DNA of 64,000 bases from Verrucomicrobiota bacterium (GTDB lineage: Bacteria; Verrucomicrobiota; Verrucomicrobiia; Limisphaerales; J093): the NCBI GenBank assembly GCA_022710935.1, contig JAKLFY010000002.1, positions 1-64,000 of the forward strand, given 5' to 3'. Position 1 is the first letter of the stretch; the number at the start of each line of letters is the position of its first letter. Under the pieces are notes generated by a model that saw only the letters and a program-made list of their open reading frames with translations, ran no database searches and had not been told where the DNA came from. Below are positions 1 through 64,000 of the stretch, piece by piece. The position numbers and the translations under genes are program-made.

Positions 1-3673
<3,673 letters not shown>

Positions 3674-3757
3674 CCGGTTGTGCTGTTCTCCTATGCTACG
3701 ATTCCTGGCACTGGTGTCCCCGGCATTCTATCCCGCTTGGGCGTTCTGGAAAGCCGC

Positions 3758-4045
3758 TTCTCTCGTACGCGGGCGGCGGAGTCGCGAAGCGTCTGGAGTG
3801 CGTGCGCTTTAGCGCCGCTTTTCGATGACTGTCAAAGTTCATTGCCGCCTCTCGATGACTGTCTCCGATCACGTCCCGCGCAAAGCGGTGCTGAAGCACC
3901 GCACTCTCCCGCAATGCGGGACTTCGCCCCTTCGCTCGCGGGCGGCGGGGTCGCGGCATCGCGAAGCGGAGGGAGGACGGCCCGTCCCCCAACGATAGCA
4001 GCCGCCCGATGATGTTCGCGGGCGACGAGGACGTCGCCCCTCCCC
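3758..4045. repeat. Cluster of dispersed palindromic repeats in a 537-bp gene-free region
   Basis: The gene-free stretch 3674-4210, between the sensor kinase start and the end of the giant secreted gene, is filled with repeat units and I see no convincing gene in it. The unit at 3881-3926 contains the hairpin GGTGCTGAAGCACC followed by GCACTCTCCCGC. The same unit recurs at 15337-15378 in the opposite orientation. A diverged relative lies at about 3758-3830. The unit at 4011-4045 (GGCGACGAGGACGTCGCC) matches 15641-15669 and is related to the units inside the kinase gene. Confidence 0.7.
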
Positions 4046-4210
4046 TGCTCTGCTCGTTCACACGACGTTCACACGAATGCGCACGGGGACTATAAACCGG
4101 TGTGGGCACACCGCAGGCGTTAAGCCGGCTGCAAGCCGGCGCTCCAGGGCGCCTCGCAACCCCGCTTCGCGCTGTCGGACACGCGCGTACCCGCGCGGCT
4201 TCCGGGCTGG

Positions 4211-7200
4211 CTATTTCCGAAGCTGCAGCCGCAGGAAGCCGTGCGCGCCGTTCTTCATCGGCGTGAGGCTGCGGACCGTGACCTCGACGTAGTTGCCGCG
4301 GTCGACGGGCGTCCCGACCGTCGTGACCGACGACGCGCCTGTCCAGGGCACGACGGCGGATGAACTTGTCACGCGATATTGCAGATCGCTCGGCTCGGGC
4401 TTGGGTCGGCGATAGGTCAGCGTGAGGTAAGTCTCGCCGGCCAGGCGCACCATGCCAGCCTTGGGGGCCACGGACGGCCAGTCAGCGACCTTGGGATTCG
4501 ACGCCAGACCGTATTCGCCTGCGTTCGTGAGACCGTCGTTGTCGGGGTCATCCTCCGGGTCGGCGGCGTTGGGCGGCAACCCCTGGGAAGCGGCCCAAGC
4601 CGAGTAGGTGATGCCTCCGGCGAAGGTGGTGACAGCGTCCGCTTCGGCCGGGGCGGCCTCGGTGTTGCCGGCGGCATCGCGCGCGATCGTGTAGAAACGA
4701 TAGGTTGAACCGGGTTCTCCCTCGAAGGAGACGCTCGTTGCCGTGGTGGCCCCGATCCCGAGTTGGAACGGTCCGCCGTTGCGCGAGACGAAGAGGTCGT
4801 AGCTCTCGAGGCCCGATCCGCCTGCGGCGTCCTGGCCGGTCCAGCGGACGACCACGGGTCCGGAGGATTGAGCCGGGAGCGGATCGACCTGGCTGACAGG
4901 CGCGGTCGCGTCGATCGTGTTCGTGACCGTGGGGGTCAGGATCGGCGGGTTGGCGCCGTAGGTGGGATCGAAGATGATCGTCGCCAGATTGCGGATCTTC
5001 GTGCCGTCCGCGAGCGTGAGCTTCGGTCGAACGGTATACGTGAGCAGGCCCTCGCCGCGGTGCTGGGCGTCGTTGGGCGGCAGGAAGCCGGCGAACGGAT
5101 CCTCAGGCAGATCGCCCGTGTTCGCGTCGAGCGAACGCATCAGCCAGGCGATCTTGCCGGTGGTCGAGTCGAAGCTGACGTCGACAGTCACCGCATTCGT
5201 GTCCGAGCCCACCGTGGCCGTGGTCGAGTAGCGCTGCAATCCGGGCGGCACAGTGATGCTGGCGTCGTTGAAGGCGATGGTCTTCAACTCGAACGTCGAC
5301 CAGTCGAGGTTGGGATCGAGCATGTCGGTGACCAGGACTTCCTGGGCCGGGGCGGCGGCGGTCGGCTTGTTCTCGAACAGGACCTCGAACGGGATGACGT
5401 GGTCGGGGTGAATCCAGTGCTCGGGGCCGACGCCGGCGAGGGTGTACTTGTCATTCGGATCGACGCTGCCGACGATGGTGTAGGGCACGATCGGGAAGAC
5501 GCCCGGGAAGGGCGGGCTGCGGAACATGTTGCGCAGTCGCTGCTCGAAGCCGGACGGATCGTTCCAGGGTTTGCCGTCGAGGCTGGCGCCGGACGGGTTG
5601 GTGAGGACCGGCTGCTGGCGTTTTCTTTCTTCGGGCTTGGTCTCGTATTTCTTGGTCACCATGTCAGTGGTCAGTTCCATCGAGCGCCCGAGGCTGCGGC
5701 ATTTGCGGAGCTGGCCCTTGAGGTTTTTGATCAGTTCGCCGCCGCTGGCGGTGTCATGAGAGATCTTGTTCGCCTGGGTTGCGGCGAGGCCGACGAAGGT
5801 GGTGTTGGCCGGATCGACCTTCTCGTTGAACGCTTCGGAGTGGCACGAATCGTTGATGAAGTAGGTCGTTCCGGCTCCGACCTCGTTGATGGCCTGAGTG
5901 AAGGCGACCGGCGACAAGTAGTCGCCGTTGAAGGCCAGGTAGGGGGCGCTACTGCTCGCCTTGAGGCCGCCATGGCCGCTGTAGACGATGACCAGGTTGT
6001 CGTCGGCGTCCACCTTGCCCTTCAACGATCGGATTCCGTCGAGCATGGTCGAACGGCGCACGGCCTTGCCATCCCCCGGGGCGTCGTGAGCCCAGAGGTA
6101 TTGGCCTTCGGCGGCTCGCAACTCCGTGTTGGCATAGTCCCAAAAGTCGATGGCATCCTTCCGTGTCCCCGGCAGGTTCTTCGCGCCGAGGTTGGCGTAA
6201 TCCTCGACCGTGATCACCAGCCACCATGTTTTGCGGATCCCGTCTCCGGGCGGTGCGCCAGGCGGGTTGTGCAGGCCCGGGCTCAAGCCCGGCTCTTCAT
6301 ACTCCTCGGGCACGAGAATGAGCGGTCGTTCGGTGGAGACGCCCTCGGGCTCGTCGCCGAAGAGCCAGCGTCCGTCGATATTGGCGAGGTAACTGAACCG
6401 CAGGTCGCTCGCCGCGAGCCCTTCGAGGTCGCGTTCGAGCAGGACGGAGTACTCGGCCAGCGTGGCGCCGAGGCGATCGTCGAGTCCGTTGACCATGGCG
6501 GCCCACGCGGTTGGGTTGGCGCCCGGTGTTGCCGGAAGCGTGTTCCAATTGAAGGGGGTCGCGTTTGCGGCGAACGCCTCGCCGGACATCATCTCGATGT
6601 TGATCGTCCCGGAGTTCATCGCCTTGACGCGCACCTCGAAGGTGACCTCCTGACCCGGGCCGAGGGTTGGGAGCAAGGCCTTGGGGTTGATGCCCCAGAA
6701 CGTGAAGGCATCGGCCCAATTGAGCGTGCTCTCGTAGAGGTTGATCTCGGTCGCCCCCGGCGCGTTGAACTTCAGGAGCGGCACCTTCATGTCCACCAGG
6801 CCGCGGTTGCCGTACGTCACGAACCAGGTCATGAACCGCCCGGCCCGGGTGGTGCCCGGCCCGCTCAGCGACGTATAGAAGTCGGGCGTGCCGCCCGCCA
6901 CGATATCGACGGCCCCCGGCAGGGCGACTTCGAGTCCGCCCGCCTCGGCCACCAGGTCCGCCTTGCCGGGCTCGAGATCGGTCAGATCGAACGTCGCGAA
7001 GACGCGTCCGCTCTCGCGGACGCTCTGGCGGAGGGCGGGGCGTTCGTCGTTGCCGACGCGAGCGAAGAACGCGGTGTTGGTCGTGAGTGCGGAGCCGCGG
7101 ATGTCGAGGGTGACGAGGCCGGCATTGCCGACCCTTTGAGGCCACGCGGCCTCGATGCTGAAAGCGGCGCTTGATGCGCTCAGCGCGAAGGGCTGGGGCG

Positions 7201-10200
7201 TCGCCGACAGCGTTCTGCCGATCGCCAGGACGTAGAAGACGTTCATGCCGTCGGTGGCGGTCGGGTCCGCCGCGCCGGAGACGACGGCGCTGGTGTCGGC
7301 GGAGCTCCACTCGCGCTGGCGCGCGCTGTAGTTTTCGGCTGTGGGCATGAAACCGCGGCCCACATAGATCTCGGTGACGCCTTGAGAGCCGAGCAGGCCG
7401 AGGTCGAACCGGACGTCTTTTCCGACCGGGGCCAGGCACTGGAACCAGTGCGGTTCCTCCTGGGCGCTGAAAGCGCCCGCAATCGGGGCGGCGTCGAGGG
7501 CGATCACCGGCAGCGCGAGCGAGGAGGCGAGGGCGGCGTCACTCTCGTTGTTGTTCGAGTTTGCGCCTTCGAAGATATCGCCGCGGCTGTTGGCGACCAC
7601 GACCCAGGTGTAATCGCCGGCCACACCGCCCGGCACGCGGACGTCGACGCCGACGAGTTGACTCTGGCCCGGGCCGAGCGTGAGGTTGCGTCCGACGAGC
7701 GGTTCGCCGACGGCGATGCGCTGGCCGGTCGCGCTATTGCGCAAGTAGATCGCGTCGTGCCAGGGCCCGGTCAGGGCCTCCGCGCCGCGATTGGCAACCG
7801 TCCACTCGATATGGACGAGGCTGCCTGCCAGGAGTTGGCCTGGCCCGCTGACGCCGACCACAACCAGGTCGAGGTTCGACGGCGCGGTCTCGGCGAACTC
7901 GAAAGCGCCCGTGTCCGGCACGGCGCCGTTGGCGCCTGCGATGCCGGTGTTGCCCGTGCGCGGGTCGTCGTAGCGCGGTGCCCCGGCGGCGTCGGTCTCG
8001 GGCGCCCATGTTCCATCGGCGGCGTCGATGCCCGGCGAGGCGTAGTCCAGCCGGTAGTTGTCCGCCACGGCGTTCTTGTACTTGGGCGCGGCGGAGATGT
8101 TGCCGTCGGCGCCGGTGCGATCGCTGGTGCCGCTGTAGTTGCCGCGCGAGGCCTCGGGGTTCCAGACATTGCAGAAAGTCACGGCGGGACTGTAGCCGCC
8201 CAGATCGTGCTCGATGCCGGCCTGGATGCTGCCGGAAACGATCGAGTTACGGACGATGAGATGGCCGACATGTTCGAGCAGGCCGATCTTGTTGGCATCG
8301 AGCGTGCAGTTAATGACTGTCATCTCGCCCACGGCGGTGAGCCCGCGGTCGCAACGCAGCACGACACAATTCTCGAAGCGGGTTGTCCCATAGCAGAAGG
8401 CGCCGTCCTTGAGCGCGTCGGCGATGACACAATTGCGCGCGGTGAATGGTCCGCCCAACGGCTCGATGGCGCCGCCGGCGCCCCAGGGGTTGCCGACCGA
8501 ATTGCCGCCGTAGAGGATGCGCGTGTGGTTCAGATCGCCTTGGGCACCGTCCTCGAGGCGCAGGCTTCGCCAGTCGCCGGCCGTGGGGCCGGTGCGGGTG
8601 CCGTTTTCATTCGTGTCGCCACCGTAGGCGTCGTCGGAGATGGATGTGAGCACCACCGGCTGCGACACGGTGCCGCGGGTGATCAGCTTGCCGCCCGATT
8701 GGACGTCGAGGCCGATGCCGGGGTGGAACTTGACGATGGCGCCGGCTTCGAGGGTGAGGGTTGCCCCGGTGGGCACCACGATCGTCGACGTGATTTCGCG
8801 GAGGCTGTCGGCGGTCCATGTCTCGCTGCCGGCGAGGGGGCCGCCATAGGTCCGGCTGTTGAAGCGGAACCGGGTGTTGTCATTGGATTCGATGGTGGCG
8901 CCGGTGCGCAGGGACAAACGCCATGAGCCCGGTGTCGGCTTCGAGAGACCGCCGTCCAGGTTGCTGTCGCCACCTTGCGAATCGTCGAGGAACGAGGTCA
9001 GCACACAGGGCTCGAGTTCCTCGCCCAGCGCGTTCAAGACGCCGCCGCTGAGGATCGACAGGCGGACGCCCGGTAGGAACTTGACGATGGTGCCCGGATC
9101 CAGCGTGAGGACGAGGCCGGACGGAATAGTCAGGTCGTGATCGACGACGTGGACGCGCCCGGGGGTCCAGATCTCCGAGGTGGCGAGGGGGCCGCCGTGC
9201 CACTCGACGGCGTTGTTGACCATGATCGAGCGCCTCGACTCGACAACCGTGGCGCCCGCGGCGGTCCTGATCACCACGCGCAGTTCCCAGGCGCCATCGG
9301 CCACCTGGGTCGTGTCCCACGCGGTCTCCGCCGTAAGGGTGGCCGGAACAGAGGCGATCGGCGTGGGCACACCGTTCTGCCAGGCGCTGAACTCGGCCGT
9401 CAACGGTCCGCTCTCGGCGGTCAAAGTCGCAACCTCCAACGCGATGGTGCCGAAGGCCCAAGGGTCGCCCGGGGCCATCCAGAGCACCGACGGTGCGGTG
9501 CTTTCGTAGATGGTGCCGTCCTCGCCTCGGCCGGACCCGCCTGCTCCGTTCGCAGCGAGGGCGCCGGTGAAGGCGCTGGCCGTTCTGTAGAGGGCAATGC
9601 GTCCCCCGGCGCCGCCTCCTCCATCCACCCATTCTCCAGCCCCGCCGTCGGCGCGGATCGAGCCGGCGCCCGCCAGCGCGCGCGTGCTGACAAAGACACT
9701 GCCGCCGGAACCGCCGCCCGAATCGTTGGCCGTGCCATTGAGTCCGTTTGCGGTGATCGAACCGTCGATCGTCAAGGTGCCGCCGACGACAAACCGGACT
9801 GCGCCGCCGCCGTGACCGCCCGCGCCGCCGCTGCCGCTGCCACCCTGGCTGCCGCGCAGAGTCGGTTCGAGCTGCGATCCGTAAGCGGGCCCGCCGGGAA
9901 GACCGGTCCGGCTCGTGCCGCCGGTCCCGCCGTGACCGGCCCCGCTCCCGGCCCAACTGGACTGCCCGCCGGCGCCCGGCCCAGGATCGACGCCGACCGG
10001 GAAGCCGAGTCCATCAGCGTGCACTGTGCCCGAGATTGTGGCGTCGCCAGCAACGACGACCTTGAGTCCGTCCTGCTCTTTGAGGTGGGTCAAAACGGTG
10101 TTTGTTTCCACCACGAGGCTGCGCAGTGTCAGATCGGGATCGCCGTGGACCTGGGCGCGCCGCGCGAGTGTCAGATCGAACGGTTCCTCACAGGTTAGCG

Positions 10201-13200
10201 GGGTATAAGCCCCCCAGGTGTCGGCGTTGTCGATCAAGACGCGCCCTGCGGCTTCGCCAGCGTATCTGGCATAGATCGTCCCCGCTCCGCCGGCCTGGCG
10301 CCCCGGCGCTCCGCCTCGGGCGCTGACTGTCCCGGTGAATTCATCGGCTCCGAGGTGGAAGGCGATTCGTCCGCCGCCGCCGCTGCCTCCATCCACCCAC
10401 TCGCCGTTGCCGCCGACCGCCGAGACGATACCTGTGCCGGCCAGTTTCTCGGCGGTGATCCAGATGCTCCCGCCGGCCGCGCCTCCCTGGTCGTTGTACC
10501 AGGAGGAAGCTCCGTTGGCCGAGAGGGTGCCATCCAATTGCAGCGTGCCGCCCACGATCAGGCGGATCGCCCCGCCGCCGGGACTGCGCGCGCCTATCCC
10601 GCCACCGCTCGAGCCCAGATCCATTGGCTCGATCACGGAGCCGTAAGCAAGACCGCCGGTGGAACCGGAGTAGCTCACGCCCCCATTGCCGCCGTAGGCG
10701 CCGCCTCCGCCGCAGCAGCCGAGCGATTCACCCGCCCCGGGGCCGGGGTCGCCATCGAGCGGGTAGCCCTTGGCGTCGGCGGTGATCGCTGCCCCGCTTT
10801 CCACTGTGAGATCTGCAGCCACCTGGACCGTCAGATTCGATTGGCCGGTGATGTGCGTGAGCGTGGCTCCGGACTTGAGGTGCAAGCTGACGAGTTCAAG
10901 CGGACCGGTGGGGTGGAAGACCGAGCCGCCGCCGAGGACGAGGCGCGTATTCGCCGGGACATCGAATGGACTCAGGGCCCCTGCGTTGCCGCCGTTGTCC
11001 AGGACCAACTCGCCTGTCGTCTGTCCCGTCAGCTTGGTGTAAATGCTGCCCGAGCCGCCCCGTTGGCGCCCGCCGCCGCCGCGCGCGGCCAGTTCTCCGG
11101 TGAACGACACTGTATCGGCGTGAAGAGCAATCCGCCCGCCGGCGCCGCCGCCTCCGTCCACCCATTCGCCAGCTCCGCCATCGGCGAGGATGGCGCCTGT
11201 GCCGACGATGGTCTTGGCGGTGAAGTAAAGGCTGCCGCCCGCCCCGCCGCCGGTATCGTTGTTGACTCCGTTGAGGCCTTGAGCGGTCACCCGGCCATCA
11301 ATCGTAAGAAGATTGGCAACGCTCAGGCGCACCACACCACCGCCGGCGCCGCCGGCGCCGCCGCTGCCGGGGCCGCCTGCGCTCCCATGCTCGAGCGGTT
11401 CGGTGATCGAGCCGTAAGGCGCCCCACCGGTAGCGCCGGAATATGAACTGCCCCCGGTTCCCCCGTGTCCGGCCCCGCTACCGCAACAATCCAGGCGTAC
11501 CCCTGCGCCCGGGCCGAGGTTGCTGTCGATGGGATAGCCGCGTCCATCTGTCGAAATACTGCCGCCTTTGGCCACGGTGAGGTTGTTGAGGACCGTGATG
11601 TCGCATCGTGCCTGTCCGGTGAGGTGGGTGAGTGTGGCATTGGTCCGCACTTCAAAATCACGGACCGTGAGCGGTTCGACATGGTAGCAATAGGCCATGT
11701 CGGCCAGAGTAAGCTGGAACGGCTCGGGCGACGTCAGCGGGGTGTAGTTGCCCCAGACGCCGCCGTTGTTGATGAGGAGTTGGCCGAACGCCGAGCCTCG
11801 CTTGCGTGCGTAGACGGTCCCCGCTCCGCCCCGCTGGCTTCCTCCATTTCCGAACGCAGTGATGATGCCTGCGAACTCGTTGCTATCGTAGTACAGGGCG
11901 ATGCGTCCGCCACCGCCACCGCCTCCCTCGACCCATTCACCCAGACCGCCGTTCGCCGTGATACGGCCTGTGCCGGCCAGCTTGGCCACGGTGAGCCAGA
12001 CGCTGCCGCCGGCGCCGCCGCCGGCATCGTTGGGAGGGCTTGAAGCGCCGTTGGCGTTCAGGGCGCCATCGACTTGGAGCGTGCCATCCACGATCAGGCG
12101 GATGGCGCCGCCACCGGCTGTGCCTGGGCCCCCGCTGCCGTAGCCGCCCTGGCTGCCCAGCAGGGTCGGCTCGAGCATCGAGCCGTAGTGGGTGGTTGGC
12201 CCAGCACCGCTCCCGCTCCAACCGCCCAAGCCGCCGTGGCTCCCTCCCGAGCCGCCCCAACTCACCTGGGTACCCGCGCCGGGTCCGCGGTCCTGGGCGA
12301 TCGGATAGCCTCGGCCCTCGACCGAGAGCGCGGAATTTGTGCCGACAATCAAATCGCCCACGACGTGGAGAGTGACGTTTGACTGCCCGGTCAGATGCGT
12401 CAGCACGGCTTCGCCGGGCAATTCGAGGCGCGCAAAAGTCAAAGCGCTTTCCGGGTACAACCAGGCGCGTCCGGTGAGAGTCGCACGCAGCGCTTCGGGC
12501 GTCTGAAGCGGTGTGTATGTGCCCCACGTGCCGCCATTGTCGACGAGCAAGTGCCCTTGGGATTCCGCGGCGCCCTTTGTGTAAATGGTCCCGGCCCCGC
12601 CGCGTTCATGGCCGCCACCGCCATACGCCGTGATCGGGCCCGTGTAATCCTTGCTGGTGTAATAGAGCGCGATGCGCCCGCCGCCGCCCCCGCCGCCGTC
12701 CACCCACTCGCCCGGACCGCCGTTGGCGGAGATCGCCCCGGCGCCGGACAGGGAACCGACGGTGAGCCAGATGCTGCCGCCGGATCCACCGCCGACGTTG
12801 TTCGGCGGCGCCCCGGCGCCATCGGACGATAGGCGTCCGTCCAAGGTCAATTTGCCGTCGACGATCAGGCGTATCGCGCCACCGCCGGAGGTCCCGCCGC
12901 CGCCGTCGCCGTCACCGCCCTGGCTACCCAGGGCGGTGGGTTCGAGCAAGGAACCGTAGTAAGTGCCGCCGACTGCCCCGCTGCCGCTGCGACCGCCCAA
13001 ACCGGCGTGGCCGCCGCCGGATCCGCCCCAACTGTAACGGGCACCAGCGCCTGGACCGCGGTCTTCCCCAATGGGGTAGCCGCGTCCGTCGGCAGTGAAC
13101 TGGGCCGGCGCGGCGATGGTGGCGTTGCCGGTGACGCGCATGTGGATGTTGGACTGGCCCTTCAGATGCGTGAGGACGGCTTCATTGGGCATGGTGAATT

Positions 13201-14938
13201 GAGCGACTGTGAGCGGTTCGACTGGATAGCAGACCGCCCGCCTGGAAATTGTGAGTTCGAATGCTTCCGGAGTCGCGATCGGGGTGTAGTTGCCCCAGAC
13301 GTTGTCGTTGTCGACAACCATTTGACCCACGGCACTGGCAGGTCGCTTGAGGTAGATCGTGCCCGCGCCTCCCTTTTGCGAGCCGCCGGCTCCGTATGCG
13401 GTCAGAGCCCCCGTGAACTGGTTGTGATCCGAGTAAAGCGCGATGCGCCCGCCGCTGCCCCCGCCGCCATCCACCCACTCGCCGGCGCCCCCGTTGGCCA
13501 CGATTGTCCCACCTCCAGTCAAGGAACCGGCGTTGACCCAGATGCTGCCGCCAGAGCCGCCGCCAGCGTTGTTGGGGGTGCTGTTGATGCCGTTGGCCGA
13601 AAGTCGACCGGCCACATCGAGCGTTCCCCCGACGATGAGCCGGATTGCCCCGCCGCCAGCCGAGCCCGGCCCGCCGTCACCGTTGCCGCCCTGACTCCCC
13701 AGGGCAGTCGGCTGCAAAATCGAGCCGTAGTGCGATCCGCCAGCATAACCGGTCGCGCTGTACCCCCCCAGGCCGCCGTGACCGGCACCGGATCCCGCCC
13801 AAATGCCAAGCTCGCCTGCGCCCGGACCCGGGTCCCCGGCAAACGGATAGCCGCGTCCGTCCACATTGATACCGGCGTCCGCGCCGATCGAGACATTGCC
13901 CGCGGCGTTGACTGTCAATCCCGCGCTGCCGGTGGAATGGGTCAACATCGAATTCCCGGCAACCGTGAGCGTGCCGACCGCGAGATTCGCCGTTGGGTAC
14001 ACAATCGCGTTACCGTCCAACACGACGTCGAATGCCACCGGCGAGGTCAGCGGTGTCCATTCGCCGCGTCCCGCGTTGACAATTCTCAACTGACCCGGCG
14101 CCGTCCCCTGCTTGAGGTAAACTGTCCCCGCCCCGCCAATGCCTGCACCGCCGCCACCGATAGCCGAGAGGGCGCCCGCAAACTGATTGCTCGCAAAAAG
14201 AAGCGCGATGCGGCCACCCGCGCCGCCACCGCCGTCCACCCATTCACCGGCGCCGCCATTGGCGGAAATCGAGCCGCCGCCCGTCAACGTGCCGGCCTTC
14301 AGGTAGACCGTCCCGCCTGCGCCGCCACCCTGGTTGTTGATCCAGGCATTCGCGCCATCGGCCCGGACCGCGCCATCCACGCTTAGTGTGCCGCCAACCT
14401 CGAGATGGACCAGGCCGCCGCCGGGGACGAACGCGCCGGTGCTGTCGCTGTTCCCGCCGGGGCCGCCCCATGCGTCCGGCGCCACGATCGAGCCAAACGG
14501 CATGCCGCCCAGTCCGGGCGTCCCGTTGCTGCGATGCCCATGCCCGCCATGCCCGCCGCCGCCGCCGGCGTAGTTGCCTTTGGCGCCTGCGCCCGGCGAA
14601 TCGGCTTGGGCATAGCCCTTGCCGGTCGCGTCAATCCGCGAAGTCGCGTCCACCGTCACGTTGCCCGTCACGGTGAGGCGCACGACGCGCTCGGGTTCGC
14701 CCGCGGCGGCCGGCTCATGGGTCAGGACCGCGCTGTTGACGAGCTGGAGACTGGCGAAGGTGTGCGGCCCCTCGATTGTCAGCGTCGCGTGGTCAACCAC
14801 GACGGACTGTCCGTCGAAGGACGTGTCGCCTGCAGCGACAAAGGTGTCGGTTGCGATTGTGATTTGGGCCAGGCCGGCGGGTGCCATTGACCACAGCCAG
14901 AGGGAGCCGAGGAGGGAGAGGATCAAGGTCCTTTTCAT
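4211..14938 (-). CDS. Giant secreted Gly-rich repeat protein with caspase-like domain
   Basis: 3575 aa from ATG at 14938; an in-frame TTG at 14956 is also possible but leaves the signal peptide (MKRTLILSLLGSLWLWSM) less well placed. In order: seven Gly-rich repeats of about 256 aa (to about residue 1815), each carrying a GEWVDGGGG-type and an AGSGAGHGGLGG-type motif; an Ig-like segment; two copies of a parallel beta-helix segment (about residues 1920-2070) and further beta-helix; a CARDB-like domain near 2353; a caspase-like (C14) domain near 2900-3050 with YSGHG (His about 2988) and NDSCHSE (Cys about 3031); a domain beginning GSVDPNDKY; a fibronectin-III-like part; and DPEDDPDNDGLTNAGEYG, a type-3-repeat-like Ca site. 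No C-terminal sorting signal is seen. Family knowledge suggests an extracellular or outer-surface protein; the caspase-like dyad implies peptidase potential, but function is inferred. It sits next to the sensor kinase in the same orientation. Confidence 0.88.
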   Translation of the reverse strand: MKRTLILSLLGSLWLWSMAPAGLAQITIATDTFVAAGDTSFDGQSVVVDHATLTIEGPHTFASLQLVNSAVLTHEPAAAGEPERVVRLTVTGNVTVDATSRIDATGKGYAQADSPGAGAKGNYAGGGGGHGGHGHRSNGTPGLGGMPFGSIVAPDAWGGPGGNSDSTGAFVPGGGLVHLEVGGTLSVDGAVRADGANAWINNQGGGAGGTVYLKAGTLTGGGSISANGGAGEWVDGGGGAGGRIALLFASNQFAGALSAIGGGGAGIGGAGTVYLKQGTAPGQLRIVNAGRGEWTPLTSPVAFDVVLDGNAIVYPTANLAVGTLTVAGNSMLTHSTGSAGLTVNAAGNVSIGADAGINVDGRGYPFAGDPGPGAGELGIWAGSGAGHGGLGGYSATGYAGGSHYGSILQPTALGSQGGNGDGGPGSAGGGAIRLIVGGTLDVAGRLSANGINSTPNNAGGGSGGSIWVNAGSLTGGGTIVANGGAGEWVDGGGGSGGRIALYSDHNQFTGALTAYGAGGSQKGGAGTIYLKRPASAVGQMVVDNDNVWGNYTPIATPEAFELTISRRAVCYPVEPLTVAQFTMPNEAVLTHLKGQSNIHMRVTGNATIAAPAQFTADGRGYPIGEDRGPGAGARYSWGGSGGGHAGLGGRSGSGAVGGTYYGSLLEPTALGSQGGDGDGGGGTSGGGAIRLIVDGKLTLDGRLSSDGAGAPPNNVGGGSGGSIWLTVGSLSGAGAISANGGPGEWVDGGGGGGGRIALYYTSKDYTGPITAYGGGGHERGGAGTIYTKGAAESQGHLLVDNGGTWGTYTPLQTPEALRATLTGRAWLYPESALTFARLELPGEAVLTHLTGQSNVTLHVVGDLIVGTNSALSVEGRGYPIAQDRGPGAGTQVSWGGSGGSHGGLGGWSGSGAGPTTHYGSMLEPTLLGSQGGYGSGGPGTAGGGAIRLIVDGTLQVDGALNANGASSPPNDAGGGAGGSVWLTVAKLAGTGRITANGGLGEWVEGGGGGGGRIALYYDSNEFAGIITAFGNGGSQRGGAGTVYARKRGSAFGQLLINNGGVWGNYTPLTSPEPFQLTLADMAYCYHVEPLTVRDFEVRTNATLTHLTGQARCDITVLNNLTVAKGGSISTDGRGYPIDSNLGPGAGVRLDCCGSGAGHGGTGGSSYSGATGGAPYGSITEPLEHGSAGGPGSGGAGGAGGGVVRLSVANLLTIDGRVTAQGLNGVNNDTGGGAGGSLYFTAKTIVGTGAILADGGAGEWVDGGGGAGGRIALHADTVSFTGELAARGGGGRQRGGSGSIYTKLTGQTTGELVLDNGGNAGALSPFDVPANTRLVLGGGSVFHPTGPLELVSLHLKSGATLTHITGQSNLTVQVAADLTVESGAAITADAKGYPLDGDPGPGAGESLGCCGGGGAYGGNGGVSYSGSTGGLAYGSVIEPMDLGSSGGGIGARSPGGGAIRLIVGGTLQLDGTLSANGASSWYNDQGGAAGGSIWITAEKLAGTGIVSAVGGNGEWVDGGSGGGGRIAFHLGADEFTGTVSARGGAPGRQAGGAGTIYARYAGEAAGRVLIDNADTWGAYTPLTCEEPFDLTLARRAQVHGDPDLTLRSLVVETNTVLTHLKEQDGLKVVVAGDATISGTVHADGLGFPVGVDPGPGAGGQSSWAGSGAGHGGTGGTSRTGLPGGPAYGSQLEPTLRGSQGGSGSGGAGGHGGGAVRFVVGGTLTIDGSITANGLNGTANDSGGGSGGSVFVSTRALAGAGSIRADGGAGEWVDGGGGAGGRIALYRTASAFTGALAANGAGGSGRGEDGTIYESTAPSVLWMAPGDPWAFGTIALEVATLTAESGPLTAEFSAWQNGVPTPIASVPATLTAETAWDTTQVADGAWELRVVIRTAAGATVVESRRSIMVNNAVEWHGGPLATSEIWTPGRVHVVDHDLTIPSGLVLTLDPGTIVKFLPGVRLSILSGGVLNALGEELEPCVLTSFLDDSQGGDSNLDGGLSKPTPGSWRLSLRTGATIESNDNTRFRFNSRTYGGPLAGSETWTADSLREITSTIVVPTGATLTLEAGAIVKFHPGIGLDVQSGGKLITRGTVSQPVVLTSISDDAYGGDTNENGTRTGPTAGDWRSLRLEDGAQGDLNHTRILYGGNSVGNPWGAGGAIEPLGGPFTARNCVIADALKDGAFCYGTTRFENCVVLRCDRGLTAVGEMTVINCTLDANKIGLLEHVGHLIVRNSIVSGSIQAGIEHDLGGYSPAVTFCNVWNPEASRGNYSGTSDRTGADGNISAAPKYKNAVADNYRLDYASPGIDAADGTWAPETDAAGAPRYDDPRTGNTGIAGANGAVPDTGAFEFAETAPSNLDLVVVGVSGPGQLLAGSLVHIEWTVANRGAEALTGPWHDAIYLRNSATGQRIAVGEPLVGRNLTLGPGQSQLVGVDVRVPGGVAGDYTWVVVANSRGDIFEGANSNNNESDAALASSLALPVIALDAAPIAGAFSAQEEPHWFQCLAPVGKDVRFDLGLLGSQGVTEIYVGRGFMPTAENYSARQREWSSADTSAVVSGAADPTATDGMNVFYVLAIGRTLSATPQPFALSASSAAFSIEAAWPQRVGNAGLVTLDIRGSALTTNTAFFARVGNDERPALRQSVRESGRVFATFDLTDLEPGKADLVAEAGGLEVALPGAVDIVAGGTPDFYTSLSGPGTTRAGRFMTWFVTYGNRGLVDMKVPLLKFNAPGATEINLYESTLNWADAFTFWGINPKALLPTLGPGQEVTFEVRVKAMNSGTINIEMMSGEAFAANATPFNWNTLPATPGANPTAWAAMVNGLDDRLGATLAEYSVLLERDLEGLAASDLRFSYLANIDGRWLFGDEPEGVSTERPLILVPEEYEEPGLSPGLHNPPGAPPGDGIRKTWWLVITVEDYANLGAKNLPGTRKDAIDFWDYANTELRAAEGQYLWAHDAPGDGKAVRRSTMLDGIRSLKGKVDADDNLVIVYSGHGGLKASSSAPYLAFNGDYLSPVAFTQAINEVGAGTTYFINDSCHSEAFNEKVDPANTTFVGLAATQANKISHDTASGGELIKNLKGQLRKCRSLGRSMELTTDMVTKKYETKPEERKRQQPVLTNPSGASLDGKPWNDPSGFEQRLRNMFRSPPFPGVFPIVPYTIVGSVDPNDKYTLAGVGPEHWIHPDHVIPFEVLFENKPTAAAPAQEVLVTDMLDPNLDWSTFELKTIAFNDASITVPPGLQRYSTTATVGSDTNAVTVDVSFDSTTGKIAWLMRSLDANTGDLPEDPFAGFLPPNDAQHRGEGLLTYTVRPKLTLADGTKIRNLATIIFDPTYGANPPILTPTVTNTIDATAPVSQVDPLPAQSSGPVVVRWTGQDAAGGSGLESYDLFVSRNGGPFQLGIGATTATSVSFEGEPGSTYRFYTIARDAAGNTEAAPAEADAVTTFAGGITYSAWAASQGLPPNAADPEDDPDNDGLTNAGEYGLASNPKVADWPSVAPKAGMVRLAGETYLTLTYRRPKPEPSDLQYRVTSSSAVVPWTGASSVTTVGTPVDRGNYVEVTVRSLTPMKNGAHGFLRLQLRK
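9490..14890 (-). repeat. Seven coding repeats of about 768 bp in the giant gene
   Basis: The GEWVDGGG-type motif recurs at about 14231, 13469, 12698, 11929, 11157, 10396 and 9629, a spacing of 762 to 772 bp. Each unit also carries one THLTGQ- or THSTGS-like element, one GRGYP-DPGPGAG-like element, and a closing GGSIWL or GGTVYL strand followed by a TIYLK or TIYAR strand. The units are clearly homologous but diverged, so this is an old tandem amplification and not an assembly artefact. Confidence 0.85.
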
Positions 14939-15062
14939 AGGTGAGCTATGCTGCAAGAGGAGAGGAGGGGCAATCGCGGAGGCCTTCGCATCTATTCAGT
15001 GCGTGGTTCACACGGGGCATAAACAGGCCTGCTTCTACTGATTGCGCGTGGCGCTGACAAGT

Positions 15063-15093
15063 GGAATGTAATCTTTCTCTTACAGTTACATTT
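15063..15093. promoter_or_regulatory. AT-rich inverted repeat upstream of the giant gene
   Basis: AATGTAA (15065-15071) and TTACATT (15086-15092) are perfect 7-base inverted arms separated by 14 bases, in an AT-rich pocket of otherwise GC-rich DNA, about 125 bp upstream of the giant gene start. On the minus strand TTGTCA lies just downstream and could be a -35 element, but no convincing -10 is seen. It could be a dimeric regulator operator; this is inference from position and symmetry only. Confidence 0.25.
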
Positions 15094-15237
15094 CAGCCAT
15101 CGGACCGGAGATTCTATGCTGCAAAGCCTGTCGCCGATGCGCTTGGGATCTCTGCGCTTGAACCGTCAGGATGACAGTCTGCGTTGGAGTTGAGCCGCAG
15201 AGACACTGCGCGCCAGGGCCGCAACCGAATGTCGGAG

Positions 15238-15708
15238 GGCCGATCCCGAGGCCGCGCATGCGCGTAAACCTTAGGCCGGGTAAGATGCGGATCTTGCACA
15301 GAAGCTGCCCGGGCACGAGCGGGTTCGGTCGCGCGAAGTCCCGCGGCCGCGGGAGAGTGCGTGTGCTTCAGCACCGCTTTGCAGTGGCAACGCACGGAGG
15401 ACCGTCCTCGGAAAGCGGCGGTCAACCGCCGCACTCTCCCGCGGCCGCGGGACTCCGCGACCTCGGAGCCGAACTGAGCAGAAGCGACTGCCACAACGAA
15501 CACCGGCCCAAGAAGTTAGACACCCTCGACAGCGCTGCTCCGAGAAACCACTCAGGGGCTTTGCTTAAACTCACGCGCCTGCGGGCTGCGGGAGAGCGGG
15601 GACGTCCTCGTCCCCGACCAACCGGGTCGCAGCATGTGTTCGCGGGCGACGGGGACGTCGCCCCTCCGGCGTGGAACTTGACGCGCATGCGCGGCCGCGG
15701 GATCGGCC
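15238..15708. repeat. Composite palindromic element with 28-bp inverted ends
   Basis: The ends 15238-15265 and 15681-15708 are inverted repeats matching at 27 of 28 positions. Inside is a second, perfect 25-bp inverted pair (15337-15361 and 15430-15454) enclosing two hairpin units of the family also seen at 3881-3926, then two GGGGACG-type units (15591-15620 and 15641-15669). No open frame in it resembles a protein. It fills most of the 968-bp gene-free stretch 14939-15906. The inverted ends suggest a non-autonomous mobile or folded element, but no target-site duplication could be confirmed by eye. Confidence 0.65.
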
Positions 15709-15906
15709 CTGATTGGTGACTGCGCCATTTCCAGAGAGGGCCTTGTCGAACTTCGGCCCGCCGAGAGATTCACCGCCGACTAGGCAGATTCCAGGGAATT
15801 GCGCTACGGCACACAGAGGACGCGACATCCAAGCTCGGCAATGTGTGTCCTCGTCCCGGCGTGAGATTTCGGGGTGGGGCTTTTGCGTCGTATCCGCTGC
15901 GCCGCG

Positions 15907-16992
15907 TCAATCCGCCTTCGGGAGTTGGTCCTTCTTGAAACTGTCGAGATTGGACTGGAGCTGTTTCTTGAGGTCCTCGTCCTCGGCGAGTTCTACGGCT
16001 TTCTGCTGCAGTTCGATCGCCTTAGCTTTGTCGCCTTTCATGAATGTGGCGCGCGCCAGGGTGTCCAGGATGGATGCGTCCTTGCCACCCGCAGCGTCGT
16101 TGGCTTTGACGGCGATCGAGTGAGCGGTCGCCAGAGCTTTGGCGCTCAGGTTGTCCTGGCTGAGCAACTGCCACGCGAGTTGGTTCTGCATCGCGCCATT
16201 GCCCTTGGCCCGCTCGCTGATCTGCTCGGCCAGACTGGCGGCGGCTTCGGTATCGCCCTTGCCCAGGAGAATCTGGAGCCGCGCGGCGGCGACGGAATCC
16301 TGTTGCCCGTCAGGCATGAGCTTGGCGATTTCACTCAAGGCGGCGTCGGCCTCGTCCCACTTCTTGTCTTTCATTGCCTCGCCGAACTGGCGGGATAACC
16401 GCGTCATTTCGGTGCGCGATTCCCGTTGCTTTTTGAAGTCCGCCGCGGCCTTGGCGACGTCGAACTGGCCGGCGAGCACCTCCTCGATGACCGAATCCTT
16501 CAGCGACATCGGGTGTCCGATCCAGGCGATCTTGCCGTCTTTGCCGACCAGGAAGGCAGCCGGGATGCCGTTCTGGCCCGCCGCCTGCATCCACGTCTCG
16601 GCCATCGCGCCCCTCTCTCTCTCGCTCTTGTCGTCCATGACCACGCGATAGGTCATCTTGTCGCCCATCTTCTCGATGAACGGTTTGACAAGGGTCTCGT
16701 CCCGCTCCCAGACGTTCTGGCCGATGACGACCAACCCTTTGTCTTTAAACTTCGTGTGGATCTCGTTCAGGTGCGGAATCGAGGTGCGGCAGGGCCCGCA
16801 CCATGTCGCCCAGAACTCGACGATGTAGATCTTGTCTTTCTGGAACTCCTTGACCGGCTCGCCCTGCACCCACTCGCCCACGGCCAGCTTGGGGGCGGGA
16901 TCGCCGATCCCCAGCGTCGCTTCAGCGGCGGTTGCGGAGAATGCGCCGGCGAGGAGAGCGGCGGCCAGGTTGAAGAGAGATGTGCGTTTCAT
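15907..16992 (-). CDS. TlpA/ResA-like thioredoxin protein with C-terminal TPR-like region
   Basis: 361 aa with a signal peptide (MKRTSLFNLAAALLAGAFS). The thioredoxin fold carries the redox motif FWATWCGPC with Cys64 and Cys67, followed by a cis-Pro region (NGIPAAFLVGKDGKI). The last half is helical and TPR-like, ending in a highly charged tail. TlpA/ResA proteins reduce disulfides in exported proteins or in cytochrome c maturation; here the exported location is inferred from the signal peptide. The gene stands alone, with a repeat-rich spacer downstream and a 91-bp gap to the next upstream gene. The substrate cannot be told from the sequence. Confidence 0.85.
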   Translation of the reverse strand: MKRTSLFNLAAALLAGAFSATAAEATLGIGDPAPKLAVGEWVQGEPVKEFQKDKIYIVEFWATWCGPCRTSIPHLNEIHTKFKDKGLVVIGQNVWERDETLVKPFIEKMGDKMTYRVVMDDKSERERGAMAETWMQAAGQNGIPAAFLVGKDGKIAWIGHPMSLKDSVIEEVLAGQFDVAKAAADFKKQRESRTEMTRLSRQFGEAMKDKKWDEADAALSEIAKLMPDGQQDSVAAARLQILLGKGDTEAAASLAEQISERAKGNGAMQNQLAWQLLSQDNLSAKALATAHSIAVKANDAAGGKDASILDTLARATFMKGDKAKAIELQQKAVELAEDEDLKKQLQSNLDSFKKDQLPKAD

Positions 16993-17083
16993 GGACTTGA
17001 GAGGTTGCGTTCGTCAAATGAAGCTGAGTGTGCCGATCAAGGGTGCAATAGTAGCGTCGATCGACCGGAATAACAAGCGGGAT

Positions 17084-18973
17084 TCAGCCCAACTCGGCCA
17101 TCAGCCGCTGCTCGGCCTGTTCGTTGGTCAATCCGTGGCGCTGGCGCATCACGGCCAGACCCACCACGGGCGGATAGGCCTTGTCGGCTTTCCAGCGCGG
17201 CTCGACGTATTCGACCACCTCGAACAGGAGGCGGTTGGCCTCCGTGTACTCGAGGCCGGTCAACCGCTGGATGTAGCGCGTCGCCCGGTCGATCAGCTTG
17301 AGGTTGCTGGCCACGACCCAGATCATGAAGTTGCCCATGACACGGCCCAACCGGACCATGGTGCAGGTCGAAAGCGCGTTGAGCAGGAGCTTCAATCCCA
17401 CCCGTGCCGCGCCATCGAGCAGGAGCCGGCTCTCGGGCGCCGGCACCAGAGCCGTGAGGCAGTCCGCGGCCCAGTCGTCGCGCACCGCCGCCCGCACCGT
17501 TTCAAGCGCCGCGGGCTGGGCCAGGCAAATCAAGCCGATCTTGCCTCCCGCGCGTCGCGTTGCCTCGAGTTGCTGTCTGCAGAACCCGCCGACGGCCAGC
17601 GCCGGCCCGGCATCGGTCCCGCCCAGAATCGCCACCGCGCTGCCGCCGGCCTGCGGCGGACGCAGGTCCAAACCGTCCCGGCCAACCTTGAACCGCATCA
17701 GCTCCGGCGCACTGATTCTGCGGATCACCTCCATCGTCTGGGAGAACTTCTCATCCCCGACCAGTGCCCTGACTTCGGCTTCGCTCCACTCGACGCACCG
17801 GGGGGCGCGCTTGAGGATATGTTCCCAGGCCCGCGGAGTCGTGTCGGAAGGAACGTACAGATACGCCCATGATTCGGCCGCCGTCGTGTCGTCTCCCTTG
17901 CGGAACGGAGGCGTGCAGAAGGTGGGCGACCGCTCCGTGGTGTCGGTGAGCACGTCGATGCCGAACCGGTCGGCGAAATAGTTGTTGCGCCGGCCGGCGC
18001 GGTAGACAGCTTCCTCGAGAGCGACCAGCCTGGCCAGGGGCTCGAGAACCTCGGGCGTTTTCAGGGTCGCATGCATCCGGGTCAGTTGATCCAGGAACTC
18101 GGACGGCACCGTGGACGGGTCGAGGGCATTGGGGCCGTGCGGATCCAGGCGGCACATCAACTCGCGCAGCACCATCTCGAAAACCGTCAGCATCACCGCC
18201 AGTTGGATGCTGGTCGCCTGCATCCGGGTGGACCCCGTGATCGCCATCGGGCCGGTGGTCAGGTTGATCTTCTCGATCCGCGGATCCAGGATAACTTCGC
18301 GGCTGCGCTGCACATGCTGGTGGAGGATGTCATCGGGGTTGTTGTAGACGAAAAAGACGCGCGCCCCCGCCTCGACCCCGCGCCAGGCCGTGCCAATGAC
18401 GAACGAGGTTTCCCCTCCCTCGGTGATGGCGAACACCACGTCGCCCTTCGCCACTCCGAGATCGCCGATCTGTTTCTTGCCGAAAGCCGTGAAATCCTCG
18501 AAGCCTTCCACGGCCTTGATGAGGGCGAAGTCGCCGCCCGCCATCACACTCGAAGCCCGGGTCTCCCAATCCAACGGCTCGGGGCGGCAGGCCAGGCCCC
18601 GGGCGCGCTGGCGCTGCCAGAAATCGCGCCAGATCGAGACGAGCTGAATGCTCAGACGCCCTGTCGAGCCGCAGCCGGTAAAGAACAGCCTGCCCCCCTG
18701 TTCCAAGGCCCGCAACACGGTCTGGGCCATGCTGGCCGGTCTGCCCGACTGCACGAACTCGCGGTACTTCCGGACGACGTCGTCATCGACATCGAACAAC
18801 TGCCTCAGCCCGGCCTTGATATCGCTCCGGCTCGCATCGCTCAGATTGGCCGTCACCGGGTGGGACGATTCCGTCACGAGAACGCCCAGCTTGAATTGAT
18901 CCGCGATCTTCAGAAACTCCGCCGACCGGTTCGTGGCATGGTTGCTCATGGCAGGCAAGATGGCCAATGCCAT
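17084..18973 (-). CDS. Double-SIS protein of the MurQ/GCKR type
   Basis: 629 aa; an alternative start (MSNHATNRSAEFLKIADQ) at 18949 fits about as well and neither has a clear ribosome site. The N-terminal half is MurQ-like: GCGSTGRLS near residues 100-108, AITEGGETSFVIGTA near 182-196, and GSTRMQA near 247-253, the family signature that in MurQ reads GSTRMKA. The C-terminal half adds a second, more diverged SIS-like domain (MRFKVGRDGLDLRP, GGTDAGPALAVGG). MurQ itself is only about 300 aa, so this is closer in layout to the glucokinase regulatory protein family. It could be an etherase acting on N-acetylmuramic acid 6-phosphate or a sugar-phosphate-sensing regulator; I cannot choose. Confidence 0.75.
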   Translation of the reverse strand: MALAILPAMSNHATNRSAEFLKIADQFKLGVLVTESSHPVTANLSDASRSDIKAGLRQLFDVDDDVVRKYREFVQSGRPASMAQTVLRALEQGGRLFFTGCGSTGRLSIQLVSIWRDFWQRQRARGLACRPEPLDWETRASSVMAGGDFALIKAVEGFEDFTAFGKKQIGDLGVAKGDVVFAITEGGETSFVIGTAWRGVEAGARVFFVYNNPDDILHQHVQRSREVILDPRIEKINLTTGPMAITGSTRMQATSIQLAVMLTVFEMVLRELMCRLDPHGPNALDPSTVPSEFLDQLTRMHATLKTPEVLEPLARLVALEEAVYRAGRRNNYFADRFGIDVLTDTTERSPTFCTPPFRKGDDTTAAESWAYLYVPSDTTPRAWEHILKRAPRCVEWSEAEVRALVGDEKFSQTMEVIRRISAPELMRFKVGRDGLDLRPPQAGGSAVAILGGTDAGPALAVGGFCRQQLEATRRAGGKIGLICLAQPAALETVRAAVRDDWAADCLTALVPAPESRLLLDGAARVGLKLLLNALSTCTMVRLGRVMGNFMIWVVASNLKLIDRATRYIQRLTGLEYTEANRLLFEVVEYVEPRWKADKAYPPVVGLAVMRQRHGLTNEQAEQRLMAELG

Positions 18974-19117
18974 CGCTCAAGGCAATGCCCCAATCGCGAC
19001 TGGATTTTCGGCTCTGCACGCACGACACACCCAGCGGCGGCCGGGCGGCGAGCAACCAGCCCTGCACCAGCGCCCGGAAGCCCCCCTTTGGGACAGGATG
19101 AACAGGATTCAGAGCGC

Positions 19118-19411
19118 CGGGCCGGGGGACTCGGCCTACAAGGGAACAGACATCAGTGTTGTAGGCCGCGTGCCCTCACGCGGCGCGCGAACAGACACCG
19201 GTACAAGCGCCGGGTCAGGGGACCCGGCCTACAAGGCGACAGACACCGACGTTGTAGGCCGCGTGCCCTCACGCGGCGCGTGAACAGACACCGGTACAAG
19301 CGCCGGGTCAGGGGACCCGGCCTACAAGGCGACAGACACCGACGTTGTAGGCCGCGTGCCCTCACGCGGCGCGCGAACAGACACCGGTACAAGCGCCGGG
19401 TCAGGGGACGA
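19118..19411. repeat. Three tandem 93-bp copies of a two-hairpin repeat
   Basis: Copies start at 19161, 19254 and 19347 (the last is shortened). Each contains GGCCGCGTGCCCTCACGCGGC (hairpin CCGCGTG/CACGCGG) and GCCGGGTCAGGGGACCCGGC (hairpin CCGGGTC/GACCCGG), joined by a short linker beginning GAACAGACACCGG. A partial copy precedes them at 19118-19140. The same two hairpins occur at 33865-33980 and 53930-54045. This fills much of the gene-free stretch 18974-19658; the remainder should contain the hoxF promoter but none is obvious. The copies are nearly identical throughout, so this is not a CRISPR array. Confidence 0.85.
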
Positions 19412-19658
19412 GCCATCCCCCGCTCCGGCCTCTTTGTCTACATGAATTGGCGCCGAGCCAAAGTGCACTAGCCTGCATGTTGACTTCTCTTGTGAACTCC
19501 GGCTTCGCGGTGGCACAGAGTGGTGAGAGATGCAGGCTGGCTCCGCATAGCCGTCCTCTCGCGAAGTCTGACCGCCCTGTGCACCGTCGGGGTGAGAAAG
19601 ATGCGGGCTAAAGGTTTGTGATTTACCGGGAGTGCAGGAGAGGATACAGTGCATCTCA

Positions 19659-21470
19659 ATGAACCAGGCCCTCGTGACTGTCGTTGAGGACATTTGTGGG
19701 CGTTATGGCTTCGACCGGACGCGGATGACGGACATCGTCATTGCGGTCCAGCAGAGATTGGGATGTGTCTCGACCGAAGCGATGGAGATCATCGCCAGCA
19801 AGGTGAACTCCCACCGCGTCGAGGTCGAGAGCGTAGTGACCTTCTACGCGTTCCTTTCCGTCAAACCCCGCGGGCGAGTCATCATCCGCCTCTGCAAAGA
19901 CATCGTGGATTGGATGAAGGGGTACGACATGGTGGCCGACGCCATGGCGAAGGAGTTGGGGGTGACGATGGGCGAGACCACGGCCGACGGCGGGATCACC
20001 CTGACCCGCACGCCCTGCATCGGGATGAGCGACCAGGCCCCGGCGGCGCTTGTCAACGATGTCGTCGTCCCCAACCTCACCCCCGAACGCGGGCGCCAGG
20101 TCATTCGCGACCTGCGACGGCATCTCGACCCCGCCCAACTCATCACGATGGTGGGCGATGGCAACAACGCCCATCCCCTCGTCCACTCGATGGTCCGCAA
20201 CAACATCCGCCGCAGGGGCCCGGTGCATTTCGACGGCTTCGAGTCCGGATGCGCGCTCGAACGCACCATCGACCAAACGCCGGAGAACGTGATCGCCGCC
20301 ATCCGGGCGTCGCGGCTTCGCGGACGCGGCGGCGCCGGATTCGCCACGGGACAGAAGTGGGAATTTGCGCGCAACGCCCCGGGCGAGCGCAGGTACGTGT
20401 TGTGCAACGCGGACGAAGGGGAGCCGGGCACGTTCAAGGACCGCGTGCTGCTCACCGAATGTCCCGACCAGGTGTTCGAGGGGATGACCGTCGCCGGCTA
20501 CGCGTTGGGCAGCGATTCGGGCATCGTCTACCTGCGCGGCGAATACGCCTACCTGCGGGCCTTCCTCGAGGATGTGCTCGAGAACCGACGCCGCCAAGGC
20601 CTGCTCGGAAAAGCGATTCTGGGAAAACCCGGCTTCGATTTCGACATCCGCATCCAACCGGGCGCCGGGGCCTACGTGTGCGGCGAGGAAACCGCATTGA
20701 TCAGCTCGTGCGAAGGCCTGCGCGGCGATCCGAAAAACCGGCCGCCGTTCCCGGCGCAGAAGGGGTACATGGGCTGTCCCACCATCGTGAACAACGTCGA
20801 GACCTTCAGCGCCGCCGCCCGGATCATGCAGAGAGGCGCCGATTGGTTCGCGGAGATGGGATCGGGCCGCACAACGGGCACGAAAGTCCTCTCGATCTGC
20901 GGCGACTGCCGCAAACCGGGCGTTTACGAGGTGCCCTTTGGCATCACGGCCCGCGAGCTGCTCGATATGGCCGACGCCGACAACCCGGGAGCCATGCTCA
21001 TCGGCGGGCCCTGCCGCCAGATGATCAGCCCGGAACGCTTCGGCGGGCAGATCTGCTACGACGACCTGGCAACAGGCGGGGCCATTCTCATCTTCAACCG
21101 CGCCCGGAACAAACTCGAGATCGCGGAGCATTACCTGGATTTCTTCATCGAAGAGAGCTGCGGCCATTGCACCCCCTGCCGCGTCGGCCTGGTCCTGCTC
21201 AAACGGGTCGTCCACAAGGTCGTCAGCGGGGCGGGCGAGCCGTCCGATCTGGATTACATGCGACGCCTGGCCAACGTCATTAGCCAGACGAGCCGATGCG
21301 GACTCGGCCAGGCCGCCCCCAATCCCGTTCTGGGCGCCCTCCAGAACTTCCACACCCTCTACGCCGACATGGTGAGCGATCGCAAACCGGGGTTGCTCTC
21401 GACCTTCGATTTGTCCAAGGCGGTCGCCGACGCCGAGTTGCGCGTCGGACGGATGTCCCAGTATGTGTGA
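19659..21470 (+). CDS. hoxF: NAD-coupled [NiFe] hydrogenase diaphorase subunit HoxF
   Basis: 603 aa, from ATG at 19659, preceded by GGAGAGG; an in-frame GTG at 19632 is less likely. The N-terminal NuoE-like domain (to about residue 165) is followed by the NuoF-like part: GRGGAGFATGQKW binds FMN, NADEGEPGTFKDR and the Gly-rich GAGAYVCGEETALI region form the NADH site, and ESCGHCTPCRVG with a distal Cys holds a [4Fe-4S] cluster. HoxF oxidises or reduces NAD(H) and passes electrons to HoxU and the hydrogenase pair. Two of the four NuoE cluster cysteines are absent: Cys79 and Cys120 remain, but Asp84 and Ser124 stand where the partners should be. First gene of hoxFUYH. Confidence 0.95.
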   Translation: MNQALVTVVEDICGRYGFDRTRMTDIVIAVQQRLGCVSTEAMEIIASKVNSHRVEVESVVTFYAFLSVKPRGRVIIRLCKDIVDWMKGYDMVADAMAKELGVTMGETTADGGITLTRTPCIGMSDQAPAALVNDVVVPNLTPERGRQVIRDLRRHLDPAQLITMVGDGNNAHPLVHSMVRNNIRRRGPVHFDGFESGCALERTIDQTPENVIAAIRASRLRGRGGAGFATGQKWEFARNAPGERRYVLCNADEGEPGTFKDRVLLTECPDQVFEGMTVAGYALGSDSGIVYLRGEYAYLRAFLEDVLENRRRQGLLGKAILGKPGFDFDIRIQPGAGAYVCGEETALISSCEGLRGDPKNRPPFPAQKGYMGCPTIVNNVETFSAAARIMQRGADWFAEMGSGRTTGTKVLSICGDCRKPGVYEVPFGITARELLDMADADNPGAMLIGGPCRQMISPERFGGQICYDDLATGGAILIFNRARNKLEIAEHYLDFFIEESCGHCTPCRVGLVLLKRVVHKVVSGAGEPSDLDYMRRLANVISQTSRCGLGQAAPNPVLGALQNFHTLYADMVSDRKPGLLSTFDLSKAVADAELRVGRMSQYV

Positions 21471-21485
21471 ACGGGGAGACCCGCC

Positions 21486-22193
21486 ATGAAGGACGTCACA
21501 TTCACCATCGACGGACACGAGGTGTCGGGCCGGGCCGGGCAGACGATCCTCAAGGCGGCGGAAGCGGTCGGCATCTATATCCCCCGCCTGTGCGCCTACA
21601 AGAACCTCGTCCCGCACGGCAGTTGCCGCGTCTGCTCCGTCCGCGTCAACGGCCGCATCCAGGCGGCCTGTGTGCAGACGATCTCCGACGGCATGGTGGT
21701 GGAGAACGACACGGCGGAGATCCGCGAGTTCCGCACGGCGATCCTCGATATGCTCTTTGTCGAGGGCAACCACTACTGCATGTTCTGCGAGAAGAGCGGG
21801 CTCTGCGAACTCCAGGCGCTGGCCTATCGCTTCGGCATCACCGTGCCGCAATACCCCTACCTCAATCCCGACCGGCCCGTCGACCTCTCGCATCCGGATG
21901 TCTATCTGGACCACAACCGATGCATCCTGTGCGGACGGTGCGTGCGCGTCTCGCAGGAACTCGATCACAAGAACGTCTTTCAGTTTGTCGACCGGGGCTA
22001 CCGCAAGCGGCTTCAGGTCAACGGGGAGGCGCTGGCCGCGACCGGTTTGGCCGTGACCGACGAGGTCACTGCATCCTGCCCGACCGGCGCGCTGATGAGA
22101 AAGCGGGTCGGCTATGCCGTGCCGATCGGGCAGCGGCCTTTCGACGCGCAGCCCATCGGCTCGGGAAATGTCCAGACAGAGGACTCCCCATGA
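21486..22193 (+). CDS. hoxU: Hydrogenase diaphorase small subunit HoxU
   Basis: 235 aa, 15 bp after hoxF and preceded by GGGGAG. Homologous to the N-terminus of NuoG: a plant-type [2Fe-2S] site (RLCAYKN, GSCRVCSVRV, QAACVQT), the His-coordinated cluster site (HYCMFCEKSGLCELQ), and a ferredoxin-like site (CILCGRCVRV with a later CPTG). It relays electrons between HoxF and the hydrogenase dimer HoxYH in the cytoplasm. The length is normal for HoxU. A 149-bp repeat-containing gap separates it from hoxY. Confidence 0.95.
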   Translation: MKDVTFTIDGHEVSGRAGQTILKAAEAVGIYIPRLCAYKNLVPHGSCRVCSVRVNGRIQAACVQTISDGMVVENDTAEIREFRTAILDMLFVEGNHYCMFCEKSGLCELQALAYRFGITVPQYPYLNPDRPVDLSHPDVYLDHNRCILCGRCVRVSQELDHKNVFQFVDRGYRKRLQVNGEALAATGLAVTDEVTASCPTGALMRKRVGYAVPIGQRPFDAQPIGSGNVQTEDSP

Positions 22194-22204
22194 ATCGGGA
22201 TTCC

Positions 22205-22341
22205 GTAGCCGCCCCGCAGTGCGGGATCAGACGGCGCCGTCTCGCTCCGTCGAAGGCTGGAATCAGCGCCGACTCACGTCGGCGGCTACAGACCAGTTCA
22301 CGGTCCCCGTGGGCATTCAACCGCTGAATCTCCAAGCTCCC
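22205..22341. repeat. Two dispersed repeats between hoxU and hoxY
   Basis: The first unit (22205-22289) is bounded by the inverted 9-mers GTAGCCGCC and GGCGGCTAC and contains GACGGCGCCGTC. The second (22293-22341), read on the minus strand, contains ATTCAGCGGTTGAATGC followed by CACGGGGACCGTGAAC. A close copy of the second unit lies at 27139-27186 at the start of the NlpC/P60 lipoprotein gene. The inserted DNA would separate translation of the first and second halves of the hox operon. Confidence 0.7.
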
Positions 22342-22342
22342 G

Positions 22343-22897
22343 ATGAGTACTGCATCCAAACCACGCGTGGCCACGACAAGTCTTTGCGGGTGCTTCGGCT
22401 GCCACATGTCCATCCTCGACATCGACGAACGCCTCTTCGCGCTGGCGGACCTGGTCGAGTTCGGGCGTTCGCCGATCAACGATTACAAGGAGTTCGACGG
22501 CCGGTGCGCGGTGGGCATCATCGAGGGCGGCTGCTGCAACGAGGAGAACGTCCATGTGCTCGAGGACTTTCGGAAGCACTGCGACGTCCTCGTCTCGATG
22601 GGCGAATGCGCCATCAACGGCGGCATCCCGGCCATGCGCAACAACCTTCCGCTGCGCGAATGCCTCGAGGAAGCGTACCTGAAGTCTCCAGGGATCTGGA
22701 ATCCCGCCGGCATTCTCCCGAACGACATCGAGATCCCGTTGCTGTTGCACCGCGTCTACCCCTGCCACGAGGTGGTCAAGATCGACTATTTCATTCCCGG
22801 CTGTCCGCCTCCCGCCGACGCCATCTGGGACACGGTTGTCGCTCTCCTGACCGGCAAGCCGGTCACGCTGGCCTACGAACGGTTGAAGTACGATTGA
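22343..22897 (+). CDS. hoxY: [NiFe] hydrogenase small subunit HoxY
   Basis: 184 aa. Cys ligands of the proximal [4Fe-4S] cluster are visible: LCGCFGCHMS near the N-terminus, the GEC of VSMGECAINGG, and FIPGCPPPAD. There is no Tat signal and no C-terminal extra cluster domain, as expected for a cytoplasmic group 3d enzyme. HoxY carries electrons between the NiFe site in HoxH and HoxU. It ends 13 bp before hoxH. The start follows the composite repeat in the hoxU-hoxY gap. Confidence 0.95.
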   Translation: MSTASKPRVATTSLCGCFGCHMSILDIDERLFALADLVEFGRSPINDYKEFDGRCAVGIIEGGCCNEENVHVLEDFRKHCDVLVSMGECAINGGIPAMRNNLPLRECLEEAYLKSPGIWNPAGILPNDIEIPLLLHRVYPCHEVVKIDYFIPGCPPPADAIWDTVVALLTGKPVTLAYERLKYD

Positions 22898-22910
22898 GGA
22901 GTCACCGCGC

Positions 22911-24401
22911 ATGACCACAACGAAGGAATCCACCGGCTCAGGCACATGCCGGAAACTCACCATCCACCCGGTGACTCGGGTCGAGGGTCACGGCAAAGTG
23001 ACGATCCACCTCGACGCGCGCAACAACGTCACCGAGGCGCGGCTGCACATCGTCGAGTTCCGGGGGTTCGAGCGGTTCATCCTCGGGCGGCCCTACTGGG
23101 AAGTGCCTGTCATCGTCCAGCGCCTGTGCGGCATCTGCCCGGTGAGCCACCACGTGGCGGCCGCCAAGGCCATGGACCGGATCGTCGGGGGCGAGCAACT
23201 GACGCCGACGGCGGAGAAGATGCGGCGCCTGATGCACTACGGCCAGGTCTTCCAGAGCCACGCGCTGCACTTCTTTCACCTGGCCAGCCCGGATCTGCTC
23301 TTCGGCACCGACGGCACCGCGCGGAGCGCGTTCGGGGCGCCGCCTGCCCAGCGCAACATTCTGGCCGTGGCCGCCAGGTATCCCGAGCTGGCGCGCCAGG
23401 GGGTCATGATGCGCAAGTTCGGCCAGGAGGTCATCCGCGTCACCGCGGGCAAGAAGATCCACGGCACCGGCGCGATTCCGGGCGGGGTCAACAAGAACCT
23501 CTCGATCGCCGAGCGGGACGGCCTCCTCGAGGATATGCCCCAGATGCTTGAATGGAGCCGGCGCGCCGTCGGCATCATCCGCGATTTCACAATGGCGCAT
23601 CTGGACGAACTGCGTCCGTACGGCTCGTTCGAGTCGAATCACCTGTCGCTGGTCCGCCCGGACGACGGCGCGTTGGATCTGTACCACGGCGTCCTGCGGG
23701 CTGTGGACTCGCGGGGGCGGCGCATCGTCAACGATGTCGATTACCAGCGCTACCTCGATGTCGTCGGCGAGGAGGTCCGGTCGTGGTCCTACATGAAGTT
23801 CCCGTTCCTCAAATCGCTCGGTCCGCAGGCCGGGTGGTACCGGGTGGGGCCGCTGGCGCGGCTCAACACCTGCGCGTTCATTCCATCGCCCGAAGCCGAG
23901 GCGGCCCGGCAAGATTTCTTTGCCCTCACGCAGGAGCGCCCGAACAACATCACGATGTGCTATCACTGGGCGCGCCTCATCGAACTGCTTCACGTGATCG
24001 AGGTGATCGGCACGCTGCTCGATGATCCCGATCTTCAAGGAGACGATCTCCTCGCCCGCGGTCCGCGGCGCGAGGAAACCGTCGGGGTGGTCGAGGCGCC
24101 GCGCGGGACCCTCTTTCACCATTACCGCGTCAACAGGAACGACGAGGTCACTCTGTGCAACCTCATTGTCTCGACCACCAACAACAACGAGCCGATGAAC
24201 CGCGCGATTACCCGGGTGGCCCGGGACGTCCTGGGCGGGAGAGCCGAGATCAGCGAGGGCCTGCTCAACCACATCGAAGTCGCCATCCGCGCCTACGACC
24301 CCTGCCTCTCGTGCGCCACGCACGCCACGGGGCAAATGGCGCTCTCGGTCTGCCTCATCGGACCGACCGGCGAGTTGCTCGAACAGCGCGCGCGGTGTTG
24401 A
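22911..24401 (+). CDS. hoxH: [NiFe] hydrogenase large subunit HoxH
   Basis: 496 aa. Both CxxC motifs that bind the NiFe(CN)2CO centre are present: RLCGICPVSHH near the N-terminus and DPCLSCATH near the C-terminus. A C-terminal tail after the His is expected to be removed by a maturation endopeptidase; a candidate for that enzyme is encoded at 46247-46783. The sequence fits the bidirectional NAD-coupled (group 3d) class in both motifs and neighbours. It ends the hox operon; no hyp or hoxW gene follows directly. Confidence 0.95.
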   Translation: MTTTKESTGSGTCRKLTIHPVTRVEGHGKVTIHLDARNNVTEARLHIVEFRGFERFILGRPYWEVPVIVQRLCGICPVSHHVAAAKAMDRIVGGEQLTPTAEKMRRLMHYGQVFQSHALHFFHLASPDLLFGTDGTARSAFGAPPAQRNILAVAARYPELARQGVMMRKFGQEVIRVTAGKKIHGTGAIPGGVNKNLSIAERDGLLEDMPQMLEWSRRAVGIIRDFTMAHLDELRPYGSFESNHLSLVRPDDGALDLYHGVLRAVDSRGRRIVNDVDYQRYLDVVGEEVRSWSYMKFPFLKSLGPQAGWYRVGPLARLNTCAFIPSPEAEAARQDFFALTQERPNNITMCYHWARLIELLHVIEVIGTLLDDPDLQGDDLLARGPRREETVGVVEAPRGTLFHHYRVNRNDEVTLCNLIVSTTNNNEPMNRAITRVARDVLGGRAEISEGLLNHIEVAIRAYDPCLSCATHATGQMALSVCLIGPTGELLEQRARC

Positions 24402-24472
24402 TTGCCGCTCCCGGCCCGGCGCATGTCTGAGGGTGTCGTGTCGCCGCCACGCTCGATCTTTCAGACAGGCTC

Positions 24473-25876
24473 TCAGTCCCGTGCACGAAAGAACAAGACG
24501 CTTTCACCGGTTTCGAAGATCCACGGACTGGCCGGTTGAGGCGCAAGATCCGCCCAGGTCCTGAGATCCGCGCTGGATTGGAGGATTCCCTCGAATGTCA
24601 CCTGGACCTTCGACGCTTCCTCGGGGTTTGCGGCGATCTTCAGAATTTGGACAAAGGGACCCGCGGATGCAGGCTGGATGAAGCGCGCCCAGACGTCCGA
24701 AGCCGAGTCGAGCGCGTTCCTGTTGACCACGGCCAGCACCTGGCGATCCGCCGCGCTGAGCCCCACACCCAGAGCGCCTGGCCCGGCGGGTTCGATGGTG
24801 AACGGAGCTCCCGCCGGCACGCCGCCCTGGCTCCAGTAACGCCCGAACACCGTGCCCGGGGCGCTGGCGGGGCTTCCTGCGTAATCCGTCCACACGACAA
24901 GGAAGTTCTCGCCGTCAAAGACGAGGTTGTTGGCCCAGATGATCTCCTCGCTCGCTTCCGCGGTCAGAACGAATTCGCCGCCTGCAAACGTCCCGTCGGG
25001 CAGCACCATCCGCCCGCGCAAGTCCCAGTCGTCATCTTCATCCGCGTTGTGTGACCAGATCACCATGAATCGCCCACCGCCATAGGCCACGGTGAGGGGA
25101 TTGAAATTGTATGAGTCATTCTGGCTGATCACAAATGCAGGGCCGAGTTCGCCAGAGGCGGAGAGCAATCGGCCTTTGGTTGCGTGAGCCCCATCGGTGC
25201 CTTCCACCCAGACGACAAGGCATTGGCCGCCGCCGCAGGCCACGGCTGCCGGCTCCTCGACCTCCTGCGTCGTGAACACGATTTCACTGCCCAACAACTC
25301 GCCCGTCGCGGATACCCGCCGTCCGCGCACGCCGTTCCCGGCTGCCCATATGACCATGAAACGGGTTCCGTCATACGCCACCCCTCGGGCATATTGATCC
25401 CCCGAAGCCTTGGTCACGACGAACGGGCTCCCGACCAGGCTGCCGGCAGAGCTGATGAATTGCGCGTAAACGTCGTTACCCGTCAATCGGTGCTGGGAAC
25501 TGGCATCGGTCCAGGCCATGAGATAATTGGCGCCCCCCATTGCGACACGCGGCCCGTCGAGGAATCCATCCATCACACGCCCAATGTCGATCAACGACCC
25601 AACACGGGTGCCCGTGGGCGACAGCACTTGGGCACCGACCAAATCCGGGTTGCCGGCCGCTCCGCGAATGCCGACCAGGAAGTTGGTGCCGTCAAAAGCC
25701 GAGGAGAGGGCAAACTCCGGCTGGGCGGCATTTGTCGCGACAGGCCAGGCCGGGCTGACGCTCGCGGTGAATGCGGCGTCGGGAGTGGAAGCGGTCGATT
25801 CCTGTGCGGGAACGATCGGGACCAGGAGGGTGACGAGGATTGCCTTGAATGGGATGTCAAACACACGAGTTGTCAT
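24473..25876 (-). CDS. Secreted beta-propeller-like protein of unknown function
   Basis: 467 aa from ATG at 25876, giving a signal peptide (FKAILVTLLVPIVPAQ). The body is a series of about 60-residue repeats with the theme YDGTRFMVIWAA, FDGENFLVVWTD and GGANYLMAWTDA, followed by a V-S-A-GE-L or I-S-A-GS-L strand. This is the pattern of beta-propeller or WD-like blades in secreted proteins of several phyla. No catalytic residues stand out. The C-terminus (ILQSSADLRTWADL) resembles the beta-rich tails common in verrucomicrobial exoproteins. It converges on hoxH with a 71-bp gap. Confidence 0.7.
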   Translation of the reverse strand: MTTRVFDIPFKAILVTLLVPIVPAQESTASTPDAAFTASVSPAWPVATNAAQPEFALSSAFDGTNFLVGIRGAAGNPDLVGAQVLSPTGTRVGSLIDIGRVMDGFLDGPRVAMGGANYLMAWTDASSQHRLTGNDVYAQFISSAGSLVGSPFVVTKASGDQYARGVAYDGTRFMVIWAAGNGVRGRRVSATGELLGSEIVFTTQEVEEPAAVACGGGQCLVVWVEGTDGAHATKGRLLSASGELGPAFVISQNDSYNFNPLTVAYGGGRFMVIWSHNADEDDDWDLRGRMVLPDGTFAGGEFVLTAEASEEIIWANNLVFDGENFLVVWTDYAGSPASAPGTVFGRYWSQGGVPAGAPFTIEPAGPGALGVGLSAADRQVLAVVNRNALDSASDVWARFIQPASAGPFVQILKIAANPEEASKVQVTFEGILQSSADLRTWADLAPQPASPWIFETGESVLFFRARD

Positions 25877-25966
25877 GGGATTTCTGTTTCGCTCAGTCCA
25901 GTCAGTGGTTGGGGTGATCGTCATTTCTGGCGGGGGGTGAACCGTCCCCCTCCGGCCGTTTCGCCT

Positions 25967-27145
25967 TCACGATTCGGACGGCAGAACGCGGCGGGCCTGG
26001 ATCAGCGTGCGGATGCGATGCTCGTCGCGGATCGGGGACGCGGGATCGAGGCTGTTGATGCGCACGCGTTCGGAGGCATGAATGAACAGCCGATCACCCA
26101 GGTAGATGCCGGTGTGAGTCACGCGTCCGGGCCGGCCGTCGGCGGCACGGCGTCCAAAAAAAAGCAGGTCCCCTTTCTCGAGCATGCTCAGGCCCGGGTC
26201 GAGCAGGATCGCCGCGCCCTGGCGGGCCTGGTGGCTCGCATTCCGGTCCAGGCTGATACCGTTGAGAAAGAAGACAAGCTTGGTGAATCCGGAGCAGTCG
26301 AGTCCTTTGGGCGAGCTTCCTCCCCACAGATACGGGCGGCCCAACAGCGAGCGCGCGGTCCGCTCGATGTTCTCCGGCGTGGCCCGGCGCGATTCCCTCC
26401 ACGCGGTGTAGTCCTCGGCGGAGGTCCTGCGCAGATAACCGCCGCGACGGTCAGGCAGTTCGACGCGGTACCAATCGCCCGTCTCTCCGATCCTCCGCAC
26501 GAGGCATCCCATCACAACATCCGATACCGGCTGCGCATGCGGGTCCGGACCTTCGAGGACACGGTCTTCGAACGTCGTGACGATAAGCAGGGCCGATGCA
26601 TTCCACGCCTCGACGTCCGCGGGGGTGCAGCGGTGGAACGAGCCTTCTTCCATCCAGGAGATGTAGCGGTCGGCCGTCTGGACCAAAGACCAGAGGCCCG
26701 CGCACTTCCAGATCCGAACGGAATGCCCCATCAATTCCTGTGTCCCCATCTCGGCCTTATGTTCCGGCTGCTCGCGGCCCGTGGCGACGCTCAAACAGAC
26801 GAGTCCCCGCGTAGCCTCGCCCAGCGCCGGGTCGGGCAGCACCGCGATGCGGTCGGCGACTTCAGAGCCTGCCGCCCGAGCGGCGGCGAGCGCGTCGGCT
26901 CGGGCGGAAGCGCTGGCGACCTCGCCGGTCAACACCAGCCTGTTGCCCTCCCGCGCGGCGCCGACGTGAAACAGACCCAGGTGAGGGTCGGGGGCGTGTT
27001 TTGCCCGGACCGATTCGAGCGCGCGTTCGAGGGCAGCGGAGGGCGCCGCGGGCTGCTCGCGAGCCGGGGACAGGCCGCTGCAGCCCGCGCACAGAACCGC
27101 CAGTGCGGCAGCCAGCACCAGAGAGACAGTCGAGGTTTGGTTCAT
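25967..27145 (-). CDS. NlpC/P60 cell-wall peptidase lipoprotein
   Basis: 392 aa from ATG at 27145; in-frame upstream starts at 27154 and 27160 fall inside a dispersed repeat. A lipobox (AVLCAGC) indicates an exported lipoprotein. A central SH3-like part (YRVELPDRRGGYLRR) is followed by the C40 domain with catalytic Cys in GLDCSGFTKLVF and His in VTHTGIYLGDRLFIHAS. The family cuts peptide bonds of peptidoglycan stems, often between D-Glu and diamino acid; exact specificity is unknown. The start region matches a repeat copy in the hoxU-hoxY gap. Confidence 0.88.
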   Translation of the reverse strand: MNQTSTVSLVLAAALAVLCAGCSGLSPAREQPAAPSAALERALESVRAKHAPDPHLGLFHVGAAREGNRLVLTGEVASASARADALAAARAAGSEVADRIAVLPDPALGEATRGLVCLSVATGREQPEHKAEMGTQELMGHSVRIWKCAGLWSLVQTADRYISWMEEGSFHRCTPADVEAWNASALLIVTTFEDRVLEGPDPHAQPVSDVVMGCLVRRIGETGDWYRVELPDRRGGYLRRTSAEDYTAWRESRRATPENIERTARSLLGRPYLWGGSSPKGLDCSGFTKLVFFLNGISLDRNASHQARQGAAILLDPGLSMLEKGDLLFFGRRAADGRPGRVTHTGIYLGDRLFIHASERVRINSLDPASPIRDEHRIRTLIQARRVLPSES

Positions 27146-27336
27146 GGTCCCCATGCGCATTCAACCGTTGAATGTCAACGCTTCCCACGCGGCAGGAGCG
27201 TGCCCAACGCGCTCCCGGACTTCAAGGAGCAACCGGGCGCAACCGAGCTGCACCGCCAGTTCCAGTGCATTTGGCCGTTGTCGGTGTTCTGTCGCCCGGT
27301 GAGGGCACGGAGCCTACAACGGATGGAGACTCCCGT
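27139..27336. repeat. Repeat copies upstream of the NlpC/P60 gene; gene-free region
   Basis: 27139-27186 is a copy of the unit at 22293-22341, here containing the palindrome CATTCAA-CCG-TTGAATG. 27264-27336 is a copy of a unit with core GTCGCCCGGTGAGGGCAC, also found at 34331-34405 and 53851-53925. The gene-free stretch 27161-27750 contains these two units and otherwise no open frame that looks like a protein. Confidence 0.65.
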
Positions 27337-27750
27337 AGCCGCAGATGTCAGTCTCAAGGGCCTGAGGGTCCGAGCCCTGCAACCGCACGAATACCAGTGG
27401 GTCGGCCAACGACTCCTGCGCAAGCACAGGGGGCAGAAATCTACCCCTCATTCGACACGCCACAGCCGATTGAATTGCACCGGATTCCATAAAAATGCAC
27501 CTAAATCGTGTCGCGATCGCGACAAGGAATCTGCGCAGCGCGCAAGTGACGGTGTGGGGAAGGAGGAACAGGGAGAACATCCTTGCTTCTTCGTGCTGCC
27601 CGCCACAGTGCGATGAAGTGTGCGATGAGGTGCAATCCAATGAATGGCCAAACTCCAGCCGGATCCCCTGCCTGCTGACAGGCAGGCCTGACCCGGCGCT
27701 CTCAACACGGTCACAAGTAGAATCGCTGGGGCAAAAGCCCGATCTCGAAG

Positions 27751-28659
27751 TCAAAGAATCGGGACTTTTTCCGGAACAACTCCGAAGAACCGGTCGAGGT
27801 CCCGGTCGGCGTTTGGAACGGCATTCTTGAGCACGGTCCAGTCGTCGAGCCGGGCGATGCGAGCGGTGTTGGGCTCGAACCAACGCCAGAGTTCGACGTG
27901 GCCATCGGCGAAGCTCAATGCGCCGGCGTTGTGATGCCGGGTGGCGGGAAAACTGATCCAGGTCCAGAGCGCGGAATCGAAGAGCGTGAGGTAATCGCGG
28001 GCGTTGATGCCAAAAGCGCTCTGCTGAATGCTCTTCTCGTTTTCGTCGATGAACACCGCGGCGCGGGCCGGGCCGGGCCTCTGGATCTGCCCCAGGGTGT
28101 GCCAGCAGAGCGAATGCTCCGGACTCTCGGGGTCGGGGCGAAAGTTCATGTACATGCTCATCGAATAGCTGCGCGTGCGCGGATGCCTGCCCTGGTCGCG
28201 GACGGTGGACTTGTCGGCCGGGCATCGGTAGATGCCGAGCGAGTTGTTGTAGGGGTACAACACCCCGCGCTGGAGATGCACCGGGGTGGTGTCGGTCCAG
28301 GCATTGCCCTGGAGCCAGGACGTCGGATCGGCCGTCCAGCCCTCGCGGCTGCCGATATCGCCCGGGTTGAGCGCCACATTGCCCGGCAGTTGGTCGGCGT
28401 TGTCGTCCACGTACAACTGCCAGCAGAGCTGGAGTTGCTTGAGGTTGCCCAGGCACGCGGTCGCGAGCGCTCTCGATTTCGCCCGGCCCAAAGCGGGCAA
28501 GAGCATGCCGGCGAGGATCGCAATGATGGCGATCACCACCAAAAGCTCGATCAGGGTGAATGCCGCCGGCCTTTGTCCCGCCGGATCCAGACGCACGCTT
28601 CGCCCGGGCCGGGACACGCCGCAACGCGCTGGGTGGTTTCGTTGAATTCCTGTGTGCAT
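27751..28659 (-). CDS. Type II pseudopilin-like protein with H-X9-DG motif
   Basis: 302 aa. After a 33-residue basic leader comes the prepilin methylation/cleavage signature FTLIELLVVIAIIAILAG, then a long globular domain ending in HHNAGALSFADGHVELWRW, the H-X9-DG motif found in the very large pseudopilin families of Planctomycetes and Verrucomicrobiota. It is presumably cleaved by a prepilin peptidase and displayed or secreted; its role is unknown. Only 13 bp separate it from the upstream membrane protein of the ECF-sigma operon, so it is probably co-transcribed with them. Confidence 0.88.
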   Translation of the reverse strand: MHTGIQRNHPARCGVSRPGRSVRLDPAGQRPAAFTLIELLVVIAIIAILAGMLLPALGRAKSRALATACLGNLKQLQLCWQLYVDDNADQLPGNVALNPGDIGSREGWTADPTSWLQGNAWTDTTPVHLQRGVLYPYNNSLGIYRCPADKSTVRDQGRHPRTRSYSMSMYMNFRPDPESPEHSLCWHTLGQIQRPGPARAAVFIDENEKSIQQSAFGINARDYLTLFDSALWTWISFPATRHHNAGALSFADGHVELWRWFEPNTARIARLDDWTVLKNAVPNADRDLDRFFGVVPEKVPIL

Positions 28660-28672
28660 TGTGGCCGAGGGT

Positions 28673-29083
28673 TCAGGGGGCGTTCGCGGGAGTCACGTTC
28701 AGGACATCCAGACTCAAGTCCGAAGGATGCGGTTTGAGGGCCTCGAACGCCTTGCGTTGCTCGGGGGTCAATTCGCTCTCGACATCGGCCACGAGGCGCC
28801 AAATGACGTTGGTGCTGCGTTGGATGGTTTCGAGCCGGATCGCCTGGAGTTGGCGAACCGCGTTGTCCAGGTGGCTCTGGACCTTCGGGCGCTGTTCCGG
28901 GCTGGGCTGAATCAGGCGATCGAATTCGCGGCTGACATAGTCGTTCCAGTTCTCCGGGTCGTTCCGGGCATCGATTTGCTGTCGGGCGATGCGATGGCCG
29001 AGCACGGCCCCGGTGCCGGCGCTGACCGCCACGAGGGCGGCCAGGCTCAGGGCGATCTTCCACTGTTGCCGCCGATCGCTCAT
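28673..29083 (-). CDS. Membrane-anchored Spy/CpxP-like small protein
   Basis: 136 aa. The start is ATG at 29083, overlapping the previous stop as ATGA. One N-terminal membrane helix (ALSLAALVAVSAGTGAVLG) is followed by a helical periplasmic part containing LTPEQRKAFEAL, resembling the LTxxQ motif of Spy/CpxP-type stress chaperones. Family assignment is by motif only. It is the third gene of the ECF-sigma operon, so an envelope-stress role is plausible. Confidence 0.65.
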   Translation of the reverse strand: MSDRRQQWKIALSLAALVAVSAGTGAVLGHRIARQQIDARNDPENWNDYVSREFDRLIQPSPEQRPKVQSHLDNAVRQLQAIRLETIQRSTNVIWRLVADVESELTPEQRKAFEALKPHPSDLSLDVLNVTPANAP

Positions 29084-29370
29084 AAGACCCCCAAGAGTTG
29101 CGCCACGGTGTTTTCCACGCCCGGATTCATGAGAGAAGCCGGGGGCGCGCTGCTGTATTCCATCGCCCCAAGCACCACCAAGACGCCGCTCACGCCAATC
29201 AGTGACCGAACGCAAAACCGCATCCAGAGATCCTCGGCCGTGGCGTTCGCGGACGCCGCGCGGGCGGTGACGCGCCGCGCAAAACCGAAGGGGGCGTCGT
29301 CGGGCCGCTCGATGCGGCCGGCCCGCGCATGCCGGGTCAGTTCTCGCCAACGAGATTCGAACGTCTTCAT
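29080..29370 (-). CDS. Small membrane protein in ECF-sigma operon
   Basis: 96 aa with a basic cytoplasmic N-terminus (FESRWRELTRHARAGR) and one membrane helix (SLIGVSGVLVVLGAM), lying 4 bp after the sigma factor gene and overlapping the next gene by 4 bases. Its position and layout fit an anti-sigma factor or sensor partner, but no zinc-binding anti-sigma (HxxxCxxC) motif is present, so this is inference from context. Confidence 0.7.
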   Translation of the reverse strand: MKTFESRWRELTRHARAGRIERPDDAPFGFARRVTARAASANATAEDLWMRFCVRSLIGVSGVLVVLGAMEYSSAPPASLMNPGVENTVAQLLGVL

Positions 29371-29374
29371 GGAT

Positions 29375-29959
29375 TCATGGTTTCACCAGAGCCCCCGCCA
29401 GCTTGCGGAGGCGTCGGCGGGCGCGAAATGCCCGCACCTTCACCCCGGTCCGGCTCCATCCGGTCAGCCGGCTCACTTCGAGCACGCTCTTCTGTTCCAG
29501 ATCCAGGAGCCGGATCACAGACCGATCGGCTGGCGTCAACTGCCCGAGCAACCGCTCGACAACCTCGGCAGCGGCGGGGTCTGGCGCCTCGGGCGCCTGG
29601 ACCGACTCCGAGAGAAGGAACTCCACCCAGCCCCGCTGGTCTTCGCTCAAATCGCTCCAGCGCAGTTCGGGTCGACGGCGCTCGGCCCGCAGGAGGTCCT
29701 GACAGGTGCGAAGGCTCAGGCGGGCCACCCAGTGCTCGAACGGCACGCCGCGCCGCACCTGGTAGCGGTCCAGCCGCGCGAACAGCTTGAGGAACACTTC
29801 CTGGGCCACATCCTCCTCGCTCAGACGCATCGGCAAATGACCCCGCACAATGCGGATGACCAGCGGATAGAGCTGCTCGACCAACCCCTGCGCCGCGTCC
29901 GAGTCCCCCGCCCGGAGCCGGCGGAGATAGTCTTCCGCTCTCCATGCCTCGTCGGTCAT
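29375..29959 (-). CDS. ECF RNA polymerase sigma factor
   Basis: 194 aa with region 2 (VRGHLPMRLSEEDVAQEVFL and FEHWVARLSLRTCQDLL) and region 4 (LTPADRSVIRLLDLEQKS and VSRLTGWSRTGVKVRAFRAR) of the sigma-70 family. It redirects RNA polymerase to a small regulon. It is the first gene of a tight operon with a small membrane protein, a Spy-like protein and a pseudopilin-like protein, which suggests that the operon encodes both a switch and its target. No recognisable target promoter could be identified in the window. Confidence 0.92.
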   Translation of the reverse strand: MTDEAWRAEDYLRRLRAGDSDAAQGLVEQLYPLVIRIVRGHLPMRLSEEDVAQEVFLKLFARLDRYQVRRGVPFEHWVARLSLRTCQDLLRAERRRPELRWSDLSEDQRGWVEFLLSESVQAPEAPDPAAAEVVERLLGQLTPADRSVIRLLDLEQKSVLEVSRLTGWSRTGVKVRAFRARRRLRKLAGALVKP

Positions 29960-30055
29960 GCGTTGCCATTCACACTAGGATAACGCCGCCGCGTGCGCGC
30001 CGGTTACACGTCCAGTCCTTCCACCAACCACCCCGCCCAGCACTCCACCGTCCTT

Positions 30056-31450
30056 CTACTTGCCGATGCAGAACTGGCTGAAGACGACATCGAGGAGATC
30101 GTCGGTGGCCGTGGCGCCGACGATCTCGCCGACCGCATTGACTGCAATCCGCAGGTCCAGGGCCACGACATCGAGGGGCAGATCCTGCTGTAGCGCGTCC
30201 CTCGACCGCACGGCGCCCTCGCGCGCGCGCCGCAGCGCATCCTGGTGCCGGGCGTTGATGACCACATCGATCCCTTCGGGCCGACCATCGCCTGTCCAGA
30301 TCAGTTTCTTGAGCGTTTCCTTCAGGCTCTCGAACCCCGCGCCCGTCAGGCACGACACGGCGACAGTCGGAGTCGAGGCCGCCACGGCCGACGGCAGGTC
30401 CAGGCGCCGCGGGAGATCGGACTTGTTGAGAACCAGAATGCGTTTCCGGGTTTCGCAATCGTCGAGGAATCGGATGTCCTCGACCCCAAGCGGCTCGGAC
30501 CAGTCCAGGACGTGCAGCAACACCTCGGCACGGGCCGCGGTTTCGCGGCTGCGCCGGATGCCTTCCTGCTCGATGGCATCCTTCGCGTGGCGCAGCCCCG
30601 CCGTGTCAGTGAAAACCACCGGCAAGCCGCGGATGTTGGCGGTTTCTTCGATCGTGTCGCGGGTGGTTCCCGGGATGGGCGAGACGATGGCGCGATCGTG
30701 ACCGAGGAGCTGATTGAGGAGGCTGGACTTGCCGACATTCGGGCGGCCGACGATTCCGGCGCGCACGCCGCGGCGGAGGATCCTGCCCTCGTCAGCCGTC
30801 CGCAGCAGGGCATCCATGAGAGCCACACCGTCGTCCAACCGCACGCGCAATTGATCGCGCCGATCCGGGGCGATGTCTTCGTCCGCGAAATCGAGTTGGG
30901 CCTCGACATGCGCCAGGATGCCGAGCAGATCGTCGCGGAGGCGGCGGATGCGCTGGGAGAGCTTTCCGGCGAGCTGTTCCTGGGCCGCGCTCAGAGCCAG
31001 TTCGGTCTGCGCATGGATGAGATCGGCGACCGCCTCGGCCTGGGCGAGGTCGATGCGGCCATTCAGGAAGGCGCGCTTGGTGAACTCGCCCGGTTCCGCC
31101 AGACGCGCGCCGCCCGCCAGAACCGCCGCCAAAACCAGCCGCGCCGGGAGGGCCCCGCCATGACACGAGATTTCAACAGTATCCTCGCGCGTGTAGGTCC
31201 GCGGCGCCCGCAGCACGGTGAGAAGGACTTCGTCGGCCAGCCGTTCCTGATCGAGGATACGCCCGAAGTGGACGCTGTGACTTGGGGCATCGCTCGGCTT
31301 GGGCGAGGAGGGGCCCGCGGGGACAAAGCAGCGATCCGCCACTGCGAGGGCAGCAGGACCGGAGATCCGCACGACGGCAAGGCCGCCTTCCCCGAGCGGC
31401 GTCGAGATGGCGGCGATCGTATCGTCAGGCATGGGCGGAGGAGACTTCAC
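30056..31450 (-). CDS. mnmE: tRNA modification GTPase MnmE (TrmE)
   Basis: 464 aa; a start at 31432 (MPDDTIAAISTPLGEGG) fits the usual family N-terminus better than that at 31450. G-domain motifs are GRPNVGKSS (G1), DTAGLRHAKD (G3) and NKSD (G4), and the chain ends in the invariant CIGK. With MnmG it modifies the wobble uridine of tRNAs. It stands alone, 96 bp after the sigma gene start. Confidence 0.96.
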   Translation of the reverse strand: MKSPPPMPDDTIAAISTPLGEGGLAVVRISGPAALAVADRCFVPAGPSSPKPSDAPSHSVHFGRILDQERLADEVLLTVLRAPRTYTREDTVEISCHGGALPARLVLAAVLAGGARLAEPGEFTKRAFLNGRIDLAQAEAVADLIHAQTELALSAAQEQLAGKLSQRIRRLRDDLLGILAHVEAQLDFADEDIAPDRRDQLRVRLDDGVALMDALLRTADEGRILRRGVRAGIVGRPNVGKSSLLNQLLGHDRAIVSPIPGTTRDTIEETANIRGLPVVFTDTAGLRHAKDAIEQEGIRRSRETAARAEVLLHVLDWSEPLGVEDIRFLDDCETRKRILVLNKSDLPRRLDLPSAVAASTPTVAVSCLTGAGFESLKETLKKLIWTGDGRPEGIDVVINARHQDALRRAREGAVRSRDALQQDLPLDVVALDLRIAVNAVGEIVGATATDDLLDVVFSQFCIGK

Positions 31451-31669
31451 GTGGCGGAGGAATTAGCGCGATTAGCCCACCGGCGCCGAGCGAAGCGCGG
31501 GGCCGCCCCGCAACCGAGGCGAGACTGGAGATTGTGTTCGGCAGAGCCGTTCATACGGGCGCAGAGTAGCATGCCTCGATGTGGGCACGAGCGGGAACTT
31601 CGCGGCGACTTCGGGAGGGCCGAGCATCACGAGGCCGTGTCTGGGCGTGGGGCAGTCATCAATCCAGGG

Positions 31670-31702
31670 CAAAGAAGAAGGCCACGCCTGCCAAGCGTGG
31701 CC
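31670..31702 (-). terminator. Rho-independent terminator downstream of the 53-aa gene
   Basis: On the minus strand GGCCACGC (31702-31695) pairs perfectly with GCGTGGCC (31687-31680) across a 7-base loop and is followed by TTCTTCTTTG. It lies 40 bp after the stop of the small protein at 31742. The plus-strand side has only CTTTC, so termination is stronger for minus-strand transcripts. Confidence 0.7.
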
Positions 31703-31741
31703 CTTTCAAATCGGAACCAGCTATTGGATGAATGAAGTCAG

Positions 31742-31903
31742 TTAGGCTGTTTGTTCGGACCAATCGCCGAGTTTGATGTACTCCTTGACCTTACGTCGTT
31801 CGTACCGGTGTTTTTTCTGTTTACCCGGGCGGTCATCGACGTGAGGGAACGGATGTTTGGGGTTGCTGACCGCATTGGCGATGATGTCGTTTGACTTTGG
31901 CAT
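31742..31903 (-). CDS. Small basic protein (53 aa) of unknown function
   Basis: From ATG at 31903 the product begins MPKSNDIIANAVSNPKHPF and ends KVKEYIKLGDWSEQTA, rich in Lys, Arg and His with a HRYERRK stretch. A longer frame from 31999 exists but its extra part is Ser/Gly-rich with no sign of selection. A strong terminator follows. It has the look of a small conserved nucleic-acid- or ribosome-associated protein, but I do not recognise a family. It lies 154 bp downstream of prmA, the gap holding nothing else. Confidence 0.5.
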   Translation of the reverse strand: MPKSNDIIANAVSNPKHPFPHVDDRPGKQKKHRYERRKVKEYIKLGDWSEQTA

Positions 31904-32057
31904 AGTGCTGGACTGGATTGAACCTGAGGGAGGGGAGGAGTTCCCCCGGCGTTCCCACCATCCTGTGGTTTCGCCTTGTTTCGCCGACTGCATGGCCACT
32001 CAGGCTCCACGTGCACAGTGGTATCGACACGCGTCTGCCGATTTCGTTCAAGCGGCT

Positions 32058-32972
32058 TTACAGGGGCCTTTTTTCCCGGGCTCGAACGAACGCGCCGCAC
32101 TGCCACTCGCGTTCCACGCGCGTCGTTAACAACCTCAGCCCCAGGCGCTCGTACGCCTTGAAAACACCGCGAAACTCGACGGCCAAAATACCCGCCAAAA
32201 CAAGCCGTCCTCCGGGACGGACCCAGCGCGCAATCCGCTCGGCTTCAACCATCAAGAGGTCGGTCGTCAGATTCGCGCAAACGACATCAAACCGGACGCC
32301 CGGCTCGATCGGAGGACGCCGGAGGTCGCCCCGCAGAAACCGCGCCCGTGCGGCCACCTCGTTCGCGCGGGCATTGGCCCGGGCCGCCTTGATCGAGGCC
32401 GGATCGAAATCGAAGGCCACGATCGGTCCGTAGCCGAGTTTGGCGGCGGCAATGGCCAGGATGCCGGATCCCGTCCCGGCGTCCAGGAGCGATGGCGGAG
32501 GCGCCAGGTTGCGGCAGGCCACGATCTGTTCAAGACAGAATCGGGTTGTGGGGTGCTGGCCTGTTCCGAAACTCAGTCCGGGATCGAGGGTGACAACGGC
32601 CTGGGCGGCCTTGGGGCTTCGCCGGCTCCAGGACGGCTTGAGCAGAAGGGCCTCGCCGATCTCGATCGGACGAAAATGGCGTTTCCACGCGTTCACCCAG
32701 CTCTCGGTTCGAAGCCGCCGCAGCCGGAGCCGGCCGGGGCCGAGGTCGAGGCCCTCGGCGCGTAGAAGCGTCAGGCCGCGCAGCCAGGCTTTCTTCCTGG
32801 TGTCGGTCCACCGGTGTCTTCGATCCAGGTAGACGGTGACCTTTGTCGCCGGCCTCTCGAGGGCAGTGTAGAGGACGGGCGTCAAGCCCGACACCCGTTC
32901 GAGGAGCGCCGCCACGGCTTCCTCGGCCTCGACGGAGGTGACGACGGAAATCTCGGTTAAATCGGCTGCCAT
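32058..32972 (-). CDS. prmA: Ribosomal protein L11 methyltransferase PrmA
   Basis: 304 aa. The SAM site is LLDAGTGSGILAIAAAKLG, preceded by DPGLSFGTGQHPTTRFCLE, a PrmA signature, and followed by CANLTTDLL. The N-terminal alpha/beta recognition domain (VVTSVEAEEAVAALLE) is complete. It trimethylates ribosomal protein L11 in the cytoplasm. rph lies upstream in the same orientation after a 64-bp gap. Confidence 0.93.
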   Translation of the reverse strand: MAADLTEISVVTSVEAEEAVAALLERVSGLTPVLYTALERPATKVTVYLDRRHRWTDTRKKAWLRGLTLLRAEGLDLGPGRLRLRRLRTESWVNAWKRHFRPIEIGEALLLKPSWSRRSPKAAQAVVTLDPGLSFGTGQHPTTRFCLEQIVACRNLAPPPSLLDAGTGSGILAIAAAKLGYGPIVAFDFDPASIKAARANARANEVAARARFLRGDLRRPPIEPGVRFDVVCANLTTDLLMVEAERIARWVRPGGRLVLAGILAVEFRGVFKAYERLGLRLLTTRVEREWQCGAFVRAREKRPL

Positions 32973-33036
32973 GGAGATCGAGTTCGACGACTGAGCCCGG
33001 ATTCTCTGTAAGGCTTCGCGGAGTTATATATCCGGG

Positions 33037-33855
33037 CTATGCAGGCGGGGTCCCGAGGGCCGCATTCTGAGCGGCGATGATGCGGTCGATTCCCGCGCGC
33101 CCGAGAGCCAACAAAGCCTCGAGCTGCGGCTGGCTGAAGGTATTGCGCTCGCCGGTCCCCTGGACTTCAATGAACTCGCCCCGCCCGGTCATGACCAGGT
33201 TCATGTCCACCTCCGCCTTCGAGTCTTCCTCGTAATTCAGATCGAGCAGGACGCGTTGGTCGACGACGCCCAGGCTCACGGCGGCGACCGAATCGGCCAG
33301 TGGATTCGTGGTCAGCTTGCCATCGGCCAGGAGTTTCTGAACAGCCAGGTGCAGGGCCACGTAACTGCCCGTGATGGCAGCCGTGCGGGTGCCGCCGTCG
33401 GCCTGCAACACGTCGCAATCGATCCAGACGGTTCGCGGTCCCAGCCGGCCCAGTTCGACCGCCGCCCGCATGGCGCGCCCGATCAGTCTCTGGATCTCCT
33501 GCGAGCGTCCGTCGAGGCGGCCCTTGCTGATGTCGCGCGGTTTGCGGTCGAGCGTCGAGTAGGGCAGCATCGAGTACTCGGCGGTGATCCAGCCGCCGGG
33601 CACGCCCTGCTCCTTCATCCAGCGCGGGATCGTCTCATCGATCGTGACGCCGCAAATGACCCGCGTGTTGCCCCAGGAAACCAGAGTCGATCCCGTGGCA
33701 TAGGGCGCGATGCCGTTTTGGAAACTGATCGGACGCAGCTCGTCGTCGCGGCGTCCATCGCACCGCGGCGGTTGACCTCCCACTGGACCGCGGGTGGCAG
33801 GATTGTCGGTCTTTGGTTGCACTTCCACAACGGCGGACACTTGACAGAGCGACAT
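33037..33855 (-). CDS. rph: Ribonuclease PH
   Basis: 272 aa. Motifs DGRRDDELRPISF, GWITAEYSMLPYST, GRSQEIQRLIGRAMRA and CDVLQADGGTRTAAITGSYV are typical and the phosphate-binding core is intact. It trims tRNA 3' ends phosphorolytically. The protein has about 30 more N-terminal residues (VEVQPKTDNPATRGP) than the usual start at the DGRR motif. A palindromic repeat block (33865-33980) lies just upstream, so the start is uncertain. Confidence 0.95.
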   Translation of the reverse strand: MSLCQVSAVVEVQPKTDNPATRGPVGGQPPRCDGRRDDELRPISFQNGIAPYATGSTLVSWGNTRVICGVTIDETIPRWMKEQGVPGGWITAEYSMLPYSTLDRKPRDISKGRLDGRSQEIQRLIGRAMRAAVELGRLGPRTVWIDCDVLQADGGTRTAAITGSYVALHLAVQKLLADGKLTTNPLADSVAAVSLGVVDQRVLLDLNYEEDSKAEVDMNLVMTGRGEFIEVQGTGERNTFSQPQLEALLALGRAGIDRIIAAQNAALGTPPA

Positions 33856-33864
33856 ACGTGATGC

Positions 33865-33980
33865 AGCGCCGGGTCAGGGGACCCGGCCTGCAAGCCTGTA
33901 GGCCGCGTGCCCTCACGCGGCGCGAGGACGGACATCGGTGCATACAGGTCTGTAGGCCGCGTGCCCTCACGCGGCGGAAC
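33865..33980. repeat. Two-hairpin dispersed repeats upstream of rph
   Basis: Contains GCCGGGTCAGGGGACCCGGC (33866-33887 region) and two copies of GTAGGCCGCGTGCCCTCACG, matching the tandem array at 19161-19409 and the copies at 53930-54045. These units occupy the whole spacer between rph and the degenerate gene at 33999 and leave little room for a promoter for rph. Confidence 0.75.
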
Positions 33981-33998
33981 TACGGACGCTGTGTATAG

Positions 33999-34253
33999 TC
34001 AGGCCCGGGCGGGCAGGCAATGAGGAAACCGCAGGAAACCGCAGGCAATGTCAAAGAACCGGCAGCGGTTCGAACTGGTGAATTGACCGTTTCCCTCCGC
34101 GAGATTCAGCGGGATGGAAGTGGTGGCCCGGTCGAGTTGATCCGTCACGGAGAGCGACTTGGGCAGCCGCTGCAGAACTGGCTCCGACCAGGCGATGAAG
34201 GCCAAAGATGTCTGATCCACTTCCCGTTTCTCGTGATCGAATATGCGGCTCAT
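33999..34253 (-). pseudogene. Truncated four-helix-bundle protein (23S rRNA IVS-type family)
   Basis: The frame from ATG at 34253 begins MSRIFDHEKREVDQTSLAF and continues through DRATTSIPLNLAEGNGQF and RCRFFDIACG, the family's conserved core. In intact relatives the RCRFFDIA motif continues into ARGSALE and more helix; here the frame diverges to FLRFPHCLPARA and stops at 33999, so the C-terminal third is missing. The family is small helical proteins, many encoded in 23S rRNA intervening sequences. A CGATTA hexamer repeat lies directly upstream. Confidence 0.65.
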
Positions 34254-34255
34254 GT

Positions 34256-34288
34256 CGATTACGATTACGATTACGATTACGATTACGA
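34256..34288. repeat. Hexanucleotide microsatellite (CGATTA)5.5
   Basis: Five and a half perfect CGATTA units lie directly upstream of the start of the truncated four-helix-bundle gene. Simple repeats of this length are prone to slippage; their position at the gene start would change spacing to any promoter or ribosome site. Confidence 0.9.
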
Positions 34289-34330
34289 GAATGCCAGAGC
34301 GAAAACCGTCAGATGCGCCCAGCGCCCGGC

Positions 34331-34470
34331 GGTGCATCGGGTTGTTGTCGGTGTTCCGTCGCCCGGTGAGGGCACCGGGCCTACGCCGGATGGAGATTGC
34401 CGGTGCGGGCGGCGTGCCCCCACGCGGCGCATGCTCGATTCCCGCCGACAGCCTCCAGATGCACTGAGCG
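34331..34470. repeat. Dispersed repeat between the truncated gene and the SUMT-HemD gene
   Basis: The unit at 34331-34405 has core GTCGCCCGGTGAGGGCAC and matches units at 27264-27336 and 53851-53925. It is followed by GCGGCGTGCCCCCACGCGGC and by CCAGATGCACTGA, which is close to CCAGATACACTGA at 54068-54080. Thus two spacers 20 kb apart share the same order of repeat units. Confidence 0.7.
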
Positions 34471-34519
34471 CGCGGCGAGGTCTGGATATTGCGGGCGACG
34501 GGGTTTATGCTCGCCGCCG

Positions 34520-35755
34520 ATGAAGGCAAAGGGCATGGTGTACCTTGTGGGCGCGGGACCCGGCGATCCGCAACTGCTGACCCTGCGGGGCGCAGCGTTG
34601 TTGCGTCGCGCGGATGTTGTGGTTTATGACGGGCTGGTGAGCCCCGATTTGCTCAGGCTGGCGCCGCCGGCCGCCGAGCGCATCGAGCGCACCGAGGAGC
34701 GATTCCCGGACCTGGCCGCGCTGGGGGCGCTGCTGGCGGCACGGGCCGGCGGCGGCCAGTGCGTGGTCCGGCTTCAGGGAGGCGATCCGCGCGTGTCGGG
34801 CCAAGGCGGCGCGGAGGCGCAGGGGCTGGCGGCCGCGGGGGTTCCATTCCAGGTTGTGCCGGGGGTTGCTTCGATCGCATCGGCGCTCGACGGGTCGGGC
34901 GCATGGGTGTCCGAGGAGCCGGCGCCGAAGACGCCGAACAGGCGGGAAGAGATGCCGCTTTTGGGCCAGCGTGTGGTGGTGACACGCGCGCGCAAGCAGG
35001 CGTTCGAATTCGTGCAACTCCTTCAGGAACGGGGCGCGCACGTGCTCGAAGTGCCGTGCATTCGGATCGTGCCGCCAAAGGAACGGGAGCCGTTGATCGA
35101 GGCGATCGCCGGGCTGGGCTGCTATGATTGGCTGATTTTCACCAGCGCCAACGGAGTCACGGCTTTCTTCGATCACTTCTTCATGGCGTTTGACGATCTG
35201 CGCGATCTCGGGGCGGTGCGTTTGGCGGCAGTCGGCCCGGCCACGGCTGCCCGGCTGAAGGAGCTGCACCTCAAGGTCGATCTGATGCCCAAGGAGTACA
35301 TCGCATCGAAGATCGCCAAGGCGCTGTCCAAGGAGCAGAGTCTCGAGAACATACGCATGCTCCTGCTGCGCGCCGAGGCTGCCAACGCCGATCTGCCCAG
35401 GCTGCTCGAAGACATGGGGGCAATCGTGGATGACGTGGCCTGCTACGGCACGGCGTGGGAGACCGAGGATGCGGCGGGGCATGGGGCGCTTCTGGCCGAG
35501 ACCGGAGCGGATTGGATCACGTTCACCAGCGGCTCGACAGTCGAGAGCTTCAATGCCCGTTTCGATCTGCCGGGGCTGATGCGCCGGTTTCCGAAGCTGC
35601 GCCTGGCGACGATCGGTCCCGAGACCAGCAAAGCCCTCGAAGCGCTGTCGCTGCATCCCAGCATCGAGGCCAGGACGCACACGATCGAGGGTCTGACATC
35701 CGCCCTGGAGAGGGCCAGGCAACCCGATGCGCCGGGGCGCGCGGATGAAGGTTAA
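34520..35755 (+). CDS. Truncated SUMT fused to uroporphyrinogen-III synthase (HemD)
   Basis: 411 aa from ATG at 34520. Residues 1 to about 120 match the start of uroporphyrinogen-III C-methyltransferase: GMVYLVGAGPGDPQLLTLRG, VVRLQGGDPRVSGQGG and FQVVPGVASIASAL. The rest of SUMT, about half of a roughly 240-residue domain, is missing: the chain goes straight through a Pro/Glu linker into a complete HemD (LLGQRVVVTRARKQA, LIFTSANGVTAFFD, WITFTSGSTVESF). HemD closes hydroxymethylbilane to uroporphyrinogen III. The SUMT part has also lost the usual His and Gln around residue 50 (here TEERFPDLAALG), so it is probably inactive. HemD activity looks retained. Confidence 0.8.
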   Translation: MKAKGMVYLVGAGPGDPQLLTLRGAALLRRADVVVYDGLVSPDLLRLAPPAAERIERTEERFPDLAALGALLAARAGGGQCVVRLQGGDPRVSGQGGAEAQGLAAAGVPFQVVPGVASIASALDGSGAWVSEEPAPKTPNRREEMPLLGQRVVVTRARKQAFEFVQLLQERGAHVLEVPCIRIVPPKEREPLIEAIAGLGCYDWLIFTSANGVTAFFDHFFMAFDDLRDLGAVRLAAVGPATAARLKELHLKVDLMPKEYIASKIAKALSKEQSLENIRMLLLRAEAANADLPRLLEDMGAIVDDVACYGTAWETEDAAGHGALLAETGADWITFTSGSTVESFNARFDLPGLMRRFPKLRLATIGPETSKALEALSLHPSIEARTHTIEGLTSALERARQPDAPGRADEG

Positions 35756-35813
35756 TAATCTTGACCGGCGAGGCATGTGGCCACTAATGTCCGCGGCGTG
35801 TTAGGCAGCTTTC

Positions 35814-36839
35814 ATGTTCGCGCAACTTAAAGGCCTGTTCTCCAACGATATTGGCATCGATCTCGGGACGGCGAATTCGCTCGTCTACGTCCGGGATCGG
35901 GGGATCGTGCTTCGCGAGCCGTCGGTTGTGGCAATCCAGGCTGGCACCAACAACGTGCTGGCCGTGGGCGAGGAGGCCAAGCGCATGCTCGGCAGGACCC
36001 CGGGCAACATCATCGCCATTCGGCCGATGAAGGATGGAGTGATTGCGGATTTCGATGTCACCGGGGCGATGCTCCGGCACTTCATTCAGCGGGTGCACCA
36101 TCGGAAACTGATCGCGCCGCGTGTTGTGGTGGCCGTTCCATCGGGCATCACAGAGGTCGAGAAGCGGGCGGTCAAGGACTCGGTGACCCACGCCGGGGCG
36201 CGGGAGGTGTATTTGATTGAGCAGCCGATGGCCTCGGCCATCGGCGTCGGCCTGCCCGTGCATGAACCCGCGGGCAATATGATTGTCGACATCGGCGGCG
36301 GCACGTGCGAGATGGCCATCATCTCCCTGGCCGGCATCGTGTTCAGCCGCAGTCTGCGCGTGGGGGGCGACGAGTTTGACGAGACGATCGTCGCGCACAT
36401 GAAGCGTGCCCACAACTTAATGATTGGCGAACGTACGGCAGAGGAAATCAAGATTCGAGTCGGATCGGCTTATCCTCTGGAGCAGGAATTGACCATGGAC
36501 GTGAAGGGACGCGACCTGAGCACGGGTCTGCCCAAGACAATCACGGTGCGCTCCGAGGAAATACGGGAAGCCCTGAAGGAACCTCTTTCCAGCATTTTGG
36601 AGGCCATTCGCATCACCTTGGAACGGTGCCCGCCCGAGTTGGCGGCGGACCTCGTCGATCGAGGCGTCGTCATGGCAGGCGGCGGGGCGCTCCTGCGAGG
36701 CGTGGATCGTCTGGTGGCCGAAGAGACATATCTTCCGGTCCACATTGCGGACGATCCGCTCACGGCGGTTGCCGAGGGGACCGGACGGGTCCTGCAAGAG
36801 CTCCAATTCCTGAAGCGCGTTGCTTCTTCCTCCACCTAA
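35814..36839 (+). CDS. mreB: Rod shape-determining actin MreB
   Basis: 341 aa with actin-fold motifs IGIDLGTANSLVYV (phosphate 1), MIVDIGGGTCEMAII (phosphate 2) and VMAGGGALLRGVDRL (adenosine). It forms membrane-associated filaments that direct peptidoglycan insertion. It starts the mreBCD-mrdA-rodA run, 58 bp after the SUMT-HemD gene and in the same orientation. Confidence 0.97.
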   Translation: MFAQLKGLFSNDIGIDLGTANSLVYVRDRGIVLREPSVVAIQAGTNNVLAVGEEAKRMLGRTPGNIIAIRPMKDGVIADFDVTGAMLRHFIQRVHHRKLIAPRVVVAVPSGITEVEKRAVKDSVTHAGAREVYLIEQPMASAIGVGLPVHEPAGNMIVDIGGGTCEMAIISLAGIVFSRSLRVGGDEFDETIVAHMKRAHNLMIGERTAEEIKIRVGSAYPLEQELTMDVKGRDLSTGLPKTITVRSEEIREALKEPLSSILEAIRITLERCPPELAADLVDRGVVMAGGGALLRGVDRLVAEETYLPVHIADDPLTAVAEGTGRVLQELQFLKRVASSST

Positions 36840-36894
36840 GGCGGTCCGCACGAGGACCGCGCGTTCGCCCCGCACAGCAGTTACGGGGTAACGA

Positions 36895-37701
36895 ATGTTC
36901 AGAAGGCCGTATCCTTTGGCCTTTGTGGTGGTCTTGGCGCTGGTGCTGGTGATCCTGAACCTGCCACAGGCCGTCGCCACAAAGGCGAAACTTGCAGTAG
37001 GTAGCCTCTTTCTGCCTCTGTTCGGTCTCGCCACCTTGACGCGCGACCTCGGGCAGCAGGCCGGCAAGCACCTTCCACCCCCCAGCGCGCTCATCGCCGA
37101 GCTCGATCGGACCCGTCGCGAGAACCGTGAACTGCGGGTGCTGGTGGCCCAAGGAGACGAGGCCCTCCGGGAAAACGAACGGCTGCGACAACTGCTCGGC
37201 TGGAAGCCGCAGCTTCCCTGGACAACCAAGCCCGCCCGCATCATCGCGCGGGACACCGCAAACTGGTGGCGCACCGCCCGGATCGACCGGGGCGCGCGCG
37301 ACGACCTCAGGCCGGATCTCCCGGTGGTGAGCGCCGAGGGCCTGGTCGGCAAGATCGCCGAGGTCGGGCTCACCACCGCCGAGGTCGTGTTTGTGGGCGA
37401 CCCGAAATGCCGGGTGGCGGTGGTGGTGCGAGAGACCTCCGAGCACGGCGTGCTCTCGAGTTCTTCGGTGGGTGTTCTCGACCATCGCCTGGTGGATCTC
37501 ACCCACCTGCCGCGTCACACCGCGCTCAAGCCTGGCCAGCGCGTCCTCACCAGCGGGCTCGGCGGCGTCTTTCCAGCCGGTTTGCCCGTCGGAACAATCG
37601 TCGACCACCGCAGCGTCGGATACGGCCTCTACACCGAAGCGCGGGTCAAGCTGTCGACCGATACGAGCCGGCTCAACGAGGTTTTGGTCCTGTTCCCATG
37701 A
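36895..37701 (+). CDS. mreC: Rod shape-determining protein MreC
   Basis: 268 aa: an N-terminal membrane helix (LAFVVVLALVLVILNL), a coiled coil (IAELDRTRRENRELRVLV), and the beta domain (RDTANWWRTARIDRG, GLVGKIAEVGLTTAEVVF, LTSGLGGVFPAGLPVG). It scaffolds the elongasome in the periplasm. Its TGA overlaps the mreD start as ATGA. Confidence 0.95.
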   Translation: MFRRPYPLAFVVVLALVLVILNLPQAVATKAKLAVGSLFLPLFGLATLTRDLGQQAGKHLPPPSALIAELDRTRRENRELRVLVAQGDEALRENERLRQLLGWKPQLPWTTKPARIIARDTANWWRTARIDRGARDDLRPDLPVVSAEGLVGKIAEVGLTTAEVVFVGDPKCRVAVVVRETSEHGVLSSSSVGVLDHRLVDLTHLPRHTALKPGQRVLTSGLGGVFPAGLPVGTIVDHRSVGYGLYTEARVKLSTDTSRLNEVLVLFP

Positions 37702-38249
37702 ACGGCCCCCAGACGCTCATCCTCCTGGTGCTCGCCCTGCTCGGCGTGTTCGCCGAGGCCGTGGTCGATTTTCCCCGGATCTGGCTGCGCACCCAGTTCA
37801 ATGTTCTGCCTCCGCTGGTGGTCTACGCCTCCCTCAGCGGCGGCGTCGGCACCCTTGTTCTGCTCGCCACCGTGGGCGGCCTCTGCGCCGACGCGCTCTC
37901 AGGCAATCCGATGGGCGTCAGCGTCCTGCCCCTGTTCTGGGTCGGGCTGGCGCTCCATTGGCGCCGCGAGCTCATTCTGCGGGACCTGCCTTACGCACAA
38001 TTCGTCCTGGGCGGCATGGCCGCGGCGGCCGTGCCGGTCCTCACGCTGGTGGTGCTCCTGACCTTGGGAGAAAACCCGCTGCTCGGGTGGGGAACGCTCT
38101 GGCAGATCCTGATCGTCACGATCGGAGGAGCCGCCCTGACGCCGCCCTGCTTCAGCGTCATGGAAACGCTCAAGCGCGCGTTCGCTTATCAAGCGTCGAC
38201 GACAACCCCCTTTCCTGCCAACCGCGAGATCAAACGCAAACGTTACTAG
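37698..38249 (+). CDS. mreD: Rod shape-determining protein MreD
   Basis: 183 aa with several membrane segments (TLILLVLALLGVFAEAVV, LVLLATVGGLCADALS, AVPVLTLVVLLTLG), consistent with MreD in size and place. The start ATG at 37698 overlaps the mreC stop by 4 bases. MreD helps MreC and the rod complex assemble. The C-terminus is basic (ANREIKRKRY). Confidence 0.88.
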   Translation: MNGPQTLILLVLALLGVFAEAVVDFPRIWLRTQFNVLPPLVVYASLSGGVGTLVLLATVGGLCADALSGNPMGVSVLPLFWVGLALHWRRELILRDLPYAQFVLGGMAAAAVPVLTLVVLLTLGENPLLGWGTLWQILIVTIGGAALTPPCFSVMETLKRAFAYQASTTTPFPANREIKRKRY

Positions 38250-38251
38250 CC

Positions 38252-40228
38252 GTGTTGTTTTTCGACCAATTTCGCAAGGGCGGCCAGCGCCTCCAGACGC
38301 TGGCGATCGGCGTCACGCTCGGTTTGCTCCTGCTCCTGGCCGGCTTGTGGTACATCCAGATCGTCTCGGCCAAGCGTTATCGCGCCAGTCTCGAAACTCA
38401 GACCTACCGGACCGTCCGCATCCCGGCCACGCGAGGCAAGCTGCTCGACCGGGACGGGCGCGTGCTTGCCGAGAACCGCCCGAGCTACAATCTCAACCTC
38501 TACCTCGAAGAACTCCGCCCGCAGTTCCAGGACGCGTTCACCAAAGCCCGCGCCGGTCGCAGGCTGACGCGGGCCGAGCGCGCGCAGCTCTCCGTAGGCG
38601 TCCGCTGGCTCGTCGCCAGCAATACCATCGATCGCATCTCGCGCTTCCTCGGCGAAACGAGCACAATCACCGACCGCGACTTCCGCCTCCATCACCACCA
38701 GTGGCCCTATCGCCCCTTGCCCGTTCGGGAAAACCTCAGTCCGGCCCAGATTGCGCGGTTCATGGAGAACGCGCCGAACCTCCCGGGGCTCGATATCGAA
38801 GTGCAGCCGCTGCGCCACTATGCCCGCGGCTCGATGGCGGGGCACCTGCTCGGATACCTGACCCGGGACGACATGGCGCGCGACGATGACGAGGGCGGAT
38901 TCAGTTACAGCCTACCCAGCTACGAGGGGGCCGTGGGCCTGGAATACCTCTTCGACGATGAGCTGCGGGGAAAGCCGGGAACCAAATCGGTCGTGGTCAA
39001 CAGTCTTTGTTACCGCGAGGGCGAGATGATCTGGCTCACGGCCTCGCCGGGGCACAATGCCGTGCTCGCGCTGGACTTGCCCATGCAGCAGGCCGCCTTC
39101 GAGGCGCTCCGCTCGCTCGGCCCCGGCACCCGCGGCGCTCTCGTTGTCATGGATACGACGAACGGCGACGTGTTGGCCATGGTCTCGAGCCCGGCCTACG
39201 ACCCCAACGAGTTCGTCAGCCCCCTCTCGCACGACCGCTGGGCCGTCCTCAACGATCCCCGTCTGCGCCCCATGTTCAACCGGGCCACACAGGGCGCTTA
39301 CAACCCCGGCTCAATCTTCAAAATCATCACCGCACTCGCCGCACTGGAACATGGCCTCGATCCCCATGCCCAAATCCAGGTCCAACCCGATCCCCGACGC
39401 CCCGGACGCGGAGCCATCTTCCTTGGACGCCGCAAGATCGATGACACGGCCCCCCCGGGAGACTACGACTTCAAGCGGGCATTCATGCACTCGAGCAACT
39501 CCTACTTCGTCCAGGTCGGCTTGCGGGCGGGGCGCGACCGGCTGCTCGCCATGGGCCAGCAATTCCTGCTCGGCAGGTCTTTCGGTCTGGGCACGCGCCA
39601 GGAAGTCAGCGGCTACTTCCCCTCCCCGCAGGATGTCCTTGGGCTCTGGACTGAAGGCAATGTGGCCAATGTGTGCATCGGCCAGGAGATCACCGTCACC
39701 CCGCTCCAGATGGCGGTCATGACCGCGGCCGTCGCCAACGGCGGCAAGCTGCTCCGCCCCCGGCTGGTTCACCGCCTCGAACGGGCCGAGCCCGGGCCGG
39801 AAGGGGTCGTCGCCAAGGCGTTCCCCCCACGCCTGCTTGGCGAGCTCGAGGTCAATCCACACTCACTGGCCATCGTGCGCGAGGCGATGCTGGCCGATAC
39901 CGAGGAGCCGGGCGGCACAGGCTTCACCGCTTTCCAGCGGAAAAACCCGGTGACGGGCCAAATCACCCCGAGGATCCCCGGCTTCCGCGTCGCCGGCAAG
40001 ACAGGCACAGCCCAGGTGAAGAAGGGGGCGACCGTGATCGACCATATCACATGGTTCGTCGCGTTCGGTCCCTATGACAACGCCCGCTACGCCGTGGTCG
40101 TCATGGTCGAAAGCGGGGATTCGGGCGGCCGCACGTGCGCGCCGGTCGCCTGCCAGGTTTTTGAGGCCCTCAAGCAGCGGTTCGAACCGGCTCAGGCCAC
40201 CGCGCCCCGGTTGGCTTCCCGCGAGTGA
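38252..40228 (+). CDS. mrdA: Penicillin-binding protein 2 (elongasome transpeptidase)
   Basis: 658 aa from GTG at 38252, 2 bp after mreD; TTG at 38255 is a possible alternative. An N-terminal membrane helix (LAIGVTLGLLLLLAGLWYIQ), a pedestal domain (IPATRGKLLDRDGRVLAEN), and the transpeptidase with SIFK (active Ser), SSNS (SxN) and KTGT. It cross-links peptidoglycan during elongation with RodA, whose gene begins 2 bp later. Confidence 0.95.
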   Translation: MLFFDQFRKGGQRLQTLAIGVTLGLLLLLAGLWYIQIVSAKRYRASLETQTYRTVRIPATRGKLLDRDGRVLAENRPSYNLNLYLEELRPQFQDAFTKARAGRRLTRAERAQLSVGVRWLVASNTIDRISRFLGETSTITDRDFRLHHHQWPYRPLPVRENLSPAQIARFMENAPNLPGLDIEVQPLRHYARGSMAGHLLGYLTRDDMARDDDEGGFSYSLPSYEGAVGLEYLFDDELRGKPGTKSVVVNSLCYREGEMIWLTASPGHNAVLALDLPMQQAAFEALRSLGPGTRGALVVMDTTNGDVLAMVSSPAYDPNEFVSPLSHDRWAVLNDPRLRPMFNRATQGAYNPGSIFKIITALAALEHGLDPHAQIQVQPDPRRPGRGAIFLGRRKIDDTAPPGDYDFKRAFMHSSNSYFVQVGLRAGRDRLLAMGQQFLLGRSFGLGTRQEVSGYFPSPQDVLGLWTEGNVANVCIGQEITVTPLQMAVMTAAVANGGKLLRPRLVHRLERAEPGPEGVVAKAFPPRLLGELEVNPHSLAIVREAMLADTEEPGGTGFTAFQRKNPVTGQITPRIPGFRVAGKTGTAQVKKGATVIDHITWFVAFGPYDNARYAVVVMVESGDSGGRTCAPVACQVFEALKQRFEPAQATAPRLASRE

Positions 40229-40229
40229 G

Positions 40230-41441
40230 ATGCGCACGCTCCCCCTCAAGCCGCAGACAGCCGAGGTCGATTGGCCGATGATTTTGGCCGTGCTGGGCCT
40301 GATGACGATCGGGACGTTCTTCATCGCGAGCACCACCCTGGCGCGGGAAGGGGCCGAGACTCTGCCCTGGCACAGACAGGAGCATTACAAACAGTTGATC
40401 TGGTATGCGGTGGGCGCGGGGTTGGGGGCCGCCGTGTGTTTTCTGGGTCATGGCCCGATCGCACGATGGTCGCTGGTCTGTTACTGGGTCTCCATCCTCC
40501 TCCTGGTCGCGGTCCTCATCCCCGGGATCGGAACCCAACACGGATGGGGAGCCCGGCGATGGATCGATCTGGGGCCTTTCCAATTCCAGCCGTCCGAGGT
40601 CGCCAAGTTGACCTTTCTTCTCATGATGGCGCATTACCTGAGCCGACCCGCCGCGGAGCTGCGGCAGCCCATGACCTTCGTGAAGGCCCTCGGGATGAGC
40701 CTCCTGCCCTGCGCGCTGATCCTCAAGGAGCCTGACCTCGGCTCCGCGCTGGTATTTGTCCCGATGGGCTTGGCGATGATGTTCGTCGCGGGAGTCCCGG
40801 GCCGCTTCCTGTGGCGCCTCATCGGAGGCGCGGGCCTTATTATTGTCCTCCTGCTCGTCGACATTCTTTTCGCGCCATCCGCGTGGCAGCTCAAGCTCGA
40901 GCCTTACCAGCGCCGCCGCCTCATGGTCTATTTCGGAGTCAACTTCGTTCCGCCCCAGGCTTCGGATGCGGAGCGCCAACGCGCCCTCCGGGAATACCGG
41001 GACGCCTCCCACAACGTTCAACAGGCGCTGATCTCGGTCGGCTCCGGCGGGCTCGTCGGGAAAGGCTGGCGCCGGGGCACGCAGAACACCCTCGGGTACC
41101 TTCCCCGCGCCGTGGCGCACAACGACTTCATCTTCTCGATCGTCGCGGAAGAGAGCGGGTTTGTGGGCGGCGCCGCGGTTCTGGGTCTGTATGCCGTGGT
41201 GCTCCTGCGCGGACTCCGCATCGCAAGTCAGGCCCGCGATCGCCTCGGCGCCCTGCTGGCCGTTGGGATCACCGCGCTCTTCTTCTGCCACGTCTTTATC
41301 AATATCGGAATGAACATCCGGCTCACGCCCGTCACGGGCATCCCACTGCCGCTGCTGAGCTACGGCGGAACCTCAGTGCTCTGCTCGCTGATCGCCGTTG
41401 GCCTCCTCCAAAGTGTGTACCGTTCCTCACGCAACCTGTGA
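40230..41441 (+). CDS. rodA: Elongasome glycosyltransferase RodA
   Basis: 403 aa with about ten membrane segments and SEDS motifs: RWIDLGPFQFQPSEVAKLT, GKGWRRGTQNTLGYLP, NDFIFSIVAEE and TPVTGIPLPLLSYGG. It polymerises lipid II with PBP2. A short basic loop (KLEPYQRRRLMVYFG) is present. The rng start is 6 bp after the rodA stop. Confidence 0.95.
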   Translation: MRTLPLKPQTAEVDWPMILAVLGLMTIGTFFIASTTLAREGAETLPWHRQEHYKQLIWYAVGAGLGAAVCFLGHGPIARWSLVCYWVSILLLVAVLIPGIGTQHGWGARRWIDLGPFQFQPSEVAKLTFLLMMAHYLSRPAAELRQPMTFVKALGMSLLPCALILKEPDLGSALVFVPMGLAMMFVAGVPGRFLWRLIGGAGLIIVLLLVDILFAPSAWQLKLEPYQRRRLMVYFGVNFVPPQASDAERQRALREYRDASHNVQQALISVGSGGLVGKGWRRGTQNTLGYLPRAVAHNDFIFSIVAEESGFVGGAAVLGLYAVVLLRGLRIASQARDRLGALLAVGITALFFCHVFINIGMNIRLTPVTGIPLPLLSYGGTSVLCSLIAVGLLQSVYRSSRNL

Positions 41442-41447
41442 TCCGCT

Positions 41448-43424
41448 ATGAGTGACCGCAGTTTCTCACGCCACCGCCGCGCCGGACAGAAGTTCCGGCC
41501 CAACCGCACGCAGTCCTTCAAACCCGAACGCGCCGCCATCGAGGCGCGGGCCGAGGTGCTGGGCGAGAAGCCCGCCTCCGAAGGCGTCTTCGACCTCAAA
41601 CGCCACGAGCGGGAGATCGAGCGCGCCGAGAACCGCGCCGCCGGACTGGCCGAGGACGCCACCACGCCCGCCGCGGCGGTGGCCGCCGAAGGCGTCCGCA
41701 AACGCGATTATCGGGAGCCGCATCTCGACACGCCGGAGAAGGTCGAGGAGGAAACCGAGCCCGCCTACAAACCCGTGCCGGTCTCCGGATCCGCCCCGGG
41801 CCTCATGGGCACACTCCGCGCCGTCACCGACCGCGTCATCCGCCGGGTGCAACGGTTAATGCGCCCCCGCGTCCGCTCGCACAAGGAAGTCGTCATCAAC
41901 GCCGAGTCGCTCGAAACCCGGGTCGGCGTGCTCGAACAGGGCCGCCTCGAGGAGTTCACGATCGAGCGGACCGAGGACGAGCGGCTTGTGGGCAGCGTGT
42001 TCAAGGGCAAGGTCCGCAACCTCGAAGACGGCCTGAAGGCCGCCTTCGTCGACATTGGATTCGAGAAGAATGCCTTCCTCCATTACTGGGACATCGTCCC
42101 CGCCGGCTTCGACAGCGGCGTCGAACTGGTCGAGCGCGACAACCGCCGTTCCCGCGAAAAGCCGCGCATCACCCAGAAGGACATCCCGCGCCTCTACCCG
42201 CCCTCCACCGACATCGTCGTGCAGGTGACCAAGGGCCCCATCGGCAACAAGGGCCCGCGCGTGACGACCAACCTGGCCCTGCCCGGGCGCTTCCTGGTCC
42301 TGCTCCCCAACTCCGACCAGTGCGGCGTCTCGCGCAAGATCGAGAACCACGAAGAGCGCCAGCGGCTCAAACGCATCGTCCGCAGTCTCACCATCCCCGA
42401 CGGCATGGGCGTCATCATCCGCACCGCCGGCGAGGGCCAGAAAGCCCGGTTCTTCGTCCGCGACCTCGCCTTCCTGCTCGCCGAGTGGCGGGCCGTGCAG
42501 GATCGAATCGCCACGACACCCGCGCCCGCCTGTGTCTTCCGCGAACCCGACCTCATCGAGCGGACGGTGCGGGATTTCCTCACGGAAGACGTGGATCGCA
42601 TCATTGTCGACGATCACACCCAGTATCAGCGGATTCGCGAAATGATCGGACGCATCTCCCGCCGCTCCGCGTCCAAGGTCCGGCTCTACACCGATTCCCA
42701 GCCGGTGTTCGACCGATTCGCGATCACGCGCCAGATCGAGACCGCGTTCTCCCGCCAGGTCCATCTCAAGAGCGGCGGCTACATTGTCCTCGACGAGACC
42801 GAGGCGCTGGTCGCCATCGATGTCAACACCGGACGCCACAAGAACGGCAAGGACGCCGATTCCACCATCCTGAAGGTGAATCTCGAAGCGGCCGAGGAGA
42901 TCTGCCGCCAGCTCCGCCTGCGCAACATCGGCGGGCTGATCGTCCTGGATTTCATCGACATGAAATCCCACAAGGACCGGCAGCAGGTCTACCAGCGCAT
43001 GCGCGAGGGCCTCAAACGCGACCGGGCCAAGGCCCATGTCCTTCCCATCTCCCAGCTCGGCCTGATGGAAATGACCCGCCAGCGCCACACCGAGAGCGTG
43101 CGCGAATCGGTCTACGACGACTGCCCCTACTGCAAAGGACGCGGCAAGGTCAAGAGCGCCCTCACCATGAGCGTCGAAATCCAGCGCAAACTCTCGGAGA
43201 TCCTCAAGAAGCGACAGCGCGACGAGTCGGACTTCCAGCTTCGCATCATGGTCCATCCCACCGTGCTCGAACGCCTCCGCACCGAGGATGAAAAGCTCCT
43301 GATCGAGATGGAAAAGCGATACTTCGGCAAACTCTCCTTCCGACCCGACCCGACCTTCCACGCCGAACAGTTCAAAATCGTCAACGTCGCCGACAACGAG
43401 GAATTGGTCTGCGTCGGGGGCTAG
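41448..43424 (+). CDS. rng: Ribonuclease E/G family protein
   Basis: 658 aa. A roughly 150-residue basic, charged N-terminus ([16 protein letters not shown]) precedes the catalytic core: S1 region ([20 protein letters not shown]), [10 protein letters not shown]-like [32 protein letters not shown] and VLDFIDMK for the metal-binding Asp residues, and the zinc-link CPYCKGRG. It processes rRNA or tRNA and mRNA ends. Longer than RNase G (about 490 aa) but without the C-terminal scaffold of RNase E. It lies in the rod operon run. Confidence 0.93.
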
Positions 43425-43497
43425 CCCAACGCTCGATCCACCGCCCGGCGGACGGCCCTTGCCGGACCGTCCGCCGCGCCCACACACCCGCCCCCGC

Positions 43498-44292
43498 ATG
43501 CAGCCCTATCTCGACTTGCTCCGGCTCGTCCTCGACACCGGCAGGCCCAAGCCCGACCGCACCGGAACCGGCACGCTCGCCCTCTTCGGCGCCCAATCCC
43601 GCTACGACCTCACCGCGGGCTTTCCGCTGGTCACCACCAAGAAGGTCCATCTCAAGTCCATCCTCTACGAACTGCTCTGGTTTCTGCGCGGCGACACCAA
43701 TGTCCGCTGGCTCAAGGAACGCGGCGTGAGCATCTGGGACGAGTGGGCCGATTCCCACGGAAGCCTCGGGCGCATCTACGGCGCCCAGTGGTGCGATTGG
43801 CGCACCCCCGACGGACGGTCCATTCACCAGATCGACCAGGTCATCGCCCAGCTCCGCCAAAATCCCGAGAGCCGGCGCCTGGTCGTCAGCGCGTGGAACC
43901 CCGGCGAACTCGACCGCATGGCACTCCCCCCCTGCCACGCGCTCTTCCAGTTCTTTGTCCAGGATGGCACCCTGAGCTGCCAGCTCTACCAGCGAAGCGC
44001 CGACCTCTTCCTCGGCGTCCCGTTCAACATCGCCTCCTATTCGCTCCTGACCCTCATGATCGCCCAGGTCTGCGGCCTCGAACCCGGCACATTTATCCAC
44101 ACCTTCGGCGACCTCCATCTCTACACCAACCACCTCGACCAGGCCCGACTCCAGCTCACCCGCCAGCCGCGTCCCCTCCCCGCCATGAAGCTCAACCCCG
44201 CCGTCAAAGACATCCACAGCTTCCGGTACGAGGACTTCGAGCTGACCGGTTACACCCCCCACCCTCCGATCAAGGCCCCCATCGCCGTCTGA
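43498..44292 (+). CDS. thyA: Thymidylate synthase ThyA
   Basis: 264 aa from ATG at 43498, the length of the E. coli enzyme. Motifs [51 protein letters not shown] (active Cys) and [15 protein letters not shown] are all present. It makes dTMP from dUMP using methylenetetrahydrofolate. It lies 73 bp after rng, a gap with nothing notable, and 11 bp before the symporter gene. Confidence 0.96.
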
Positions 44293-44303
44293 GAGGGAAC
44301 CGC

Positions 44304-45578
44304 ATGAGCGCTTCGACCCTGAGGGCAACGGTCCGATCCCAAGCGCTCCGCAACTACGCCTCGCTGGGCCTCCTGCTGGGCGGCATTCTCATCGGCGCAG
44401 CCGCGGGAGCGCTGCTGCACCAGCGGGCCGCGGTCCTCAAGCCGCTCGGGGATGTTTTCCTCAACCTGCTCTTCACCGCCGTCGTGCCCCTGGTCTTCTT
44501 CTCGATCGCCGCGAGCATCGCCGCCATGCGCGACGCCCGGCGCCTTGTCCGCATCCTCGGTTGGACCATTCTCTTCTTCGTGCTCACCGGCCTGATCGCC
44601 TCGGCTGCGATGATCGCCGTGGTGCAGGTCTTCCCGCCTCTGGTCGGCGAACCGCCGGCACTCCCCGGAACCGCCACCGCGGAATCGATGACGGCCGGCG
44701 ATGCCATCGCGCGCGCGTTCACGGTCGACGACTTCCCCGGCCTCCTCTCGAAGAAGAACATGATGGCGTTGATCGTGTTCGCCGCGCTGGTCGGGTTCGC
44801 CGCGTCCCGCTCCGGAGAGAAGGGAGCCCCCTTCGTGCGATTTCTGGAATCGGGCAACGCGGTGATGGAACGGGTCATTGGCCTGGTGATGCTCTATGCG
44901 CCGATTGGCTTGGGCGCTTATTTCGCTTACCTGATTGGCGTGTCCGGCCCCCAGTTGATCGGCTCCTGCCTCCGCGTGGTGCAGATCTACTACCCGAGCG
45001 TCCTGCTCTACTTCGCCCTGGCGTTTTCCGCCTATGTCCTCTGGGCCGGCGGTCGGACCGGCCTGCGGGCGTTCTGGCGCGCCATTCCCTCGACGGCCAT
45101 CACCGCCTTCCTCACCAGCAGCAGCGTGGCCACAATCCCCGTCAACCTCGCCGCGGCCAAGCGAATCGGCACGCCCGAGGACATCCGCGAGATGGTCATC
45201 CCGTTGGGGGCAACGATCCACATGGAAGGCTCATGCCTGTCCGCCATCGTGAAAATCGCCTTTCTGTTCGGCGTCTACCGGATGCCGTTCCATGGCCTCG
45301 ATGTGTGGGCAACCGCCGCCGTCGTCGCCGTGCTCTGCGGCACCGTCATGAGCGGCATCCCCTCCGGCGGCATGCTGGGCGAATTGCTGATCGTGACTCT
45401 CTACGGTTTCCCGCCCGAGGCGTTGCCCCTGATCATGATGATCGGAACCGTCGTCGACCCGGCGGCGACCATGGTCAACGCCGTCGGCGACAACGTGACC
45501 GCCATGATGGTGGCCCGCCAATTGCAAGGGACAGCAGCCGAGCCTTCTCCCGCGATCGCTCCCCCAGTTGACGCATGA
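44304..45578 (+). CDS. Dicarboxylate/amino acid:cation symporter (DAACS family)
   Basis: 424 aa with about ten hydrophobic segments and family motifs AFLTSSSVATIPVNL (Ser-rich re-entrant loop), MVIPLGATIHMEGS and VDPAATMVNAVGDN (substrate site). It carries out Na+- or H+-coupled uptake of glutamate, aspartate or C4-dicarboxylates; which one cannot be told. The stop overlaps the next start as ATGA, so it is co-transcribed with the L,D-transpeptidase gene. Confidence 0.9.
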   Translation: MSASTLRATVRSQALRNYASLGLLLGGILIGAAAGALLHQRAAVLKPLGDVFLNLLFTAVVPLVFFSIAASIAAMRDARRLVRILGWTILFFVLTGLIASAAMIAVVQVFPPLVGEPPALPGTATAESMTAGDAIARAFTVDDFPGLLSKKNMMALIVFAALVGFAASRSGEKGAPFVRFLESGNAVMERVIGLVMLYAPIGLGAYFAYLIGVSGPQLIGSCLRVVQIYYPSVLLYFALAFSAYVLWAGGRTGLRAFWRAIPSTAITAFLTSSSVATIPVNLAAAKRIGTPEDIREMVIPLGATIHMEGSCLSAIVKIAFLFGVYRMPFHGLDVWATAAVVAVLCGTVMSGIPSGGMLGELLIVTLYGFPPEALPLIMMIGTVVDPAATMVNAVGDNVTAMMVARQLQGTAAEPSPAIAPPVDA

Positions 45579-46750
45579 AGAACACCTACACAACCCGACT
45601 GCTTCACGCCGTGGCGGCCTGCCTGGTTCTTTCCTTCGCCTCGTGCGCCACGCCCAGCCCCGGTTCCGCGCCGCCACCCGATGCCGTTCCCGATCGGGCA
45701 CGACAAGTCGTGGTGGTCCGTCCAACACAGGGATTCCACGCCACCCTCACCGCCTGGGAACGGCCTGCCAAGTCCTGGCATCGGACTGCCGGGCCTTGGC
45801 CCGCAGTGATCGGACGGAACGGCTTCGCCCCGTTCGGCGAGAAACGCGAGGGCGATGGCCGCACTCCATCGGGCGTCTTTGGGCTCGGCCTGGCCTTCGG
45901 GCGGCCCCCTTCCTTGCCGACAGGCCTCGAGTACCGTCAGGCGACCGACGACGACTACTGGGTCGATGACCCCGCGTCGCCACTGTACAACCGCTGGGTC
46001 CAGGGCAGGCCGGCGGGCGTGTCGTGCGAGAAAATGCGCTTAAGCAACGGGCTCTACGACGCAGGCATCGTCATCGAATACAACACCGCGCCGATTGTGC
46101 CGGGCCGCGGCAGCGCGCTCTTCGTCCACGTCTGGGACGGCGACGGCCGGAAAGCCACAGCCGGTTGCGTGGCGCTCGACCGCGCCCGCCTGAGAGACCT
46201 GCTTCGCTGGCTCGACGCCAAGGCCAATCCGGTCATCGCCCTCGGATCAGCGCTGCTCTGCGAGTCCGCGCGTGGTTGTGAGGACGCGCTGGACCAGGTC
46301 GGGCAAGGCCCGCTGGAGAGGCGGCGTCATCTCGGTGCTCAGGAGATGCGGTTCCTCGACCTCGATCGCGAGGATGCGGATCGAGTCGGGCATCGGCAGT
46401 CCCAGCTCACGCCCCAAGGCCAGCGTCTCGCCGATCCCCAGAAAGTGCGGCGCGGAGTACGACAGCGTTCGGAGGTCGTCAGCCCGGATCTCGTGGACCT
46501 CGCCCGCGGGAAGTGTCCCGCGCTGGATCGAGTCGACGAGGACCAGTCCGCGATAGCCGCTGATGTAATCCAGCAGACACAATCCCATCTCCTCGGTTTC
46601 CTCGACGTCAATCGCCTCATCGGGGCGGAGTTGGCGCCGGACCTCGCGCGTCACACGCAGCCCGATCGCATCGTCGCAGAGGATGTCATTCCCCAAACCA
46701 AGAACCAGAACGCGCTGCCCGGTCTGCTCGGTTCGCGGCGCCGCACATGA
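45575..46750 (+). CDS. L,D-transpeptidase-like lipoprotein with long antisense-overlapping tail
   Basis: 391 aa as read. An N-terminal lipoprotein signal (LVLSFASCATPSP) precedes an L,D-transpeptidase-like domain (about residues 45-225) with HVWDGDGRKATAGCVALD, where His and Cys (TAGC) are the expected catalytic pair. No stop follows the domain, so the frame continues about 165 residues (from 46250) through DNA that encodes the hydrogenase maturation protease on the other strand; that tail is Arg/Asp-rich and looks like a shadow of the protease. The family cross-links peptidoglycan via 3-3 bonds or attaches lipoproteins. The true end may be lost or the two genes may really overlap. Confidence 0.8.
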   Translation: MKNTYTTRLLHAVAACLVLSFASCATPSPGSAPPPDAVPDRARQVVVVRPTQGFHATLTAWERPAKSWHRTAGPWPAVIGRNGFAPFGEKREGDGRTPSGVFGLGLAFGRPPSLPTGLEYRQATDDDYWVDDPASPLYNRWVQGRPAGVSCEKMRLSNGLYDAGIVIEYNTAPIVPGRGSALFVHVWDGDGRKATAGCVALDRARLRDLLRWLDAKANPVIALGSALLCESARGCEDALDQVGQGPLERRRHLGAQEMRFLDLDREDADRVGHRQSQLTPQGQRLADPQKVRRGVRQRSEVVSPDLVDLARGKCPALDRVDEDQSAIAADVIQQTQSHLLGFLDVNRLIGAELAPDLARHTQPDRIVAEDVIPQTKNQNALPGLLGSRRRT

Positions 46751-46783
46751 TGCGGGGTTGTCCATGATGTGAGGGATTGACAT
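46247..46783 (-). CDS. [NiFe] hydrogenase maturation endopeptidase
   Basis: 178 aa: LVLGLGNDILCDDAIGLRVT near the N-terminus (nickel-sensing GNxxxxDDxxG region with the conserved Asp), VLVDSIQRGTLPAGEV and PHFLGIGETLALG are family hallmarks. It removes the C-terminal tail of a hydrogenase large subunit after nickel insertion. It lies 211 bp downstream of mvhA in the same orientation, so it probably serves MvhA, and possibly HoxH at 24401 as well, since no other such gene is in the window. Confidence 0.92.
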   Translation of the reverse strand: MSIPHIMDNPASCAAPRTEQTGQRVLVLGLGNDILCDDAIGLRVTREVRRQLRPDEAIDVEETEEMGLCLLDYISGYRGLVLVDSIQRGTLPAGEVHEIRADDLRTLSYSAPHFLGIGETLALGRELGLPMPDSIRILAIEVEEPHLLSTEMTPPLQRALPDLVQRVLTTTRGLAEQR

Positions 46784-46994
46784 ACAAGGGTCAGATCGCC
46801 ATGGCGGCCCAGCCCGGATCGTTCACAGGCCCCGCGCTGAGCCCGATCCGGTCTCCGGCGCGGGAGACAGGCCGGGCCATGTGGTTTCCCGCGCCTCGGT
46901 GAGCAGCCCCCCTGCCCCGATCTCCCATTGAGATCGAACTTGGGACCAACGATTGACCGGGGCGCTTCGACGGGCCGCGCCATCGGCCGACGCC

Positions 46995-48524
46995 TCAGGC
47001 TTGTTCGAGCCGGCGCACCAGCGTTCGATCGCGGTCGTAGATGTTGACCGACAGGGGCAGATGACCCGGGAGCGAATGGGTGGCGCAGCCCAGACAGGGA
47101 TCGTAGGCGCGAAACGCCATCTCGATCTTGTTCAGGAGGCCTTCGGTGACCTTGCCGCCCTTGATGAGGCCCTTGGCGGCGCGCTCGACGCTCATCGCGA
47201 TCCGCGCGGCGTTGTTCTGCGTGGCGACAATCATGTTCGCCATCGTGATCAAACCCCGTTCGTCGGTCTGGTAATGATGGAACAGCGTGCCGCGCGGGGC
47301 TTCGACCACGCCGATGCCTTCCTTGGGGACGCTGGTCGGGACGCGCCGGACATCCGGGCTGGTGATTTCCGGATCGTTCACGAGTTGTTCCATCCGCTCG
47401 GCGGCGAAGATCATCTCGATGGCGCGCGCGAGGTGGTTGGCGAGGGTGTGATGGACCGGTTTGCCGCCCAGGGTCTTGAAGAACTCCTCGTAGGCAGCCT
47501 GGGCCTTCGGCGTGGCCAGACCATCGGCCGCGTTCAGGCGCGCGAGCGGCGCCACCGAATACACACTGGTCTCGGGACCCTCCGCGAAATCCATCCAGCC
47601 GCGCGGCTTGAGGAAGGTGAACTTCATGTAGCTCCACGGCTCGACGTGTTCGGCCACATAGTCGCGATACTGATGCGTGGCGAACTTGCAGATCTCCTTG
47701 CCGTTGCAGTCCACAACCCGCAGCTTGCCGTCGTAGAAATTCACCCGGTTCTGCTCGTCCACCATCCCCATGTAGCAGGTCTTGTGCGTGTACGCGTCGG
47801 ACGTGATCATCTTCACGTACTCCGGATTCCCGAGCACGATCTTCTTGAGCACGTCCACCGTCCACTCCGCGAACTCGACGGCGTCCTTGGCCAACTGCTT
47901 GAACTTGGGCAAATCCGCGGGATCGAGCGCCTTGCTGACGCCGCCGGGCAAGCCCAGCACCGGATGCACCACCTTCCCGCCAAAATAGGCGATCAACTCC
48001 CGCACCCGGCGCCGCGTGGTGAGAACCCGCTTGCCGGCCTCGAGGCCGACCTTGCCAATCACGCCGACAATGTTCCGCTCCGCCGGCGGCGCTTCCGGGC
48101 CGACGATGAAATCCGGACCGCCCAGGACGAAGACGTGCAGGGCGTGGTCTTCGAGCATGAAGGCGTTGTAGACCAGCTCGCGGATCTTCCGGCCCGGCGA
48201 CGTGGGCTCGACTTTGTACAGATCGTCCAGGCACTTGGTCGCGGCCATGTGGTGGGCGGTGGGACACACGCCGCAAATGCGGCTGGTGATCTGCGGCATG
48301 TCCTCCGCCGGCCTGCCAATGCTGAACACCTCGAAACCGCGCAGCTCGGGCACCTGCATGTAAGCGCGCTCGACGTCGCCCTTGTCGTCGAGAAAGATGT
48401 CGATCTTGCCGTGCCCTTCGAGGCGGGTGATGGGCTCGACGGTGAACCGACGCCGCCCCATCTGATAGGCCGCGTTGGCGCGCGCCGCCCCCTGGTTGAA
48501 TGCGTCTTTGACAGCTTGTTCCAT
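46995..48524 (-). CDS. mvhA: F420-non-reducing-type [NiFe] hydrogenase large subunit MvhA
   Basis: 509 aa. NiFe ligands are in RICGVCPTAHH and DPCLGCATHS. The overall layout and neighbours fit group 3c hydrogenases that work with heterodisulfide-reductase-like partners. It is the H2-oxidising subunit of the Hdr-Mvh complex. 11 bp after mvhG. Confidence 0.93.
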   Translation of the reverse strand: MEQAVKDAFNQGAARANAAYQMGRRRFTVEPITRLEGHGKIDIFLDDKGDVERAYMQVPELRGFEVFSIGRPAEDMPQITSRICGVCPTAHHMAATKCLDDLYKVEPTSPGRKIRELVYNAFMLEDHALHVFVLGGPDFIVGPEAPPAERNIVGVIGKVGLEAGKRVLTTRRRVRELIAYFGGKVVHPVLGLPGGVSKALDPADLPKFKQLAKDAVEFAEWTVDVLKKIVLGNPEYVKMITSDAYTHKTCYMGMVDEQNRVNFYDGKLRVVDCNGKEICKFATHQYRDYVAEHVEPWSYMKFTFLKPRGWMDFAEGPETSVYSVAPLARLNAADGLATPKAQAAYEEFFKTLGGKPVHHTLANHLARAIEMIFAAERMEQLVNDPEITSPDVRRVPTSVPKEGIGVVEAPRGTLFHHYQTDERGLITMANMIVATQNNAARIAMSVERAAKGLIKGGKVTEGLLNKIEMAFRAYDPCLGCATHSLPGHLPLSVNIYDRDRTLVRRLEQA

Positions 48525-48535
48525 AGCGGGTGACC

Positions 48536-49510
48536 TTATTTGACCGGCAAATTGACTTTACGGCGCATCAGGCTCTTCGCAAGTCCGTAGCGGTAGAACG
48601 TGCCCACCGGATCGGGAATCCCCTCGAGCACCTTGTTGATCTCGCCCTCCTCCTTCGGCGCAATGTTCGAACAGAGCGACGAGAGGATTTTGAGCCCCTG
48701 GTCGCGCACGCGCGAGGTCGGGCCAAAACACCCGGTGCAGGGCATCCCTCCGCGGAGGCACGCGGCCTCGCATCCGCTGCGCGTGCTCGGCCCCATGCAG
48801 ACGATGCCCTGCGCCAGCAAACACAGGTTGGGATCCATCAGCTTCTGATGCGGCCGCCTGAACTCCGCGAAGCTGGTGTTCACCGGCTTCGAGGCCTTCC
48901 GCGGACACTCGTCGCACAGCGCAATGTCCGGCGCGATCACCGAGCCCTTGGGCGGCAGCCGGTTCTCGAGCAGGGCCGTCACCGCCGCCTTCGTCAGCTT
49001 GGGCGTGGGCGGGCACCCCGGCACGTAGTAGTCGACCTCGACCACCTGGTCCAGCGCCCGCACCACGTTGTGCAGTTCCGGCAGGGTCGGCTCGCGACCG
49101 CCGTCCGCGAACTTCAATTGCGGGCGCGTCTTCTTCGGATTCGCCATGCTCGGCGCATCCTCGTAATTGAACTTGAGCATGTGCTCGCGCGAGAACTGAT
49201 TGCCCAGAGCGGGGATGCCGCCCAGATGGGCGCAGGCCCCGTAGGCGATCAGGTACTGGCTCTTGCGGCGCAGCATGTGGGCCATCTCCTCCTGCTCGGT
49301 GGTGCGAATGGCCCCGTTGAGCAGGGTGGCCACAATGGACTTGTCGGGCATCGCCTCGATGTCCTTGTACTTGAAATCCATCGCCACGGGCCAAAGGACG
49401 ATGTCCACCTTCTCGACAACGCCCAGGATGTCCTCGGCCAGGTCGACCACCGTCTCTTCGCAGCCTCCGCACGAGGCGCACCAGTAAAACGCGACTTTGG
49501 GTTTAGACAT
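48536..49510 (-). CDS. mvhG: [NiFe] hydrogenase small subunit MvhG
   Basis: 324 aa from ATG at 49510. Near the N-terminus, WCASCGGCEE and AYGACAHLGG and YYVPGCPPTP supply proximal cluster ligands. Additional Cys groups follow (IALCDECPRK, GIVCMGPSTRSGCEAAC, MPCTGCFGPTS), consistent with two further [4Fe-4S] clusters of group 3c small subunits. The stop of mvhD overlaps by 8 bases. Confidence 0.92.
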   Translation of the reverse strand: MSKPKVAFYWCASCGGCEETVVDLAEDILGVVEKVDIVLWPVAMDFKYKDIEAMPDKSIVATLLNGAIRTTEQEEMAHMLRRKSQYLIAYGACAHLGGIPALGNQFSREHMLKFNYEDAPSMANPKKTRPQLKFADGGREPTLPELHNVVRALDQVVEVDYYVPGCPPTPKLTKAAVTALLENRLPPKGSVIAPDIALCDECPRKASKPVNTSFAEFRRPHQKLMDPNLCLLAQGIVCMGPSTRSGCEAACLRGGMPCTGCFGPTSRVRDQGLKILSSLCSNIAPKEEGEINKVLEGIPDPVGTFYRYGLAKSLMRRKVNLPVK

Positions 49511-50051
49511 GAGCCACCTCCGATTTCGAGGCTGCAGCGGGCTTCTGGAGCTTCGCGGCGCAGGCGCATCCCGCCCCCGCGGCGTCCCCGCGGATCTCCT
49601 CCTCCAGACGGGTGACCTCCTTGTCCCATTCTTCAAAACGCTGCGGCAGACCAAGCGGCCCGAGTTTCATGAGTTGCTCGGTCATTTCGTTGATGACCGC
49701 CTTGACCTTGTCGCCTTCGGCGGCCGAAATCCACTCGAGACGCACCCGTTCCTCCTCGATCCCCATGTCCCGGAGCAGGCGCTTGAGCAGTTGGAACCGA
49801 CGCAACATCTTGTAGTTCCCCTCGGCGTAGTGGCAGTCCCCGGGATGACACCCGCCGATCAGCACGCCGTCCGCCCCGCGCGTCAGCGCGTCCAGGACAA
49901 ACTGCGGGTCGACCCGCCCCGAACACATCAGCCGGATCACGCGGACATTCGAAGCGTACTTCATGCGCGACACCCCGGCCAGATCGGCCGCCGTGTAGGT
50001 GCACCAATTGCAGAAAAACGCCACAATGCGCGGTCGCCATTCCTTAGTCAT
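49503..50051 (-). CDS. mvhD: Electron-transfer subunit MvhD
   Basis: 182 aa from ATG at 50051. Five Cys in the family pattern: FFCNWCTYTAADLAG, RLMCSGRVD, and GGCHPGDCHY, holding a [2Fe-2S] cluster that passes electrons to HdrA. Typical MvhD proteins are about 140 aa; the last 25 residues (DAAGAGCACAAKLQKPAAAS) are an extra low-complexity tail. It overlaps hdrA by 8 bases and mvhG by 8 bases. Confidence 0.92.
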   Translation of the reverse strand: MTKEWRPRIVAFFCNWCTYTAADLAGVSRMKYASNVRVIRLMCSGRVDPQFVLDALTRGADGVLIGGCHPGDCHYAEGNYKMLRRFQLLKRLLRDMGIEEERVRLEWISAAEGDKVKAVINEMTEQLMKLGPLGLPQRFEEWDKEVTRLEEEIRGDAAGAGCACAAKLQKPAAASKSEVAHV

Positions 50052-52092
50052 AAGCCAGTACTCCTTGAATCTCGCTGAAAATCTGCTCGTCCTCGAACAG
50101 GTTCTGCACAATCGAACCGGACGGGCAGGCCCCGACACATGTGCCGCAGCCCTTGCACAACGCCTCGTTGATGTGCGCCTTCTTCCGCGTTTCGTCGTAC
50201 AGAATCGCCGAGTACGGACAGAGCGGAACGCACGATTTGCAGCCCGAGCATTCCTCGTCGAGAATGAACGCGGTGTTCGGCTCCTGCTCGACATAGCCCT
50301 TGTCGATCAACACAAGCGCCTCCGCCGCCGCCGCGCCCGCCTGCGCCACGGTGTCCGGAATGTCCCGCGGCCCCTGACACGCCCCGGCGATGAAGATGCC
50401 GTCGGTGAACGTGTTGACCGGGGCGAGCTTCGGGTGGCGTTCGAGGAAGAACCCCTCGGTGCCGCAGCTCATGTTGAACAGACGCCTCACATCCTGGGCG
50501 TCGGCCTGCGGCTCGAGACCGCTGGACAACACCACCATGTCGACCGGGATGCGCCGCACGTAGCCGGCCAGCGTGTCCTCGACGCGGATCACAAGCTTGC
50601 CCTCCTCCTCGGGCGTCATGGCCCAGTCGGTCACCTCGCCCACGCGTCCCCGGATGAAGTGCACACCCTCGTCCAGCAGCTTGTTGTAGAACTCCTCGTA
50701 GCCTTTGCCCGGCGCCCGAATGTCAATGTAGAAGTTGTAAACCTCGGCGTCGGTGTGCTCCTTGAGCAAATGCGCCAGCTTCATCGAGTACATGCAGCAC
50801 ACCCGCGAGCACCAGATGTTGGTCTTCTTGTCGCGCGAGCCGACGCAATGGATGATGCCGATGCTCTTCGGATGCTTGGGCGAGCCGTCGGGATTCTTGC
50901 CCTCCCGCAGGATCACCTCGCCGCCGGTCGGCCCCGACGCGTTGACCAGCCGCTCGATCTCGAGCGCCGTGTACACGTTCTTGTAGATGCCGTATCCGTA
51001 CCCCGGGATGCGCTTGGAATCGAACGTCTTGAAGCCCGTGGCCACGATGATCGTGCCGACCTCGATTTCCTTGATCTCCTCTTTCTGCGTGAAATCGATC
51101 GCGTTCTTGTCGCCGCACGCCTCGACGCACGTCTTCTTGCACTTGTCCGAGACGATCGGCGTGCCGTCCGGGCCCTTGGCCCGTTTGAAGTTCAGGCAGA
51201 CGTTGGGATCGATCACGACGATCTGGGGCGTCGCCTGCGGGAAAGGGATGTAGACCGGCTTGCGCTTGCCCAGGCCCTCGTTGAACTCGTCCTCGAACTT
51301 CGGCTCCTTGAAAACGCACTGCGAGATGCAATCCATGCACCCGATGCACCGCTCCTCGCTGATGTAACGGGGCTTGCGCTTCACCCGCACCTTGTAGTTG
51401 CCCACGTAGCCGTCCACCTGCGCCACCTCCGAGTAGCTCCACAGGGTGATGTTCGGATGCGCCCCCACCTCGGACATCTTCGGCGTCAGAATGCACGCGG
51501 CGCAATCAAGCGTCGGAAACGTCTTGTCGAACTTGGCCATGTGCCCGCCGATCGACGGCTCCCGTTCCACCAGGTACACCTTCTTGCCCGCATTGGCCAG
51601 CGTCATCGCCGCATGAATGCCCGCGATCCCGCCGCCGACCACCAAGGCATCGGGGTTGATCTTGACCGTCTTGGTCTCGAGCGCCTTGTGGAATGCCACC
51701 CGGTCGATCGCCGCATGGGCCAGCGCCTTGGCCTTCGCGGTCGCTTCCCCGCGATCGGTGTGCACCCAGGAATCGTGTTCCCGGATGTTGACCATGTGAA
51801 AATAGTACGGGTTCAGGCCGCCGGCCGCCGTCGCGCTGCGGAAGGTGTGCTCGTGAAGCAGAGGCGAGCAGGACGCCACCACCACGCGGTTCAAGTTGTA
51901 CTCCCGGATGTCCTTCTGGATCAGTTCCTGGCCGGGATCGGAGCACATGTACTTGTAGTCGCGCGAAAGCACCACGTTGGGAAGCCCCTTGACGTACTTG
52001 GCGACATCGGCGCAATCCACCATCGCGGCGATGTTGTGCCCGCAATGGCAAACGTAGAAACCGATCCTGGTGTTTTCCTTCGTGCTTTGCAT
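50044..52092 (-). CDS. hdrA: Heterodisulfide reductase-like flavoprotein HdrA
   Basis: 682 aa: an N-terminal Fe-S region (IGFYVCHCGHNIAAMVD), a FAD-binding Rossmann motif (ALVVGGGIAGIHAAMTLA), Cys clusters (CIGCMDCISQC, CVEAC), and two C-terminal ferredoxin-type clusters (CSGCKSCVPLC, CKGCGTCVGAC). It holds the FAD that splits electron pairs in HdrABC-MvhADG complexes. Overlap with mvhD and a 39-bp gap to hdrB support co-expression. Confidence 0.93.
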   Translation of the reverse strand: MQSTKENTRIGFYVCHCGHNIAAMVDCADVAKYVKGLPNVVLSRDYKYMCSDPGQELIQKDIREYNLNRVVVASCSPLLHEHTFRSATAAGGLNPYYFHMVNIREHDSWVHTDRGEATAKAKALAHAAIDRVAFHKALETKTVKINPDALVVGGGIAGIHAAMTLANAGKKVYLVEREPSIGGHMAKFDKTFPTLDCAACILTPKMSEVGAHPNITLWSYSEVAQVDGYVGNYKVRVKRKPRYISEERCIGCMDCISQCVFKEPKFEDEFNEGLGKRKPVYIPFPQATPQIVVIDPNVCLNFKRAKGPDGTPIVSDKCKKTCVEACGDKNAIDFTQKEEIKEIEVGTIIVATGFKTFDSKRIPGYGYGIYKNVYTALEIERLVNASGPTGGEVILREGKNPDGSPKHPKSIGIIHCVGSRDKKTNIWCSRVCCMYSMKLAHLLKEHTDAEVYNFYIDIRAPGKGYEEFYNKLLDEGVHFIRGRVGEVTDWAMTPEEEGKLVIRVEDTLAGYVRRIPVDMVVLSSGLEPQADAQDVRRLFNMSCGTEGFFLERHPKLAPVNTFTDGIFIAGACQGPRDIPDTVAQAGAAAAEALVLIDKGYVEQEPNTAFILDEECSGCKSCVPLCPYSAILYDETRKKAHINEALCKGCGTCVGACPSGSIVQNLFEDEQIFSEIQGVLAYD

Positions 52093-52131
52093 GTCGGTCT
52101 TCTTTCGGTTCGAGAAATCGCTTCGGGCGGC

Positions 52132-53031
52132 TCAACTCGCCGCCGCCGCGGTCCGCGCGGCACAACAGGCCGGCGCCGACGCCAGCGGTTTCATCGGCAC
52201 CAAACCGCGTTGCAGCCCCATCTGTTTGGCCGTCATGCCAAAGGCCAAACCCATGAGCTGGCTGAAGTACACAGTCGGGATCCGGGTGGATTCCCACTTC
52301 GCGGCGATCTTGCCGTGGAACGAGTCCAGATTGAACAGGCAGAGGGGACACACCGTGGCGATCACATCCGCGCCGCGCTTGATGGCTTCCTTCAAAATGA
52401 TGTAGGAGAGCCGCAGCCCCGCCTCGGGCAGCGTGCCGGTCAGGCTCCCGCCGCAGCACTTGGTCTTGAGCGGGAACTGGACCACCGTCGCGCCCAGCGC
52501 TTCGAGGATGCGGTCCATCGAGGTCGGATTGAACTGGTCGTCGAACGTCGCATACGGACGAACGATCTGGCACCCGTAATAAGGCGCCACTTTCAGGCCC
52601 TTGAGCGGATGCGTCACCTTCTGCTTGATCGCATCCATCCCCACGTCGCTGATCAGCACGTCCAGCGGATGCCGCACCGGGATGTCGGTCGAGTACTTGA
52701 GATTCACGGACGCCATCGCGCGATCGACCGTGGACTTGATGTGCGGGTAGTCGTGGATGAGGTGCTGGGTCTTGTTGAGCACCAGGTAACACGCGCTGCA
52801 CGGCGCCAGCACCTGCTGCAAGCCCGCTTTCTCCGCAATCGCCAGATTCCGGGAAGCCGCCACGCATGCCTTGCCTTCGTCGACCGCCATGTAGGCCGTC
52901 GCCCCGCAGCAGTTCCAATCCGGCAACTCTTCGAGTTCGATGCCGAGGTGCCGCATCACGGGCAGGAGCGACTCCTCGTAGGCCCGTCCTTGTCCCTTCA
53001 GCGAGCAGCCAGGATAATACGAGTACTTCAT
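52132..53031 (-). CDS. hdrB: Heterodisulfide reductase-like subunit HdrB
   Basis: 299 aa from ATG at 53031 (MKYSYYPGCSLKGQG); a GTG at 53046 that overlaps the hdrC stop is possible. Both CCG domains are intact: DWNCCGATAY with PCSACYLV, and KTKCCGGSLTG with TVCPLCLFN. In methanogens HdrB holds the non-cubane [4Fe-4S] clusters that reduce the CoM-S-S-CoB disulfide. The bacterial substrate is unknown. Confidence 0.93.
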   Translation of the reverse strand: MKYSYYPGCSLKGQGRAYEESLLPVMRHLGIELEELPDWNCCGATAYMAVDEGKACVAASRNLAIAEKAGLQQVLAPCSACYLVLNKTQHLIHDYPHIKSTVDRAMASVNLKYSTDIPVRHPLDVLISDVGMDAIKQKVTHPLKGLKVAPYYGCQIVRPYATFDDQFNPTSMDRILEALGATVVQFPLKTKCCGGSLTGTLPEAGLRLSYIILKEAIKRGADVIATVCPLCLFNLDSFHGKIAAKWESTRIPTVYFSQLMGLAFGMTAKQMGLQRGLVPMKPLASAPACCAARTAAAAS

Positions 53032-53042
53032 GCGTCGGCCTT

Positions 53043-53618
53043 TCACTTTCCTTCGTCCACCGTCTCGAGCATCCGCGCCAGGTCAGCCCGGCCCCGGATC
53101 TTCTCCTGGATCATCGAGAACCGCCCTGTCTTGATCATGCCCAAGCCCAGGGGAGCCATCCCCATGGCGGCGAAAGGATTGGTCTTCATGTACATCTTGG
53201 TGGCCAGCAGGATCTCGTTCACCCGCCCGTAGTCGTGCACCATCTTCGTAAACTCCTGCGCCAACACCGGAGTCGGCAGACCGCGCGGATAAACCTTCTC
53301 CTTGATGGCCCGCTGCTTGAGCTCGTACATGATGTCCGTGATCTTGATCTGCCGCGGACACTCGACGGTGCAGGCGTAACACGAGGCGCACAGCCAGATG
53401 GTCTTGCTCCCCAGAACCTCGTTCTTGAAGTCGAACCGCGTCATCTCCATCACCTGCCGCGGCGTGAAATCCATGTATATGCTCAAAGGGCACACCCCCG
53501 AACAGGTGCCGCACTGGATGCAGTCCTTCAACTCCTCGCACCCAGGCACGCTCATGACTTCCTCGCCGAAGCCTTTGACCCGGTCCGCCTCGTACTTGAT
53601 TGTGCGCGTCATCTCCAT
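53043..53618 (-). CDS. hdrC: Heterodisulfide reductase-like subunit HdrC
   Basis: 191 aa with two [4Fe-4S] motifs: CIQCGTCSGVCPLSI and CASCYACTVECPRQI. It relays electrons from HdrA to HdrB. First gene of the hdrCBA-mvhDGA run; upstream is a 591-bp repeat-rich spacer that must hold the promoter. M1 at 53618 is preceded by GGAAGG. Confidence 0.92.
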   Translation of the reverse strand: MEMTRTIKYEADRVKGFGEEVMSVPGCEELKDCIQCGTCSGVCPLSIYMDFTPRQVMEMTRFDFKNEVLGSKTIWLCASCYACTVECPRQIKITDIMYELKQRAIKEKVYPRGLPTPVLAQEFTKMVHDYGRVNEILLATKMYMKTNPFAAMGMAPLGLGMIKTGRFSMIQEKIRGRADLARMLETVDEGK

Positions 53619-53850
53619 AAAAAACCCGCCTTCCCATCAGCCAATCAGGCCCGTCTTCCCCCAGCCGCCAGAACGCCTCGGTTCGCCCTCGACGCCTGCA
53701 TCGCCGCCATCCTGATAAGATGCGTTCATTCCTCTAGCCCCCCCTCTGGCCCGGTGCTAACCGGGATTTGTTTAAAAAGCATCTTTTTTTGGTTTGCCCA
53801 CCCGCCAGCCACCCGGGAACAGCCCGCTCCGCACCCCGCAAACCGCGGAA

Positions 53851-54081
53851 CGGTGCGTCTGGTTGTTGTCGGAGTTCTGTCGCCCGGTGAGGGCACCGGG
53901 CCTACAACGAATGGAGACTCCCGCTGTAGGCCGCGTGCCCCCACGCGGCGCAAGGACAGACATCGGTGCAGGCGCCGGGTCAGGGGACCCGGCCTACAAG
54001 CTGAGGATGTCCATTCTGTAGGCCGCGTGCCCTCACGCGGCGCAGATCCGATTCCTACCAACAGCATCCAGATACACTGAC
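53851..54081. repeat. Composite of three dispersed repeat families upstream of hdrC
   Basis: In order: the GTCGCCCGGTGAGGGCAC unit (53851-53925, matching 27264 and 34331), GTAGGCCGCGTGCCCCCACG (53930-53951), GCCGGGTCAGGGGACCCGGC (53973-53993), a second GTAGGCCGCGTGCCCTCACG (54019-54041), and CCAGATACACTGA (54068-54080). It fills most of the gene-free stretch 53619-54209 between the divergent hdrC and PEP-CTERM genes. Only 53750-53800, with an AT-rich stretch, looks like room for a promoter. Confidence 0.8.
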
Positions 54082-54096
54082 CGGCGCGGAAAACTC

Positions 54097-54141
54097 ACGG
54101 TGTTTTGACGGTGTTTTGACGGTGTTTTGAGCGGTGTTTTG
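54097..54141. repeat. Four 11-bp direct repeats (ACGGTGTTTTG)
   Basis: Units start at 54097, 54108, 54119 and 54131; the fourth begins GCGG and is separated by one extra A. They lie about 70 bp upstream of the PEP-CTERM gene. Period 11 places the copies on about the same face of the helix, which would suit cooperative binding of a regulator, but simple tandem duplication explains them as well. Confidence 0.85.
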
Positions 54142-54209
54142 AGTTGACGGCCCAGCTCGCCGACGCACAGAGTGCAGCTCAGCCACTGGGGCAGGGACTG
54201 ACTCGATCC

Positions 54210-55208
54210 ATGAACGCCATGACACTTCACCAACGGATTCTGCCTGCGACGTCCATCCTCACAACCGCCGCAGCCCTAATCGCTTGCACCCCGCTGGCCG
54301 AGGCGGCCACAGTCGCCCACTGGCGATTCGAGGAAGGCCCGGCCGACGCGCAAATGACCCATGTCTCCGGCACCAGCGGGGTTTGGTCGGCAGATGTCGC
54401 CGATGCCTCCGGCAACGGCAACGCCCTGTCGGTCTGGACCGGGGAGGGTTGGGCGGGTTACGCTTACAAGGCCGATGTGGCCGCCCCCATCGTCCCGCCC
54501 GCGGGCCTCGAGAACAATTTCAGTGTCAAGAATACCGGCGGCTACCCGGGAATGTGGAACAACACCCTCCGGACCTGGACGCCCTCGGCGTTCACAATCG
54601 AGGCGTCGTTCAAGCCTGAAACCGGCGGTTGGCGGACAATCGTCGGCCGCGACAGCCTCGGGGCCGGCACACAGCCGGGTGCCGATGCGCTCGCATCGGC
54701 CCTCTATTTCCAGATCCAACCCGACAACAACGTCGCCATCACCTTCCAGGATGTGACGGGCTTTCAGTACACCGCCGTGTCCGCCCCGAATGCGGTGCAG
54801 GGATTCGATTGGAGCACGGATCCCGATGGCCTCACGGGCAAATGGTACAGCCTGGCGGGCGTGAGCGACGGCGAAACACTCTCTCTCTATCTCAACGAAA
54901 TCGCGACCGGCACAGGCTATCACCTGGTCGCCCAGACCGATTTGACCGCCCAGGGCAGCGCAAACACGGCCTTCACGGCCGGTCTGGGCAGCGGCGGCGA
55001 CTGGACCGCGGGCGATTTCACGGTGGGTCGTGGCATGTACAACGGCGGCCATGGCGACCGCGCTTACGGGTTTATCGACGAAGTGCGCCTCTCGGACGGC
55101 GCGTTGACGCCTGACCAGTTCCTCTTCGCAATCCCCGAACCGAGCACCTTCGCCCTTGTCCTCCTGGGCGGCCTGACACTCGTCTTCCGCCGCCGCGTCG
55201 CGCGCTGA
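54210..55208 (+). CDS. PEP-CTERM exported protein with LamG-like domain
   Basis: 332 aa from ATG at 54210. Signal peptide (SILTTAAALIACTPLAEA), a concanavalin/LamG-like beta domain (VAHWRFEEG to FIDEVRLSDGALTPDQFL), and a PEP-CTERM tail IPEPSTFALVLLGGLTLVF followed by RRRVAR. The tail marks a substrate of an exosortase that is sorted to the outer envelope or extracellular matrix. Ligand unknown. Confidence 0.88.
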   Translation: MNAMTLHQRILPATSILTTAAALIACTPLAEAATVAHWRFEEGPADAQMTHVSGTSGVWSADVADASGNGNALSVWTGEGWAGYAYKADVAAPIVPPAGLENNFSVKNTGGYPGMWNNTLRTWTPSAFTIEASFKPETGGWRTIVGRDSLGAGTQPGADALASALYFQIQPDNNVAITFQDVTGFQYTAVSAPNAVQGFDWSTDPDGLTGKWYSLAGVSDGETLSLYLNEIATGTGYHLVAQTDLTAQGSANTAFTAGLGSGGDWTAGDFTVGRGMYNGGHGDRAYGFIDEVRLSDGALTPDQFLFAIPEPSTFALVLLGGLTLVFRRRVAR

Positions 55209-55298
55209 ACCGAATCCTGAGGAAGACTCCCGGAGACGTGCGGGCACGCGAGACGCGTGCAGGACGTTGTCATTCCCTGATCGGCCTCAAGACGAGTC

Positions 55299-57107
55299 TC
55301 ATGCGGGCCGGAGCGGTGCGCGTTTCGCGGCCACCAACCCCTGCTTGCGGCGCAACAACTCGAGCCGCTGGGCATCGCTGAGCGCGCTGTCCGCGATCTG
55401 CCGGTTCACCTGCACGATCTCCCGGTCCAGGGCCGTGTCCCGCAACCGCCTCATCACGTCCTGCAAAAGCCTCTCCGGATCCGCCATTCCAAGGGTTTCA
55501 GACACCGCCTCGGTGATGAGCTGCCGACTCCGCGCATCCTCGAATTGGCCGAGAAAGACAGCCACTCCGCGCCACGTCCCGCCCGCCTCCGCCTCGAGAC
55601 GGCGGCTGATCAGGTCGCGCACCGCGGCGTGCTGCAACCAGTTCAAGTCCAGGCGATCGGCCGCCAGCGGGACCAAAGCGTCGTTGCCCAAAAGCAGCCG
55701 GAGCAGCCACAATTCCTGCGGAGCCGGACGCGCCGCCGCCGGCTCGGACGATGGCGACGCGTCGTTTGTCTCGCGTCGGGCGGGCAAGGGTCTGGGACCC
55801 TTCCGGAATTCGGCCCGCACCGCCTCGATGCTGACGCCAAGGCGCTGCGCGGTCTTTTGAGCATAGGTGTCGACGAGCACCGCGTTGCCGGTCTTGTGGA
55901 GGTTCTCGGCCATGCCGCGCACGATCGCCATGCGGCCGCGGTCCGTGGCCCCGTCATTGGTTCCCACCAGGCGGTCGAGCAGGTAATCGAAAAAACCCTG
56001 GGCGTTCTCGATCAGGTTCCGGAACGCCTCGGCCCCCCGATCTCTGATGAAGCTGTCCGGATCGTGAGGGGCGGGGATAGTGGCGACACGGATGGCCAGG
56101 CCTGACTGCAGCAAATCGTCCAACGCCCGCAACGCCGCGTTCTGCCCGGCAACGTCCGAATCGAAGCACAGCACGGCTTCGTCGACATACCGCTTGAGAA
56201 CGTGGCAGTGGTCGCCGGTCAGGGCCGTGCCCTGAGGCGCCACGACGTTTTGCACCCCGGCCATGTAGCAGGCCATCAGATCCAACTGCCCCTCGCAGAC
56301 GATGACCCGCCCGGCGTCCAGAATCGCCCGCTTCGATTTGTCGAGCCCAAAGAGCACCCGTCCCTTGGTGAAGATCGGCGTCTCGGGGGAGTTGACGTAC
56401 TTCGCCGTCTTCTCATCCCCGCTCAAGATGCGTCCGCTGAACGCAATCACCCGCCCCTGTTCGTCGCAAATCGGGAACATCAACCGCCCGCGGAACCGGT
56501 CGTAATGCCGTCCGAACGTCCCTCCCTCGCCCGGTTTGCGGGTGATCAGGCCCGCCTCCTCGACGATCGCCGGATCGTAACCCTTGCTCTTCGCCCAGTT
56601 GACGGTGTCATCCCAGGCGTCCGGAGCGTACCCGAGCCGGAAGAGCCGGACGGCCTCGGCCGTCACACGGCGCCGAATCAGGTAATCCCGCGCGACCTGG
56701 CCGGCGGCGTCGTTGTTGAGAACCGCCTGCCAGCGCTGGGTGATCTGCTCGTGCATCTCGAGCAGGGTGTCCTTGCGAAACCGCCTCTGGCGCTCGCCGG
56801 GCTCCTGCTCGAACTCGATCGGTATCCGCGCCCGCTCCGCCAGCCGGCGCACAGCCTCGATGAAGCTCAAACTCTCGTATTCGCGCACAAACGTGAATAC
56901 GTCCCCCCCCTTCTGGCAGCCGAAACAATGAAAGATCTGCCGCTGCGGGTTGACGTGAAAACTCGGCGTCTTCTCACGGTGAAACGGACAGAGAGCCACG
57001 AAATTCGCCCCGGCCCGCTTCAGCGGCAGATACCCGCCCACCACATCGACGATGTCGCTGGCGGCGCGGATCTGCTCGATCAACTGCGGCGAGATGAGAC
57101 CAGTCAT
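55299..57107 (-). CDS. dnaG: DNA primase DnaG
   Basis: 602 aa from ATG at 57107 (MTGLISPQLIEQIRAASD). Zinc site CPFHREKTPSF with CFGC, TOPRIM acidic residues in VIVCEGQLDLMA and CFDSDVAGQNAALRAL, and a C-terminal DnaB-interacting helical part. It makes RNA primers for replication. It starts 7 bp after the fur stop. Confidence 0.95.
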   Translation of the reverse strand: MTGLISPQLIEQIRAASDIVDVVGGYLPLKRAGANFVALCPFHREKTPSFHVNPQRQIFHCFGCQKGGDVFTFVREYESLSFIEAVRRLAERARIPIEFEQEPGERQRRFRKDTLLEMHEQITQRWQAVLNNDAAGQVARDYLIRRRVTAEAVRLFRLGYAPDAWDDTVNWAKSKGYDPAIVEEAGLITRKPGEGGTFGRHYDRFRGRLMFPICDEQGRVIAFSGRILSGDEKTAKYVNSPETPIFTKGRVLFGLDKSKRAILDAGRVIVCEGQLDLMACYMAGVQNVVAPQGTALTGDHCHVLKRYVDEAVLCFDSDVAGQNAALRALDDLLQSGLAIRVATIPAPHDPDSFIRDRGAEAFRNLIENAQGFFDYLLDRLVGTNDGATDRGRMAIVRGMAENLHKTGNAVLVDTYAQKTAQRLGVSIEAVRAEFRKGPRPLPARRETNDASPSSEPAAARPAPQELWLLRLLLGNDALVPLAADRLDLNWLQHAAVRDLISRRLEAEAGGTWRGVAVFLGQFEDARSRQLITEAVSETLGMADPERLLQDVMRRLRDTALDREIVQVNRQIADSALSDAQRLELLRRKQGLVAAKRAPLRPA

Positions 57108-57114
57108 GGACCTC

Positions 57115-57606
57115 TCAACCCGAGCGGGCGCGCCGCCGCCCTTTGTGCGCGCATGTGCCCCGAGCCTCGAACTCGACACACGCCCCGGTCAGGTGAAGCT
57201 TCTGACCGGTCACCGCAAACCCCAGTTTCCGGCCAATGTCCTCGGCCAGCCGGGCGATCTCCTCGCTCTCGAACTCGATGATCCGATCGCAGTTCTCGCA
57301 GATGAGATGGTTGTGATTCGGATGATCCGCGTAGTTGGGATCGAACACCTGGCGGTTCTTCCCCAGATCCAGCGCCCGCACCAGCCCGCTCCCGGTCAAC
57401 AAGGGCAGCGTCCGATACACCGTCGCCCGCGACACCGACCGATCCAACGCCCGCGCCCAAACCAGCAACTCATCGGCTGTAAAGTGCTGATGCGTCCCGA
57501 ACACCGCATCGAGAATCGCGCGGCGCTGGGCGGTGAGTCGAAGCCCGCGTTGGGCCAGGAACGCCACAAAACGCCCGATTGCACATGACTTCCCGGTGGC
57601 GGCCAT
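57115..57606 (-). CDS. Fur-family transcriptional regulator
   Basis: 163 aa: winged helix (GLRLTAQRRAILDAVFG, SRATVYRTLPLLTGSGL) then the metal-binding part (HPNHNHLICENCDRIIEF). One CxxC pair is visible. Fur, PerR and Zur share this layout; the subclass cannot be told. It lies 7 bp upstream of dnaG in the same orientation. Upstream is a 193-bp spacer to the Cas4-Cas1 gene that probably holds promoters for both. Confidence 0.9.
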   Translation of the reverse strand: MAATGKSCAIGRFVAFLAQRGLRLTAQRRAILDAVFGTHQHFTADELLVWARALDRSVSRATVYRTLPLLTGSGLVRALDLGKNRQVFDPNYADHPNHNHLICENCDRIIEFESEEIARLAEDIGRKLGFAVTGQKLHLTGACVEFEARGTCAHKGRRRARSG

Positions 57607-57799
57607 GTCCGCACTATAAAGAGAGGCAATCCCAAGTCAACGCGCCGCGTCGCCAAACCGACAGGTCTCTTGACTCATTTGCCACGGATTTCATCCGGGG
57701 AGTAAATCTGATCCGGTAATTTGGCGCGCTTCGTGAGGAACCGTATGCACAGCAACTTTTTTCGTGAGATCTTCGCGGCAGTCGAATAATCTCCCAATC

Positions 57800-59296
57800 A
57801 TGCCCCAACGGCAAAGCGAACCGCCCGCCGGGAAATCGGTTTGGGACAATCGAAGCGGCGCGCGCAATCGAGGCGCATCATGCGCCCCTGGGAATCAGCC
57901 GACGCAATCCATGTCCGAGGCAGCGCCACCAGGCCCGCCTGCCGCCCGTGACGCAGCCGACACCGCGCGGGAACGCCTGCCAGCCCTGCCCACGCCCGAG
58001 GAAATCCGGGAGCGGGTGGTCGAAGTCATGCGGCAGGTTTATCCGCCAGCCCGAGCGAGTGGGAGCGCCGCGGCCAATCGGACGGTACAAGAGCCGGCGG
58101 GCACCGACGCCAACGCTTCGCCCCCGACTCGCCACTCCGCGCGATCGGACGCGAGGACGCCGGCCGACGTGATCCCCGCCCGCATGCTCAACGGGTTCGT
58201 CTATTGTCCGCGGCTGTTCTACTACAAGTTTGTCGAAGGCGTGTTCGTCGAGAGTGCGGACACCCTGCGCGGCAAGGGACTGCATCGGCGGGTGGACAAA
58301 GGCAACGGCGCCCTGCCGCCGGCGGCGACTGGCGCGTCCAAGGACGAACGCTCAACGTCCAACGTCCAACGCTCAACATGCAAAGGCCAAGGCGCGGAAA
58401 GCGCGGCACCGGCGACCGCGACCGCCGACACCGGCGAACCATCAACCATCAACCACGAACCATCAACCGACGACGTCATTCATTCCCGCTCGGTGCAGAT
58501 GGGCTCGGCCCGCCTGGGCGCCACGGCGAAGATGGACCTGATCGAGGCCCGCACGGGAGGTGACGACCTCTTCCGCGCGCTCGAAGTCTGCCCGGTGGAC
58601 TACAAGGCGGGAGCGCCCAGGGAAGGTGCCGATGGCAACGAGCTGTGGGATGCCGACAAGATGCAGCTTGGGGTGCAAGCGCTGATCCTCCGCGACAACG
58701 GCTACACCTGTTCCGAGGGAGTTACGTACTTCTCGATGGGCGGCTGGTTCTACGGCATCACCCGCGGGCACGAGTTGAAGAACGTCTTCCTGCGCATCGA
58801 GCAGTTCCGTCGGGTCCGCGACGACGCCTTCGCGCTCGAACTGAGCCGCCAGTTCGTCCACGGCAAGATCCGCAATCACCGCACGATGCTCATGCGGAAT
58901 CACCTCGAACCGCCTCCCAGCGTGGTCACCCAACTCAAGCACCTCGCGGACAAAGCGCTGACGGCCACCAGCCGCGAGGAACTCCTCGGCCTCGAAGGCG
59001 CCGCCGCCGCCGCCTACTTCGCCGAGTTCAACGGGATGCTCAAGGTCGCCGATGAACTGGCCGACGCGCGTGATCCCTGGGATGGTCAGTTGAGATTTAA
59101 CTTCGAGCACCGGAACCGGCGTCCGCCGACCGATCCCGTCAACGCGCTGCTGTCGCTCGGTTACAGCCTACCGGTTCCGCAAGGCCCTGCACCTCCAGCC
59201 TGGAGACGAGGTTTCTTTGCCATCGAGGGCGAGAAACTCGTTTTGCAACCCGGCCAACCGGCACGCGCCGGACTGTTGCCCTGCAAGTTGAGTTGA
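57800..59296 (+). pseudogene. Degenerate Cas4-Cas1 fusion, single open frame
   Basis: 498 aa from ATG at 57800; starts at 57764 (GTG) and 57911 are possible. The Cas4 half shows IPARMLNGFVYCPRLFYYKF (Cys136), ATAKMDLIEA (Asp246) and VCPVDYKAG (Asp267, Lys269). Four things are wrong compared with typical fusions: an odd Pro/Ala-rich 120-residue N-terminus; a repeat-derived insert at 182-223; a direct jump at about residue 311 from Cas4 (CSEGVTYF) to mid-Cas1 (SMGGWFYGIT), which removes the Cas4 C-terminal Fe-S cysteines and the Cas1 N-terminal domain; and loss of Cas1 after NRRPPTDPVNALLSLGYS, so catalytic Glu399 is kept but the His and Asp ligands are missing. No array or other cas gene is present. 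Unlikely to support spacer acquisition; other activity is unknown. Confidence 0.85.
58344..58468. repeat. Low-complexity repeats inside the Cas4-Cas1 gene
   Basis: Two blocks: 58344-58378 repeats variants of CAACGTCCAACG, and 58434-58468 repeats variants of AACCATCAACCA. They flank a GC-rich linker and encode DERSTSNVQRSTCKGQ and GEPSTINHEPSTDD. Neither block resembles Cas4; both look like dispersed simple repeats that entered the gene in frame. Confidence 0.7.
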
Positions 59297-59337
59297 CGGA
59301 GTTGACAGAAGCCTTCAGTGACGACTAGAAGGAGCAC

Positions 59338-61152
59338 ATGCGAGCGACGGCCCGACTCAACCGCACCTCGACTCTGACCGCGCGTCGGAAGGGAGGGGAT
59401 TCCGCCTTGGCGCTTGCGACGGATGAGGCGCGAAGGAAGGCTAACGGCATTCACTACACTCCTCCCTTGCTGGCGGCATACTTGGCCGAGCAAGTCATGA
59501 AGGGCCTGATAGCGGGCAGGACGCCAATCGGTGAGATTGCGGTCCTCGATCCGGCTTGCGGCGAAGGAGAATTGCTCAAGGCCATTGTCGATGCCGCTCC
59601 GCACACATGGAGAGCACGTCTTCGCCTGACGGGTTTTGACATGGATGAAAACGCTTTGGCGCGCACCCGCAGCCTGCTCGAAGATTCTGGCGTCGCCTCT
59701 GTTGACCTGCACGCGGAAGACTTTCTGTCGCATGTGGACCGCATCGAGGGTGCGTCACAAATGGACTTCCTGCGGCCGCCCGTACGGCGCGAGCAGATTC
59801 TGTTTGATGCGGCCATCTCCAATCCCCCGTACGTTCGCACTCAGATTCTGGGTTCAGTTTCGGCCCGCGAACTTGCGGCGCGGTTCGACCTGACCGGGCG
59901 TGTGGACCTGTATCACGCCTTCGTCAAGGCGATGACGTTGCTCCTTCGGGAGGGTGGAATCCTTGGCCTTCTCACATCCAACCGATTTCTCACGGTCCAG
60001 TCGGGTTACTCGATGCGGGACTGGCTCGCCAGCCAATTCAGACTTCGTCGTTTGGTTGACCTCGGCGACACCAAGCTCTTCGATGCGGCGGTATTGCCGG
60101 CGATCGTCGTCGCTGAACGCACGAGCAGTGCTGGCCCGCAGAATTGCGAGTTCATCCGTGTTTACGAGTCACCGCAATCCGGTGCTCCGGACGGCAGGGA
60201 GGAACTCTCGATTCTCGATGTCCTCGATGGGACGTATTCGGGGCTCGTTCAGGCTGGAGGAACGCGTTTTCGGGTTGAGACAGGGAAGCTGCGAATTGCG
60301 GCAGACAGCAGAACGCCGTGGGCCATGCACAGTCGCGGGGTAGATGCGTGGCTGGCGCAGGTGAAAGCCAATTCAGCGTGTGTGTTCGCTGATGTGGCAA
60401 GAATCTGCGTCGGCATCAAGACCACCGCGGATTCCGTCTTTGTCCGTGATGACTGGGAGTCGTTGCCGAGTTCCCAACGCCCCGAGCCCGAACTACTCCG
60501 GCCACTGGTCACGCATCACCTCGCCACGCGCTGGCATTTGCCAGAGAACACCGTCCGCGCCAGGCAGGTGCTTTACCCCTACGTCCGCAATGCCACCGAG
60601 CGCCAACCGGTTGACTTGGCAGACTATCCCTGCGCCCGCGCCTATCTGCTCAAGCACCGGGAACGCCTGGAAAGCAGAAGTTACGTCACGGGGGCAGGTC
60701 GGCGGTGGTATGAGGTCTGGGTCCCACACCGGCCCAGCGATTGGACTCACCCCAAACTCGCATTCCCCGACATCAGTGAATCAAACAAGTTCTTCCTTGC
60801 TGACCCGGGCTGGATCGTGAACGGAGATTGCTACTGGACCAAACTCCTGCCGGGCAAGGACTGGTCGTGGCTCATGCTCATGCTCGCCGTGGCGAATTCC
60901 TCGTTCGCGCTCACATTTTACGACACAGTTTTCCACAACAAGCTTTACTCGGGTCGCCGGCGGTTCATGAGCCAATACGTGAGCCGCTTCCCCTTGCCGA
61001 AGATGACCCGCGCGCAGGGTGTCGTCGATTTCATGCCTTCGGTCCTTGCGGCAGCAAGGCGCGAGAACTCGTTGGAATTGGCGAGGCTTGAGCGAGATCT
61101 CGATGCGCTGGTGTGGGAAGCATTTGGACTATCCAAAGAAGTCGCGCGGTAG
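59338..61152 (+). CDS. Type II N6-adenine DNA methyltransferase
   Basis: 604 aa, preceded by a strong AAGGAG. N-terminal GIHYTPPLLAAYLAEQ, SAM-binding DPACGEG (71-77), catalytic NPPY (162-165). The C-terminal half is a target-recognition region (VHGR-free, FHNKLYSGRRRFMSQYVS). Lower GC than its neighbours suggests acquisition by transfer. It is convergent with, and overlaps by 24 bases, the endonuclease gene. Protects DNA at the site cut by the partner; the recognition sequence is not predictable. Confidence 0.9.
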   Translation: MRATARLNRTSTLTARRKGGDSALALATDEARRKANGIHYTPPLLAAYLAEQVMKGLIAGRTPIGEIAVLDPACGEGELLKAIVDAAPHTWRARLRLTGFDMDENALARTRSLLEDSGVASVDLHAEDFLSHVDRIEGASQMDFLRPPVRREQILFDAAISNPPYVRTQILGSVSARELAARFDLTGRVDLYHAFVKAMTLLLREGGILGLLTSNRFLTVQSGYSMRDWLASQFRLRRLVDLGDTKLFDAAVLPAIVVAERTSSAGPQNCEFIRVYESPQSGAPDGREELSILDVLDGTYSGLVQAGGTRFRVETGKLRIAADSRTPWAMHSRGVDAWLAQVKANSACVFADVARICVGIKTTADSVFVRDDWESLPSSQRPEPELLRPLVTHHLATRWHLPENTVRARQVLYPYVRNATERQPVDLADYPCARAYLLKHRERLESRSYVTGAGRRWYEVWVPHRPSDWTHPKLAFPDISESNKFFLADPGWIVNGDCYWTKLLPGKDWSWLMLMLAVANSSFALTFYDTVFHNKLYSGRRRFMSQYVSRFPLPKMTRAQGVVDFMPSVLAAARRENSLELARLERDLDALVWEAFGLSKEVAR

Positions 61153-62172
61153 CGGAATCTGGAGCTTCGCATTGACCACCTTGCCCTCAAACCGCTGGAA
61201 GAACGAGAAGAAGTCAGCACCGCGAGCCAACACCAGGTGTTCGATTTCCACTTCGTCTCCAACGGACCTTCCGTAGAACACTGCGTAACGAATGTCGCAA
61301 TGCCGCACCCGCGAAAACCACTCCAGCGGTGTCGCGTCATCCGGCGACACCAAACCCAGGTCGATTGTCGTGGCTGTTTGCAGTTTCACTTCCGTCAACT
61401 GTTCCAGCACGTCCGGGAAACTGCCGCTGTCTGCGGATTCCGCCATGCCAAGCGTCGCGCACACCGCCCGGTGCAACGCGGCTCCCCGGTTGCGCTCTTG
61501 GTCAAGACCGGGATCTGACAGTCGCGTGCCCACCAGCCTCAGCAACTGCCTGTAAAGGGCTTCAGCAGGAAGGAACACGTTGAAGTCCACCTCAGAGTGT
61601 CGATTGGTGCGCCGGGGCAACTTCAATTTGCGATTGGGCAACGCCGCAATTGCGTCTTGAACGGAATACGCATCCGATCGTGAAACCAACACCGATTCCG
61701 TGATCGGAGCGCGGCTCTTGGCTTGGTACTTCCGTGTCAGCGTTCCCGTGGTGTCCAGCTTCGCCAACATTTCACCCGTTACGACTCGGACGCCCACGAC
61801 CTTCGAGACCTCATCCAGCCGGATGATGACATACCGCCGTGTCGGCACGACTTCCTCATTCCAGATTTGCAGGTTGTTGGACTTCTGAACGTAAGTGTCA
61901 AAGTCCTGTCCGGGAAATCGCGGTTTGGACTTCCGGAAGGACTGTGGGACTGGATACCCAAGAATCTCGCAGATCCTGGATTTCAAGACCTTGGAGCGCG
62001 TGCGCAGCGGGTAGTTCAAGTCCAGTCCGGCCAACCCAACGCGCAGAACCGCTTCCAAGTCGCCGCCCGCGAGGAAGAAATCAGGCGTGTCATGCAGTGC
62101 ATCGTAGATGCTCTTGCCAGACCTGGCGATGCAACCGCTACTACCGACGACGGACGAGCAATCTGGCATCAC
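61129..62172 (-). CDS. Probable type II restriction endonuclease
   Basis: 347 aa. A PD-(D/E)xK-type site is plausible at FPDVLEQLTEVKLQ (Pro253-Asp254, Glu261, Lys263). The rest is not a family I recognise, but the place between a methyltransferase and a C protein, 3 bp after the C-protein stop, makes an endonuclease very likely. It is co-transcribed with the C gene and its end overlaps the methyltransferase end. Confidence 0.8.
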   Translation of the reverse strand: MMPDCSSVVGSSGCIARSGKSIYDALHDTPDFFLAGGDLEAVLRVGLAGLDLNYPLRTRSKVLKSRICEILGYPVPQSFRKSKPRFPGQDFDTYVQKSNNLQIWNEEVVPTRRYVIIRLDEVSKVVGVRVVTGEMLAKLDTTGTLTRKYQAKSRAPITESVLVSRSDAYSVQDAIAALPNRKLKLPRRTNRHSEVDFNVFLPAEALYRQLLRLVGTRLSDPGLDQERNRGAALHRAVCATLGMAESADSGSFPDVLEQLTEVKLQTATTIDLGLVSPDDATPLEWFSRVRHCDIRYAVFYGRSVGDEVEIEHLVLARGADFFSFFQRFEGKVVNAKLQIPLPRDFFG

Positions 62173-62175
62173 GTG

Positions 62176-62394
62176 TCACTCCTTGGTCAGCAAGGCCACG
62201 GGTGAGACACCAAAAGCAGATGCGATGGTATCGAGCGTGGCGAGAGTGATGTTCCGCTCACCGCGTTCCACGGCACCGATGTATGTCCGGTGCAAGTCGC
62301 ATTCTTCAGCGCAGACCTCCTGCGACCATTTCCTCTGGAGCCTGAGCCGCTTCACATTTGCGGCCACAATGCTGGCAGAATTCTGACGTGGCAT
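62176..62394 (-). CDS. Restriction-modification controller (C) protein, XRE family
   Basis: 72 aa with a helix-turn-helix (WSQEVCAEECDLHRTYIGAV), typical of C proteins, which first allow methyltransferase to accumulate and then switch on the endonuclease. The gene lies directly upstream of the endonuclease gene. A C-box-like operator is found at 62417-62441. Confidence 0.88.
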   Translation of the reverse strand: MPRQNSASIVAANVKRLRLQRKWSQEVCAEECDLHRTYIGAVERGERNITLATLDTIASAFGVSPVALLTKE

Positions 62395-62416
62395 GTCGGC
62401 TTTATGCCGGAATGAT

Positions 62417-62441
62417 GACTTTATAGCTACAGACTAGAAGT
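62417..62441 (-). promoter_or_regulatory. C-box-like operator upstream of the C gene
   Basis: GACTTTATAGC and GACTAGAAGT form an imperfect inverted repeat 23 to 47 bases upstream of the C-protein start. The arms resemble the ACTTATAGTC/GACTATAAGT halves of known C-boxes, with mismatches. AT content is higher than around it. Assignment is by similarity and position. Confidence 0.5.
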
Positions 62442-62758
62442 AGCAGAGACAGGCCGTAGAGAAACCCCGCAGAGTCAGCAACGGACGGTAGGAAATGTGG
62501 TGGAACGCGGCGGTGTTCACCGCCAAGGCGGGCGGCAAGTGCGGGCTGTTCATTCACGAACTCGCGAAGGGGCGGATGCCAACTTGATCCCTTTTCTTGC
62601 CGAATCAACGATCCAGCGGCGTGACACCGTGCCACTGCGAGGGGTGCGTCCTGGCCCACGGGACCCCTTTCCGGTGATTGGTCTCGTTCGGCACGTCAGC
62701 GCGGCCCCGTTGAAACCATCGCTTCCAGATGCGATCGGAGCCTTGGCCCACGGCCTCT

Positions 62759-62778
62759 CCGCGCTCACGTGAGCGCGG
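62759..62778. terminator. Perfect 20-bp palindrome in gene-free stretch before the GH-like gene end
   Basis: CCGCGCTCACGTGAGCGCGG reads the same on both strands and ends 11 bp after the stop of the minus-strand GH-like gene. As RNA its arms would leave only a tight turn. There is no T-run, so it may be a repeat or protein site instead of a terminator. The rest of 62395-62789 holds the C-box and otherwise nothing I can recognise, including no Cas1 or Cas2 remnant. Confidence 0.3.
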
Positions 62779-62789
62779 CGACCGACACC

Positions 62790-64000
62790 CTATCGGGGCC
62801 AGACGCTGACGACATCGTTGGCGCGGGAGGAGGGGGTGATTTTCAGACGTTCCAGGCGGCCCTGGCGATAGACGCCTTCGACGGTGGTCTGGAACGGGGC
62901 GTGGAGTTTGAAGGCGACATCCCAGTCCTCGGGCCAGGCCGGCAAGAGCAGAATGCGCCGTCCTTCGCATTGGAGCAGCATGGTCTGGAGCGCCATCAGC
63001 CCGTTCGCCCCGTGATCCTGGTCGGGAATCCAGTCGAAGTTGGGTCCCCAGAAGGCGGGAAAGCGGCTGCCGTCATGTTTGGTGGCGAGGCGATTGACGA
63101 GCATCCGCCGCGCTTCCCCGGTCAAGCCCAGGTACGCCGCCTGGGTCTCGTCCTGCTGCCACCCGCGGTTGCCCTTGAACAGGCGGGCGGCGAAGGTGCG
63201 CCGGGCCACTTCGAGTTCGGGCTTGCCCAATCCGAACGCGCGGAATGGGAAGATGGCGTAAAGCTCGGGATTCTCCATGTTCGACCGCACGGCGAACGTC
63301 TGGGCCGGCGCGATCAGGTCCTGATCGTCAAGCTGCCGTCGGGGAATGGGCGGCAGCGCGGCCCGGAGCGATTGCCAGGCGGTGCGGCGGGACGTTCCCA
63401 CGACCTCGGAGGGGAGGCTCAGCAGCCGATCAAGCGTCACGTGCAGACCGGCGATCTCGGGTGTCGGGTTTTCGCATTCCCACCATGTCTCCAGGGCCTG
63501 GGAGGGCTTGAGCCACAGGCGGCCACCCGCATCGCGCGGATAATGGCGGTCGTAAAATCCAATCACGGCCTCGGCGTGATCGAGCAGCGTGTGGCGCAGG
63601 AACTCGTCATCCCCCGTGAACGCGTGGTAATCGAGCATCAGGGCGAGCAGTTCCAACCCGCTGGACCAGTGGTAACGGATGTAGCGGTTCTCGGTGACGC
63701 CGAGCGGCAGGTCGGCGCGATTCCAGCCGTAGCCCATGCCCCCGTTGTGATAGACGCCCCAGAAGTGCATCGTCTCCGGAAAGAAAGCGCCGTCGTGCTG
63801 GTGATAGACCCGTGTGCGCGCGCGGGCCAGCGGGAGGGCGTCCCGGTACATCCTGAAGAGCGGTTGCAGCAGATCGAAGTCGCCGCTGGCCAGCATGGGC
63901 CAGTAGAGGAGGCGGGTATTCTGGAACCAGTAACATCCACCCCACTGACGGTAGTCGGGGTCGAACTGGCCCGGCACCTCGACGGTGAAGAGCGAGCCGT
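62790..64000 (-). CDS. Glycoside-hydrolase-like protein, N-terminus cut by window edge
   Basis: At least 403 aa; the frame is open to the right edge. The visible part has an (alpha/alpha)6-barrel look: DPDYRQWGGCYWFQNTRLLY, MLASGDFDLL, WGVYHNGGMGYGWNRADLPL, TWWECENPTPEIAGLH, and near the end NFDWIPDQDHGANGLMALQT and LLLPAWPEDWDVAFKLHAPF, followed by a beta sandwich. This resembles GH95-like and related families that act on fucosylated or other plant and algal glycans. Catalytic residues cannot be assigned with confidence. Confidence 0.75.
   Translation of the reverse strand, partial: GSLFTVEVPGQFDPDYRQWGGCYWFQNTRLLYWPMLASGDFDLLQPLFRMYRDALPLARARTRVYHQHDGAFFPETMHFWGVYHNGGMGYGWNRADLPLGVTENRYIRYHWSSGLELLALMLDYHAFTGDDEFLRHTLLDHAEAVIGFYDRHYPRDAGGRLWLKPSQALETWWECENPTPEIAGLHVTLDRLLSLPSEVVGTSRRTAWQSLRAALPPIPRRQLDDQDLIAPAQTFAVRSNMENPELYAIFPFRAFGLGKPELEVARRTFAARLFKGNRGWQQDETQAAYLGLTGEARRMLVNRLATKHDGSRFPAFWGPNFDWIPDQDHGANGLMALQTMLLQCEGRRILLLPAWPEDWDVAFKLHAPFQTTVEGVYRQGRLERLKITPSSRANDVVSVWPR

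Follow-up and report, generated by a model that had tools for sequence, protein, structure and literature searches.

In the characterised type I-G fusion proteins MbCas4/1 and GsCas4/1, both domains are complete and work with Cas2, and for a characterised protein of this type the catalytic Glu of each domain is known to be needed (PMC10504553). An intact gene of this kind, encoding a 740-aa Cas4-Cas1 protein (L014:10163-12385(-)), is carried by Verrucomicrobia bacterium ADurb.Bin006 (G001, contig MWFF01000192.1), the one other same-genus genome in our comparison set, referred to below as the sister. Judging by its sequence, this intact enzyme would trim prespacers with its Cas4 part and integrate them together with Cas2 through its Cas1 part; other type I-G Cas4/1 proteins are known to be active. 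The sister I-G locus is complete, being comprised of cas4-1, csb1 (Cas7g), csb2 (Cas5-6g), a gene for a four-helix protein, cas3g, a Cas3-extension/Cas8g gene, cas2, and an array in which 13 repeats recur every 71-74 nt. The four-helix bundle protein is encoded between csb2 and cas3g (L014:6050-6763, minus strand). In addition, an uncharacterised 167-aa frame (L014:12382-12885, minus strand), for which no family match was found in PADLOC or NCBIfam, overlaps the start codon of cas4-1.

The window, i.e. the whole stretch analysed here, comprises the first 64,000 nucleotides of contig JAKLFY010000002.1 of a Verrucomicrobiota bacterium. It contains a single open frame of 498 codons on the plus strand, running from the ATG at 57800 to 59296; if an upstream in-frame GTG at 57764 is used as the start, the frame has 510 codons. 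In the profile searches the product matches NF049935 (Cas4g/Cas1g) with 276.5 bits, in three stretches, and PF01867 (Cas1) with 120 bits over profile positions 60-198 of 283 only, in agreement with the preliminary description of this DNA, which had reported Cas4 and Cas1 features in one frame. The best NCBIfam family is Cas4g/Cas1g, and the best PADLOC family is Cas1g. The score lies below the curated whole-protein cut-off of NF049935 (560 bits), while the intact sister protein lies above it (701.7 bits). The kept parts are 80-95% identical at the protein level to the intact I-G gene product, and the domain order is the same. Hence the frame shares descent with type I-G Cas4-Cas1 genes and represents a Cas4g-Cas1g fusion gene of type I-G in truncated form.

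At the DNA level the window copy aligns with the sister gene in two collinear pieces, 57856-58722 (87% identity) and 58721-59169 (94% identity), both on the plus strand, and lacks the 474 bp that lie between them in the sister. The first piece comprises the N-terminal extension and the N-terminal and central parts of Cas4, and keeps the first Fe-S Cys as well as the His, Asp, Glu, Lys and Gln motifs. Between the Cas4 motifs, at 58332-58480 (plus strand), it holds an insert that goes back to a dispersed repeat (unit near ACGTCCAACGCTCAACATC). The preliminary description had listed this insert (residues 182-223) and the N-terminal extension among the changes suffered by the gene, but both are already present in the intact sister gene; therefore they are older than the decay and are not lesions of the window copy. 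Other family members, too, have long variable stretches at the positions of the extension and the insert. A foreign origin of the N-terminal extension was considered and set aside: with the ATG 57800 as the start, the N-terminus is almost as long as that of the sister and weakly similar to it, and an old start is more likely. In the sister, the dispersed repeat (near ACGTCCAACGCTCAACATC) lies within the coding sequence of the intact Cas4-Cas1 gene (L014:11805-11848), representing an in-frame repeat insertion.

The large lesions of the window copy are thus two, a 474-bp in-frame deletion and a 3' truncation, to which a 9-nt length difference inside the insert is added. Compared with the sister gene, 158 internal codons and about 130 C-terminal residues are missing. 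The deletion junction (58719-58724, plus strand) joins the GVIYY codons of Cas4 to the PVTYF codons of Cas1, and the resulting jump from Cas4 to Cas1 falls at residue 307-308, close to residue 311 where it had originally been placed. The two stretches are short and similar to each other, and this resemblance may have caused the deletion; as they share a codon phase, the reading frame is preserved across the deletion. Cas4 has one N-terminal and three C-terminal Fe-S cysteines; the deletion takes out the latter three (CPRC...C), so that the N-terminal Cys alone is left, and the N-terminal domain of Cas1 is removed along with them. The C-terminal cysteine cluster is thereby lost, as the preliminary description implied. 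Moreover, the window copy has changes (E132G and E143K, numbered from the ATG 57800) at two Cas4 positions, the first of which carries Glu in all 78 homologues and the second in 76 of the 78, while the window-specific changes in the Cas1 part sit at variable positions.

The second lesion concerns the metal ligands of Cas1 (Glu, His and Asp). The kept middle part of Cas1 (58721-59169) includes the Glu region LEGAAAAAYF; homology to the sister stops after 59169, before the His/Asp region (GFYH...LALDVMEEF in the intact sister), which is absent. The alignment with the intact sister thus bears out the earlier reading that the frame stops short of the His and Asp ligands. Its last 40 or so codons and the stop come from the relic of a MazE/AbrB-type antitoxin gene (59170-59293, plus strand), which the open frame enters in a phase other than that of the antitoxin. 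If one frameshift is read through, this relic matches PF04014 with 24.6 bits (E 2.5e-5), just under the cut-off of 24.7, and its DNA is 86% identical to another antitoxin-like frame of this genome, an intact one (G000:C50:11347-11436). As in MbCas4/1 and GsCas4/1, the catalytic Glu regions of Cas4 and Cas1 have equivalents in the remnant, as judged by motif, but unlike these proteins, whose domains are complete and act with Cas2, the window locus lacks the cysteine cluster, the Cas1 His and Asp, and cas2 (PMC10504553).

The surroundings of the frame are those of a gutted I-G locus. Upstream lie fur and dnaG, and synteny with the sister extends up to 57651 and ends there. Downstream, two CRISPR repeat relics on the plus strand (62681-62716 and 62755-62790) flank a spacer-like stretch of 38 nt (62717-62754), giving a repeat period of 74, as compared to 71-74 in the sister array. 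The relics are identical to the sister I-G repeat at 27 and 28 of 36 positions, respectively, the first 24 or so positions of the second one being exact. They are the two best matches to this repeat in the whole window, 20 shuffles of which reach 21-26 of 36. The array relic (62681-62790) has the orientation relative to cas4-1 that is expected, and is collinear with the sister locus. None of cas3g, Cas8g, csb1, csb2 and cas2 was found in the window, and at the DNA level no intact csb1, csb2, cas3 or cas2 of the sister locus was found anywhere in the genome, only fragments on contigs C112 and C38. The relics in the window are therefore what is left of both ends of an I-G locus that has lost its middle. 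Neither the position of the gene, with an array relic at the far end of the gutted locus, nor its MazE-derived tail was part of the preliminary description.

The space between the two ends is occupied by a type II restriction-modification (R-M) system (59338-62394), in which the genes for the methyltransferase, the restriction endonuclease and the controller protein stand together. The DNA N6-adenine methyltransferase gene (59338-61152, plus strand) is full-length, with an Eco57I-type domain (PADLOC MTase_II, 558 bits, model positions 9-574 of 579; PF07669). The endonuclease gene (61129-62172, minus strand), convergent with it, is full-length relative to its model (PADLOC REase_II, 346 bits, positions 22-357 of 359), and the controller (C) protein gene (62176-62394, minus strand) was recognised by a profile match to HTH_3. 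Sequence-specific cleavage and methylation are the putative activities of this system. A search for a solved structural relative of the endonuclease found none. The GC content of the R-M genes is 58-60%, compared to 65% in the window. A DNA search of 58 relatives yielded no close copy, the matches being one 67% stretch in G046 and, in G032, two short ones of about 76%; this fits acquisition from outside, whatever the source, and the system was probably acquired horizontally. Among the papers listed by a literature search, none described an R-M system inside a decayed I-G locus.

Further relics are present in the same genome and in the family. A second, more deleted I-G relic of the genome (G000:C38:11499-12491; L027) consists of collinear pieces of cas2/Cas8g, cas3 and cas4-1, with short shared stretches at the joints, and adjoins a frame of the 167-aa type that overlaps cas4-1 in the sister. 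We considered whether this relic and the one in the window are halves of one split locus, as their kept cas4-1 pieces hardly overlap, but this is unproven: C38 keeps so little of cas4-1 that the lack of overlap is not telling, and both relics have recognisable sequence of the N-terminal region. Decayed copies in the family include a frameshifted one (G004:C1:494567-496566) and two fragments in G013 (G013:C156:3065-3413), while other family members carry intact Cas4-Cas1 genes. Decay of Cas4-Cas1 is thus common in the family. Like the window copy, the G004, G013 and C38 copies derive from this gene or locus and have been broken by deletions or by a frameshift. Their lesions are different ones, and it is by chance that a single frame has remained open in the window copy.

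The genome also has an apparently intact type I-C system on contig C1 (L004/L005, about 173973-191000), with genes for Cas3, Cas5, Cas8c, Cas1c and Cas2c and an array of more than 80 repeats. A further partial Cas1 match is found on the same contig (C1:189281-189484). Elsewhere in the window, at 19113-19409, there is a tandem array of a palindromic GC-rich unit of 93 bp (3.2 copies, 94% matches), and similar repeats appear to be dispersed in the genus.

An intact frame of 498 codons after so many changes had been regarded as unexpected for neutral decay. Our analysis gives no grounds for this: the open frame is unsurprising even under neutrality, because two of the changes that had been counted are ancestral, the lone internal deletion is a multiple of three, and few mutations create stops. 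In particular, a single internal deletion has a one-in-three chance of staying in frame, only about 2-3% of random point mutations produce a stop in this GC-rich sequence, and a copy that had evolved neutrally ever since the two lineages separated would still escape substitution stops with a probability of about 0.34.

In pairwise comparison of the window copy with the sister, dN/dS is 0.08 for the Cas1 part, and Cas4 gives 0.12 in its central and 0.30 in its first part; the value for dnaG is 0.15. With changes assigned to branches by outgroups, which leaves small counts, the window branch has 9 nonsynonymous and 13 synonymous substitutions. The sister branch has 10 and 26, respectively, and the two do not differ significantly (P 0.39). 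In a mixed model the neutral fraction of the window branch is 0.14 (interval 0-0.56), and the counts of this branch alone reject neutrality across its whole length (P about 0.004), so that either a short period of decay or some continued constraint must be assumed. This pattern suggests a gene constrained until recently, with room, given the small counts, for some remaining constraint.

Taken together, the locus very probably represents simple recent decay, the frame being a pseudogene of a type I-G Cas4g-Cas1g adaptation gene. This is supported by the intact same-genus homologue in its complete locus and the collinear alignment with it, the lack of intact csb1, csb2, cas3 and cas2 in the DNA search of the genome, the array relic, the MazE tail, the E132G and E143K replacements, the branch counts with their estimated neutral fraction, the other decayed copies and the GC content of the R-M genes; against it stand the low pairwise dN/dS values of Cas1 and central Cas4, which are like that of dnaG, and the rejection of neutrality over the whole branch. 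The preliminary description had offered both decay that happens to stay open and a domesticated product, and the first of these is the one supported. It had also named an intact gene in the genus alongside broken copies in sisters as a sign of simple decay; this pattern is seen in large part, the intact gene being of the same genus and the broken copies coming from family relatives. Under recent decay, the in-frame deletion would have removed the cysteine cluster of Cas4 together with the Cas1 N-terminal domain, a second break would have removed the His/Asp end of Cas1 and joined the frame to the MazE relic, and csb1, csb2, cas3, Cas8g, cas2 and nearly all of the array would have been lost, with the type II R-M system now in their place. 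That the frame has stayed open is explained by the recency of the loss and by a deletion length that is a multiple of three. The product, if made at all, should be incapable of adaptation.

The shortened protein (Cas4 core, Cas1 core and MazE-derived tail) could also have been selected for a new role, e.g. a DNA-binding or inhibitory one. The frame open across 498 codons, the low pairwise dN/dS in the kept Cas1 and central Cas4 parts, and the rejection of neutrality over the whole branch agree with such a role, but we consider it very unlikely. The low pairwise values are governed mainly by the period that preceded the deletion, and substitutions have hit two nearly invariant glutamates of Cas4. 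The protein also lacks three of its four Fe-S cysteines as well as the N-terminal domain and the His/Asp ligands of Cas1, and it ends in a frameshifted antitoxin relic. Moreover, no homologue with the same junction was found in 14 family genomes or among the 80 best database relatives, the latter all reaching or nearly reaching the C-terminus. That the shortened Cas4-Cas1 is expressed and has been selected for a new function since the loss of the I-G locus is most improbable; if true, a CRISPR adaptation enzyme would have turned into something else. A reduced enzyme working with the Cas1-Cas2 of the type I-C locus, with its Cas1c, Cas2c and long array, has a negligible probability: that locus has adaptation genes of its own, the remnant is devoid of the cysteine cluster and the Cas1 ligands, and there is no precedent among the relatives examined. 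The junctions are known from one contig of a draft assembly, which comprises 259 contigs and has an estimated contamination of 4.3%, and there are repeats within the locus, all of which could point to reads of different strains or loci having been joined. Such an error is nevertheless highly improbable, since the sides of the deletion junction share only a few bases, too short for usual assembly graphs, and the array remnant, the MazE relic, the changes at invariant sites and the lack of a full-length I-G gene elsewhere in the genome independently agree with real decay. The remaining uncertainty comes mainly from the draft assembly and from the junction being known in this one genome.

The frame is thus very probably a product of ordinary gene decay, known in kind, and not a new protein. 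Its length in itself is weak evidence of function, as a long open frame can outlast decay where one in-frame deletion is the sole lesion. The locus is a clear example of the loss of a CRISPR-Cas locus, in which an R-M system stands between the remains of both ends, in a genome that still has an apparently intact type I-C system.
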